Notes under the pieces: generated by a model
Databases searched by the model: none
What the model was told of the DNA's origin: nothing
The model's input: the letters and a program-made list of their open reading frames with translations, nothing else
Assembly (NCBI RefSeq): GCF_963675165.1
Contig: NC_087379.1
Span: 4,729,442-4,793,441, forward strand
Length of the DNA: 64,000 nt
Direction of reading: 5' to 3'
Origin: Halichondria panicea
Lineage: Eukaryota > Porifera > Demospongiae > Suberitida > Halichondriidae
Part shown: in pieces, positions 1 to 64,000 of the stretch
How the letters are laid out: every line of letters starts with the position of its first letter
Numbering within the stretch: position 1 is the first letter of the stretch
Made by a program: the position numbers and the translations under genes

Positions 1-76
1 ATATTATTAGCAAGTAATTCTGCATAACGATATACTCGTAGAATTATACCCGATACTGCGACACAAGTTGTTAAAT
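1..76. repeat. 76-bp direct repeat, copy 1
   Basis: Bases 1-76 are repeated without change at 590-665, on the same strand. The two copies bracket about 510 bp of non-coding DNA just upstream of the amine oxidase gene. This could be a local duplication or the ends of an element that begins before the window. Confidence 0.85.
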
Positions 77-225
77 GGAATTTAATAGCATATTAAATGG
101 GGTTAACAACAAGGAGCAGGCCGCAATGACGTCACTCATCTCAACGCATGTGCACTAAAGTTGAAGCCTCGTGGCAGTCTCAGAACTATTAGCAGTCACT
201 TTGTGAGCATATCAGATGTCCATCA

Positions 226-342
226 TTCATTCCCCTCCTCATTCCCACCCCTTGTACTTATAATTATGCTTAGTTCTTTTAGTTCATTCCCCTCCTCATT
301 CCCACCCCTTGTACTTATAATTATGCTTAGTTCTTTTAGTTC
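226..342 (+). repeat. 57-bp tandem repeat, two units
   Basis: Units at 226-282 and 283-339 are identical and pyrimidine-rich (CCCCTCCTCATTCCCACCCC core). The small ORF across it is only a translation of this repeat, so I do not call a gene. Confidence 0.85.
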
Positions 343-589
343 TTTTTGTATCTCCAGTGTCGGTCAGTTTGCACCCTGTCTGGCACTGTGACAAGAGCAT
401 ATCATGTGCATGGGCACCAGATTGAGTAATAGGTTACTGTGGTAAAATACCATTTTAAAGAAAACAAGATCTGGCTAAAATATAACCCCCGAAAGGCTGA
501 GGGGTTAATCCCCTAGGCGGGGATGCCCATTCAGATGAACAATGCTCTTGAACCCCAACCAATATCATTATGCTATTGGTTTGCATATA

Positions 590-665
590 ATATTATTAGC
601 AAGTAATTCTGCATAACGATATACTCGTAGAATTATACCCGATACTGCGACACAAGTTGTTAAAT
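590..665. repeat. 76-bp direct repeat, copy 2
   Basis: Identical to 1-76. It ends about 140 bp before the amine oxidase start codon, so the duplicated sequence lies in the proximal promoter region of that gene. Confidence 0.85.
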
Positions 666-805
666 ACGTGTAATTATAATAATACCGTAAGTGTTCCAAT
701 TATAGAACCAGCCTCGGTTAGGACACCCTCTTTTATAACGCCCATAATTATACTACCATAATTATTATTTTGACTGGTTAGAAGACTTCAGAATCAGATC
801 ACACA

Positions 806-2380
806 ATGTCTTTTTCAGTAATGAGACTGGCTTTTTGCTTTCTCTTCAGTACCCTGATTTTGTCTGACTATTCAGTCTATTGTAAAGTAAACCAGCAAGA
901 CACACAGTCAAAAAAGAAGATTCAGACTGATGTAGTTATTGTAGGAGCTGGATATGCTGGTCTCACAGTTGCAAGAAAGCTCAGCCAAATGAATTTCACC
1001 GTACATGTGCTGGAGGCTAGGAATGCAACTGGTGGCAGAACAAAGAATTTCTGCTTGAAGAATATGAAACCAGATATTGAGAGTGACTACGTTGTCGAAC
1101 TTGGTGGTCAATGGCTTGCCAATAAAACTGTGCAACCTCATTCATGGGAGTTGATAGTTGAAGAATTGGGGTTTAAGTTGTTTGATGCTAGTTACACACC
1201 GTCTGACTCCCGCTCTAGTGTTGTGTATGTATCTAATGGCCAGTATAATTTCACAACATTGATTGATGCGTTTCATAAACTACCACAGGATGTGCAAGCT
1301 GAGCTGGCTAAAGCTTGGGCTCTCTTGGACAGTATGGCTGCAAAAATAGACTTGGTTTCTCCATATTTGTCTCCTGAAGCTAGAAAATGGGATAGTCAAA
1401 CGTTTACCTCTTGGATAAACAACACCGTTCAGTTGGAGGAGTCTCGAAATGCCCTCCAAATTCTCAGCACGTCAATAATCGCTCAAAGCGCTGATGTCGT
1501 ATCATTTCTTCATATGCTTTTCTACATACGTGCTTCCAAAGGAATGACCAACCTTGTTGCGAGCGAACAACAATACCGTGTTGTTGGAGGAACACAAGCT
1601 CCAACTTTCAAAATGGCACAGGAGTTGGGCAGTGATCATGTTCTCCTGTCTACTCCAGTCCGTAGGATAACTCAAAATAGTAATGATGGTTGTGCGATAG
1701 GTTCTGTGGTAGTGGAAGCTTCTGAAGGTGAAGTAGTTGTTGAAGCGAGGTATGCTGTAGTAACTGGAGCACCTTCAGTATCTGGTAAGGGAATTCGATT
1801 TATTCCTCCACTCCCGTTTGAAAAGAGTCAACTTTTCCAACAAATGCCGATGGGAAATTCTGTCAAGGGAACACTGGTTTATCCAACTCCTTTCTGGCGC
1901 AAAAATGGTTTTACTGGGACACTTTTTGCATCAACACCATTTTTTGGAGATCCCAAAAATATTCTTCTCAGCAACTGCTTTGATAACACACCATATGCTG
2001 GAACTCCTGGTGTTTTGTTTTGCTTTCTTGAGGGCGCTACCTCTCTACAAATGATGCGCTTAACACATGAGGAACGTGTTGAAGTGTTAGGAAATTGGTT
2101 TGCCAAGACTTTTGGCCCTGAGGCCAATGATCCTCTGATGCTCCTTGATTACAACTGGGAGGCTCAGCCGTTCATTGGAGGCGCATATTCCTCCTACCTC
2201 CCCCCCGGGGCGTGGACGCAGCATGGGCATGCTTTAAGAAAACCTTTCCAGCAGATTTATTGGGCTGGTGCTGAGTATGCTCAAGATGGGTTTGGGTACA
2301 TCAATGGAGCCATACAATCAGGAAAATTCACAGCGAATCAGATTGCGGAGCAGTACAGACAATGTATGAAGCAAAAGTAG
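806..2380 (+). CDS. Secreted flavin-containing amine oxidase, single exon
   Basis: The 524-aa product belongs to the FAD-dependent amine oxidase family (MAO/polyamine oxidase type), which oxidatively deaminates amines and releases peroxide. Residues 1-26 are a hydrophobic signal peptide, so the enzyme probably enters the secretory pathway. The dinucleotide-binding motif VIVGAGYAGLTVARKL is near residue 45 and is followed by LEARNATGGRT. The conserved lysine of the catalytic core is in SVKGTLVYPTPFWRK, and the C-terminal FAD site is WAGAEYAQDGFGYINGA. Where vertebrate MAO has the cysteine that holds FAD covalently (SGGCYTTY), this protein has GGAYSSY near residue 458, so FAD is predicted to bind non-covalently. 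The ATG at 806 is chosen because it gives the signal peptide. There are no introns, unlike most other genes here, which suits retroposition or horizontal origin. The substrate cannot be told from sequence. Confidence 0.88.
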   Translation: MSFSVMRLAFCFLFSTLILSDYSVYCKVNQQDTQSKKKIQTDVVIVGAGYAGLTVARKLSQMNFTVHVLEARNATGGRTKNFCLKNMKPDIESDYVVELGGQWLANKTVQPHSWELIVEELGFKLFDASYTPSDSRSSVVYVSNGQYNFTTLIDAFHKLPQDVQAELAKAWALLDSMAAKIDLVSPYLSPEARKWDSQTFTSWINNTVQLEESRNALQILSTSIIAQSADVVSFLHMLFYIRASKGMTNLVASEQQYRVVGGTQAPTFKMAQELGSDHVLLSTPVRRITQNSNDGCAIGSVVVEASEGEVVVEARYAVVTGAPSVSGKGIRFIPPLPFEKSQLFQQMPMGNSVKGTLVYPTPFWRKNGFTGTLFASTPFFGDPKNILLSNCFDNTPYAGTPGVLFCFLEGATSLQMMRLTHEERVEVLGNWFAKTFGPEANDPLMLLDYNWEAQPFIGGAYSSYLPPGAWTQHGHALRKPFQQIYWAGAEYAQDGFGYINGAIQSGKFTANQIAEQYRQCMKQK

Positions 2381-2429
2381 ATGGTTGTATTTAGAACTAT
2401 ACGTACTGGCTATAGTGGAGTGTGCCTGT

Positions 2430-2435
2430 ATTAAA
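2430..2435 (+). promoter_or_regulatory. Polyadenylation signal of the amine oxidase
   Basis: An ATTAAA hexamer lies 50 bp after the stop codon at 2380, in the expected position for a short 3' UTR. Confidence 0.45.
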
Positions 2436-2452
2436 GTCTGTATTAGACACAT

Positions 2453-3326
2453 CTATTGCATGCATGATTCTATTGCATGCATGCTTTTTTGTGGGATCCG
2501 TATAAGATCATTCGCATATATAGAGAGAAGCACATGCACTTGAGGATTGAGTAGATTCAATTGGAACTCTGCATGAGCATAAATCATATAGATTAAGAAC
2601 AGATTATTTACAGAACACATGCAAACTGAAAGAGAGCTATTATAGTAACTTACTAAACAATCTGGGAGGGAACGTGCTATCAACTTGTGAATGTTGCATG
2701 ATATTGGATTCTGTGGCAGATTGGACAGTATCATGAATGCGATTATCCTTTGAAGTTCTGCTGAGCTGTTCAATTAGGACACTTAAAAAAACACCAGTAC
2801 AGCATGTAGGACTGAGTAGTATCTATTGGTAGACCCTCTGGACTATCTTGGTTAGTCGACCAGCCGATATATTATCGTCTGGCAAATTACATATTAGCTA
2901 CTTGTGCAGCGGTCTAGTTTGTTTGCATTGATAAGTGCATTGTTTGCATTGATAAGTGGGTGCAGGTGGAGGACGGATGTGTGAAACCACATAATCAAAA
3001 ATCTATATAGAGTGCAGCTGTGCGGTTTCACAACTTACTACTCAGCCACTTAGAACGCCACAATATTTGTGGCGCGGTCAGCACAACTCTGACCTAGTTG
3101 GGCGGAGCCCGACCGTCCCTGACGGGAGGTCGGGGGACACGCTTATAGTTACCTTAGGTATATAGGATTTGTACTTGTGTGTTATGTAATACTACTTGGA
3201 GCATCATGAATATAAATTATAATCATTTTAAGTGGGTGTTAAACGCGATATGCACCGCACACTGGCTGGCACTGAACAACATGACTGTGCTACTAAATTA
3301 AAATAAAGTACTGAGCAAGAAACTGA
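2453..3326. other. Intergenic, no gene seen
   Basis: It has GCATGC-rich short repeats (about 2457-2483) and a GC-rich inverted stretch (about 3100-3137, GACCGTCCCTGACGGGAGGTC) that could fold as a hairpin. I see no coding signal or tRNA. Confidence 0.5.
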
Positions 3327-3572
3327 ATGGCCCAAGTGCTACAATGTTTTGGATGTGGGGATGAGCTATCAAGGCCTGGTGACAGGAGAGCTCTTGATGC
3401 TCCAGCTGGAAAGGAAGTGTTGGACCTGTGGACAATGCCACTGGAGAATGAGGAAGAACAGATGTGTGCTGATGTCGACATTAACAGTATTGTAAATGGC
3501 AGTGATAAAAACAGATTGCCCAAAATGTGCAGGAAATGTTTCGGTAGATATAGCAGCTTTCTTGAAGCACAG
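3327..3572 (+). CDS. Possible first exon with paired CxxC motifs
   Basis: An open frame starts at ATG 3327 and encodes CFGCGDEL near the start and MCRKCFGRY about 60 residues later. This is four cysteines spaced like a zinc-binding module, followed by SFLEAQ. The frame runs into a consensus donor (AG|GTAATA) after 3572, so a spliced first exon is possible. No following exon is visible, because the adjacent DNA is the opposite-strand helicase. Cys-rich N-terminal exons of this kind are common in transposon-derived genes, and I do not recognise the family. Confidence 0.35.
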
Positions 3573-4734
3573 GTAATAATGAAAATAAAAATTGTAATTA
3601 GCTGAAAGAAGTAACAAATAACCTAAGTCTTAGGTCACACTGTCCACATAAACATGCATGACTTAGAACAAATATCACAGCACAAGCAATTGAAACCGAG
3701 ATCAACATGTTTGTAATTGTCGGAAAAGACTATCCCTTCTACAATCTGTAGTGTTTGAAGCATATTCTTTAATCTCATTATCAACTTAATGGTAAATTCT
3801 TGCCTTCAAAAGGGTTACACGTGATGGTTTACCATCTCGACCTGCTCTACCAGTCTCTTGTACATAGCTACTGATATCATCTGGCAGGCCAACATGAATG
3901 ATTTGCCGAATGTTGGGACAATCAACACCCATGCCAAATGCCATAGTAGCTACAACAATGCGAAGATTGCCATCACCCTTAAATAAACGAATGATTTCAG
4001 ATTTATGGGCTGGATCAGTGACACTTGTAAACATGTCCACGAGGCGAAATTCAGGAAGATCGGGTGCATCATCAGGATTTGTGAATACAGCTCCAAGGTA
4101 ATCCTTAAAGAAGAGGTACATGTCACCACACACTCCAAAAGAACGTCTATATATGATTGTTTTGGGAAACTTGTTTCTCTCGATTACCAATTTCTGGGCC
4201 AAGTTTTGGAATGTCTCTGGTATACTTTTGAACAATCCAACAGCATAAATCAAATTTGGGATTACTGGGACTCTCGTAATGACAAATGGGTTTCTTAGGC
4301 CAACAATACGAGAAATGAATGAAATGTCACTTCGGGTAGCTGTTGCTGTTAGTGCCATCACATGAGCTGATGTTGGAATGAGGCTGCGCACTTCTCCAAT
4401 TCTCACAGCATTTGCCTGAAAGTCTCACCCCTGCAATAATATTAATATTATTGGTACACATGTTAATAGAAAACGATGAGTCAAATACATACCATTTCTT
4501 CACACAATGAGCTTCATCGATTATCAAAGCCTTGAGTCTATTAGCATACACATCTCCCCCCAGAAGCCTTCTCCAATGCTTCTTGCTGATGATCATTTCA
4601 GGTGTAAAGAATACTAGCTGGTACTTTCCGTGGAAGATCGCATCCATTGTAGCTGCATCAGACATCTCGCCCGAGACATATGTGCTAGAGATGCCTTTAG
4701 AACAATAGATGGCTACCTATAACCCTTTCCTTGC

Positions 4735-5664
4735 CATTCGTGAAATCTGGAACAGGAGCGTCTTTAGGTCGATCAATTAGTGTGGATCCGGCCTCACCAC
4801 GCCTCCAAGTCATTCTATTAGTCTAGATCCGGCTAGCAATTCTAGCTGGGACTCCCAGTTCTAGCTCCTTTTGTTTAGCGTGTCAGAGACTGGGAGAAGA
4901 TGATTGGCACTCCCTGGCTCCTTTGGATGTACAGCTGTCCAGATCCCTAGAACATACCCTCCATTCTGACGAGTTATCAGTGCATAGGGTGCTTACTAGA
5001 TTCTTGCCAGCCAGTACAGTTCAAGCTACACACAGCACCGCTCAACTATTCTCTACCCCATTATCTAGCTAAATCTGGTCCAACTAGACAGCAGACACAG
5101 CTAGTTAATTCAGTAAAGCCAGGGGTAGCCCTACTTCTACGGTTGTTCAGTACCCACGGTAACAATTCCTCTGGGCTGGGCTAACTAGTTGAGCCACGCC
5201 TCCCAATTCTCAAGGCTAGGTACATGTCTCTGTCTAGCTGCTTCTTCAGCTTCTTGCTCAGTTTTGTGGCTTAGAGAAAGGCCAGCTACTCAGGGGGAAG
5301 AGTCCAGATGAAAGTCTGGCAGCCAGGTGACGTCCAAACGGTCAGTTATTCTTTCCACCAACTTTTTAATCTAGTCTAGTCCTGCTTGCACTGCTACTAC
5401 TGCTGCTGCCTACTGCTGCTACTCTTCCTAGCTAGTCAAAGGTTTCTTTTTTTTTTTTTTTTTTTTTTATAACTACATATGCACAAAGAGACATCAAAGC
5501 TTACATCAAAGGACACAGATTTTTAGCCTACTTGACTGATAAGGCGGTTACCTAGACTACAGTTTGTTTGTCAGGGAGGAGCTCACATACAACTTCATCT
5601 AATTCATCATAACGATTCCTTACCCATTGTTGTAATTTCTACAACAGATTGCCAAGGAAAGAGA
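4735..5664. other. Intron/intergenic DNA with a poly-T tract
   Basis: It has no coding potential that I can see. A run of 22 T occupies 5447-5468, and CTG/CTA-rich simple sequence lies just before it. Confidence 0.5.
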
Positions 5665-5666
5665 TA

Positions 5667-5890
5667 CCGTATAGCGCGAAATTTTCGAGGCACTTATATT
5701 TCGTGGATTAGCCTCTAAAAGCTATTTCGTTGCACAATGTTCGCGGAATGACTGCTTACCGGAAGCCACGCCTTTAAATCTATGCATGCTATAGCAGGTA
5801 ATTCAATTTTCGTGGACTTAATTTTCGTGTAGGATTCTAACCCACGAAATCCGCGAAAATTAAGCCCCTCGAAAATTTCGCGCTATACGG
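5667..5890. mobile_element. MITE of the CCGTATAGCGCG family, copy 1
   Basis: A 224-bp element with terminal inverted repeats CCGTATAGCGCGAAATTTTC and an internal TTTCGTGGA/CCACGAAA core, flanked by TA on both sides (5665-5666 and 5891-5892). Related copies are at 25679, 28757, 31716, 49196 and 55834. No coding sequence is present. Confidence 0.88.
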
Positions 5891-5892
5891 TA

Positions 5893-7260
5893 TTAGAGAT
5901 GTCAGACCGGAAGTAGTGCGTGGGCGTATTTTCGTACAGTAATTCAATGGTAAAAAACGGGACCAGAAAGTGAGTGAACAAGAAGGGCTTTCCGCAAGCC
6001 CTGGAAGAGTCTAGCAAACAACAGCTGTTCCCAGGGGTAAAAAATAGCGTAGAATTTGATTTTTATAACAGTTTTTTATGATTTTAGTATTTGATGCTTG
6101 TTTTGTGTGTGATTTTTTCTCAAAGGTGATCATCATTTTGGCAACCAAACATGAAAATGAACAAAAACACAAGTGAGCATGTCTTTCATCTCTAACTCTC
6201 TCCAGATTATGCAAAAAGTTGCTACAATAAGCTTTTATTTCTTGCGGAATCACATATTGCATGGATAGATGGGTGGAGCTGAGAATAGAAATGCAGTAAA
6301 ATCAAGCCAAGTGTACCAATAGCTGTATTTATTTCTTAGAAGTTCTTAGAAGTTACTGAAAGTAATTATTGAAGCAATCTGAAAGCCTCTGTTGAAAAGA
6401 AACAAGAAAGATTGGAGAGAATTCCAGGGACAACAATGTAATCTACCAAAACTATTAAATTGCAAGAACTGATTCAATTTGCACACAAAAAAGACAAGAG
6501 TAATCTACTGTATTAATTAGAAGCTGTCAACAGAGTTGTATCATAGATTTATAGTTGTATGGCCTTAAATCTACATCACACTAAAAACGAATTATTTAGA
6601 CCAAATGAAATTGACAGAAAAATTGCTTATAAAGATCAAGAAACAGATACAAGCGTAAGGTGGACATTGATGAGAGTTCTGAAACATGATACAATATACT
6701 GTACGAAAGAAAAGATAGCATAGTTACTTTAAATCCAAAAGAACTCTCTGAAGCAGGAGACATCATACTATTATAGGGACATCATAAAGATATACATTAC
6801 AGAAACATTATAAACTTCATAATAGATATCAAATGGTTACAATGTTAACTCCTGAGTCCTGAGTGTCCATTTCATACTTTTTTAAAAGAGAATAGACCAA
6901 GCGGTTCAGCAGATATGCTAACTTTAAGATCATTTCCGGTATTAACAACAAATTTCATAAGTCCCGCCCAAGTACATTAAAATGCGGTAAATTTTTGTAT
7001 GAATTTTTCCCTGACTAGTGTTCTTCAAAACTCTGTATCTCTGCATTCGCTGGACCAAATCCAGTGCAGTAAAGTTTTTCTGGTTTGCCTAGAGTGTTCA
7101 AAAGAGATAGTAATACATAGGAGTTAGAAATAGCAAAAATGAAAATCGGTCTGACATCGCTACCTATATATAGAATAAAAGCATTCAGCTTAGAATGATC
7201 TAGTTACGTGTAAACAGCTCATATGCACATGTACGTATAATTATATGTATGTTCTATCTA
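5893..7260. other. Repeat-poor non-coding DNA
   Basis: AT-rich sequence lying inside the large intron of the helicase pseudogene. I see no gene, RNA or clear repeat. Confidence 0.45.
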
Positions 7261-7288
7261 GCCTTACATACCTGATCATGATGATGGC

Positions 7289-7380
7289 TAGCCTCGATCC
7301 CAGGCCGATCCTTCTCTAATTGAACGCTAGGTCGCCTCCTAGCGTTCAATTAGAGACGGATCGGCCTGGGATCGAGGCTA
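7289..7380. mobile_element. TAGCCTCG foldback element inserted in a helicase exon
   Basis: A 92-bp near-perfect palindrome runs from TAGCCTCGATCCCAGGCCG to its inverse complement. It is flanked by the 9-bp duplication GATGATGGC (7280-7288 and 7381-7389), which indicates transposition with a MULE- or Merlin-sized duplication. It lies in the exon of the RecQ pseudogene. Confidence 0.85.
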
Positions 7381-7669
7381 GATGATGGCCAGTAGAGGAG
7401 TGACTACTACTACAATAGAATGACCTCTCTCCTTCTCCAATATTATTTTTATCAAATGCTGCAGGCAAACAAGCATTGCAAAGACTCTTTCCAAATCCAG
7501 TAGGCAATACAGCAAAGACTCTCTGCCTCTCAGAAAAGAAGTGACTACTTCCAAGCTCGTTAGCAGCTAGCTTCTGTGACAGCTTGTGTAACTTTCTCCA
7601 TTTGCTCAAGGCAGCTCCGCCCAGCTAACGTTGCATGGCTGCACACCCACCAGCTAAGTGGGTGTTAAC

Positions 7670-8417
7670 TAGCCTCGATTCCAAGCCGCTTGAACAAGGC
7701 GGCCTGGTATACCTTGTATGCGCATGCGCGAAATAATTGACAACAATTTCATCATACAAATTGTAAAAAACCGGACAAAGTTACAAAAGGGAATAATACG
7801 TATGACAATGTGACCACAATGGCAGCTTTCAAAGACACTAATCAAAGTAGAATTATGCTGCAGCAGTGTTGCTTCTTCTAGCTCTGTTTATCAGTTTAAG
7901 AAAGCCTCCCAGACAGCTAGAGCTGCCAGCTAGGAAGAGTGGTGGACTCTTTAATACATCAGTAGATCTTGAGTGAATAACTTCCTGAGTGTCGAGTTAA
8001 AGCTTATTAAAAGCTTTCAGGAGTAATCATTAGCTTCTTTATCTTCAGCAATGACTTCTTGTCGAACATAAAGGCAAGATTTAGTAGCAGAACACTTGCT
8101 TGGTCTATATTACCACAGCCTCATCAGGGGACCCACAGGAACACATCATGCCTTTCCTATAACATCTGTAGCCTTACAGTGTAGGGTGTCGTTAAGTAGA
8201 GACTTGGCTTGATACAATAAAGGGCGTAAGAACTCAGTCATCTTTGCACAATACTTCTATGTAACGGACTGTAAAATCAGAATACAAATAGTATACGGTT
8301 TATTTTACTGACAGTATCCACAAATACACGGATTACCCCCTTTTTGGGGTAATGTACACGCATGCGCATACAAGGTATACCAGGCCGCCTTATTCAAGCG
8401 GCCTGGAATCGAGGCTA
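7670..8417. mobile_element. 748-bp TAGCCTCG foldback transposon
   Basis: Terminal inverted repeats of about 65 bp end in TAGCCTCGATTCCAAGCC and its complement, and each terminus is itself partly palindromic (AAGCCGCTTG...GGCGGCCTGG). The 9-bp target duplication GGTGTTAAC is exact (7661-7669 and 8418-8426). The interior has no ORF worth calling, so the element is non-autonomous. Confidence 0.9.
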
Positions 8418-8506
8418 GGTGTTAACCAACCACTTGCAATACTGCAATCTGATTGGGCTGCACTCCTCAGTGCAGCAGTACAAATCCTATATAAGCGTGT
8501 CACCCG

Positions 8507-8522
8507 CCCCCCCCCCCCCCCC
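8507..8522. repeat. Poly-C tract
   Basis: About 16 consecutive C bases just before a GTTGGGAACGGGTG segment. Such runs are prone to length error in assembly. Confidence 0.7.
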
Positions 8523-8580
8523 GTTGGGAACGGGTGCCGGGCTCCGCCCAGCTAGGCCAGACCCTTTTCAAGGTCTGGGT

Positions 8581-8637
8581 TAGCCTCGAATCCACGCCGA
8601 TTACAATACGTATTTTAATCAGCGTGGATTTGAGGCT
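8581..8637. mobile_element. Short TAGCCTCG palindrome
   Basis: A 57-bp hairpin (TAGCCTCGAATCCACGCCGA to TTTGAGGCT) centred on AATACGTATT. GGTCTGG occurs on both sides, suggesting a target duplication. It has the same termini as the neighbouring foldback elements. Confidence 0.75.
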
Positions 8638-8679
8638 CGGTCTGGTCCGCGAGACTAACATGTATATCTTGGTAGCCAT

Positions 8680-9763
8680 TAGCCTCGATCCCAGGCCGAG
8701 TTTTCGCTTTTATAACGGTTAGGCGAACAACTGGGCCTGGTACTAGTTGTCTGCGCATGCGTCAGTCGTTCCTGACGAATGGATATTCTCGTTCACTTTC
8801 GTGACATTTATATTCGTGTACTATCGTGTACTAGAAGTCAGTTCCCGTTTTATCATTATTGGAATCTATTGGAATGGCTCTTAGCTGAAGCTTCTCTCTT
8901 CTCTGAAGCTTATTCTGAAGACTGAACAACAAGGGAAGAGGTATAAAGCTTTGTCAAGCTTGTTAAGGTCAGATATTTTTGTGTGGGCCCTATGGCTATG
9001 CTATCAAGTCTTGTTCATGTTTGGCAAGATCTACCGGTACGTAGGTAGACTATAGTTTCATCATTAATATGGTGGATCAAGTGAAGAGTGTGAGCTAGAG
9101 AACTTGGTGCTGCCATCATCAGCTCGTCGACAATGACACTATAACCGAGAAATTTAATATGTATAGATCTACACGTATTTAGAATGTCTACTTCTCTGTA
9201 CAGGAGCAATGGCTAATATCCAGCTATCCCAACAGTGCTCCTCTTGGCTATACTAATGGACGAGACTGGACAGTTTAAGGTAAGGGTTTAACCGTGTTTG
9301 GTTTCTTTAATATTGTCCTATACTTACAGGACTGGAGTATAACCTGCTCGTTCGAGCGTTGCTGGGTAGCTCAGAGGCATCAAGAGAATCTACGTTTTCT
9401 CAAGCAAAGTTTAACTGAGTTACGAGTTGGGGCCTAGAATCAGAGAAGTCCAGCAGCCTGCTAAATCGTTGAAACGTAATTTGAAGACATCTTGAAGTTG
9501 CCCTGGGTCACTGTAATCGTGCTGCAGCACAACTGGCAACTCCCCAGGCCCTTGTGAAGCAGCTCCCTATGTGCATATTTTGTGTGTACTCACTCTGTGC
9601 ATTTTCTGTGTACAAATTTCGATTATTGATTTATTAAATATTAATAATTTTTTGCCAACCACAAATACAATGAAAATTTGACGCATGCGCAGACAACTAG
9701 TACCAGGCCTAGTTGTTCGCCTAACCGTTATAAAAGCGAAAACTCGGCCTGGGATCGAGGCTA
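8680..9763. mobile_element. 1.08-kb TAGCCTCG foldback transposon
   Basis: Inverted termini of about 85 bp (TAGCCTCGATCCCAGGCCGA, then TTTCGCTTTTATAACGGTTA on the left) match the complement at 9680-9763, including the GCGCAGACAACTAGTACC segment. No transposase is encoded. A second short palindrome of the same family follows directly. Confidence 0.85.
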
Positions 9764-9767
9764 CCAT

Positions 9768-9847
9768 TAGCCTCGATCCCAGGCCGAGTTTTCTAGTTGT
9801 TCGCCTAACCGTTATAAAAGCGAAAACTCGGCCTGGGATCGAGGCTA
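9768..9847. mobile_element. 80-bp TAGCCTCG palindrome next to the 1.08-kb element
   Basis: A complete hairpin with the same ends, separated from the preceding element by only CCAT. The outer flanks GGTAGCCAT (8671-8679) and GGTAGCCCAT (9848-9857) are nearly the same, so the pair may have entered as one unit or by insertion into a terminus. Confidence 0.75.
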
Positions 9848-9879
9848 GGTAGCCCATAGGTATCTATGGGTAGCCATAG

Positions 9880-12713
9880 AATATCTATGCCACTTCATTG
9901 AGGGCGGCGATAAAATCAAGCTAATTTGGTGGTTGGGCTCAGATGCAACTAAAGTGATGGAACTCAGAGGAATCACTGATTGCTGTGTATATCGATTTCT
10001 CTGGATGGAACTGTTCCAGATTGTGCGATTGACCTGGAAAGGGTTAAGCTATAGGGCGTAAGCGCCCAAAATGATCAGCCCAACCCCGTTCACACGGAAG
10101 CATCTACGTCTGTCTCTCCTAGGGAGTCTACTCAGCTTGATAATTCAGAACATACTGACCCCAATCCAGGTACGCCACCTGAAGCTAGTCAGCAGGACTG
10201 ACCATCAGCAAATTGCCAATTCAACCTTATAAATGTGCGCAGTCTTGTGAACAAATTAGTCAATTTTCAATCGTTTATTTACTCATCCCTTCCTGACATT
10301 ATTGGTGTTACCGAGACCTGGCTGAACGATTCAATTATGAATAACGAAATATTGCCGTATGATTATTCCATCTATCGTAAGGACAGGGGGACTAGAGGAG
10401 GCGGAGTTCTACTTGCAATTCATAACTCAATTCCAACTAAGCTCATTGCCTCCCCCTCCAATCTAGAACTAATCGCCGTCGAATTAATCCAAATGAAATG
10501 TACTGTATGACTGTACTGTTTATCTTCCCCCTAATGTGGATCTTGATATTTTTACCAACACTCTATCATTTCTCATTCAATTGGCCAGGGAGTGTAATAT
10601 CTTAATCATTGGAGACTTTAATCGCCCAGACATAAATTGGTCTCTACTCTCAGGTTCCACTATCATGTCTAATCTTTTCTGTGATTTTGTTTTCGATTGT
10701 GACCTCACCCAGTTAGTCACTGTGCCTACCCATAATAGGGGAAACTGTATTGATTTATAGTCCTGTCATCAACTCCAGAAGCCGTTGGCTTGTTGAGTGT
10801 CTCCCCCAATGCACTATTATGTTCAGATCATTACCTAATCTCATTTCAGTTCTCAGCCAATGCCAGGCCAACTACTCCTGTTGCTAAGTGCCGCTATGTT
10901 CTTGACTATTCGAAACTAGACTATGAATGCTTGATGGTCTATTTGCTTAACTATGATTTCTCTTTGTGTATGAATTGTACGGATGTTGAGGCAGTTTGGT
11001 GTAATCTCCAATCGATCATTAACAATGCTATAAGTCAATTCGCACCTCTGGTCAAGCTTAAGGCAAACAAGAATTATCCAAAGTGGTACAATTATACCAC
11101 AAGGCATCTTATTCACCGTGTCCGCTCGTCCAGGAAGAAGGCCAGGCTTAATGGGTCTGTGTCAAACATATCTAAACTGGAGACTAACGAAAAAGAACTG
11201 TGTGATCATATGGAAATCTCAAAGTCAATATATGAAGCACAACTTGTTGAGGAGTTTGCCCACAATAACAGCAACAAAATCTACAAATACTATTCTGCAC
11301 AACAACAGCCTACCTGTAGCAATGCATCTTAATTCTCACACTGCCACATCTGATGCAGATAAAGCTTCTCTCTTTAATGAGTATTTCGAATCCGTCTACT
11401 CCAAGCCCACTTCTAATGCCTCCCATACCCACACTCTCTGTTCAGGAACCTCTGTTCTGAATAATATTGCCCTCTCAGATACTAAAGTATACACAGCCCT
11501 CTCAAGTTTGGATCCCTTCAAAGCCTCAGGAACTGACTGTATAGGTCCTAGGATACTAAAAACATGTTCCCTTGCTCTTTACCCAGTGGTAGATCATCTG
11601 TTTAAAATGAGCCTGGCTAGCTGCAAGCTCCCAAAGGAGTGGAAATTACACTGTATTATCCCAATATTTAAGTCTGGGGACAAAAGCCTTATTTCAAACT
11701 ACAGACTGATCTCCCTTCTATGCTCGATCTCTAAAGTTCTTGAAAGGATTGTGTATGATAAGGTGTTTGGGTTCATTGGCCAATCAATATCGAAATCTCA
11801 ATATGGATTCCTGAGAGACCACTCATGTCTGCAACAATTATTGTCTTTTTTGTCATGCGTTGAAAAGTCCCTAGAAAGTAGATGCCAGCACGACACGATA
11901 TATCTTGATTTCCAAAAAGCTTTTGATAGAGTACCCCATAAGGAACTTCTCTTCAAACTCCATGATCTGGGGATTACCGGCGCACTATGGAGATGGTTTA
12001 AAGAATACCTTACTTCTAGATGGCAAATGGTATCTATCAATGGTCACCACTCAACTCTCCTACCGGTATCTTCTGGAGTTCCGCAAGGAAGCATCCTTGG
12101 GCCTATGCTTTTCCTGGTTTATATCAATGATCTTCCTCTTTGGATTAACTTCTCTAATATTCATATCTTTGCAGATGATACCAAATGCTCTCATCAGATT
12201 AAATCAACCTCAGATACAATTGAACTACAATCGGACCTTGATATGCTGAATGATTGGAGCAACAAATGGAACCTCTCTTTTAATTCTCAAAAATGTGTGT
12301 TGTTGAAATTCTATAAAAACCCCTCACTCTTTATGAACTCATCTTACTTCCTTTCGGGGAGGCAGATCTCACCAAAGGAGAGTCACAGAGACCTGGGGAT
12401 AATACTGCAACAGGATCTGGGCTGGCACAAGCATTATGACAGCATTTCTGCTAAGGCATACAGACAACTAGGTTTACTCCGCCGTACTTTCTCATCTTCC
12501 AACTCAGTATATACCAAGAAGAAGCTATACCTGTCACTGGTTCGCTCACAGCTGTTGTATTGCTCACAACTTTGAAGACCAATGCTAGTCAAAGATACTG
12601 AAGCTCTGGAGCGTATTCAGAAGAGAGCAACAAAGTTTATCCTAGGCAACTCTGATGGTGACTACAAGGAAAGACTAGTGAAGTTAAAGTTACTTCCTCT
12701 GATGTACTCCTTC
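9880..12713 (+). pseudogene. Non-LTR retrotransposon ORF2 (endonuclease + reverse transcriptase), 5' part
   Basis: This is a CR1/L2/jockey-like LINE. An apurinic-type endonuclease domain (NVRSLVNK, PDIIGVTETWLN, GGGVLLAI, GDFNRPDINW, CSDHYLISF) spans about 10220-10860. A reverse transcriptase spans about 11480-12300 with YLDFQKAFD, SGVPQGSILGP and the catalytic FADDTK. The frame is broken at about 10500, at 10758-10765, near 11320 and by an in-frame stop at 12573, so it is dead. Translation continues after that stop (ERIQKRATKFILG) and halts where a DNA transposon enters at 12714. The missing C-terminus resumes at 21218. The 5' boundary is uncertain. Confidence 0.85.
12708..12713. repeat. Left 6-bp target duplication of the outer transposon (TCCTTC)
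   Basis: TCCTTC at 12708-12713 recurs at 21212-21217. With one copy and the inserted DNA left out, the LINE reading frame runs uninterrupted across the junction. Confidence 0.88.
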
Positions 12714-13007
12714 TATGGAAAGGTATTAGAGTCAAAATTCCCAGCCTGTTTGTCCCAGTAAATGTCCCGGTGTTTGTCCCAGTAAACGTCCCGGTAAAGG
12801 TCCCGGTACACGTCCCGGTACGCCCTTTTCCTGTGGGCAAGGTCGACCAGCCTCCCAAATTTGGGGTGTGGTTGTCACAGCCCAGCAATTACTGCTGCAT
12901 CCGATCCAGTTTTGTGCCCCGGCAAGTGTCCCGGTATGTGTCCCGGTAAGTGTCCCAGTATGTGCACCAGTAAGTGTCCCGGTATGTGTCCCGGTATGTG
13001 ACCCGGC

Positions 13008-13340
13008 TATGGAAGGGTATTAGAGTCAAAATTCCCAGCCTTTTTGTCCCAGTAAATGTCCCGGTGTTTGTCCCAGTAAACGTCCCGGTAAATGTCCCAG
13101 TACGTGTCCCGGTACGCCTTTTTCCTGTGGGCGAGGTCGACCAGCCTCCCAAATTTGAGGTGTGGTCGTCACAGCCCAGCAATTACTGTTGCATCCGCTC
13201 CAGTTTCTTGCCCCGGCAAGTGTCCCGGTATGTGTCCCGGCAAGTGTCCCGGTATGTGTCCCGGCAAGTGCCCCGGCATGTGTCCCGGCAAGTGCCCCGG
13301 CATGTGTCCCGGCAAGTGCCCCGGCAAGTGTCCCAGTACA
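13008..13340 (+). repeat. Left terminal inverted repeat with two decamer arrays
   Basis: The order is a 30-bp end, an array of TGTCCCGGTA/TGTCCCAGTA-type decamers, a conserved ~100-bp core (CCTGTGGGCGAGGTCGACC to GCATCCGCTCCAG), then a second array of GTGTCCCGGTAT/GTGCCCCGGCA units. The same module occurs at 12714-13007 and inverted at 19873-20167 and about 20915-21211. Open frames through these arrays are translation artefacts. Confidence 0.88.
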
Positions 13341-13426
13341 GTATTGCCATGAATAAATGCGGCGCAATCCCACGTGTGATTTTTGGGAGTGGTCACTAGG
13401 TGCTCTTTATTAAAAATCTAAAAGCA

Positions 13427-14937
13427 ATGATGGCAAGAAGAAGTAGCAGGCGCCCTTCAACTTACAACGTTCAGTCTATTCTTGAAAGAGTTAGTTTAGT
13501 GATTAGTGATGTTCTGGCAGCTGTCAGGGATTCCTCTGTGGAGGAACAGTCACATGGTTTACACTTGCGTTTGTCTGAAGCTCAAAGACAAATTGAACCT
13601 CTGTCTGAGGTGATTGGATCACACATACACCAAGAAATTACAAGTTCTTTGTCTGAAATGTTATCTATTCTATCGAGGCTCAGAGACAGCAGAAACTACC
13701 CGTACAGATCAAGTACTGTACGTGAAGGTATGTTGTAGTAAACGTATGACCACGTGTACATGTTAATAAAATTATGATTCCCTTGTTAATACTGTGTACT
13801 GTACTATTTGTAGGACAGAGGGGCAGGCCTTCAGTCGTCATATCTCGTCACCAGCTGGAAACTTTACTTGGGTTAAACTTCACTGTTCCCCAAATGGCCG
13901 AGCTGTTAGGAGTATCTGTTTCAACTTTGACAAGAAGATTACGTAACTACGGACTAAGTGTAAGGCAGATGTACTCGGACATCACTGATACACAGCTGAA
14001 TGAACTAGTGTCGAGGATAAACCATCAATTTCCAAGTGCTGGGTACAGAATCGGCTCAAGTTTGCTCCAAGGTATGGGACACAGAGTCCCTGAACGACGA
14101 GTCAGGGAGTCTATGCGACTTGTCGACCCAATATCAGTGGCGTACAGGCACAGTAGACGAGGTACTGTTGATCGACGCAGGTACAATGTACCATATCCTA
14201 ATGCTATGTGGCATGTGGATGGAAACATGAGTTTGATACGCTGGGGGTTTGTAGTGCATGGTGCAGTGGATGGTTACAGTCGACTCATTACCTACCTACA
14301 TTGCTCTACAAACAACTATGCAGAAACTGTTTTCAGTCAATTTATAACAGCTGGAGAACGATTTGGTTTCCCATCAAGAACGAGATCAGATATGGGTGGA
14401 GAGAATGTAGATTTAGCACACTTTATGGTATTGTTAAGAGGTGAAGGTCGTGGAAGTCATCTTACTGGTCGATCTATTCACAACCAAAGAATTGAACGCT
14501 TATGGCGAGATGTATTTGCAGATAGTTTGAGTTTGTTCTACCATCTTTTCTATTTTATGGAAAGCAGAGGAATACTAGACTGTGAAAACCCCGAACATTT
14601 GAATGCTTTACATTATGTGTATACACCTCGTATCAACGACAGCTTGCAAATGTTTTCTTCTGCTTGGAATATTCATCCTATAAGAACAGAACGAAATTTA
14701 ACTCCAATGCAATTGTGGGTGACTGGAATGATGCAGAATTTTGGCTCTAATCATTTACCAATTCGTGAACTGTTGAGTCATGAATCTAATGAGCTTAATG
14801 ACAGCACAGCATCTGAAAGTGAAAGTGAGAGTGAAGACTATTCACATAATTTGCATTCCACTGTTGATCCACTACAACATAGTGATGCCTGGGGTGTAGA
14901 TTTGTATGTTGATGCACTGTCCGTTCTGTCTAGCTAG
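13427..14937 (+). CDS. DDE integrase-like transposase
   Basis: Two exons, 13427-13727 and 13814-14937, join in phase 1 (REG|QRGRPS) across an 86-bp GT-AG intron and give 474 aa. The first ~100 residues are helical with no known domain. A helix-turn-helix-like segment follows (FTVPQMAELLGVSVSTLTRR), then an rve-type integrase core. The catalytic triad reads D in MWHVDGN, D in TRSDMGGEN and E in HNQRIERLWRDV, with 34 residues between the second D and the E. It ends in an acidic SESESESED tail. The protein should cut and join the ~300-bp termini of the surrounding element. Both exons are open and all three catalytic residues are present, so it may be active. I favour an IS3EU-type transposase; a Ginger-type one is less likely because there is no H2C2 finger and the duplication is 6 bp. 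Confidence 0.88.
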
Positions 14938-16219
14938 TTGATAAACATTTTGATGTTCAAGTCAATAATTATGTTAGTATAATTATGCTTAATATGTCAG
15001 TATGCTTCTTTAATCATCATTATGAACATAAGAGTGCCATGGGTAATGGATGGGCCATGATTGTTGCTAGACCATGCTTGCGCATGCGCACCGAAGCATA
15101 ATTACTGTTATGAAAAACACATAATTATGCCTCGAGGCGTAGCCGCACGAGGGATACGGTAAAGCTGACTGTGTGTGTGTCTGTCTGTGTGTGTGTGTGT
15201 GTGTATTCCAGCTATAACTGCTCAACGGTTGCAATGCGACGAAAACTAACAGCTTCTATAGGCTTCTAGCCACGTTCTCTTGGATTTTGATTCGTGGATT
15301 AGCAAACTAAAGCTTCTTTCTCGAGTTATGGCTAGTTTGACTCACATTGAAGGCTGTTGCAGTCTCTTCAGAATCTTTCATAGCATCATCTGTCCGCACA
15401 AACTTTCTATTCAACATATGAGTTAGCCTTGCACTAAAGCGCTAGCTTTTTGTTAGCTACAAGACTCAGAAAATACCTGTTAAAACAGCTAGCTAGCAGT
15501 AGCCATTTGTGAAATTGATCTCTTTGGACACACCCTTTAATTATTCCTATGGATGTAATGCGCATGCGCGCTCATTCCCCAGATCCAGATCCTCCTGGCA
15601 GAATCACATTTTTCTTGAGGGCCTGGTAAGCCACAAAACACTACTATAGATAACAATATGCATGTACACAAGTCTTTTCTTCTTAAATATTATAATTATA
15701 CACTGCATGAACTACAGATCCAATTTTCTTCTTTCTTGAGGTCCTGGTATTAAAGCCACATAATACAACAATAGATGCATGTAATAAGTCTTTTCTTCTC
15801 AGTGACTTTATATAGATAAGCTAACTTTATGAAATAATTATGCACTTCCGCTTATAATTAATTGAAAACAAAATCTTCTTCTTTGTTGCTTCCTAGATCC
15901 TTGAGGTCCTGGTATAAGCAGCCACAAAACACAACAATGATACCATAATTATACAATTGCAAGTCAGTTTTAGACAGATTATTTTATACACTTTTTCCTC
16001 TTCTATACTTTCTCTTCTATACTTTTGAGCGAAAGCAAATCATGGCGAGAGGCATTAGCACAGCGCCAGCTTGAACACTAGTTATAACATGAATGAACAT
16101 GTTCTGAAAAACACATGAAATGAACAGGTAGATGAATGAAATGAACAGGTAGATGAATGAGCATATATATATATATATACATTGTAAGAGCATGGCAATG
16201 GCAACATGTCAATAATTAG
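14938..16219. repeat. Repeat-rich centre of the inner transposon
   Basis: It contains a (TG)n tract (about 15168-15203), a dispersed repeat related to 32200-32500, 36420-36700 and 45150-45440, and three diverged tandem units of 130-150 bp, each starting CTTGAGG(T/G)CCTGGTA (about 15613, 15736 and 15900). A short TA run lies at 16165-16180. I see no gene. Confidence 0.6.
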
Positions 16220-19200
16220 TTACATGGCATCAAAGAACCAAGAAGCTGTGTTATTCAGGAGAGAGGAAAATTCGTTGGAAAATGTAGCATACGACTCATA
16301 TGTGACAGGCAGATGAAGCACAGTTGAGCAAGTGTTTGACGTAGGCCTACGAGAAAAACCTGTGAGCTGGTTGAAATTGACTAGGATTTTCTTGTGAGAA
16401 CACACAGAAAAACCTGTAACGAAGCTAAGAAAATGGGCAAGCATTTCAGGGGCAAGGGAATTAATGAAACGTCGAAGAAAATCAAAAGTTGCATCTTCTC
16501 GTAAGTTGGTAATGGTAGGCTCCTCAATCATCGCCAAAACACGAGGGACAGACGGCTGAAGAGCATCATACAAATGATCGACAACTTGTGGACTAAATCT
16601 CTTCCACACACTGGGGTGTGCATCCAACATTCCTCGTCTGATCTCACACAAAGCGTAGAAGGGCTTTGTTACAAGTACATGCCAAGCAGCTTGCTTAAGC
16701 AAAGAATTCAAAGTATCGACAGTAGGAATAGCAAAAACATTGAACCTACTTAACATAGGGGTTATAACGGTTTTCAGAGCCTCTTCGTTTGGAGCTTTTA
16801 CTGCTTGCACTTCGAACGGGTCAATAAATCTTGAAAAAGACTTCCGGAGCTCTTCATCACAAATCACACTCTGTCCACAAATTATGATCTTTACTGAAAC
16901 AATGGACAGATTAATCGGGAAATATCCAGTCATAACGTATCCATGAGAAATAAATCTCCCAATATGGTAGAAGGTCGACTGGTTATTTGGCAGTACTTGA
17001 GGCACATGGTCCAGGGCACCATCCATTAAAGCGCCATATTCGGTCCAAAAGCAGTTGCATAGCTCTCGTCTTAATCCACCACCGTCAACGCCACGCTCCA
17101 TCAAAAACTTCACCTTCAATTCCATGTTGTGGAGGTTGGGATGACTGGAATACGCATTGATTACACTACTAACGACTTCGTGGCGATGTGTGTGCAGAAA
17201 GTGCACTCCATTGTCTAGTAAATGCGATCTCACACTTGCTCGTTGTTCATCAACGTTAGACAATCGACTGAAATGTACATACATGTAAAACAGCTATTAT
17301 GGAAAATGTAATAGCCTTGCCTGTTGGTAGTGTCAACGTCAGTTAAATCAATCACCACACTTCCCATCTCCACCTCAACCTCCTACATAGAAGAAGATGA
17401 TTTTTATTATTGGAAATATACTGAGTATATAATTTTTTATATACCCACATTTACTGGTGAATCTGCTCGCAGAAAAACAACACTCTCTAACCTCTCTCTA
17501 TCTGTTTGAGTCAAGGGAGGGGTGGTAGGTAACTGGTTCAACTTCAACTTCAGTAACCTACACGTACAGAGCACAATAAAAAAAATTTGGCAAAGGCTAA
17601 TCGTGATCATACTCTGTTTTCGCCAATGAGAACTATGAATGCCGAAAGTCCCAGCTGTGAGATGGGTCCAGTACCAGTAGTGGGAAGTTCAGTCGGAACA
17701 GGACCATCGCTGACAAGAACCCGAAATTGACGGGGATTGATTGATTCATGCGAACCAACAAAGGAGCGGATAGCCTAGTTTAAAAAAATCACAAAAAAGC
17801 ATCAGGAAATTAATTTTAGGTGTGACGAGATACATGCACACAAAATTATTCACTACACTTACATTAATTGGATCAGACAATAAAAATTGCCTAGAATTTC
17901 TAGATCCATCAGGAAATCTGATTCTCGTGTGTAACACTCCCATCGTGCCAGGAGGAGGCTCAGCTGGAACTCTGTCCGCCAGATCTCTGCGAATTCTCCG
18001 ATGCCACTATACACATGTGTACATGTACATAATTTTAAACAAATTTTAAACAACCACAATCATATTATGCATACCTCAACCACTCGTCTTTGTCTTTCAA
18101 CAGACACCACTTGCTCAATTTTCTGATCCATTTCATCATCCTCAGTCATTTGACGGGATATCAACCTCTGTCGATCCTAAAAATTAATAATAATAATCAC
18201 ACACACAAAACACAGAATGAATACCTTTTCACGGTCAACACGCAAGCTAATGTCATAGGCCTGATCTTGCTCAGCAATTATTTCTCTGGACTGCAATTAT
18301 TAATTTTCATGAAAACTAACCGTAACACAATAATTTACATTAGTCACTAAGTAACGAACACATCCAGAAACTCACAACCATCAAAGATTCTCTCTCCTGA
18401 GAAGGCGACCGCGATTGTTCCTCTTCTGTGTCCATTTCTCCTGTATCCATTTGCTCATAAAGGTGATCTAATCGCAAGAAATTAATCTAGTTAACAGTAA
18501 TAGAGTATGTAATAGTTACTGCACCATAATTATAATCAGCCAGACTTCCTCTCACACCAGAAGAAGGCTCGGTGGCACTTCCACTTGCACTGGGAGGAGG
18601 CTCGGTCACACTTCCTCTCACACTGGGAGGAGGCTCAGTGGCAGTCTCACTGAGAGGCTCGACGGCACTTCCTCTCACACTGGGAGGAGGCTCGGTGGCA
18701 GTCTCACTGAGAGGCTCGACGGCACTTCCTCTCATACCACTTCCTCTCACACTGAGAGGAGGCTCGGTGGCAGTCTCACTGAGAGCACTTCCTCTCACAC
18801 CACTTCCTCTCACACTGGGAGGAGGCTCAGTGGCAGTCTCACTGAGAGGCTCGGTGGCACTTTCAGTGCACACATACATATGGTCTGTAATTTCAGACAT
18901 CCTAAGGCTTCTATTACATTTGTAGCAATCACGTCTGCTGGCTGGTGTGTAGGCCTATATTGTGAGTACAATATCCATAACTTTATAATAAAAACAAAAA
19001 CCACAGAATGAGATTGATGTACAGTAAATCATACCTGAAGTTGTGATACACGTACTCCCACTAGAGTAGACAACGGGCGAATATATAAACGACCTTTTCT
19101 GCCCACAGCTTCCTTCAGCATTTTTACGGTGAAATATGGTTTGAAAGGTCTCACGGACTCCATCTCGGGAGAATAACTGGTATCATTTACGTGTAGGGGA

Positions 19201-19757
19201 ACAATCACTTTGTTACCAAGGCCGGCTGCTCTACAAAACTGGTAGGGGATACCAGCCATCATTGGATACAGGCACAGTATCAAGAAATGTAGCTCTTCAG
19301 CATTAACAAAGTCTAATTCCAGTGGGTCCTCATCTCTCGTAAACCATAACGTTCCAAGGCCATCTCGACAAAGGTAGTCTAGCTCAATTTTACTTGGTAC
19401 TTGATGTGTTGATGGTCCAGCTAGGCAACATGGTACAATTTTCCAGCATCCTGGAGCTTTCCTTTGCTTAGGAGCTCGAGCAGAATTCGATCGTCCCAAA
19501 AAAGGAAATCTGTCACTAAGCTCCCTGGGTCGACTTGAGTTACCTACAACACTTAAACCCCTTCTCACTGCCACATTCAATCTGTCTGAGGCAGATGACA
19601 GTCCGCTTGAAGGAAATCTTTTAGATCTAGCAGGTTCTGCAATGAAATCGTCATCCGATGAATCAGTAGCAGTAGCAGTAGTAGCACCTTCTGCAATTGA
19701 TTGTAGAAGTCTAGAAGAGGCGAGACGCTTTCTTTTGGGTTTATTCAAACTCAGCAT
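16220..19757 (-). CDS. Transposon-borne UBX + HECT ubiquitin-ligase-like protein
   Basis: Exons, some edges approximate: 19757-19035, 18954-~18525, ~18469-18367, ~18292-18224, ~18177-18075, ~18000-17868, ~17775-17590, ~17543-17455, 17382-17321 (GC donor) and 17267-16220, giving roughly 970-980 aa. The first exon is basic and then globular (GIPYQFCRAAGLGNKVIVPL). The second has a C2HC finger-like CYKCNRSLRMSEITDHMYVC, then repeated SETATEPPPSVRGS units. Next come charged helical exons (EQDQAYDISLRVDREK) of the kind that precede UBX domains. The UBX-like domain itself is TRIRFPDGSRNSRQFLLSD plus FRVLVSDGPVPTEL. The last exon is a HECT domain with GVDGGGLRREL near its start and the candidate catalytic cysteine in SNTCSTVLHLP, 40-45 residues from the C-terminus. 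HECT enzymes accept ubiquitin on that cysteine and pass it to substrates. The start at 19757 could be preceded by another exon. Confidence 0.7.
18527..18860 (-). repeat. Coding minisatellite in the HECT-gene exon
   Basis: Repeats of 30-54 bp encode TATEPPPSVRGS- and AVEPLSETA-type units without breaking the frame. Such arrays vary in copy number between alleles. Confidence 0.7.
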
Positions 19758-19872
19758 CCTACATGTAAACACAATTTATTCTTTATCTATAAGCTGCCAC
19801 GAGGCAATCACTTCAGTGCGCATGCGCAGCGCAATATTATAAATCAGTGCTGTGTTATTCTGGGAAGTGCCA

Positions 19873-20167
19873 TTTGCCGGGGCACATACCGGAACACTTG
19901 CCGGGACACATACCGGGACACTTGCCGGGGCACTTGCCGGGACACATACCGGGACACTTGCCGGGGCAAGAAACTGGAGCGGATGCAACAGTAATTGCTG
20001 GGCTGTGACGACCACACCTCAAATTTGGGAGGCTGGTCGACCTCGCCCACAGGAAAAAGGCGTACCGGGACATGTACTGGGACGTTTACCGGGACATTTA
20101 CCGGGACAAACACTGGGACAAATACTGGGACAAAAGCTGGGAATTTTGACTCTAATACCCTTCCATA
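19873..20167 (-). repeat. Right terminal inverted repeat of the inner transposon
   Basis: The inverse complement of the 13008-13340 module, with the same core and decamer arrays. It ends at 20167 in TTCCATA, directly followed by the duplicated CCCGGC. Confidence 0.85.
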
Positions 20168-20264
20168 CCCGGCATGTGTCCCGGCACATGTCCCAGTACC
20201 AGAATAAAAATTGCGACAAGTTAACTCATGGAATGCGCATGCGCAATGGAAGTGAATGCCTCGT

Positions 20265-20445
20265 GCCATAAAAGAGAGCCTTGTGGAGGCTAAGAAGATA
20301 CGAAGAACCTAGCCTTGTGAGGCTACAAAAATGCAGCCTTGTGAGGGGCTAAGAAGACAAAGACTTGTGAGGCTAAGAAAACACTAAGAACCTAGCCATG
20401 TGAGGCTACAAAAATGCAGCCTTGTGAGGGGCTAAGAAGACCCAA
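20265..20445 (+). repeat. Tandem repeat in the outer transposon
   Basis: Two units of roughly 85-100 bp built from AGCCTTGTGAGGGGCTAAGA and GAACCTAGCC(T/A)TGTGAGGC. Non-coding. Confidence 0.7.
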
Positions 20446-20914
20446 ACTTCTGATTTGATTTTACACATAAACTTATGACTGTTGTTTATGTTTTGTCTCA
20501 AGAGGATCGAGGGTTGTAGTGAGGCAGCTGCCTATTATACAAGACCACTCCCTTTTTAGTCATGTAAAACGGATAATTATACACAAAATATGAAGCCAGT
20601 GTTAAATTTAAAGTTAATAGATTGGAGTACAAAGGAGTATGAAACAGCACTTGAAATGGGTGGTATTAAAGTTGTTCTACTTGGTGTTCCTCTTCATAGA
20701 AGTTACTCCAGGACTTGCTGCACTAATCTATGTGTATAGATGTACGTCAGTGTCTTCACTTCTACTGTACTGTCACATACATCATACTGTACTGTCATGC
20801 ACATACATCAAGACACTAATTATTATAAATTATATAATGCACACTAGGCTAATCACTCCCTAAACTCTAAAGTGTATTGCCTCGAATAAATACCGCATGA
20901 AGTTTTGCGTTTTA

Positions 20915-21211
20915 TTCACTGGGACACATACCGGGACACTTACTGGGACACATACCGGGACACTTACTGGGACACATACCGGGACACTTACTGGGACACA
21001 TACCAGGACACTTTCTGGGGCAAAGAACTGAAGCAGATGCAGCAGTAATTGCTGGGCTGTGACGACCACACCCTAAATTTGGGAGGCTGGGTCGACCTCG
21101 CCCACAGAAAAAAGGCATTACCGGGACGTGTGCCGGGACATTTACCGGGACAAACACCGGGACATTTACTGGGACAAAAGCTGGGAATTTTGACTCTAAT
21201 ACCCTTCCATA
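20915..21211 (-). repeat. Right terminal inverted repeat of the outer transposon
   Basis: Starts with an array of GGGACACATACC/GGGACACTTACT units, then the shared core (inverse of CACAGCCCAGCAATTACTG), then TTACCGGGAC-type units. It ends in GACTCTAATACCCTTCCATA at 21211 and is followed by TCCTTC. Confidence 0.85.
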
Positions 21212-21217
21212 TCCTTC

Positions 21218-21727
21218 GAGCTGGCAGAAATAATGTTCTTTGTTAACTCATTTAAAAACAAAACTAATCGCTTCTGCATTACTGATTTCGTCTCAATATC
21301 CTGTTCTAACACAAGGTCATCTGACAAGCTCACCCTCCGACACACCAGATCAAGCCACAATCAACACCGTCATTTCTATTTTAACCGTCTGCCCAGACTG
21401 TGGAACTGCCTACCGGCCATTGATATGTCACTATCATCTCAATGCATAAAGACACTGATCAAGCAATTTCTATGGTCCCACTTTGTAACTCATTTCGACC
21501 CCTACAACATATGTTCCTTTCATTTTCTCTGTCCCTGCAGTAGATGCTCCACAATGCATATGATTAGTGTTCATTTGTGAATCGCTTGTTCTCTATAATC
21601 TTTCTCACACGGCAATCTGACTAGTTTCAGATTAGCCTTCAGCTGTCCACTCACTATATTGTCCTGTTTTTTTTTTGTAATCACCTGTATGTATGCTGAG
21701 AAACCATAATTATTATTATTATTATTA
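21218..21727 (+). pseudogene. Non-LTR retrotransposon, 3' part with (ATT)n tail
   Basis: The C-terminal end of the LINE interrupted at 12714: ELAEIMFFVNSFKN, FYFNRLPRLWNCLPAID and a terminal CPCSRC motif, stop near 21580. The segment ends in an ATT microsatellite (about 21709-21727), a usual 3' end for CR1/L2-like LINEs. A one-base frame change lies near 21240-21330. Confidence 0.8.
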
Positions 21728-21833
21728 TAAAACAGGACATGAAAGTACACTTGTTTCAACAGATTAATTGTCAAAGATCGTTCACGTGTAAATCTAAAAT
21801 CAACTATCACGGTGTTCATGATTTAGGGCCCCC

Positions 21834-21891
21834 TAGCCTCGAATCCAGGCCGATTAAAATACGTATTTTAATCGGCGTGGTCTCGAGGCTA
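21834..21891. mobile_element. TAGCCTCG palindrome
   Basis: A 58-bp hairpin centred on AATACGTATT, flanked by GGGCCCCC on both sides (8-9 bp duplication). Same family as the elements at 7289, 8581 and 56102. Confidence 0.82.
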
Positions 21892-22362
21892 GGGCCCCCT
21901 TAGAGTATGGGTCAATAATAGAGCTCAGCATCAAGAACCTGACTGTCAGTCTCACAGCAATCAGTGATTCTAGGAAATCGATGTACACAGCAATCAGTGA
22001 TGCCATGCAGGTATATATATAATCGATGCGCCTGCAATAAGTGATTCCTAGAAATCGATCTGCAGTGATCTCAGGAATTTGACATTCCAGCCTCGATCCT
22101 CTGGCCTCCTGTGTACAGTCTATTGGAGTTGCATACTTTTCCTAATGAACTCTTGGCCATAACCATGCATGCATTCATAATTATACATTGATGTTCTAAT
22201 CACAATAATCAGTTGTACCCTTTTATATGGTACGCTAAATTTCCAAGTCACTCATTAATACTAAATCTAGCAGCTGCCTAATTGTTTACTAAAAAAAGTT
22301 AATACTAAAACTTAATCTAGCAGCTGCCTAATCGCTTGTCTACAGTGCTGTTCTTGCTTCTT

Positions 22363-23086
22363 TTAGTTGTTTGAACACTTCGGGAAACTATTGTTCAATT
22401 TAACGCTCACACATGGACTACTTCCAAGTAAGTCAATCATCAGTGTGATTGGAGCAGTCGTTCCAGATGTAGCTATAGGGATGTTAATGGGGATGGGGAT
22501 TGCCAACCAACTTGGTTTACACGATGCACCAGCAAACACTTCGACACAAAATTGTTTTGTTGCTGCATGAGGAAACATTAAATTCTATTATACATGTGCA
22601 CTTCACATACCGCATTGCTTACATGCATGCATAACAAAAAGTTCACTTACTTTCATCAACACAAACATCAATGTCAGCCTGGACTGTGCCTGTTGGAACT
22701 TCGACTTTCACTTGTGTGCAGCCTGACGATATTCCACAGTTGATCGTAACCTTTAGAGTGTTTGCAGGAACCCAGAATAGTGATGCCTGCAGAACACTGT
22801 TTACAATTTGTCCAGGATTACCACAATCCTCGATAGTTACGGGGCCGGAATTTTGAGCAATGCTTGCTCTATCCCTTCCTCTAGGGATAGCAATTGATTC
22901 TTTGGCTTCATTGGACAAATCTTCTGCAAGAGCTTGCATTATCAGTGCTTGGGCTAGGGCTTCATTGTTGTTTCCGCTCCTCTGAATCACCTTCGCTACA
23001 TCCATCATAGATGATGCAGGTAATCCATTCACCATTTCTTGAGAGCATAAAATTATTGACACCAGGAGGAAAGCAATTATCTTCAT
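22363..23086 (-). CDS. Secreted Cys-containing protein of unknown function
   Basis: Exons 23086-22651 and 22562-22363 join in phase 1 across a GT-AG intron (donor GTAAGT) and give 211 aa. Residues 1-21 form a clear signal peptide (MKIIAFLLVSIILCSQEMVNG). The next region is helical and charged, then come paired cysteines (IEDCGNPGQIV, INCGISSGC, IDVCVDE). The second exon encodes QFCVEVFAGASCKPSW, then the hydrophobic SWLAIPIPINIPIATSG and the C-terminal cysteines SSPCVSV and FPKCSNN. The seven to eight cysteines suggest disulphides in an extracellular protein. The TATA-like sequence about 80 bp upstream supports the start. I do not recognise the family. Confidence 0.72.
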
Positions 23087-23163
23087 TCTTGCTGTGCTGT
23101 TGATACGAATTGGTTCTTTGGTTGTTCACGAGCTGCATATACTGCTCTCTGTTTTCAGTTCAT

Positions 23164-23171
23164 TTATATAC
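23164..23171 (-). promoter_or_regulatory. TATA-like box of the secreted-protein gene
   Basis: TATATAAA on the minus strand, about 80 bp upstream of the ATG at 23086, a fitting distance for a core promoter with a short 5' UTR. Confidence 0.45.
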
Positions 23172-25678
23172 AGCCTGTTGCCCTTGGTGTACATGCAGTG
23201 TGCATCATTATTTCAAAGGTTTAAACAGGATATGCATATACACATTTCAGTGATCGTAATAAATTTTTCCAGAAAGTGTTGACCTATAACAGGTATAGCA
23301 CATTCCAATGGTGAGAGTGTTGACCTACATTCCAATGGTGAGACGATATTACTTAATGACTTAGTGGAAATATTGGTTTAGCAAACACATGCAGCGTGCA
23401 TCAGGTGGTCTCAGTAATCTGAGACTACGCAATGATGATGAACGCCTACACAGATAGTTATGTAAGCAGACTATAGCTGTAAATTCATGCAATGCCATAC
23501 GCATGCGTGCATGCATGCTCAATATAAAAGTGTGTATGTTCATTTGATGTATTCTGCAGGTATATACTGAGCATGCAGGTTCACCAGCCGAGGACTTTGC
23601 TCTCTCATTTCTGGTGTGCCTGTAAGACACAACAAGATTAACATTTCTTGCTCTAACCCCTACACAGAAAGTTATGTAAACAGAAGGGATCACAACACCT
23701 GCATTGCTTGGAATGAGGTCTGCCCATACTGGGCCATGACATACAATGTCTTGCAATTAATTATACTGAGCTCAACATGCAGGACTTTGCTTTTATTTCT
23801 GGTGTCACTGTGCTTGGACTGCATGGTATAGGACACCACATGATTAACATCTCTTGCAGGCTTCTTAGATCTAATAAATATGCTCTTAAAAGGAAATGTT
23901 AGCAATTAGGGGCCACAGCATGATTAAGATAAAAAAAACAATCATGCATGCACCAGGACTTTGCTCTCTCACTGCCTGTATAAGACACCACAAGATTAAC
24001 ATTTCTTGCAGCAACGTTTAAATTATATGGGTCTCACTGATTACAAAAAGCAAGTGAATGAAAGGAGCCTTGTATATACAGTGAAGGTGTAAAATATTTA
24101 ACACTGCACCGTATACAGCATGGAATAGAATGTATTATACGTTGTACGTTGAACAGCTCGGATGTCTCCAATGATGGACAAAGAACAACACATTCTTCAA
24201 CATGAAATTGCAGTGAGGTGAATCAATGCATCATGCATGTATAATAGCATGCATGCACTAGCTGTTCATGCATGCATGGAGTTGTTGGCGAATTACAGTT
24301 TTGGCATCAATACATTAATGACTTAGTGGAAGTGGTTTTACGAACATACAGGTGGCCTAGGCAGAGTAATCTGAGACAAATGGATTAATAACTCCTATAC
24401 ACAGAAAATTATGTAAACAGAAGGGATCACAACACCTGCATTGCTGGGAATGATACTGGGCCATATAATTATTAGAAATATAATTATTGAGAACTTTGCT
24501 CTCATTTCTGGTGTGCCTGTATGGAGCAGGCCCCTCGGGCATTATGTCATCCAGTGCAATATTTGGCAATAACTAACTTGTTGCCCAATAACGTCAAACT
24601 CTTCTGATTGGTCAAATTTTTCTCTATAAATTTGAATGACATGTAGTTTTGCTGAATTCCATATAGTAAATAATTAGTTTTGCTTCCGACAACTGGGAAG
24701 TAGCCGGCCTATAAAACGGACCAATTGAGTTATTGGGTGGGATGGTGAATGTAAGTAAAAATAAGATTTCATCCACTGCATTTACACACAATACAACATG
24801 CCACATATTGCACTGCTATATACATGGTTGCTATAATTATGGTAGTGATGCAACATGCCATATACAGAGCACTGGGTTGCTTTGATCTGCCCACTCACTG
24901 GGCAACAAATGGAGTTGTGGGCGGAATTACGCACTGGTTCATCTTCATCTTTTTCAGATTTCACAGATTTCACCCTCTATAACCTGTGTGACACGTAACA
25001 ACAGATCCACAGTATAGAACAGCTCTATATAATGGGAACCCCAGTTAAATGTTGTAGTCAAGCAGGTTCACAATGATTTAGTCTAGGATGATGTAAAAAA
25101 AGCATGACTGTCTGCATGGTATTTATGGGCTGAGGATTCTAGCTTGAATTTCATTAACGCTAATACATTAATGACGTGCATGTGGAAGTCAGTATTGGTT
25201 TTGCGAACATGTGGGCATGCAGAGTAACAGTAATCTGACACCAATGATGCACATAATTATTATTAAGATTAACGCCTATATACACAATAAACAGAAGGAT
25301 CACAACATCTGGGAATCAGGCCATATACAGTGTCATTAACTAAAAATCCATACATGCATGCTTTAACAAGAATCTATGTCATTGAATGATGTGTGCATGT
25401 GTTCATTTGAACTGAGCATGCATGTATTCCAGGTATACACTGACATGAGCTCAACACGACTTTGTTCTCATTTCTGGTGTGCCTGAACTGCAGGCTTCTT
25501 ATATAATTTTATGTTTTGAAAAGGAAATGTTAGCATGCATTGCCGCATGATTAAAAAGAACTTTATGTCAATTAATGCACTAGTAAAGGTGTACAACTGC
25601 CACTGCACAGTAGACATTGATTTTATTTCCAATGTTGAACTTAAATTGCAGTGAAGTGAATGCATCATGCATGTTTTA

Positions 25679-25804
25679 CCGTATATATAGCGCGAAATTT
25701 TCATGGGGCTTAATTTTCGCTGTTTTTGCAATCCTTACACGGAAATTGTTCCTAACTGCGAAATGCTTTTAGAGGCCATTCCTCGAAAATTTCGCGCTAT
25801 ATGG
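25679..25804. mobile_element. CCGTATAGCGCG-family MITE, internally deleted copy
   Basis: 126 bp from CCGTATATATAGCGCGAAAT to the complementary end GCGCTATATGG, with TA on each side. It lacks the central part of the 220-bp form. Confidence 0.75.
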
Positions 25805-25877
25805 TATTTGACAGTATATATACACTGTTCATGGAATTGTGGGCGGATTAACAGTTTCAGCACTGCATGGTTCACCT

Positions 25878-25964
25878 TAGCCTCGATCCCAGGCCGAGTT
25901 TTCGCTTTTATAACGGTTAGGCAAACCATTATAAAAGCGAAAACTCGGCCTGGGATCGAGGCTA
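25878..25964. mobile_element. TAGCCTCG foldback element
   Basis: An 87-bp palindrome with the same ends and TTTTCGCTTTTATAACGGTT arm as the element at 8680. The 9-bp duplication GGTTCACCT is exact (25869-25877 and 25965-25973). Confidence 0.9.
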
Positions 25965-26323
25965 GGTTCACCTGAAATACACAATTTCACCCTTTCTAAA
26001 ACCTGTGTGGACACGCAACCACAGTATATAGAACAGCTATAAAACAGCTCTATATATATATACCTGCATGGGTGTAGGATTCTATTCAGGAGATTAATTG
26101 TTTGAGGGGGAAGAAGAATTAGTAAGGGGTGTGGGGGGGGTCTTCCCTTGGAAAAACCTTAGCAGACTGGGGGAAGCTATATACACTGTTTGGGTTTGGA
26201 AGGCGAAGTGTTTGGGGGAGAAGTTTCTCCCCTGCTCCCCCCTCCCCCCACTGCATGGATAGAACTCTGCTGCTGGGTACCCCAGTTGTTGCAGTGAAGC
26301 ACTGGCCCGCGGCCAGTCCCTTA

Positions 26324-26518
26324 CCGTATAGCGGGTAAGTTTCGTGGGGTAAAAAATTCGTTCAACTCGAGTATTCGTGAGTAAAAATTTCGTTTAGTCT
26401 TGTGGCTGCACGGCATTCCTATGTTCGATAAGCCACGCCTACGTTAAAATTTCGTGGAGGTCAGCCTGCCCACGAAAATAACGAATATTTTACCCCACGA
26501 AAATTACCCGCTATACGG
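26324..26518. mobile_element. Related MITE with CCGTATAGCGGGT ends
   Basis: 195 bp with inverted ends CCGTATAGCGGGTAAGTTTC and GAAAATTACCCGCTATACGG. It sits in CAGTCCCT-TA-TATAGG, while the empty copy at about 27408 reads CAGTCCCTTATATAGG. This shows insertion at TA with TA duplication. Confidence 0.9.
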
Positions 26519-26542
26519 TATATAGGTAAGGCATGACTGTCT

Positions 26543-26894
26543 TAGATTGGCGTGGCCCGCCTTCAAAAAGGGAGACGGGTTGCAGCCCTATCTAGCATTT
26601 CGTTCTGCTGCATCGTGTACTAACTATGAATATCATTAATATTAGCCGTGCTTCTAACCACAAAGCTCAGCTTGCTGCAGAGAGGGGAAGGGCTGGGAAG
26701 CCAACAAAAATGCATTACGTAAGGGTTATACAATCTGATTGGTGCATATGCATTCCTGAATGCAAACTGCTTACGTAATGTAGGCAGTCTGCAATCTGAT
26801 TGGTGCTGCATGTTTTTCTGCAGCAAGAACGAATGCTAGATCTAGATAGGGCTGCAACCCGGCTCCCTTTTTGGAGGCGGGCCACGCCCATCTA
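26543..26894. mobile_element. 352-bp MITE with 9-bp target duplication
   Basis: Inverted termini TAGATTGGCGTGGCCCGCC and its near complement, with arms extending through GGGTTGCAGCCCTATCTAG. TGACTGTCT is duplicated exactly (26534-26542 and 26895-26903). The empty site reads GCATGACTGTCTGGTG at about 27416. This is a MULE/Merlin-like duplication length. Confidence 0.9.
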
Positions 26895-27072
26895 TGACTG
26901 TCTGGTGTATTTATGGGCTGAGGACTCTTTAAGTTCATTACCTTTATCGCTAACATAATGATTTAGTGGGAGTATATTGGTTTTGCGAACACATGCAGGT
27001 GGACCTAGGATGAGTAATCAGTAATCTGAGATCAATGATGCACATATTGAATGATCGCCTATATACACCATG

Positions 27073-27238
27073 CAGTGGCGTAGGAAACAATTTCTCAATG
27101 GGGAGCCGGGGCTCTGGCTTTTTTAATGGACAAAAAAGTATGGCTATCTACATAGTTAGCTTAATAAGTCATCTCTACTTAATATGCTAAAAAGATGGGT
27201 GGGCTCCAGCCCCCGAAACCCCCCTTGCTACGCCACTG
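27073..27238. mobile_element. Short CAGTGGCGTAG-ended element
   Basis: 166 bp with inverted ends CAGTGGCGTAGGAA and TTGCTACGCCACTG. hAT-like terminal bases (CAG...CTG). I could not identify a clean target duplication. Confidence 0.6.
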
Positions 27239-27876
27239 TACAGAGTAAGTTTTATGTAGGGATCAAAACACCTGAATTATACTGAGAAAGAGGTCTGCCC
27301 ATACAGCGTCTTGTAATCAACTAGAAATCCATGCAATGCGACGTGCTGTCAATCACGTTAGAATCTATACATGTGTGTTTGTTCAACTGAGCCAGTCCCT
27401 TATATAGGTAAGGCATGACTGTCTGGTGTATTTATGGGCTGGGGACTCTTTAAGTTCACTGCCTTTATCGCTAACATAATGAATTTTAGTGGAAGTATAT
27501 ATTGGTTTTGCGAACGCATGCACATTCTTTAACATGAAATTGCAGTGAGGTGAATCAATGCATCATGCATGTATAATAGCATGCACTAGCTGTTCATGCA
27601 TGCATGGAGTTGTTGGCGAATTACAGTTTTGGCATCAATACATTAATGACTTAGTGGAAGTGGTTTTACGAACATGCAGGTGGCCTAGGCAGAGTATAAT
27701 CAGTAATCTGAGACCAATGGATTAATAACTCCTACACAGAAAATTATGTAAACAGAAGGGATCACAACACCTGCATTGCTGGGAATGATACTGGGCCATA
27801 ATTATAATTATTAGAAATAATTATAATTATTGAGGACTTTGCTCTCATTTCTGGTGTGCCTGTATCAAGTTTTATG

Positions 27877-29427
27877 CACTGTTAGAACTGGGGTGTAATT
27901 TTACACCCAATTATGGGTACTGCATACGCTTTAAAAACTCTACCCCTGGGGTGTAAACTGGAGCAGTTAGTTTACACCCATACAAGAGTAAACTATACCC
28001 CCAAAGAGTGTATACTACTCATCCAGGGTACTTTTTTTTCACATGCAGATATAGGTTATGAACAACTTAAAAATGTTAACAGTGACATTAATTTTAAGTG
28101 AAAAGTGACAACAGTTACTATAAACAAAACAACTATAAACAAAACAACAGTTAGAAGGAAAGACAAAATATTGTACAGTGACAATACAAAGGAAATTGAT
28201 TGTTTACGGAACAGGTCTTCTTGGTGTAACATACTGCCATGGAACTTGTAGTTAAATGAGCATTTTCGACAACAATCAACTCAGGTATAGCAAGACCGAT
28301 CACTCTTGACGATGAAGCGCCCACCTAGGCATGTGGAAAGTTCATATCATGTTATTGAAAACTATTTTCACAACATACTCACCTTGTCACTGTACCACTT
28401 CATAGGTAGTAGGGTCGCCTGGTTCCGGCCAGATTGCTTTATTCTTTCTCACATTGACATGTATACTTGCCAGTTAGTATTTACTGTAGGAAAAAGGTGG
28501 ACTTAGAAAGTAGAAGTGACCAGTGTTTACCTAATTATAGATAACTAGTTATCTGTCTGTTCCTTACCTGTCATAGAAGTACATTGTAACATCATCCACT
28601 TCATGTAATGCAGTGAACAAATCCTGTCTTGTCTCTTGTCTTTGTTCTTGTCTTTTGGAGCAGCACATGGTTTCACAGCTAATAAATCTACTGAGCATGC
28701 GCAACTAAATTCAGCCACGCCCACCACTTCAATAGCTAGCTGCAAACTTGTGCATACCGTATAGCGCGAAATTTTCGAGGCACTTATATTTCGTGGATTG
28801 GCCTCTAAAAACCATTTCGTTGCACAATGTTCGCGGAATAGCTGCTTACCGGAAGCCACGCCTTTAAATCTTTGCATGATAGCAGGTAATTCTAATTAAA
28901 GAACACTTTTTGTGGACTTAATTTTCGTGTAGAATTCTAACCCACGAAATCCACGAAAATTAAGCCCCTCGAAAATTTCGCGCTATACGGTATCTTTCAA
29001 CTAGCTTTGTAACAATGCCTTGAGATTTTTCCTTTACAAAAATACTCCAGGTGGATCTTTCGTACACCAGATGTATATACTGTAGACTTTTGGGGGGTAC
29101 TTGCTGAAGCACAGCTACACAGTTCATTGAATGTGATGAGTCTGCTTCTAGCAGTGCTATAGCACTGCTTTTACAAGAGGAAACTAACAGCATAAAGTAT
29201 AGAAAGCATAATATTATGTCCAGGTGATGAAAGACACCGACCAGAAACTAAAATGCACTGGTCAGGAAATATTGCTACAGATTACACTCTTGTGGGATTA
29301 ATTACACCCATGTTCACTATTTTACACCCCAGGGTTCACCATTTTACACCAGTACCAGATTTACACCCTATAATGGGCTGTTGTTTACACCCCTCCTTGC
29401 ATTTTTTACGCCCCAGTTTTAACAGTG
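27877..29427. mobile_element. 1.55-kb transposon with GGGTGTAAA subterminal repeats
   Basis: Inverted termini CACTGTTAGAACTGGGGTGT and the complement of CACTGTTAAAACTGGGGCGT. Both ends carry clusters of GGGTGTAAA/TTTACACCC motifs (27890-28030 and 29300-29415). The flank TTTTATG-TGTAGG compares with the empty repeat copy TTTTATGTAGG (27250), giving a 2-bp TG duplication. A MITE is nested at 28757-28990. No transposase is seen, and I do not recognise the superfamily. Confidence 0.82.
28757..28990. mobile_element. CCGTATAGCGCG-family MITE nested in the 1.55-kb transposon
   Basis: 234 bp, full-length, flanked by TA. Closely similar to the copy at 5667. Confidence 0.88.
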
Positions 29428-30830
29428 TGTAGGTATCAAAACACCTGAATTATACTGAGAAAGAGGTTTGCCCATACAGCGTCTTGTAATTAACTAGAAA
29501 TCCATGCAATGCGACGTGCTGTCAATCACGTTAGAATCTATACATGTGTGTTTGTTCAACTGAGCCAGTCCCTTATATATAGGTAAGGCATGACTGTCTG
29601 GTGCATGTATTTATGGGCTGGGGACTCTTTAAGTTCATTGCCTTTATCGCTAACATAATGAATTTTAGTGGAAGTATATATTGGTTTTTTGCGAACGCAT
29701 GCACATTCTTCAACATGAAATCGCAGTGAGGTGAATCAATGCATCATGCATGTATAATAGCATGCACTAGCTGTTCATGCATGCATGGAGTTGTTGGCGA
29801 ATTACAGTTTTGGCATCAATACATTAATGACTTAGTGGAAGTGGTTTTACGAACATGCAGGTGGCCTAGGCAGAGTATAATCAGTAATCTGAGACCAATG
29901 GATTAATAACTCCTACACAGAAAATTCTGTAAACAGAAGGGATCACAACACCTGCATTGCTGGGAATGATATACTGGGCCATAATTATAATTATTAGAAA
30001 TATAATTATTGAGGACTTTGCTCTCATTTCTGGTGTGCCTGTATCACTATGGAGCAGGCCCCTCGGGCATTATGTCATCCAGTGCAATATTTGGCATATT
30101 TTGCAATAACTAACTTGTTGCCCAATGACGTCAAACTCTTCTGATTGGTCAATTTTTTTCTATAAATTTGAATGACATGTAGTTTTGCTGAATTCCATAG
30201 CAAATAATTAGTTTTGCTTCCGACAACTGGGAAGTAGCCGGCCTATAAAACAGACCAATTGAGTTATTGGGTGGGATGGTGAATGTAAGTAAAAAATAAG
30301 ATTTCATCCACTGCATTTACACACAATACAACATGCCACATAATTATTGCACTGCTATAATTATATAATTATGGTAGTGATGCAACATGCCATATACAGA
30401 GATAAGGATGAGTAATCAGTATAATCTGAGATCAATGGTGCACATATTAAATGATCGCCTATATACACAGTAAACAGAAGTGGATCACAACACCTGAATT
30501 ACTGGGAAAGAGGTCTGCCAACAGCGTCTTGTAATTAACTAGCAATGCGACATGCTGTCAATCACATTAGAATCTATACATGTGTGTTCATATGAATTAA
30601 CTGAGCAAGTTTCCATGCAGGTATACTGAGCTCACAGGACTATGCTCCCATTCTGTAGCAAGATTAACAAAGGATACACACATTCGGTATAGTAGACGTT
30701 TATTGTGCTGAGCCCTAGTTCACTATAGACCACAAAAAAAGAATTCATAAAATGATGTCTACATTTACCACTGCATCGTACAGCACGGAATTGAATTTAG
30801 CAGCTCGGATGTTCTTTTCCAATGCATTGC

Positions 30831-31660
30831 TTCCTACAGTTCCAAGGTTCCTAGGTTCCTACTGTTCCATGGTTCCAAGCGTTCCAAGGTTCCTACTGTT
30901 TCATGGTTCTTATACTGTTCCATGGTTCCATGGTTCCAAGGTTCCTACTGTTCTATGGTTCCTACTGTTCCATGGTTCCATGCATGGTTCCAAGGTTCCT
31001 ACTGTTCCATGGTTCCTACTGTTCCATGGTTCCAAGCGTTCCAAGGTTCCTACTGTTTCATGGTTCTTATACTGTTCCATGGTTCCTACTGTTCTATGGT
31101 TCCTACTGTTCCATGGTTCCAAGCGTTTCAAGGTTCCTACTGTTCCATATCGTTCCTACTGGTACCAGCGTTCCATTGTTCTCTTCGTTCCACTGTTCCC
31201 TTACTTTCTTTAAACAGTATAGGAGTCACGGAATGCTTGGAACAGTAGGAACCACATAGGAACCATGGAAGGCTTGGAACTATAGAACAGTAGGAACCAC
31301 ATGGAACGCTTGGAACTATAGAACAGTAGGAACCATGGAACGCTTGGAACTATGGAACAGTAGGAACCATGGAACAGTAATAATCATGGAACGCTTGGAA
31401 CTATGGAACAGCGAACCATGGAACAGTAAGAACCATGGAACAGTAAGAATCATGGAACGCTTGGAACCACGGAACACTTGGAACCGTGGGAACTATATGG
31501 AACAGTCCATGCATGGGAACCATGGAACACTTGGTACTATAGGTGGAACAGTAGGAACCATGGAACGCTTATAGAACCATGGAATAGTATATGGGAACCG
31601 TGGAACAGTAGGAAGCTTGGAACTATAGAATAGTAGGAATTATAGAACAGTATCCTATAT
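30831..31660. repeat. Large palindromic minisatellite
   Basis: 30831-31200 is an array of GTTCCTACTGTTCCATG- and GTTCCAAGCGTTCCAAG-type units. 31204-31660 is the inverse complement (GGAACCATGGAACAGTAGG, GGAACGCTTGGAACTATGG). The two arms are separated by only a short spacer at about 31195-31225, so the locus could form an 800-bp cruciform or hairpin. Open frames across it are artefacts of repeat periodicity. Confidence 0.88.
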
Positions 31661-31715
31661 AGTATAATTATAGTAGGAATGCTAACTCAGCATATTTCGT
31701 GGGGTTAATGAAGTA

Positions 31716-31922
31716 CCTTATAGCGCGGAATTTTCGAGGCACTTACATTTCGTGGAAGGGGCCCTAAAAGCATTTCGTTGCACAATGTTCGTGGATATGA
31801 ATGATTGCTTATACCGGAAGCACGTTATAGCAAATTAAAGAAGTGGACTTAATTTTCGTGTAGGATTGCTAACCCACGAAATCAGGGAAAATTAAGCCCC
31901 TCGAAAATTTCGCGCTATACGG
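31716..31922. mobile_element. CCGTATAGCGCG-family MITE
   Basis: 207-bp copy (left end diverged to CCTTATAGCGCGG), right end CGCGCTATACGG, flanked by TA. Confidence 0.82.
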
Positions 31923-32201
31923 TATAAAAAAAGGCTGTTATTCAACAAATTTATTAACAAATTAAAGTTTTATACCCTCTATATACGGTACGTTGTTCGT
32001 GGAGTTTTGGACGAATATACATACGGTTATTATAATAGCTCTCTCGGTTACTGGATGCATGTTAACAAGCTATATATAGTATAGTCAGAGTTCCTTCCCT
32101 CTGCATGTATAATTATATAGGTTCAATTCCCCTCTCATATTATATGCTCCCACTTTTGTTTAAGACAAACCAAATGCCTTTGAATGATAGCAATATTTTT
32201 A

Positions 32202-32260
32202 TGCCTCGGTGTGCATGCATGCGCATGCAAGCGAGGTGTACGGTATATAGTGTATGTGTG

Positions 32261-32331
<71 letters not shown>

Positions 32332-32480
32332 TAGCTGCTCAGGATCAATGAAGTGCAAGTAAGAGTTTCTATATAGGCTTCTATAGACATGTTTTCTTGG
32401 ATTTGCAAAATAATAATGCTTGGTTCTCGAGTCATGCCTACTTGGAATGCCATTGCAACCTTTTCAGAAGAGTGCGTAGG
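32202..32480 (+). repeat. Dispersed repeat with long (TG)n tract
   Basis: It begins GCCTCGGTGTGCATGCATGC, followed by a pure TG run at about 32261-32331, then GATCAATGAAGTGCAAGTAA and AGAGTTTCTATATAGGCTTC. Related sequence occurs inverted at about 45150-45440 and in part at 15080-15420 and 36420-36700. The family seems to carry a TG microsatellite internally. Confidence 0.75.
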
Positions 32481-32852
32481 CAAGCAAAACTTGTCCATTG
32501 AGTGTTGCTATACACTACTTAGTAAAACTTTAGCTCTGCACTAGAACGCTATATAGCTATAGGGATGTATGGAATATATATTGCACTGAAGCACGTTGGC
32601 GTAATTTATTGGTAGCTGCAAGCTGGAGTGATTAGAGAGCTGCAAAACTCTATACTGATGGAGAAGCCATTAATGTTAGACTTTTGGCATCCTTTTTAGT
32701 AACAATCACGGCATGGTAACAGGTTGATAATTTCCCACTCTTTGAGTTTCCCTGTGATTCTGCCTGCATGCATGCAGCAAAATTAATGCACAAATTTCAT
32801 CATGATATCATGCATAGTGTGTATTAGCTATAGCTATAATTATAATAGTTAG

Positions 32853-33315
32853 CAGGGTTTCATCTAGTGGGGGGGGGGGGGGCGGGGGGGAAGCTTCCCC
32901 CCCAACAGAGAGGGGAAAATAGGAAGAAATAGGGAGAGAGGGAGTTTGAGTACTGAGTTGAGACCCAACATTATCTATAGATCGACACGGTCTTTTGCTA
33001 CACGTACATGTAGCTTTGCTAGAGGATGATTGGTCATCATCTAGTCTTACCACAAATCTATCCATTGCTAATTAGAAGATGTGGTTTCTAGTGTTCTATA
33101 TACACTATACATTATCAATTACAAACCAGCATAGTTACCAAGTTACATGGAGTTGCCTGTCATTGCACATTGCTAAGAGTACATTGCTAGCCACCAACAA
33201 CAAACAATATGGGGGGGTGACCGGAAGTGGGAGTGGCCTCAAATTTTTCGAGCTCGTGCGCGCAGTTCAATTTCAAACTTCCCCCCCAAAACTTAAAATC
33301 CTAGATGAAACCCTG
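32853..33315. mobile_element. 463-bp hAT-like element with G/C-tract ends
   Basis: Inverted termini CAGGGTTTCATCTAG at both ends, followed internally by poly-G/poly-C runs (32870-32905 and 33281-33288). 5-bp target duplication GTTAG (32848-32852 and 33316-33320). No ORF of note, so it is non-autonomous. Confidence 0.85.
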
Positions 33316-33858
33316 GTTAGCTTTATCTTATGTATAGGTTTAGCCAAGGACGTATAAGTCTTCTCTTATATATACGCGCCCTTGGTTTAGCACATCTACT
33401 GAGGCCCGTGGTGCTTTCATACAATTTGTAAACATCACCCACCAGTTTGAGGAATTGTCACAAAATCATTATAATTATAGTAAAATAGTTAACCATCATG
33501 TTTTATATACAATGTTATTCCCATGGGTCAAGAAAATTTAACCTATGTGTGTGTGTGTGTGGACACAAAAAAGAGCTGTTTGAGTGAACTAGACACTTTC
33601 GTGGACAGCTTTAACTGACAACGAGACAGTGATTGAAAAATAATAGTTAAAACTTATAGGCGATCTTCGAAGGTGACAAAAAACACTATTTTCTAATCGT
33701 TGCTTTATGGATTCACGATCAGAACATAATGTTAAGGTTATTACGGTAAAAAGTTAGCGTGTCCGTTATGTCAAAGCACGGGGTCAATGCTCTACTGAGC
33801 ATCTTGTTAAATTTAATGTACATTGTAAACGATGCAAAACACACATTGATAGTAAAAA

Positions 33859-33864
33859 TTTATT
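33859..33864 (-). promoter_or_regulatory. Polyadenylation signal of the EFHD-like gene
   Basis: AATAAA on the minus strand, 43 bp beyond the stop codon at 33907. Confidence 0.6.
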
Positions 33865-33906
33865 CCTATGAAAGCTATATAAACTTGTGTTGAGTTTTGA
33901 ACTCAA

Positions 33907-36900
33907 TTACTTCCACATGGATGCCTTATCTTTGAATGCTTTCTTTCTTTCCGCAGCTTCTTCCCCCTCTTTCTTTTTCTTCTCCTGTTCCTCTCGGATC
34001 TCAGCCTCAAATTTCGCTCCCTTTGATTGCTGTGTTCATTTGTGTGTGGGGGAATGGGGTGGTTATTTGTATCCATAATTTATGGTGCACAATACATGCA
34101 GGTACACGTACGTACATGACATTGTGTTCATCTCGTCAAAATTATTATGTGTTGATTCAGCAGATCGATCCAGAAACAACGTATTCATCTAAAAATATGC
34201 CCCCTTCGTATTTAAGCCTCCCCTCTAGCTACAGTCTAAAAGCAGGAATGTATTGCATACGTATAGGTATCTCATACGCTCCCCCCAACTCCATATTATA
34301 TGGCAGGTTCGATCTAGCTGGACAAGCAAACAGTCAGCTAGCTAGTAGCTAGATATCTACAGTATAGTTAGTGTTCCAGTTATACTAAACTGTGTGCGAG
34401 CAGTTAAGGGGGGAGGCATGTTTTCGTTACGAATTTAAGCCCCCCGATTTTGAAGCAAGAGTTCTATACATAACGGGGGGGGGCGTTCTTTCGGGCGAGT
34501 ATATTATAAAGGACTCGTCGATACTTCCGGTAGTTTGAAGGGCTATAATCCTCAAAAATATAATCCACAAAATGTTTATTTGAGCAATATAAATTATATA
34601 TATACGCGAACCTTGGAAATGTTGGCGTTGTACTGTACGGTAGTTAGGCTCCTTATACACGTACGATTTGAGAACCATGCATACATTTGTATTGCATGCT
34701 AAAAATTAATATTTGGCGGATTTCATTTTCACACTACCAGAAATATACAACGATTCCAAATTTCGAGGCGAGTCGTTTTTGAGGAAACTTATGCTCCTCA
34801 ACATTCGGCACTATACGGTATTATGCATGATCAATACATACCTCGTTAATCCTGGACTCAAAAAAGCTCTTAGCCCCACCCACTCCTTCAGAGGAGACGT
34901 CACAGACTGCTGCTATCTTCTTGAGCCCCTCTATCTCCAGAGTACCGTCTCGGGCGTACTTGAAGATGAGCATAAACTGTCGTGTAGAAATTGCACTTGA
35001 TCTATACAACACTCAATAAATTATCTGATGCAACCCCCACCCCGCCCACTAGGCTAATCCAGCAACATGTGTAACTTGAGAGATGCATTCCGTACATTCT
35101 AAGGGGCATTTAAAATGTCGATTAGCACAAAAAGTTTTTCCTGGGGTCATATGCCAGCTAAAAGTACCTTTGGTGCCTTTTCATTATTACATTTCTGGTT
35201 TATGAAACCTCTGAACTGACTATCCTGACCCACACGCACCCTTAACACGTACCTCCCTAAAGCTGATCTCGCCGTCATTGTCCTCGTCCACCTCCTTGAT
35301 CATAGTCTTAAGTCCGAGGTGAGTCTGTGGCTCCCCCAGTTTCTCCATCATCCTTTTCAGCTCCATCAGGTCAATAAATCCGCTTTTGTCCTCGTCATAC
35401 CTATAGTTGGTGATGTTTGAATAGTCTGAGAACATAGACTATAGTACTGAATAAAAATTCACAAGCACACGAGTGCTTTATTTGTCAATGGAAACAAGCT
35501 CAGAAGTGTGATGGCTAGAAATGTCTTGAGCATACATACTACTATAATTAACTAGAGCACTAAAGTGCAAACCCTCGGCTGGTGACATGATTATATAAAA
35601 GAAACCAGAGGATCGGTGCATGTAATATGTATATGTATGTCTAGCACAGCAACTCAGGAGTAATAAAACCACTCATGAGACATACTGAGAATAGAGTTTT
35701 AGTGGTAGGCCTACATGAGACCATGAGACATGCACTGTGGACTAAGATCACAGCAAAGAAGCCTAGAGTCTTAGAGAAGTATGGCTCCTTGGTGCTATAG
35801 GATCCAGACTCAAGCAAAGAAGCTAACAAACCAGTCACAATTCTAGCTTTCTACTTTAGTGACCCTGTTCCATTGTTCTCGGTACAGGATCACTTCAACT
35901 GTAAATACGTAGGGTACCTCGAATAAAGGCCGCGTGTAGTTAGCTAGCTGCCAACGTGCAGTTCAAGCTTCTTAGTTTTTGCTCGCTTTATTTGACAACG
36001 AGGCTTCAACATCGAAATCTGCCACTATTAAAACTAATAACTTGTTGTATGAAGGCTATCCATGTTGTAAACGCAGTGCTGTGGCATCCAGGTAAGCAGA
36101 CTCACTCATTACAAACAGACAAACAAACTAACAGACTACTATACCCGTGGCCGCCCCGGGTAACAAAGGAGAAGTTCACACAGTACAGATTTACAATTCT
36201 TTTCTGGTTCCTGCATAACTAGCTATGGCGCTCTAGTGCAAGGCTAGGCTTTGGAATGGCCTACCTTCGATAGATACTTCACTCTCAAGCAAAACTATCA
36301 AGAAACAAATCAAGGAATTCCTGTGGCTGCAATTTAGGCTAAATTTTGACTCTGATAGTCCCTGCTCGTTTCACTTCAAATGTCCCTGCAACAAGTGCCC
36401 AGTTTAAACTAACTAAGTAGTGGATTGAATAGAAACTTTGTGCGAGCTATGCACGATTAAACTAGCCAAAACTCGAGAAACAGCTTATTAAAATAGCTAC
36501 ATTCGGGTTTATAGGAGGTAGTACTATAGAGTGGAGTTACGATCTTTCTAGTGTATATTCTAATTCATGAGTCAAAACCCAAGAAAATGTGGCTAGAGGC
36601 CTGTTTATAGTTAATAGCTGTACTCGCATTACAACTATTGAGCAGTTACAACTGGAATACACACGCAGTCAGCATTCCTGGTGAAGCAACGCCTCAAGGC
36701 ATAACCAGCTGCTATCCTTATCGCATTTATAGTGATCACAAAGGTAGTAAAACCATATGTGCAAAAACATTTCTTCTCTATATTACATCGAATTAATTAG
36801 TCTACTACATCACTCCTAATGCATAATCGTACTTTAGCGTTAGATTACTGTACAGATCCAGTAGTAATAATGACACAGTTTTGACATCAGCACCACTAGT

Positions 36901-37399
36901 TCACGGTAACAATCACATACACAACAGCAGTGAATGCCAAACGATACTAAACATGGGCGGGTTCGGTACAGAATGCAATCGATGCCACTAAACATTCCAA
37001 GCTACACAGTCAGGTATAGGAAACTTTATCACACATAATAATCATAAATGGACAAGTTTATATTGCACTGCACACAAGCCATTGAATCTATAGGAAACTT
37101 TCTCACACATAATAAATGGTATATATTGCACACAAGCCATTGAATCTATAGGAAACATGTAACAATACTCACATGTAAACAATTGTTACGTTTATGTCTC
37201 TGCGTGCTAGTTGAGCCCTAGCGTTTCAAGCCCTGGGGCTAACTTACTTTAGAAACGTTTTCCTGTACTCTTTGATCTCTTGAATAGAGAACTCCTTAAA
37301 CTCAGCATACACAGACTGTGAGACCTTAGCAGGCATGACATCACCGTCGTTGCGTTGCTGTTGTCTGGACAACTTCTGCGACAGCTCAGAGTCAGCCAT
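33907..37399 (-). CDS. EFHD: EF-hand domain protein D (swiprosin-like)
   Basis: Exons 37399-37248, 35400-35253, 34976-34842 and 34029-33907 are all bounded by GT-AG sites and kept in phase. They encode 185 aa. The N-terminus begins MADSELSQKLSR and continues to the conserved YAEFKEFSIQEIKEYRKTFLK. EF-hand 1 is DEDKSGFIDLME and EF-hand 2 is DEDNDGEISFRE, both with canonical calcium ligands at loop positions 1, 3, 5, 9 and 12. Between them is the family signature MMEKLGEPQTHLGLKTMIKEV. The C-terminal half has VSSEGVGGAKSFFESRI and a coiled coil (REEQEKKKKEGEEAAERKK). EFHD proteins are calcium sensors linked to actin bundling and mitochondria in other animals. The protein is shorter than vertebrate EFHD1/2 (about 240 aa) because the low-complexity N-terminus is missing. 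It shares a promoter with FOXRED1. Confidence 0.93.
36230..36412 (+). pseudogene. LINE 3'-end fragment in an EFHD intron
   Basis: It encodes RLWNGLPSIDTSLSS, IKEFLWLQF and the terminal FHFKCPCNKCPV plus stop. This is the same C-terminal motif set as the LINE at 21218, but a different, 5'-truncated copy. It lies in intron 1 of the EFHD-like gene, in the opposite orientation. Confidence 0.75.
37010..37155 (+). repeat. Two-unit tandem repeat, about 60-70 bp
   Basis: TATAGGAAACTTTMTCACAC...AAGCCATTGAATC is repeated at about 37015 and 37088, with a partial third start at 37147. It lies in EFHD intron 1. Confidence 0.7.
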
Positions 37400-37701
37400 T
37401 CTTTAAATCTATAGACACAGAGAAATTGAGTTTAGAGCTAGCTTTTAGTAGCTAGCTTTCTAACTATCTCAGTGGATAGAATAAGCACACTCTCAGATAT
37501 GCCTTAGTTAAAGTGATATAGCTAACCTCCAGAAAGTAGTTAGCAGCTTCTGATCTCAACAGAATGGTTTCAGTCGACCAGCTCAGGTTTCAGCCAAGCT
37601 CTCTGTTGTTTTCTTTGTGTGGGAGGGGCTGGGTGTGTACAGTTTCCTGTAAATAAGACCCACCCACAAGCTTACCATGAAGCCGCCATGAAAGAGTCCT
37701 G
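37400..37701. promoter_or_regulatory. Bidirectional promoter between EFHD-like and FOXRED1
   Basis: The start codons of the two divergent genes are 302 bp apart with no repeat element between them, in a window otherwise full of repeats. No strong TATA box is seen in either direction, as expected for housekeeping genes. Confidence 0.6.
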
Positions 37702-37702
37702 A
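37677..37702 (+). promoter_or_regulatory. Two overlapping micro-uORFs before FOXRED1
   Basis: ATG 37677 opens a 4-codon frame (MKPP) ending at 37691. ATG 37688, in the strong context GCCGCCATGA, opens a 4-codon frame (MKES) whose TGA (37700-37702) overlaps the A of the FOXRED1 ATG at 37702. If they are in the transcript, they would lower translation or force reinitiation. Confidence 0.45.
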
Positions 37703-40700
37703 TGAATTTGGTCCTCAAGAAAGCAATTAGGTTGATTGTTTGTGGCGTCCCTGGGCGGCAATGCAGCTACTCCACGAGATCCAGAGGCTATGAGGTGGTG
37801 ATAGGAGGTGGTGGGATCATGGGTTGCTCAAGTGCTCTCTTTCTAGCTCAGAGGGTGCAACCATCATCCATCTGTATTGTGGAGAGAGACCCAAAGGTTA
37901 GTGTGGAGGTCTATACGCATGCAAGGGTAGGACAAGGTTGTATGTACTGTGCAGTCCAATAGGGTGTCCGTAGATTGAGGCGTATTTATGAATTAATTAA
38001 GTGGTAGATCTAGACATAATTATATAGATCTAATCAGGAATCCAAATCATAAGCCATAGCTGAGGGTCTAGTACTTTAGGCAAATTCTCGTAATGGCGAA
38101 ATCCTCGTAGTACAGTGGTGCTAGCGGACTCTGTACTCTAGACGTACTAGATTAAAAATAGTGAATGTAAATTGGATTCTTCCTCACTTATTAATGTAAC
38201 TGTATAGTTAACTTTTTTCTATGCAGTACCAACAAGCTTCCACCCCCCTCTCTGTGGGTTCCATACGACAGCAATTCTCCATCCCAGCCAACATACAGCT
38301 GTCAATGTACTCGAGTGAATTCATTCGGAACATTGCCACCCACCTTCAAGTTGATGACAACGACCCACCAGATGTGCAGTTCATCCCTGGTAGCTATGTG
38401 TTCCTGGCAACAGCTGAGGGTGAAGATGGCCTGAGGGATAATTTTAAGGTCCAGAAAGACCAGGGTGCAGCTGTTGAGTTAATGAATCCTCACCAGCTCA
38501 AAGAGAAGTATCCATGGATCAACACTGAGGGAATCGTCTTGGCTTGTAGAGGTAAAAATTGTGAAAAAGATTCCTTTGAACTTAATATACTGTATACAAT
38601 AGTGAGAAAATTTCTCCCGGTGCAAATTTCCGCGTTTTTCTAGGGCAGATTAAATTAAAACGGAGAAACGTTTACACATACAAAGCTTGTTAGTGGGTGT
38701 GGTTTCCTGGCATTGAACGCGAATATTACAACCGCAAACATTTTTTCTGAGGGTTCTCGAGCCATGAAACCTGCACCAGAAAAGTTCTCACTATACAGTA
38801 TCTACTCTGCTTATCTAGATGAGCTCCCAATATCATGGTTCTACATCTTAGTCTATTTAAGTTATTAAACTTACTGACAATGATGGAAAATTTGTACATT
38901 TGAGCCATCAGACGCATGCAGATTATTTATTCCTTATTAAAACTCTCCAACAGGTGTGAGGAATGAAGGCTGGTTTGACCCTTGGCTTCTTCTCAGTGCT
39001 TTTAAGAAGAAGGTTCTTTCCATGGGCGTGCACTACGTCACAGGAGAACTGTCTGCAGTTGCCGTGGAAGACAAAAGAGTTTCCAGTGTGGAGGTATGTA
39101 GGTGCTTAAAGTATGGCTATACCCTTAGTGATAGTGGGAATTGTTTTTATTACCGCAGGCCAAAATTAAGATTCTTAACCTATTGCTGTGGGTGGGGCTA
39201 CCTTTACAGTTTATTGGCTTCTATGAATTGCTTTTGGCTAATGAAAGCACCGCGGATGCTCATGCCTCAGTGGAGGCGCCAAAGCTTATGACATAAAGCT
39301 AGTAGCTATTTAATACACATATCATGTACAATTATTGCTAAAAAGGATGCCAAAATTTAAAGTTTAAAGTGGCTACCGTATTTATTCGATACATGTACTG
39401 TACATCGATACATTTACATAAACAAGGGAGGTTGAAAATTATTTGAATTAAGTGCTTGTGTCTCATATTTAGAGAGTCGCATCTAATTGGAGGTAGGACG
39501 AGGTTACTCTACTAGCCTCGATTACAGGCCTCTCAAAATACATTGTTTTGGAATCAAGGCTAGGTGGCTACATTTTTACTTCTAATTAGGACACCATAAT
39601 AAAGTAAACGCAGCAGTCCCTAATTTTAGAGGTCAGAAAATTGTCTAATTGGAGAATCACTTTAAAAAATTACTCTTTCAAGAAGTAGTTCAGATCTAAT
39701 TACTATACAATCATATATCAGCACTCTCTGGAAAATTTTTGCTAAGGTTGCAATGGCATTCCAATTAGTAATAAGCACAACTCTGTGACATAGCCAGGAT
39801 TTTTGGAAATTTTGGTTGAGACGTACTCTCTTAGATTGATGCTAGTGCAATCTGGAGAGTCCATTGTTATAATTATTTGTACAATGATAAGTACCGTATT
39901 TACTTGATTAAACGCTCGGGCATTTATTTCCTAGCAGCATCTGTAGAAGGGGCGTTTAAACGAGATGGGCGCTTATTCGAAACGGGCGTTTATTGTTTTG
40001 TCTACTTCAAAATTTTGCTCATCAGCAGTTATTATGCTCTTTTTGGCTGCTGCCACAGCTCTCAGCTTCAATTAAGTCGTAGGAGTGGTGTTTCTCCCTC
40101 TGTGTCCTCTGCCATCATAAATAGTTACTATTTATTCTATGCTGCCCTTGTTTCAGCTGGTTCCACGTGCTAATTCAGCTCCACCCACAGTGCCACGCCC
40201 CATACATGGGCGATTATTTAAGAGGGGCGTTTATTGACAAAGACAGCTTTACCATTGGCGTTTAAACGAGATGGGCGTTTAATCAAGTAAATACGGTATG
40301 TACTTTGTTAATGAGCAATTACATAATTATTGTACAACAAATTAAGTGGAGTAAACTAATAATACGACTGATCAGCAAAAAATAATTGTAGGCAACGAGG
40401 GTGATGGAGCAAACTCGTGTGTAACTTCTTGCACTGGAATTTGAACTGTTGGCATCCCTCATGCATTCAGCACCAAGACTCCCAGCTATGCAGCAATGTA
40501 ACATAACTAGAATTCACGTACATGATTGTATAGTTATCAGCAGAGAGTAGTACAGTACACCCTCGCTATTCCGGCTCTCTGAAGTATGGCCACCTCGATA
40601 TACCGGCCATTTGGTTTTTGGCACGGATTGCTAGCTAGATGTTTACTGCACACAAAATTAGTCATTAGATTCGAGGTAAGGTCGTTTTTTAGCCGCAGCT

Positions 40701-43700
40701 ATTTCTGAAATACAGCCACCTCGCTATTCCAACCAAGCTGCACTGTCCCAAGGGTGACCGGATTAATTAACGAGAGTCTATACTGTAGCTGTAGTGTACC
40801 ATAATTATAGGCTCACCTTGACCTTGTTTGTCTCTTGGTGCATGGTATAGTCTGACAAAAAGGTATCTACAGATTACAGAAGGGCGATTGGCTTAGTATT
40901 AAACTATCCATAGAATTATCTTTTTAAGTGTGAGGCTCTAGTCATGCACAATAGACCTTACGTGGCCCTATAAAGCCATATGATCCTCCAGATCATGGCA
41001 ACGATATAATTGGTCCACCCTTGCAATAAACGGTCCCCCCCCTGAGAAAATGAGAGTCAGGGGCGTAGGGAGGGGCAGGGCTTTGGGGGCTGGAGCCCCC
41101 CCTTCCTCTGCAAAAACCACACTAAGAGCCCCACCTTCTCTGATGACTGTCTTCAGCCTGGGAATTACTGGTATAGATTAGTGGCAGACACACAGCATGT
41201 CCAAGAGCTAGCTCTATCCGACTAGAAAAACATTTGCAATGTGAAAAATTGCTAGGATTGGCCAGGGGAACCACAAAAAAGCGTGGGAACAAGAAATCAG
41301 ACGAGAGCATAACTCCAATCCGTTACAACGTCAATCACATGTATACTGGTAGTTTTCCCATGTTTTCCCAGCCAATATGCCACGCAATTTTTACTGGTGG
41401 AGTGATGACCAATCCCTATATATATTTATTATACATCCATTTTAGAATGTGGGGCACATAATCATGATGATTTGTGATGAATTGATGTTCCTAATACATG
41501 CAGTGTTGAGCACAGGTACACACAGTCCATCCATGCGTAGTAACATGCACGGACCGTACTGGTGAATGATGTGGTGGATGGAAGCTGATAGGTGGATCTG
41601 GAACACAGTTTATTATTTAATAATATTATACTATGTATTGTACATGTTCATGACGTTGTAACGGATTGGAGTTATGCTCTCGTCTGATTTCTTGTTCCCA
41701 CGCTTTTTTGTGGTTCCCCTGGCCAATCCTAGCAATTTTTCACATTGCAAATGTTTTTCTAGTCGGATTCCCTTTCTTTTTCAGTACAGTTTACGTATCA
41801 TGACATGCATAAGTGGAACGTCAAGAGGCAGTACAAGAAGAGAAGACAGGACTAATCAGATATCTTCTCGAATATCTCTGGACTAATAATTAGAGTAATA
41901 ATTTATTGCTTGATAATTATGTTGAATTTGCGAATCAGTATTAAATGACAGCCATTTTAAGAGCATGATATCTAGCCAGTGCATATAGCATGCCTGTCAG
42001 AGAAAGGGAGCTAGAGCTGAACAGTGTGAAGAAAAGGAACACCTCAGGCTCTGGAAAAGCACTGCTGCACTGATTTTAGGCGCACGGTTTATTAGCCACG
42101 CCTATCTATATTATTATTGGCCACAACGCAATTGCTGAGTCATTAAAGATGGCGGAATTGTCTAGGTAAGAGAAATAGAGACTGAGAGGTCATCTGCCTC
42201 GTGGAAGCAATCGCAAATCTGAAGAAGCGCTTTGTAATCCAGGTTGTAGTCGTTTGGAAACCCTGTGCAGAATGTCCTGGAGATGGCTGTACTTGGAGTA
42301 AATGCTGGGCAAGAAACTTACTTACTTACTTACTCACTTACTTACTTACTTAGTCAGTCAGACAAAGAGCGGTGAAACGTCGAAATAGTGCAATTTTTAA
42401 AATGAAAATATTCATTCATTAAAATGTTTATGGATTATGAAATGAGAGATACAAAGAGAGAAAAGGCTAAATAAACTATCTGTTCAGCCAGTTTCTTGAT
42501 GTGGCCTTTCCCTGCAGAGATAGAACAGTTTGAACATGAGTCAAAATAATTGAAATATTGCTAAACACGGGCAAACCCACTGCCAATCCTATGTAAAACC
42601 TACTGGTTTTACTAATACTATACTAGTAACTTTGATTCTTCAGTGTAACTATTAAAGCTAGCTAGCTATTAGTAGTATAGCTAAATTTAGCATGCACCAT
42701 TTAATTCGGAAGCAGGTGTGCTATTTCTTGCACATGCGTAATGCACTGTGCAACTGATCAATAATCTACCACAGAGGTTGATTGAGAGCAGCAACTATGT
42801 CACAGAAACATTATTTCTCAAGCGTGAGTCAAGGCCAAGATCTAGTGCCAACTTGCCAAGCTCTAGTGCCAACTTGCCAAGCTCTAGTACTGCCAGCCTG
42901 AGTACTGATGAAGAGCCAGCAAAGTAACTGATCAGCTACATTATCATATACATTGTACATGTAGTTAGCACTGTAAATATTAGCATATTGTTTCATGCAT
43001 ATTAATTGTTATTACAAGTACAACAAAATTGTAACATCATAAATCATTACAAGTACAACCAGACACTCCTGGTACAATAACTATTCCCGGAAATGAGTCA
43101 TTAATTAGCAGGTGTGGTTTCCGGTCTCCGCGCCAAGTGGAAGGTGCTTCACACCCTTTCAGCTCAGCCCCCCCTTCCTTAAATTCCTGCCTACGCCCCT
43201 GAGAGTAGGCTGCTTGCATGCACATCAATAAATCTTACGTGGCCCCACCCACATTTCTTTGCAAACATTATATATGCCTACGCTACTACAACTTGAGAAC
43301 GAAGCACTACTTTGAAAGTCTTACTTGCACTTCAATACTCATTGAGCAGCTATAGATAGCAGTCTAGACAGACACATACGCTACACAAACGCACCGTACC
43401 GTCTATCTCGCTTGCGCACGTCAAGGCATAACTACAAATATGTTTGGATAAGTGGATTGATACAGTAAAACGGACTTCTATACAGGTCACTACTGAAAAT
43501 GGCAACAAAGAACACATAGGATGTGATCATTTCGTCAATGCTGGTGGACCCTGGGCTTCTCAACTGGCTTTGATGGCTGGAATTGGAGACCCCACTCACT
43601 CTAACAAAGTCATGCGTGCCCCCCTCCCAGTGAAACCACGGCGACGGTGTGTGTTTGTCATAAAATGCCCGGATCTCATCACTGAAGAATTCCCTATGCT

Positions 43701-45740
43701 TATTAATATTGATGGCACGTATTTACGAAAGGAAGGAGTACAAAACACTTTCATATGTGGAGTGAGGACCCCTGAGGTGTGCACATGATAATAAAATAAT
43801 TTCGTACTAGGAAAAGGGTCCGAATGCTAGAATTGTAGTTTGTTCTATCTTCTTTATAGCCCCAGAACATAATTATGCAGGAGCCATAAATTATATCTGA
43901 GACTCCAGGCTTCTCAGTAATTCGACTGACAGTACAGTTGGTTTATATCAGCTTTATGCACTTTATGTACATGCATGTAATTGAAAATAAAGATGTACAC
44001 ATACGTAGAATTTCCACACCGTGTGTAGTGTTTCCCCCAGATGAGGTGCACGTACATTATTTTTCTTGCAGCACCTGGATCACGATGACCTTGAGTTAGA
44101 AGTGGACTATTCACTGTTTGACGAGTATGCGTGGCCTAGTATTGCACACAGGGTACCGGCATTTGAATCTTTGAAGGTGACAGTCAACATACTTTGTGTG
44201 CTTGTACATTGTATGTAATACAGTGAGTTGAGCCCCTATCTTTGGGAGTAGACCTTCCTTGTCCATATCAGTAAAAAATTGTCCCCATTTATGAGGTTAA
44301 AAATGATGATTACCATTTATATGCAAAAGGGTTCGAGAAGCCTCTTTTGTATAGGATCAGCCTGTGCAGTTACTAATTAATTAGCAAGCGATCGTATTTG
44401 TATAATCAGGAGCACATTACAGTCTTGGGAATCGCATCTCATGCAAATTTGCAAAGCATGACCTCATATGCAAAACCGCTAAGTGGGTGATGATCATCAG
44501 CGTGCGTGAGCTGACGGTGCACTTTTACCAAGCATAGGTCAATAAAAATGAAAATCTACAGCTAGCTAGTTAACTATAGGCCTGGTAGTAAGCTCTCTCT
44601 TCTAAGAACTCCAGTAAGACTCCTAGTATGTGTTAGTCTAGGTCTAGCAAACTTTCTCTTTACATGGATATGCTCCTCTTTTAGAATTTTCTGTACCTCA
44701 CCAATGACAGTCTCTTCCATGATGTATACCAACATCCATCAAAGACCTAGCTATTCCCTTTAGCTCTTTTTGGCTCAACCTAGCTCTCCTGCTGCTGCAC
44801 TACACAAAATCCGTTCATAATGATAATCACATGCAGGCTGACTGCGGTCTGATTTCCACACCCATGTAGAGTTAAATGCTCCTTCTGTAATGTGCTCCTG
44901 GTATAATGAAAGCACCGTGGGTGCTGATGCCTCGGTGGAGCTACATAACATAAAGCATAATTATAGCTTTTATATACACATGATGAACATTTTTGCATTA
45001 ATTTTGCTACATGCATTCTCAAAGAGTGGGTAATGATCAACCATGATTGTTGTTAAACAATCGATGCCAAAAGTTTAAATCTAAAACTAATGGCTGCATC
45101 AGCAGGCCTTTCAGCTTTCTTCTCACTCTTGCAGCTATACCAATAGCTAGCTAGCGTTCTAATGCAGAGCTATAACTACTAAGTAGAGTAGCAACACTCG
45201 GTAAACAAGTTTGGCTATGTGCTCTTCTGAAAAGGCTGCAATGGCATTCCAAGTAAGAACGAAGCATTATTTTTCAAATCCATGAATTAAAATCCAAGAA
45301 AATATATGACTAGAAGCCTATAGAAACTCTTACTTGCACTTCATTAATCCTTGAGCAGCTGTAGCAGTCTACACAAACACACACACAGACACAGACACAA
45401 ACACACTACCGTATACCTCACTTGCGCATGTACACCGAGGCATAATAATTGATAATTGATAGAGCCTCTCTTTGTCTGTTTGCAGTTGCAAAGTGCTTGG
45501 GCTGGTTACTATGATTACAACACTCTGGATCAAAACGCAATTATCGGGAGGCACCCTGTCATTAATAACTTGGTATTTGCCAATGGCTTTAGTGGCCATG
45601 GCATACAACAGTCACCAGCTGTAGGTAGAGCAGTTAGCGAGATTGTTTTAGATGGTTGTTCGCACTCTATTGATCTCAGTAGATTTTCCTTTGAAAGAGT
45701 TGTGAATGGTCAGCCATACAAAGAAAAAAACATTGTGTAA
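37702..45740 (+). CDS. FOXRED1: FAD-dependent oxidoreductase domain-containing protein 1
   Basis: Six exons (37702-37896, 38227-38551, 38954-39093, 43486-43776, 44072-44176, 45486-45740) join in phase across GT-AG introns into 436 aa. Human FOXRED1 is 486 aa. FOXRED1 is a mitochondrial flavoprotein needed for complex I assembly. The basic N-terminus (NLVLKKAIRLIV, STRSRGYE) suits a mitochondrial targeting peptide. The FAD motif VVIGGGGIMGCSSALFLAQR begins near residue 32. Downstream landmarks are IPGSYVFLATAEGE, GVRNEGWFDPWLLL, FVNAGGPWASQLAL, EVDYSLFDEYAWPSIAHRVP and the hallmark SAWAGYYDYNTLDQNA with GFSGHGIQQSPAVGRAV. Intron 3 (39094-43485) is 4.4 kb because of transposon insertions; the other introns are 0.3-1.3 kb. 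The exon 4 acceptor (TATACAG|GTCACT) is the only one in the right phase. Confidence 0.95.
39513..39562. mobile_element. TAGCCTCG-type palindrome in FOXRED1 intron 3
   Basis: A diverged 50-bp hairpin (TAGCCTCGATTACAGGCCTC to GGAATCAAGGCTA). I see no clear flanking duplication. Confidence 0.6.
39894..40296. mobile_element. 403-bp MITE in FOXRED1 intron 3
   Basis: Inverted ends CCGTATTTACTTGATTAAAC and its complement, then GGGCGTTTAAACGAGATGGGC at both ends. Flanked by TA (39892-39893 and 40297-40298). It shares the CCGTA start and TA target with the CCGTATAGCG families. Confidence 0.88.
41058..43201. mobile_element. 2.1-kb hAT-like transposon in FOXRED1 intron 3
   Basis: Inverted termini CAGGGGCGTAGG and CCTACGCCCCTG with the exact 5-bp duplication AGAGT (41053-41057 and 43202-43206). 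Just inside are GGAGCCCCCCCTTCC-type tracts at both ends. No transposase is recognised, and part of the interior is the 118-bp inverted repeat. Confidence 0.85.
41216..41768. repeat. Perfect 118-bp inverted repeat
   Basis: 41216-41333 and 41651-41768 are exact inverse complements over 118 bp (from ATCCGACTAG to CAACGTCA), with a 317-bp loop. The absence of any mismatch implies very recent formation or gene conversion. Confidence 0.92.
45150..45440 (-). repeat. Dispersed CA-repeat-containing element in FOXRED1 intron 5
   Basis: Inverse copy of the family at 32202: TTGAGCAGCTGTAGCAG, a CA run at about 45376-45405, then ACCGTATACCTCACTTGCGC and CCGAGGCATAAT. It ends about 45 bp before the FOXRED1 exon 6 acceptor. 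Confidence 0.7.
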
Positions 45741-46347
45741 GAGAGATTTTTTTATACATATTCTTACGCCAAACTTCATTCAGATGTGTCTTTAATTTTT
45801 GTGTGTAATTTTCACCCTAACGGTTTGAATTGGGAATGGAAGTAGTTGAACAATGCTGAGTGGACATAATTAAAGGATTTCGAATGCGAGGCTCTCGATA
45901 ATTGTGACATCATTATAGATCGCAAACGAAACACACGCAAAGAGCTATAGTGATGATACACACTGTATCCTTGCTGTTTACGTGACGTGCTATACACAAT
46001 ATATCCCTTTGATGATTTCACTTCCTAGCTAAGTCGCAATTTGCTGCACTAATTATAACAGAAACCTCTTCCATCCACTCATTCAGCTGCATGTGGGTTC
46101 CAACTTAGAGTCCTCGACCATAATGTTATAGAGCTTTGCTTGCATGTCTGTCTCCTGCATGCCTTATATATATTATGCATGTACAAACCTTCTCACCCAA
46201 AAATTGACCTCCCAACTAGGTACATCTACGGCTTACATATTAGTACTATGACACTTTCAGCTTTTATGAATAGTATTTATAATCATGCATGCTTCCAGTA
46301 ATTGTTTGATCAACAAATGTGAATATTGCTACAGACTGAATAAAATG

Positions 46348-48114
46348 TTAGTCCTCTAGCTTTTCAAATTGTGCATAAAATCCTCTGAACGATCCTGGGG
46401 AAGACACCTCCAGAATCACAGTCAAGATACTTCCTATCCCTGGGACTATGTGATCGGTACACTTCTCTCCACACATCTTCTCAATCAATTGACCCTCACT
46501 TCTAAATCCATCGTACACCGCAACAGAATTAGACGAGCATTGCTCACTGTTGGGAATATCAAAATACTTGAAACAAACTTGGGCAGAACCGAAGGTAATC
46601 CAAGTGCATGAAATTGTACCAGTGATAGCGCCTGAGGGAAGATTAGCAGGTCCGAAACGTTGACCCATCGGCATGACTCCACCGCAAGCAAAGTTTCCTT
46701 GAGGGTTGGATAGTAAAACAGGGCAATTCGGAGTGGGTGGTGGTAGTGTAGTTGGGGCAATGGTGGTTGGAGGTGTAGGGGCTCTAGTAGTTGGCCTGGT
46801 GGTGGGTAGGGGAGTGGTTGGATCTGGTGATGTCGTGGCTACTGTAGTTGGCCTGGTGGTAGGTAGGGGAGTGGTTGGACCTGGTGATGTCGTGGCTACT
46901 GTAGTTGGCCTGGTGGTAGGCGGGGGAGTGCTTGGACAAACTATCGTGTACTCAATCCTGAATCCCGTACGTTTTGGTCCATGATATGGTCCAGCAAAGA
47001 AGTATAGTGTGGTATTGCCAGTTGCAGTGATGAGAGAAGGTCTACCAAGATCACAAATGGTGTGAATTAAGCCGGTAGTATCGTGGATCTTCAAATAATC
47101 TTTGGGACAGTTTTCAGTTGTTTTTCCAGCTATCCCAAAAGCTAAATCATCAAATGTGAGGCGAACATTGCATCCTGGAGAAGGAACTTGGATGTTCCAT
47201 TCACAGTTAAAATTTAAGGGATAGGTCGTGGGCCAGGCAGGTGTTTGGAAGCTTCCAGAGGCACCTGTGAAAAGACTTGGCCCACATATAGTAGCAGGTG
47301 TGGGGGGCTGTGTGGTCGGTGTTGTCATGGAAATTGTGGTCGTTCTGGTTGTGGGTGGAGGGACAGTAGTTGGAGTAGTAGGGGGAGCAACAGTTGGTGG
47401 GGCTGTATATGAAGTAATGTATTAGATCATAATTATAAAAGGATAGAAATGGTTTTTCTAAGGCATCTGTATAGCTTGTCTTATGTGTATAAAAATAATT
47501 TCTGCGAAACACGAACGAATGATCAAATGTGGGATCTCATTTGTTTACCGCCAACATATGCTAAACAGATCATTGTATAACTTATGTGTTCCCTCTATCC
47601 CACACACACCCACACTCATATGCATGGGAAATTGTATACTAGTGCCCACATGATCTGAAAACATGTACATATTTAGTAATGTCCCTAGCTTACATAGTAA
47701 TGAAAAATACTTGTGGTGACTTACCAGTAGGTGTTATTGTGCAGCTCAGACCATCTGCTTGTAGATAGTAGCCAGAATAATTATATTACATTTGCATATA
47801 TAAGAGCCTCCAGTGTTGTCACAAATATGATCACATCCTCCATTATCGTATGCACACTCATTGAAATCTGCACGAAAACAAGTGTTTGTGTACATAATCA
47901 TGACACTCACATATGCATGTGTTGAGGTAGGCAATTCGAGTTAAATGCTATTATTATAGCCTCTGAGAACATTGGAGCTGCATTATTGACTTACCAAAGC
48001 AAGTACTTGCTGCTGGAGAGTGATAGTATCCATTTTTACATTCACAGCGGTACGATCCATCAAGATTTGTGCATGTGTGACATCTGTTTGATTGGCCACG
48101 ACACTCATTGACGT
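46348..48114 (-). pseudogene. 3'-half-only astacin gene copy (EGF-EGF-CUB-CUB exons)
   Basis: Three exons match the last three of the intact astacin gene: 48114-47995 (EGF, DINECRGQSNRCHTC), 47867-47725 ([20 protein letters not shown]) and 47402-46348 (TTRPTTVATTSP linkers plus two CUB domains). The duplication covers about 46112-48192, equivalent to 50790-52818. The signal peptide, protease and first CUB exons are absent; a 695-bp inverted-repeat element (48197-48891) sits where they should be. The second EGF exon has a net 8-bp insertion (about 47775-47783) and a 3-bp deletion relative to its twin, which shifts the frame. The last exon is still fully open and 57 bp longer, because it has one more Pro/Thr linker unit. 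It may be a pseudogene, or the last exon may serve as an alternative 3' exon of the intact gene. Confidence 0.78.
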
Positions 48115-48196
48115 CTGTAGTCAATGATGCACATGCATGGTAGGTTAATTATACATGCATAAGCATTATATAACTATAGAGAATTATGACTACAGT

Positions 48197-48891
48197 GCAT
48201 CCAGTCTAGAGAGTAGAATACAAAAATAGATGAGTAGTTGTACTTAAATGTATCTGAAGATTTAAACATTTCTAAGAAATTGTGCTGATACCATTGTATA
48301 TAGGTAAAAGAATAAGCTACAACATGATTCAAAAATATTTCCCCAAAAGTTGTTGTAGTGGGAAATAATTTTAGATGGGGGTGATCGTAAAAAAAATTTG
48401 CGTAACATCAATTATCTCCGGAACTAAAGTATTTCTGGAAAAATTTTTCTTATCAAAAGTCAGACAATTTATTCAAGCTTACTCCGTTAGACCTTAGCCG
48501 TAAGATTTTATTCAAATCTCTCCCTAACCGAAACGGCACTAAAAACTAGCACGGAAGATGTGTAGATATTTAAGTAACATTGAATCTTTCTTAAGATAGC
48601 CAAACTATCTATAGATGGTGTGACAAAGTTCCAAACCTTAGCCGGAAACCGTTGGCCTTTTCTCTCCCTAACCGATTACCCACTATAACAATTGGGTACT
48701 GTTTTATTAATCACCACAAACCCACTACCTTATGTTGTCATGGAAACAATTTTGGATATGTTGTAGCTTATTCATTCGCCTACACAATGGTATCAGCAGA
48801 TTTTCTTTAAAATGTTCCAATCATAAGATATTTACATTTAAGTATACAACTACTCACACATTTTTAGTATTCTACTCTTTAGACTGGATGC
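48197..48891. mobile_element. 695-bp inverted-repeat element at the truncation point of the astacin copy
   Basis: Arms of about 170 bp (GCATCCAGTCTAGAGAGTAG on the left, complement at 48842-48891) pair around a centre holding CTAACCGAAACGG/CCTTAGCCG motifs. I see no target duplication, but the position coincides with the missing 5' half of the astacin copy. Confidence 0.75.
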
Positions 48892-49195
48892 CTTCTCCTT
48901 TTTAAAGTATCTATGCATGTTTTTATAATACAGTCATTATGCATTACCTAATTTGGAGAACACAGCAGTTTAGCATACCTAGAACTATACTGAAATCTGA
49001 AAGGTGAACACCGCTCATCTGATTTTAAATCTATTTGTTGAGCATAGGTCTTCTCGTCTCCTCCATCCTCTGCCTGATCGATGCCACCTCTTTCACGTTC
49101 ATTATTGCTGATCTTGCCAAAATGAAACCATGTGTTAATTTGTGCATGTGCTAATTATTGCAGTTTATAATTATGATGTCAAAACTAATTATATA

Positions 49196-49414
49196 CCGTA
49201 TAGCGCGAAATTTTCGTGGAATGGACTCTAAAAGCATTTCCTTAAGCACTAGAATGACTGCTTACTAGAAGCCACGCCTTTAAATCTTTGCCGCGGCACG
49301 TTATAGCAGATAATTCTAATTAAAGAACAATTTTCGTGGACTTTATTTTCGTGTAGGATTGCTATCCCACGAAATCAGCGAAAATAAGCACCTCGAAAAT
49401 TTTGCATTATACAG
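49196..49414. mobile_element. CCGTATAGCGCG-family MITE in spacer copy 1
   Basis: 219 bp, right end diverged (TTTTGCATTATACAG), flanked by TA. It occupies the equivalent place to the copy at 55834, so its insertion predates the duplication. Confidence 0.85.
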
Positions 49415-49758
49415 TAGTACATATAGGGTCACCAAATACTGAATCGAAATGACTTCAAGGCTAAGTAACTATATCCAGCATTGAATCAAAATAAGGATAA
49501 TGACGCCCTTGATCCCTCATCCGGAAGTGAATCAGTGTGCCGAGAACTATTATCTGATGTGTTTTGAGTCTGTTCAATTGCAATTTCACACTTCCATGTA
49601 GCCTCCTCACAAGGTGCTCTGACAGGTATATAGATTTATTGCTTTTCTTTTTACAAATGAGCAGTTGTAAACATTATACAAGGTGTTCGTACATGCAGTT
49701 CACAGACTCCTATACTGTGGAAATTGTACGTCAGTTTGAAACCAGTTCTGCTGCATAA

Positions 49759-49881
49759 TCTCATGAATCAGCCTGCCTTGGAGAGTTGGAGAGACTCTCC
49801 AAGGTCGGCTGATTCATGAGATTACGCCTGCCTTGGAGAGTTAATTGGAGATACTCTCCAAGGCCGGCTGATTCATGAGAC
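49759..49881. repeat. Tandem hairpins (TCATGAATCAGCC/GGCTGATTCATGA)
   Basis: Two adjacent palindromic units built from CTGCCTTGGAGAGTT and ACTCTCCAAGG. This segment is absent from the sister spacer near 56290, so it arrived after the duplication. Confidence 0.75.
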
Positions 49882-50089
49882 TACATGGATGGAAACTCAC
49901 GGCAGTCGTGTGGAGGGACAAAACAAAAGGCACGGTTTTTTTCCAGGTATGGTTTCCTTCACTAAATCAATCGGACGTCCTTTGAGACTGTTGTCCTCCA
50001 AGCAAAAAATTAATTCGTGTTGTTCCACAAACATAGCTATGACAATGAATGCTGTGAAACGAATAAACCATTCCGGTCAATAGCCAGTT

Positions 50090-50370
50090 GGTAGATTGGC
50101 ATTTACCACTTCGGTTTGTACGTTACTTAGAAGTGTAGGTATAGTGAGACTAGAGGAAACTACGGTAGTAGGACGAGAGGTGCATGGGTCTAGTGATGTT
50201 GTCGTGGCAACTGTAGTTGGCCTGGTGATGGATGGGGGAGTAGTTGGACGTGGTGTTGTCGTGGCTACTGCACATGAAGTTGGTCTAGTGTTGGGTGAAG
50301 GAGTGTATGATCATACTGCATGTCATATGTACTCAAGTCCCTTATACACAGAGGTCCATTCACGAGTTGG
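50090..50370 (-). pseudogene. Relic of a Pro/Thr-linker + CUB exon
   Basis: On the minus strand the GTCGTGGC(A/T)ACTGTAGTTGG repeats and the ACTCAAGTCC stretch match the linker and CUB-end sequence of the astacin last exon (TTRPTTVATTSP, FRIEYTIVCP), but stops and shifts remain. A matching relic is at about 56400-56640. This points to an older lost copy within the duplicated unit. Confidence 0.6.
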
Positions 50371-51023
50371 TGTCTCGTAATAATCCTTGTTTCTGACAAC
50401 ACAGTCATAATAGCTACTGTGTTGAGCTTTATCTTGGTGAAGAGGGATTCTAGACAGGCTAGACAAATTATCTAGAGACAGGCTCCTAGCTATAGGCAAC
50501 AAATAGTTACATAGTTGTTACAGACAAATTGACTTCACGGTGTATAACCAGATCGAGAAACAAAAACATCAACTGGCAGGCAAAGTGAAGTGAGGCAAAA
50601 AGGTGAATACATGCATGAACGGAGGCCCAGAAGCTCGCACAACAACAAATTAAAGGGAGATGGGGAGCATTACAATTAAAAAAGAAAAAGTATGATAATA
50701 TTTATCCCTATTGAGTATCTATGATGATATCAACGTCATCAAATTAATTATAAAAAATAATTATAAGGTACTTAGTCTACTAACATAGTCCTCGACCATA
50801 ATTTTACAGAGCTTTGCTTGCATGTCTGTCTCCTGCATGCCTTATATATTTATGCATGTACAAACCTTCTCACCCAAAAATTGAGCTCCCAACTAGAAAC
50901 ATATTAGTACTATGACACTTTCAGTTAATTATTATAGGTAATCATGCATACTTTCAGTAATAATAATAATTGTTTGATCAACAAAAAATTAATGTGAATA
51001 TTGCAATGACAGAATACAGACTT

Positions 51024-54000
51024 TTAGTCCACTAGCTTTTCAAATTGTGCATAAAATCCTCTGAATGATCCTGGGGAAGACACCTCCAGAATCACAGTCA
51101 AGATACTTCCTATCCCTGGGACTATGTGATCGGTACACTTCTCTCCACACATCTTCTCAATCAATTGACCCTCACTTCCAAATCCATCGTACACCGCAAC
51201 AGAATTAAACGAGCATTGCTCACTGTTGGGAATATCAAAATACTTGAAACGAACTTGGGCAGAACCGAAGGTAATCCAAGTGCATGAAATTGTACCAGTG
51301 ATAGGGCCTGAGGGAAGATTAGCAGGTCCGAAACGTTGACCCATCGGCATGAATCCACCGCAAGCAAAGTTTCCTTGAGGGTTGGATAGTAAAACAGGGC
51401 AATTTGGAGTGGGTGGTGGTAGTGTAGTTGGGGCAATGGTGGTTGGAGGTGTAGGGGGTCTAGTAGTTGGCCTGGTGGTGGGTAGGGGAGTGGTTGGGTC
51501 TGGTGATGTCGTGGCTACTGTAGTTGGCCTGGTGGTAGGTAGGGGAGTGGTTGGACAGACTATCGTGTACTCAATCCTGAATCCCGTACGTTTTGGTCCA
51601 TGATATGGTCCAGCAAAGAAGTATAGTCTGGTATTGCCAATTGCAGTGATGAGAGAAGGTCTACCAAGATCACAAATGGTGTGAATTAAGCCGGTAGTAT
51701 CATGGATCTTCAAATAATCTTTGGGACAGTTTTCAGTTGTTTTTCCAGCTATCCCAAAAGCTAAATCATCAAATGTGAGGCGAACATTGCATCCTGGAGA
51801 AGGAACTTGGATGTTCCATTCACAGTTAAAATTTAAGGGGTAGGTCGTGGGCCAGGCAGGTGTTTGGAAGCTTCCAGAGGCACCTGTGAAAAGACTTGGC
51901 CCACATATACTAGCAGGTGTGGGGGGCTGTGTGGTCGGTGTTGTCGTGGAAATTGTGGTCGTTCTGGTTGTGGGTGGAGGGACAGTAGTTGGAGTAGTAG
52001 GGGGAGCAACAGTTGGTGGGGCTGTATATGAAGTAATGTATTAGATCATAATTATAAAAGAATAGAAATGATTTTTCTAAGGCATCTGTATATAGCTGGT
52101 CTTATGTGTATAAAAATAATTTCTGCGAAACATGAACGAATGATCAAATGTGGGATCTCATTTGTTTACTGCCAACATATGCTAAACAGATCATTCTATA
52201 ACTTATGTGTTCTCTCTTTCCAACACACACCCACACTCATATGCATGGGAAATTGTTTTAGTGCCCACACGATCTGAAAACATGTACATATTTAGTAATG
52301 TCCCTAGCTCACATAGTAATGAAAAATACTTGTGGTGACTTACCAGTAGGTGGTGTTGTTGTGCAGCTCAGACCATCTGCTTGTAGGTAGTAGCCAGGAT
52401 TACATTTGCATATATAAGAGCCTCCAGTGTTGTCACAAATATGATCACATCCTCCATTATCGTATGCACACTCATTGAAATCTGCACGAAAACAAGTGTT
52501 TGTGTACATGATGATGACAATCACAGTTAGTGTTTATGCATGTGTTGAGGTAGGCTATTCGAGTTAAATGCTATTATTATAGCCTCTGAAAACATTAGAG
52601 CTGCATTATTCACTTACCAAAGCAAGTACTTGCTGCTGGAGAGTGATAGTATCCATTTTTACATTCACAGCGGTACAATCCGTCAAGATTTGTGCATGTG
52701 TGACATCTGTTTGATTGGCCACCACACTCATTGATGTCTGTAGTCAATTATGCACATGCATGGTAGGTTAAAATAATGTATACATCATAACTATAGAGAG
52801 TATAATTATGACCATGCAGGTAGGGATGCGGCGATTATGCGAGCATAATTTTGAGAATAATGAGTAGCTTGGAGCATTAGGAATTATGCGGGAATAAACG
52901 GTAGAGTGGGTGGAATAATTATGCCACGTGGCTAGCATTCTAAATAAAGCACAATTACTATTGTTATTGTACTCTAGCTCTGATCTGATCTCTGGGCTAG
53001 ACTGCAGCTAGCTAGCTAGCTAGCCTTACCGGTAAAGACAGACCATAGACAGTATAGTAGTACTTTATATGGAATCTGAAGAAAATCAAGAGATTACTGA
53101 ACCTACTGAAGCCAATTCCAGTTCCAACAAGTAGAGACATATCGATGTTGGATCAACTCAAGGCACTTCGTTTGGTGATCAGCAAGACAATGCTCTTCAG
53201 GACTATGTACATTATTATATCATTATGTAGAGACTTCCTTGTGTTGCAATTTATCAAAAGATGATTTTTATATGAAGAATAATGATTTTTTTATGAGAAT
53301 AATGGGCTAAATCACTGAGAATAATAGGCTATAGCTTGGGAATTGGAGAATAGAATAATCGGTAAAATTTGGAGCATAATAGCCTCAAGCCTACATGCAG
53401 GCCAGTCTAAATAATTATTGTGGTTTCGAATTCTGATTGTAGAATGCACTTCACTCCGTGCTATAGGATGGTAAATTTATGTTCTACATATCTACATACA
53501 GTCAAATTGTGTAAACCGCTAGCCAATTAAAGTACCTACCAATTGTTGAGAAGTCCACCTGAAGTCCCCGCGGTGTACCAGGTCCTGTGTTGCTACTATC
53601 AGTGTGGTAGTAGACAGTTGCTGTATTGTCATACACATAGTTTGAGGTGTATATCTGGCTAGAGCTGCAAAATTTGCCATCTCTAGCATTTCTTGAAAGA
53701 TATTCACCATCCTCAGGGTTTATAGATCGTCCAGTAAATACTTGGACATAGTCTTTAATGCACCCAGCACTGTAATTGGAGAGTGTATTTGATAAGAACA
53801 AAACGAGTAACTATCCATTCTAGAAGAACTGAAACACTAGATTGTAGCAAACCACAAACATCCATTAAGTGGGTATAATATGTCTGCTATGTCAATCAAA
53901 AGTAAAGAGCATACAGACAATGGAATTTATGAGTGTATATTATACACAGTAACGATTAATAGTTTTCTGGCAGCGAAGTTACCTCTGCTCTAGGCGGAGT

Positions 54001-55367
54001 CCTGGAAAACTCAGGCGAACTCTGTATCCTTCAGGCACCCGAATCACCCATGCACACCTCTGATTCACAATATGGTTGGGATAACTCGGCGAGTAGAATG
54101 TTCCACTTTTACTTTCCATGACTCCACCGCATGTGATTCCGTCCGGAAGGGTCAGGGCTTTAGTACTTTGTGGGTAGGTGCTAATCGGGGGCCTTGTAGA
54201 ACCTAATATGAGTATACAAATATTACACTCACTAGTACTATATGCAGGCAGGACACTCACCACATCGATAAAGGGCATTTGCTTTAAGGATATCCAAAGG
54301 GCTTAGTTCTTGTGCAGAGCCGAACACAATTCCTTCGTCTTTCGCTACAATAGTCGGATTGCTACGGGACTTTGCAAACGAAGTACCAGTGTAGTGCATA
54401 ATGCTGGCATAGTCATAGCCATAACCTAATGTAAGTGTTTGACCAGGTCTAGCTTTCACAAAATTGCCTGCTTGTCCATTACGGATGTTATTTGTGATTA
54501 CGTTTACGTACTGGTCGCGGTCATGCCGAGTGTGCTCATGATAAAATCCTATTGCATGTCCTATCTCATGAATAGCTGTTCTCAAATACACACATCCCGG
54601 ACCCAGAGAGACACCTTGAGGTTGATAATTGCGATGCAGACGTCCAACATAAGAATAGCACCTAGATACATGTAAATAAAATGGTGTTATGAACATGCAG
54701 TTCGTCTTTCAACATTCAAATTATCATAAACACAATTCTATAATGAGACAAACTTACCCATCTCCTGAAAGGATATAGATGAAGTAGCGTTCTGTTGTGC
54801 GAGGAAAAAATCGAAGACAAGTTCTGTCTTCCCAGTGCCTCATTGCCTGCAGGATTACTTCCCTATCATTTTCTGAATGTTAAGAAAGAACAGCTGTGTG
54901 AGCTTTTGTTAGACACAAAGCAAACTAATCAAATTAATACATCTTTAGAGACACCCCATTTGTAATCTAAGTCGCGTATGGTAACTACCAGTCTATCACA
55001 TATCATCTTGCTCTTACCACTAAAGTCAGGAGAAATGGTGTATGGTACTTGTGCATTCGGCCATAGAGCGCTGGAATAACGTATCGCATTTCTCCTAGTT
55101 CTTGTCTGATCTGTGGACTGATTCTTGCCGTGAGGAACTTCGATGAATGCCATGTCTCCAATGTGCTTTATCATGGCTGCAAATTAATTTTATAGATACT
55201 GTACCATAACATTGGTACAACAACAAACCTGCTTTGGCTGAAGGGTCTGAGAAATGTCCATTAAACTCATCTTTGACCTCTTCTACATTCTTGTCTGTTG
55301 ATTTCTCATGAGTGGAAGATGCCAGGTGAAATATGAGCAGAAGAGTTATGAAGATTTGCTGTAGCAT
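51024..55367 (-). CDS. Secreted astacin metalloprotease with CUB and EGF domains
   Basis: Nine exons with matching phases: 55367-55229, 55176-55018, 54872-54758, 54661-54261, 54202-53983, 53769-53540, 52737-52618, 52481-52344 and 52021-51024, giving 839 aa. Order: signal peptide (1-18), propeptide ending in the furin-like RTRR at 72-75, astacin protease 76-271, CUB (about 290-420), EGF (422-461), EGF (462-507), Pro/Thr linker, CUB, Pro/Thr linker, CUB-like C-terminus. The zinc site HEIGHAIGFYHE is at 169-180 and the Met-turn YASIMHYTG follows, so the active site is complete. The mature N-terminus NAIRYSSALWP is astacin-like. The layout resembles tolloid/BMP1 and blastula proteases but with fewer CUB domains. 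It probably cleaves extracellular matrix or growth-factor precursors. It is the only intact member of the three-copy array. Confidence 0.92.
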
Positions 55368-55430
55368 TCTGTTTGTCTGTAGTGAGTTAGTAGTTCAGCT
55401 TTCTGGTTATTGGTTGACTACTAACCTGAG

Positions 55431-55440
55431 TTATTTTATA
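55431..55440 (-). promoter_or_regulatory. TATA-like box of the intact astacin gene
   Basis: TATAAAATAA on the minus strand, about 65-75 bp before the ATG at 55367. Confidence 0.5.
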
Positions 55441-55833
55441 GGATGGTAATCCTGGTATTGGAAGTTTGTGGTTTCTAAGTTTCCTGCTGCCCACGCAGTC
55501 TTGAGATCTGACACTGGTGACCTTAGACACAGGAAGAGTTGCTATGAAACTACACTAACATGATAATAGCCGTCTCCTTTTTAAGTATCTATGCATGTTT
55601 TGTCATTATGCATTACCTAATTTGGAGAGCACAGCGGTTTAGCATACCTTAAATCTGAAAGGTGAACACTACTCCGATTTTAGCTGAGCATAGGTCTATT
55701 AGGTTTTTCTCGTCTCCTCCCCTGCCTGATGCCACCTCTTTCACGCAGTATTGCTGATCTTGCCAAAATGAAGCCATGTGTTAATTTGTGCATGTGTATA
55801 AATTATATGCTGTTTATGATGTCAAAACTAATA

Positions 55834-56048
55834 CTGTATAGCGCGAAATTTTCGAGGCACTTCCTCTACATTGCACACAATTTTCGTAGAATGACTGCTT
55901 ACCAGAAGCCACGCCTTTAATCTCTTTGTACGTTATGCCAGATAAAAGAATAATTTTCGTGGACTGTATTTTCATGTAGGATTGCTAACCCACAAAATCA
56001 GCGAAAATTAAGCGCCTCGAAAATTTCGCGCTATAGCTACGTATACGG
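55834..56048. mobile_element. CCGTATAGCGCG-family MITE in spacer copy 2
   Basis: 215 bp (left end diverged to CTGTATAGCGCG), right end CGCGCTATAGCTACGTATACGG with a small insertion, TA flanks. Confidence 0.85.
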
Positions 56049-56101
56049 TAGTACATAGGGTCACCAAAATAATGAAATGACTTGCTACGTAACACTGTAT
56101 C

Positions 56102-56154
56102 TAGCCTCAAATCCAGGCCGATTAAAATACATATACGGCCTGGTTTCGAGGCTA
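56102..56154. mobile_element. TAGCCTCA/G palindrome
   Basis: A 53-bp hairpin (TAGCCTCAAATCCAGGCCG to GGTTTCGAGGCTA) present only in this spacer copy, so it inserted after the spacer duplication. Confidence 0.78.
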
Positions 56155-57310
56155 CACGTACATCCAGCAAAATAAGGATAATGACGCCCTCGACCCCTCA
56201 TCCTGTTTTAACAGGAATTGGATCAGTGTGCCGAGAACTATTGTGACCATTCATCAGTTGTGTTAATTCAATTGCAATTTCACACTTCCATGCTGCTTTG
56301 ACAAATTTATAGGTAGATTTACTGCTGTGACGCGAATAAACCATTCCCGTCAATATCTTTTAGGCCAATTAGGAGATTGGTATACCACTTTGGTTTGTAC
56401 GTTACGATTACTTGGAAGTGGAGGTGTAGTGAGAGGAAGGTACGGTAGTAGGACGAGAGGTGCATGGGTCTAGTGGTTGGATGTGGTGTTGTCGTGGCAA
56501 CTGTAGTTTGCCAGGTGATGGATGGGGGAGTAGATGGACGTGGTGTTGTCGTGGCTACTGTAGTTGGTATAGTTTTGGGTGAGTGAGTGTATGGTCAGAC
56601 TGCATGTCATATGTACTCAATCCTGAATCCCTTACACAGAAGTCCACGAGTTGGTGTCTCGTATTAATCGTATTGTTTCTGACAAATATAATATAAAACA
56701 CAGTCATAGTTACTGTGTTAAGCTCTTATCTAGGTGAAGAGGAATTCTAGACAGGCTAGACAAATTAGCTAACAGGCTCCTAGCTATAGGCAAAAAAATA
56801 GCGGTTACAGCATATTAGTTGTTACAGTCAAATTGACTTCACAGTGTAAACTTAACCAAATTCTTAGATCGAGAAACAAAAACATCAACTGACAGGCAAA
56901 GTGAAGTGAGGCAAAAAGGTGAATACATGCATGGAACGGAGCCCCAGAGGCTCACACAACAACAAATTAAATGGAGATGGAGCATTACAATGAGAATTGT
57001 TAAAAGAAAAGAGTATGATATCAACATCATCACATCAAATTAATTATGGTTTAATTATACTTCGTCTACATAATTTATTAATACATGTGCATTGAGCAAA
57101 TGAACATATACTGTCTATAAAGCCCAGCCACACACATTGAACAACAAAACATGCTGTCTGGTTATGTTGGTGATTTAGTTTTTAGCCAATGTAATAATGA
57201 ACACGCTATGATTCACAGCAAAATATATGGCTTTCAGTGATTAGAATAAAGTGACGATCAAAATATATTATGTGAAATAATTATGATTTATATAAATGTT
57301 GGTTTATCAC

Positions 57311-60300
57311 TTAAATTTGTTTAAATTGTGCATAGAATCCTCTGAACGATCCTGGGGAAGACACCCGCAGAGTCACGGTCATGATATTTCCTGTCCCTGT
57401 GACTGTGTACTCGCCACACTTCTCTCCACACATCTTCTCAATCAATGGAGAATTTGAACCAGTTCCAAATCCATTGTGCACCGAAACAGAATTAGACGAA
57501 CATTGCCTACTGCTGGGAATATCAAAATAATTGAACACGACTTGGAATGGTCCAACACCGAAAATTATCCAATTGCATTCAGGATTTGTGGTGCCAAGGA
57601 AAGGGCCAAAGGGCAGATTAGTAGGTCCGAAATTTTGACCTATCTGGAAGAATCCACCACAACCAAACGTTCCTTGAGGGTTGAATGGTAAAACAGGGCA
57701 ATTCGGAGTGGGTGGTGGTAGCGTAGTGGGGGCGAGGGTGGTTGGAGGTGTAGGGGGTCTAGTAGTTGGCCTGGTGGTGGGCGGGGGAGTGGTTGGATCT
57801 GGTGATGTCGTGGCTACTGTAGTTGGCCTGGTGATGGGCGAGGGAGTGGTTGGACAGACTATCCTATACTCAATCCTGAATCCCGTACGTTTTGGTCCAT
57901 GAGATGGTTCAGCAAAGAAGTATAGTCTGGTATTGCCAGTTGTAGTGATGGGAAAAGGTCTACCAAGGTCACAAATGGTGCGAATCAAGCGGCCGTTATT
58001 ATTGTAGATCTTCAAATAATCTTTGGAACAGTTTTCAGTTGTTTTTCCAGCTATTCCAAAGATTGAATGGAATGTGAGGCGAACATTGCAACCTGGAGAA
58101 GGCACTTGGATGTTCCATTCACAGTCAAAATTGAAAGGGTAAGTCGCAGGCCAAGAAGGAGTTTGTAAGCTTCCAAAATCACCTGTTAAACTTCCACCGC
58201 ATAGGGAAGGAGGAGATGTGGTAGGACGGGTGGTGGGGGGTGTAGTAGGACGGGGGGTAGGGTGTGTAGTAGGACGGGGGGTGGGGCGTGTAGTAGGACG
58301 GGGGTGGGACGTGTAGTAGGACGGGGGGTGGGGCGTGTAGTAGGACGGGAGGTGGGGCGTGTAGTAGGACGTGGTGTAGTTATAGTGGGAGGGGGTGTCA
58401 CAGGACATGATGACGGCAATTGTGGTGCAATTGGCAATGAAGGGTTAGCTGCAATAGAAAAAAATCAGGTAATTTATTGCTATACAGCTACGCTCTGCTA
58501 AAGCTGTTGATGATATGGAACTTTACAGGCACAAAGCAACTTACATTGTCTAGGTCCACAGCTTTTGCCATCTGATTGTAGGTACTGACCAAATGGACAC
58601 TGACATCTGTAAGAGCCACCCATGTTGACACATTTGTATTCACACCCTCCATTCTGGTAGGCACATTCGTTTATATCTGAATACAAGTGTGGAAGACAAA
58701 TTAATGATAACGTGGTCTTTGTTGAATAGCACACTAACTGAAGATCATTTGTAAAACATATTTACACGTACCGTAGCAGGTTGTCGCAGCTTTTGAAAAA
58801 TAGTAACCTTTATTACAACTGCACTCAAATGAACCCTGAGTATTTTTACAGTTGTCACATCTGGCACTTTGACATTCATCCTCATCTGTGCACATAGAAA
58901 AATAATTACCACACGTTTTACGTTAATTGATTGTAGGAGTCTAGCTAACTTATCAGTTTCTAAGCAAATTCAAGCCTGCCTGCATCCTAACTCTTACCTA
59001 AACAGGTGATTTTAATTTGAAGTCCAGTGCTTCCCCCAGAACTGTCAGTTTGATAAAAGACGGTAATAGTGTTGGTACTTGCAAAGAATCTTGTTCAACT
59101 GTATCGATTTCCGCAGATCCTCCATCGGTGAGACCACCATATCTAATAATATCCTGATTCTCCAAGCTCGAACCAAAATAGAGTTGAGCATAATCTTTAG
59201 TACAACCAGAGCTGGAAAAAAAAACATATCAGCTCAGCTAGTACATAGTTTTCATAAATTATTCGATTTTCAATACCTTGATTCTAAGTTCATTGACGGA
59301 AATTCGATTTGAGGAAGGAAACCACTGGGACATTGAAACACAAAGGCACACTCTTGATTTGGGAGGTGAGATGGGTACCCAGGGGATCGTACTGTTCTCA
59401 TCTCACCACCACTCAGAACCTCCACTGTTCCACAGCGGCTGAGGCTGGGGTTCACAGGAGGTAAGGCCGGTGGAACAACAGTGTTCGGAGGAGAAAGTGG
59501 GCAAGCTGGAAAATGACAATACAAAAATAAGCTATAAGTCACTGTAATCTGTCCTGATTGACTTACGGCAGTTGTAGAGCTTGTTTGCCTTTAATATGTC
59601 CAGAGGACTCAGTTCCTCAGCCTCTCCAATTGGGATGTTAGGTTGTTTGGTTTGTATGGTTTCACTTCGTCCATCTCTTGAGAATGCTCTGCTAGAGTAG
59701 TGCATGATCTGGCATAGTCATAGCCTAGTCCAAGGGTGTTTCCAGAGCTTATTCCAAACGCTCCAGTGATGCCAGGAAAAACATTATTTTGCAGGATAGT
59801 CACATATTCATCCCTGTCACCACGACTATGCTCATGGTAGAATCCAATTGCATGGCCAAGCTCGTGGACTGCAGTAGAAAATCGGACACAGTTGGGACCA
59901 AGAAACAATGGTTGAGGTCGTATTCTTGTCCGTCCTAGGTAAGATCGACAGCTGCAAGTAGAGTGAGCTTTGTGATTTTAATGATTCATGCACGGGATAA
60001 TACAATAGGAAATATTTATATGGCATGCACTTACTCTCCAGGTGAACTAGTCACTATTCGAATGGAGTAGGTATCAGAGCCTCTAGGGCGAAAACGAATG
60101 CAAGTGTTCTCTTCCCAATGACGCATTGCTTGCAGTATGATCCTCCTCTCCTGAGCTGCATGCACAGTTCGAAACAGATAAACGAATTGCTCGAAGTATA
60201 ACTATACTCACCATCAAACTCGGGTGCTATCTCGTAAGGGATAATCCCACCAGGTCATAGGTTTGACACTGCATTTCTTTTGTTCCGGTGTCATAAAATT

Positions 60301-61765
60301 TTGGGCCCCCCCGGGCCTAGAATGTTAACAGTTTAGGCCCCCCAGGGGGTTAAAACTGTTAACATTCTAGGCCCCCCACTGTGAGATTAGGCCCCCCTCT
60401 TCTGCTATCCTTTTCTGCACGATAGAACGAAGTCAAAGAGATATAATAATATGGTAAGGTTAGCTCTATTAGTTGACAAAGCATCAAAGAGACTGCATGC
60501 ATGCAAAGACTCTGTATCAAAGTAGCAAAAATGTTTGCAATATTATTCTATCATGGAATTCAAAGTGAAGGAAGATTTACCTTTCAAGTTACTCATGCTT
60601 TACCTATAAGAGTTAAATGCTTTGATGCAGCTCTGCAATGTTGGATCTGCCTGTAAGACAATCGATGTTGTTACATAGCTATCGCCATATTTGCAACTTT
60701 GTGCTTACTTTCTCAGCCAAATTTCAGGACAAAAAAGTATAAACGCACACAATTTCAGTGCAAAGACAACAATTCATATCTTCCTCCATGTTTTCCTATA
60801 CATAGAAGATGTAAATTGTTGTGTGGATGCTCCAATAGCATCACTGGCTCAGCTCTCAAGTAATGTGGAATCATAAATAGAAGTCAAGAGAGAAACTGTT
60901 GTATCATGGTGGAATCACAATAGCAGTTTCCTTTCGGGACAAGGGTAATCTTGGACAGTCCTGACCAATTCGGGACAGTTAGCACCTATGTGTTTCGTGC
61001 TGCGTGAGGCCTGATTCATAGAATGACATGGTGCAGTGTGATGGCTGTGAGACCAGTGGTATACTACTGTACATGCATGAAATGTGTGTGTGTGAGGAGA
61101 GCTGCATTCAGTAACTGGCACTGCATAGACTGTGAAGACCATAGAAGACTGTATTGGTGTATTTTGAGAATGCACTGTCACATAATGTTACCGCTGTTGC
61201 ACTGTTAATGGGGGGCCTAAAATTTTAAGAGGGGGCCTAAAATGTTAAAATTCTAGGCCCGGGGGGGGCCCAATCTCATGGGGGGCCTAAAATTTTATGA
61301 CACCGGTACTGTTCACTGTTTTCTTGCTCCATTGAAGAGTCATTGACTTCGAACATCATGCCTTCAATTTCTTCGGTGTTCACAGTAAAACATTCATGAC
61401 AAACAAATTTGACAATAATATTTATGGGGCCAAATATAAGAGCCAGGAATACTGATTCATAATTCAGAAGCTCTATCCTGATTCTATAGCCTTGGTATAA
61501 GAATCAGGTTCATGGAATGCCGTGCACATGCAGTGGAAATCTATGCTATTGCCTCACCATAATGTTTTTCGGTGACATGCTCCCCATTGGCATTGTATGA
61601 AAATCCAAAGACTCCTTTAGCTTGACTTTGAGGTTGGTTGAGGCTATGCAGCTCAGTAGGGGCATCATCTGTGAGCTGGCTGCTGTGGTCACTAATGGTA
61701 GGTAAAGCATTTGCTGCAAGCAAGAGTGCAGCTGTGAATGCAGTGAAAACTGCAAGTTGTTTCAT
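57311..61765 (-). pseudogene. Astacin-CUB-EGF-CUB gene copy with multiple lesions
   Basis: The exon plan mirrors the intact gene: 61765-61558 (signal peptide MKQLAVFTAFTAALLLA), 61370-60212 (split by a transposon), 60155-60035, 59951-59567 (HELGHAIGFYHEHSR), 59505-59277, about 59212-58998, 58885-58772 (EGF), 58676-58545 (EGF) and 58448-57311 (linkers and two CUB domains). Lesions: a 1-kb element (60285-61302) inside the propeptide exon; TGA for Trp in the LWP motif at 60255-60257; a one-base loss near 59709, just before the Met-turn; a one-base loss near 59120 and a TGA at 59095-59097 in CUB1; and a one-base loss in a G run near 58300-58305. Phase sums show that the single-base losses account exactly for the exon-length mismatches. 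Splice sites and cysteines are otherwise well kept, so inactivation is recent, or the assembly has errors here. Confidence 0.82.
60285..61302. mobile_element. 1-kb element with CCGGTGTCATAAAATTTT ends inside an astacin exon
   Basis: Inverted ends CCGGTGTCATAAAATTTTGG and the complement at 61302. Several GGGGCCTA/TAGGCCCC motifs are grouped at each end (60300-60400 and 61208-61290). It is bordered on both sides by coding sequence of the astacin propeptide. I could not settle the target duplication and found no transposase. Confidence 0.8.
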
Positions 61766-61845
61766 GGCAGGTTATGGCGGTTATTAGTATAATTGCACAA
61801 CTTTGTAGTTTTCTTTTCTGAGAGTTATCACTGCTTAGTGCAAGT

Positions 61846-61853
61846 TTTTATAG
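61846..61853 (-). promoter_or_regulatory. TATA-like box of the astacin pseudogene
   Basis: TATAAAAA on the minus strand, about 80 bp upstream of ATG 61765. The core promoter seems preserved. Confidence 0.45.
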
Positions 61854-61869
61854 GGAGCAAGCTTCCGGA

Positions 61870-62221
61870 GTTACAGGGGTTGTAAATAATTATTAAACCC
61901 CCCCCAGATTGGTGACCCCCCAGTATAGGAAGTGAAGAAAGTGTTTTAGGGCTTTGGGGGTGAAGCCATAGGCCTATAACAATTCTTGGATTGTAGGTGT
62001 CTTGCCAGAATATCTAGACCTATATTATAACTAGTCCAAACTCTACTACTCAGCATGAGACACTCGTTATTGTGCATGCCCTTAAACCGCTAATCAATTA
62101 AGCCATGGTCTGTTGGGTGCACGTTTTGAAGAGACTATAGGTTGCAAGTAGTCTAGTACCACCGATTAAAAGTGGCAGGTTTGGAGCTATAATTATATAC
62201 TATAGCTACACTGAAACGGAT
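61870..62221. other. Intergenic, no gene seen
   Basis: It has a C-run (61901-61907) and GGGGGTGAAGCC-type short repeats. No coding evidence. Confidence 0.4.
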
Positions 62222-62392
62222 TTATTTACTGTGTTGAGGAGATGGGGGAGCAGCTTCATCGCCTTTATAATATCCCCCTCTCAGGACCATGCATGGTTGA
62301 TCTTTGTCTGGTGCCTTGATCAGCTTTAGATGTACGAATTGGCATTCGATAATAACAAGGCATCCACAATGCACGAAATCACGATTGACAGC
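62222..62392 (-). CDS. Possible 3'-terminal exon of an unknown gene
   Basis: After a candidate acceptor (ACATTCCAG|GC) the minus strand is open for 57 codons to a TAA at 62222. It encodes HCGCLVIIECQFVHLKLIKA, then CMVLRGGYYKGDEAAPP and SPQHSK. The composition is protein-like rather than repeat-like. No homologous family is recognised and the upstream exon is not certain. Confidence 0.3.
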   Translation of the reverse strand, partial: AVNRDFVHCGCLVIIECQFVHLKLIKAPDKDQPCMVLRGGYYKGDEAAPPSPQHSK

Positions 62393-63010
62393 CTGGAATG
62401 TTACTGTTTGATCTATCTCACTTCCATGTATGAGAAAATGATCAGATCATGAAGTTGCATCTACATGTATGGTTGTGCCATTGATTGGGTTGCAATATAA
62501 ATTATAAATGCACTAATAAGACGTTCTAAGATTATGTAAATTATAGCTGTTGACATATCGAATTAATTTGGACAAATTAAATCACATGCATGGTCAACAA
62601 AAGTAGCACTACAATAAAATGAGTCATATTAGTTATATCTAGCTATTGCCCAATAAAGCAAACCTGTGCAATTGTTATTGTGGGAACACGTATCACACTT
62701 CTTCAATGACCATTGAGAAGGCAATCAGGCATAACCTTATACAGGCATCAATAGACTCTTGTTTTACAAAGTCGTAACTGATGTCAGCACACACCTATAC
62801 CAGACCCACTGCTTGAATATGTCAACTTGTATTCAGTTGTGACAAATACTTAACCTCCTACTTTGTTCTCGAATAAAACACAGTGCCTATTGAGGTCACG
62901 TAGCATCACGTTGTGGTAAGTTAATCTTTATAATTATGACTTGTCAGTACCAATGTGTAGGTGGACACTACAGTACAATTATTATAACTAGGAGCATGCA
63001 GAGCATGTTT

Positions 63011-63822
63011 GGGGCGAGCGAGCAATTTTGTATTTGTTGTACAGTCATTTGGTACAATGTGGTAATTTTAAGTTATATGAAATGAACAGTGATTGTGAAT
63101 AACCGAGTAGTCCATGTAGATACGACTTTCCTGTGCCAGCTGTATACCCGGCCGTGACAATTATTCTGTCAGAGTGGTGTAGGGCTGTTGTCTTTGACTG
63201 TGCATGGTGTAACATGAAGTTGACTTACTAAGAGTGAAACATCTATGAGTGAAAGTTCAGCACGAAAGAGCTGGCTGTACAAACTAAGCAAGGAGATATT
63301 ATCACTTTTTGCTGGACCCAAATTACAAGGCTATAGTATACTGTCAGTGTATAAACAATCCTTAAAGCTACTCTTGACCTGTTGTAAGCGTGCCTGTGTG
63401 GCCTCAGAAGTTTCCATCTGAGCTGCTCTGACCTGTCCTAGTGACTGGCCTCGATCTCTGTTTTGTCCTGTTGAGCTAGCAGGTTTATTATCACAAAAAC
63501 ACAAGACTTGGAAGTGAAACATGGCAAGTATGCTGCTGTGACCTCCTGCAGGCGTGCCTGTGTGATCTTAGGCTCAGAAGGTCCCCATCTGAGCTGCTCT
63601 GACCTGCTGTAGGCGTGCTTGTAGCCTCTGTGTCTTGTCTGAGCCTTCGTTCCTGAGTGTAGCTAGCTCTTGTGCCCATGCACAGCTTCACGTAAAAGTT
63701 GGTAAAGGGTCACGAGTACAAAAAACAAATATCGTGCCGGTCCATGACACACACACACACACACACACACAGACAAAATTGCAACGTTCATCACTAGGAA
63801 GGGACTCGCTTCGCTCGCCCCA
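63011..63822. mobile_element. Possible element with GGGGCGAGCGA ends
   Basis: GGGGCGAGCGAGCAATTTTGT at the left and the complement of GGGGCGAGCGAAGCGAGTCC at about 63800-63822 share their ends, and GCAATTTTGT recurs near both. A (CA)n tract lies at about 63747-63772. No clear target duplication. Confidence 0.4.
63350..63690 (-). CDS. Possible coiled-coil exon(s), partly duplicated
   Basis: The minus strand around 63608-63675 encodes AQELATLRNEGSDKTQ and RLQARLQQ before a donor-like CAG|GTCAGA. A related stretch at about 63380-63440 encodes AQMETSEATQARLQQ before CAG|GTCAAG. The intervening copy (about 63540-63610) has stops. This may be a tandemly repeated exon of a gene extending beyond the window, or repeat DNA with an incidental frame. 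Confidence 0.25.
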
Positions 63823-64000
63823 ATTATACAGACACAAAAACATGGTCTGGTTCACACTATGGTTCGGAGGAGTGCCTATAGTGGTCCATTAATTATGTTA
63901 ATACTAAATCAACAGTGAAACATAACATGCATACTGGGTGTGCATGTTCATTTTGAGACACATGCATGCATGCAGAACACCATGGATGCTACATACTCAC

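Follow-up and report, generated by a model that had tools for sequence, protein, structure and literature searches.

Structure of the element in the window

The window, a stretch of 64,000 nucleotides of Halichondria panicea DNA, contains a complete two-gene element, the features of which are collected in Table 1. The element starts with TATGGAAGGGTATTAGAGTC and ends with the reverse complement of TATGGAAGGGTATTAGAGTC, and the arms of its inverted repeat (13003-13302 and 19875-20172) are 93% alike over ~295 bp, in agreement with the boundaries and the ~300-bp inverted repeats of the original prediction. The 6-bp duplication CCCGGC, which had been predicted as well, is present on both sides, although it is weak on its own because it falls within a 12-bp array of CCCGG period that is part of an older copy. 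Given this ambiguous array, other copies with the same ends were examined for duplications, and it turned out that five short copies (1.3-2.1 kb) are flanked by unambiguous and mutually unrelated exact 6-bp duplications (GTAGAT, GTCTTA, GAATAG, CTCTTG and TAGGAG). The window element is nested in a sixth short copy (12714..21211), whose duplication TCCTTC is separate from CCCGGC. Judged from the translated flanks, this short host copy reads as an insertion in a LINE-like reverse transcriptase gene.

Table 1. Features of the two-gene element and its surroundings (positions in the window)
Feature	Position	Strand	Basis or remark
Complete two-gene IS3EU-type element	13008..20167		7,160 bp; TATGG..CCATA ends; TIR and TSD
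Left TIR	13008..13302		With 12-bp CCCGG-type subterminal repeats
Right TIR	19875..20167
Left copy of duplication CCCGGC	13002..13007		6 bp; within the CCCGG-period array
Right copy of duplication CCCGGC	20168..20173		6 bp
Older short non-autonomous relative, left part	12714..13007		Own duplication TCCTTC at 12708-12713
Older short non-autonomous relative, right part	20168..21211		TCCTTC at 21212-21217
Integrase exon 1	13427..13727	+	Gene model; GT-AG intron 13728-13813
Integrase exon 2: HTH and rva_4 DDE core	13814..14937	+	Pfam rva_4 3.2e-85; alignment
Integrase catalytic triad	D236 14218-14220; D293 14389-14391; E328 14494-14496	+	Intact
HECT gene exon 1: N-terminal domain common to families E1 and E2	19035..19757	-	phmmer 1e-31 to 1e-34
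HECT gene exon 2: C2HC finger (C-x2-C-x11-H-x3-C), low-complexity S/P/E repeat tract	18525..18954	-
HECT gene exon 3	18376..18467	-	Gene model
HECT gene exon 4: EQDxAYxxSLxxDREK motif, as preceding the UBX of FAF1	18225..18290	-
HECT gene exon 5	18075..18176	-	Gene model
HECT gene exon 6: first half of UBX	17863..18006	-	Pfam UBX 6.4e-7
HECT gene exon 7: second half of UBX	17613..17774	-
HECT gene exon 8	17455..17547	-	Gene model; weak acceptor CTGAAG
HECT gene exon 9, GC donor	17321..17382	-	Gene model
HECT gene exon 10: entire HECT domain, catalytic-type Cys938 at 16328-16330	16220..17267	-	Pfam, PDB profile and fold searches

The predicted integrase gene has two exons and encodes 474 aa with Pfam matches to rva_4 and HTH_8. 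Its catalytic triad is complete, as had been claimed, and across 10 aligned sequences the second D and the E are invariant and the first D is nearly so. The HHCC zinc-binding domain is absent: no cysteine occurs among the 235 translated residues preceding D236, where the HTH_8 match is found instead. A search of the PDB with an integrase profile gave no match at 0.001.

Convergent (tail to tail) with the integrase gene, a second gene is predicted on the opposite strand, with ten exons (19757..16220) whose joined reading frame of 973 aa is free of stops and frameshifts. The original prediction of a spliced antisense gene with UBX and HECT domains holds for both domains, whereas the gene is larger than claimed, 16220-17267 being only its last exon. 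Among the nine introns, eight have GT-AG borders and the remaining one is of GC-AG type. Because exon 2 has a weak donor and exon 8 a weak acceptor, these two predicted borders are tentative. The protein consists, in order, of an N-terminal domain, a C2HC finger, a repeat tract, a UBX domain and a C-terminal HECT domain. Related copies were assigned to families W (that of the window), E1, E2, B, C, D, F, G and H. The N-terminal domain, the finger and the UBX recur in E1 and E2, and the N-terminal domain there is 44-48% identical to the window's; its structure model is poor (pLDDT 47).

Identity of the HECT, UBX and finger domains

The HECT domain that had been placed in 16220-17267 is recovered by Pfam, with 28.0 bits in the frame of the last exon and 24.4 bits in the joined protein (cut-off 23.9), and related copies reach up to 47.8 bits. 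When a profile of nine HECT exons was compared with the PDB, the matches were mainly HECT ligases, the best being HUWE1 (8.7e-10), followed by others including TOM1, AREL1 and E6AP. Positions 4-309 of the 334 in the profile can be aligned to E6AP, and the TC motif of the profile is aligned with that of HUWE1. The structure model has a low overall confidence (mean pLDDT 58) and is best in the C-lobe; with this model, the best 50 Foldseek matches listed are all HECT proteins, and structural alignment gives Z ~10 for the C-lobe at 2.3-3 A. The candidate catalytic cysteine of the original prediction corresponds to Cys938. Neither the T nor the C of the TC motif varies across 11 copies, those other than the window's being 16-52% identical to it, and the invariance of the cysteine among such deeply diverged copies strongly suggests that the encoded HECT ligase is catalytic.

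The UBX domain scores 29.9 bits by Pfam (cut-off 21), and FAF1 is the closest PDB match of the UBX together with its preceding motif (1.9e-5). The p97-contact FPR loop is not conserved in the translations compared by eye (DGPVPTEL in W, DVPHWRVL in E1 and DTANPREVP in E2), so binding to p97 is doubtful. The UBX was seen in W, E1 and E2 only, and may therefore not be essential to the entire group; in family F the finger is present together with a comparable N-terminal region, and no UBX was seen. The spacing C-x2-C-x11-H-x3-C of the finger is common to W, E1, E2 and F. As a candidate of UBZ4 type, the finger scores 14.6 bits against the zf_UBZ model, whose cut-off is 25.6.

Pairing of integrase and HECT genes across the genome

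We surveyed the genome (131.5 Mb in 39 contigs, the window included) for the two genes. A convergent HECT within 5 kb was found at 64 of 96 integrase loci, while about 6 loci have a HECT in the same orientation, none has a divergent one and 26 have no HECT. The latter are mostly short fragments, yet several retain at least 750 bp of integrase. The original prediction presented one unusual element, which is too narrow a framing, since in this genome the superfamily is usually laid out as such a pair.

The number of pairs depends on the query. With the window's own HECT, 34 clusters were found, 30 of which lie within 10 kb of an integrase (30 of 95 integrases). The Pfam HECT model paired 57 of 96 loci within 5 kb (51 convergent) and also finds HECT beside integrases seemingly without it, and additional family queries raise the convergent pairs to 64. 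HECT is also present in family C7:6700358. Many HECT clusters in the genome have no integrase neighbour.

As a control for chance, 87 HECT clusters were placed at random in 2,000 trials, a procedure that ignores the clustering of transposons, and paired loci numbered 0.62 of 96 on average and 5 at maximum. Unlike this control, the orientation bias (64 convergent to 0 divergent) is independent of transposon clustering. Copies within one family are not independent events, and the independent units are roughly ten families.

Mobility and co-retention of the two genes

TATGG..CCATA ends were found in families W, E1, B, F and G, whereas a search for the ends of C and D did not find them. Genome-wide mapping of the ends was done for W, B, F and G, and the end patterns of B, F and G gave 22 elements with both ends, besides the W copies; the outer W copy was not counted separately. 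Among the both-ended elements of these four families that keep an integrase, every one has a HECT gene (22 of 22), which bears out the claim that both genes belong to one mobile element. The other both-ended elements are one that carries a HECT alone and five short copies of W in which both genes are missing. One G copy keeps its HECT within a clean duplication and has no integrase match. Same-ended copies lacking HECT had been named as possible evidence against the ligase claim; those found are short and lack the integrase as well, and the claim stands.

Exact duplications of 6-7 bp flank 18 elements with both genes, which represent five families (W, E1, B, F and G), for example CCCGGC in the window, ACGGTT in E1, CGGCCT at B1, CATACTA (7 bp) for F on C1 and CTTTTT for G on C7. 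The remaining ones belong to five more copies of F, five more of G (one with 7 bp) and three more of B. The duplication length is 6 bp in most both-ended copies and 7 bp in two. One G copy has a duplication matching at 5 of 6 bases, and no matching duplication was seen at one G and two B copies, nor at the B copy C1:8832449-8844419. As read from their ends and flanking duplications, the 18 elements show that the predicted integrase and HECT genes move as one mobile unit.

Co-divergence and selection

Pairwise distances of the integrase core and of the HECT C-lobe correlate among 8 families (Mantel r 0.62, exact p 0.004). Both trees hold the clades B+C (95/98) and (F+G)+H (93/100), support being given as 87-100%; the C-lobe alignment is short, so the deeper branches are not resolved. 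This pattern fits a HECT gene that would have been acquired before the families split and then descended jointly with the integrase. Between families the C-lobe differs by 41-79%, compared with 34-56% for the integrase core.

The HECT remains open and alignable though synonymous sites are saturated between families (dN 0.49-0.61, dS not estimable). For the proposed dN/dS comparison between copies, there are almost no changes within families, and the sole usable pair, E3/E4, gives ~0.5 (NG86) to 0.8 (YN00), a weak estimate because these copies are partly broken.

Two other readings, a chance neighbour or host gene and a single unusual element, were considered and rejected in view of the copies with ends and duplications and of the co-divergence. 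Taken together, the layout, the co-retention, the duplications and the agreeing trees argue that in this genome the predicted HECT has been conserved as the second gene of the IS3EU group, and is not cargo acquired once.

Comparison with known systems

IS3EU/GingerRoot elements have TA..TA ends, mostly 6-bp duplications and an integrase-like DDE core without the HHCC zinc domain (PMC10045372). The window's group shares the TA..TA termini, the 6-bp duplications and the DDE core with its triad and no HHCC (PMC10045372), and its TATGG..CCATA ends fit the TAYGG..CCRTA ends of the IS3EU families of rust fungi (PMC12730594). The predicted assignment to IS3EU thus appears sound in the features compared (ends, duplication length and integrase type).

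In fungal IS3EU, an alpha-kinase gene lies opposite the transposase, and some elements add TET/JBP, for which an anti-silencing role has been proposed; in these fungi, TET genes are shuffled between transposons that are not related to each other (PMC12730594). Common to the fungal elements and the window's group is a second gene that opposes the transposase and encodes an enzyme modifying molecules of the host or the element. The fungal second gene is an alpha-kinase (with the shuffling TET/JBP in addition), whereas that of the window's group is a HECT ligase co-diverging with the integrase. No IS3EU with a HECT gene was found in a partial search of the literature, which left most subscription papers, preprints and Repbase outside. 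Accessory genes in IS3EU are thus already known, while a HECT as the conserved convergent second gene appears unreported in the literature searched.

Like HUWE1, TOM1, AREL1 and E6AP, the encoded protein has a two-lobed HECT with an E.GVDGGG-type N-lobe motif, a TC active-site motif and a C-terminal position; unlike them, it combines the N-terminal domain, the C2HC finger and a FAF1-like UBX in one protein. At the HECT tail, GFG is present in families F, G and H and absent in the window's clade. With FAF1 and other UBX cofactors of p97 it shares the UBX and the preceding EQDxAYxxSLxxDR motif, and it differs from them in its fusion to HECT and in the unconserved p97-contact loop.

Possible role of the ligase

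Beyond its transposase, a DNA transposon usually encodes no more than a helper protein. The original prediction offered host repressors, the transposase and the transposition complex as possible targets of the ligase. We propose an autonomous IS3EU-type transposon whose normal gene set in this host would be an integrase and a HECT ligase, the latter acting on the element's own transposition complex, and we see about an even chance that this is right. The substrates of the ligase would be proteins located at the complex or close to it, the likeliest being the integrase still bound to DNA after strand transfer. The finger and the UBX may connect the ubiquitylated complex with ubiquitin and, possibly, with the p97/VCP segregase, the latter step being given low weight because of the unconserved loop, and the complex would then be dismantled or its amount limited, in a eukaryotic analogue of the action of ClpX on the Mu transpososome. 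Action on the complex is favoured because the HECT gene behaves as core machinery, always kept and co-diverging, which suits a machinery part better than optional cargo. The further claim, that a whole animal IS3EU lineage relies on its own HECT to mark the integrase on the DNA for extraction after strand transfer, in a ubiquitin-dependent disassembly step, is one we consider unlikely as it stands.

The main rival, which we hold to be fairly unlikely, is anti-silencing or anti-restriction, in which the ligase would send host transposon repressors to the proteasome. Other transposons carry SET or VANC-type anti-silencing genes, and the larger divergence of HECT than of the integrase core is as expected in a race with the host; the role proposed for the TET/JBP genes of fungal IS3EU (PMC12730594) points the same way. 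However, the fungal TET shuffles (PMC12730594), whereas the HECT stays with the integrase and their trees agree. Self-limitation, by which the ligase would lower the integrase level, and so keep the copy number tolerable, without acting on assembled complexes, would account for the co-retention and for the G copy with a HECT, a clean duplication and no integrase match. A brake should be easily lost from a selfish element, yet no both-ended element drops HECT while keeping the integrase, and we regard this reading as quite improbable.

That the HECT is a host gene captured once, or a mere neighbour with no role in transposition, would suit the large number of HECT genes that have no integrase nearby. 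We hold it to be very improbable indeed: HECT lies between TIRs with duplications in five or more families, whose ends differ, the layout, co-retention and co-divergence run against it, and the gene stays open and alignable despite the saturated synonymous sites. If a ligase has been retained as a regular partner across such deep divergence, this would point to ubiquitin signalling either in the transposition cycle, as in the complex-directed action that we propose, or in the conflict between transposon and host.

Relatives outside the genome

Searches of IMG/VR and of phages found no relative. Related integrases are encoded on three contigs (3-4 kb) in a bin of Cycloclasticus, obtained from a Poecilosclerida sponge, and these contigs are probably sponge DNA. 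On contig L064 of this bin, no HECT was found within the ~1 kb downstream of the integrase present on the contig, which neither supports nor refutes HECT as a core gene outside the host. The multi-copy "G2/M phase-specific E3 ligase-like" genes of fish and corals may be relatives. Transposons of the kind described here would readily supply HECT genes in many copies to the genomes that carry them. In the genome surveyed here, intact copies occur together with many natural variants.

Organization of the element and its relatives

The window element, a transposon with integrase and HECT ubiquitin ligase genes, is enclosed by a short non-autonomous relative of ~1.33 kb once the 7,160-bp insert is subtracted. 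Judging by the translated flanks, this relative appears to sit within a LINE-like reverse transcriptase reading frame, and with the element inside it the arrangement reads as a double nest. Besides, the spacer between the two genes contains a dispersed repeat of ~180 bp (window 15122-15299), which is 83% like part of L052.

Features of the window and related loci
Feature	Location	Details
Short non-autonomous relative	window 12714-13007 + 20168-21211	duplication TCCTTC
Family C	L052 (C4), L053 (C15)	integrase + HECT, same orientation
Family B element	L046+L047, C13:4271500-4284500	near-palindromic
Family G copy	L101/L102, C12:4328925-4331803	HECT match, exact flanking duplication CTCCCT
Integrase relatives	L064-L066 (LWTN01000118, 139, 127)	filed in bacterial Cycloclasticus bin

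The two family C loci share a 7.5-kb stretch (99% alike) that contains both genes and for which TATGG ends were not found. The HECT-matching family G copy has no integrase match. Several family B elements, spanning 12-27 kb, have clean 6-bp duplications. In this family an integrase gene and the HECT C-terminus lie in each of the inverted arms, which measure ~2.9 kb and in the C13 copy are 99.5% alike. Near-palindromic structures of 12-29 kb occur in family B copies on C13, C9, C1, C8 and C16.

The three Cycloclasticus-bin contigs encode animal-type IS3EU integrases, accompanied in L065 by a Gypsy-like polyprotein, and are likely DNA of the host sponge.
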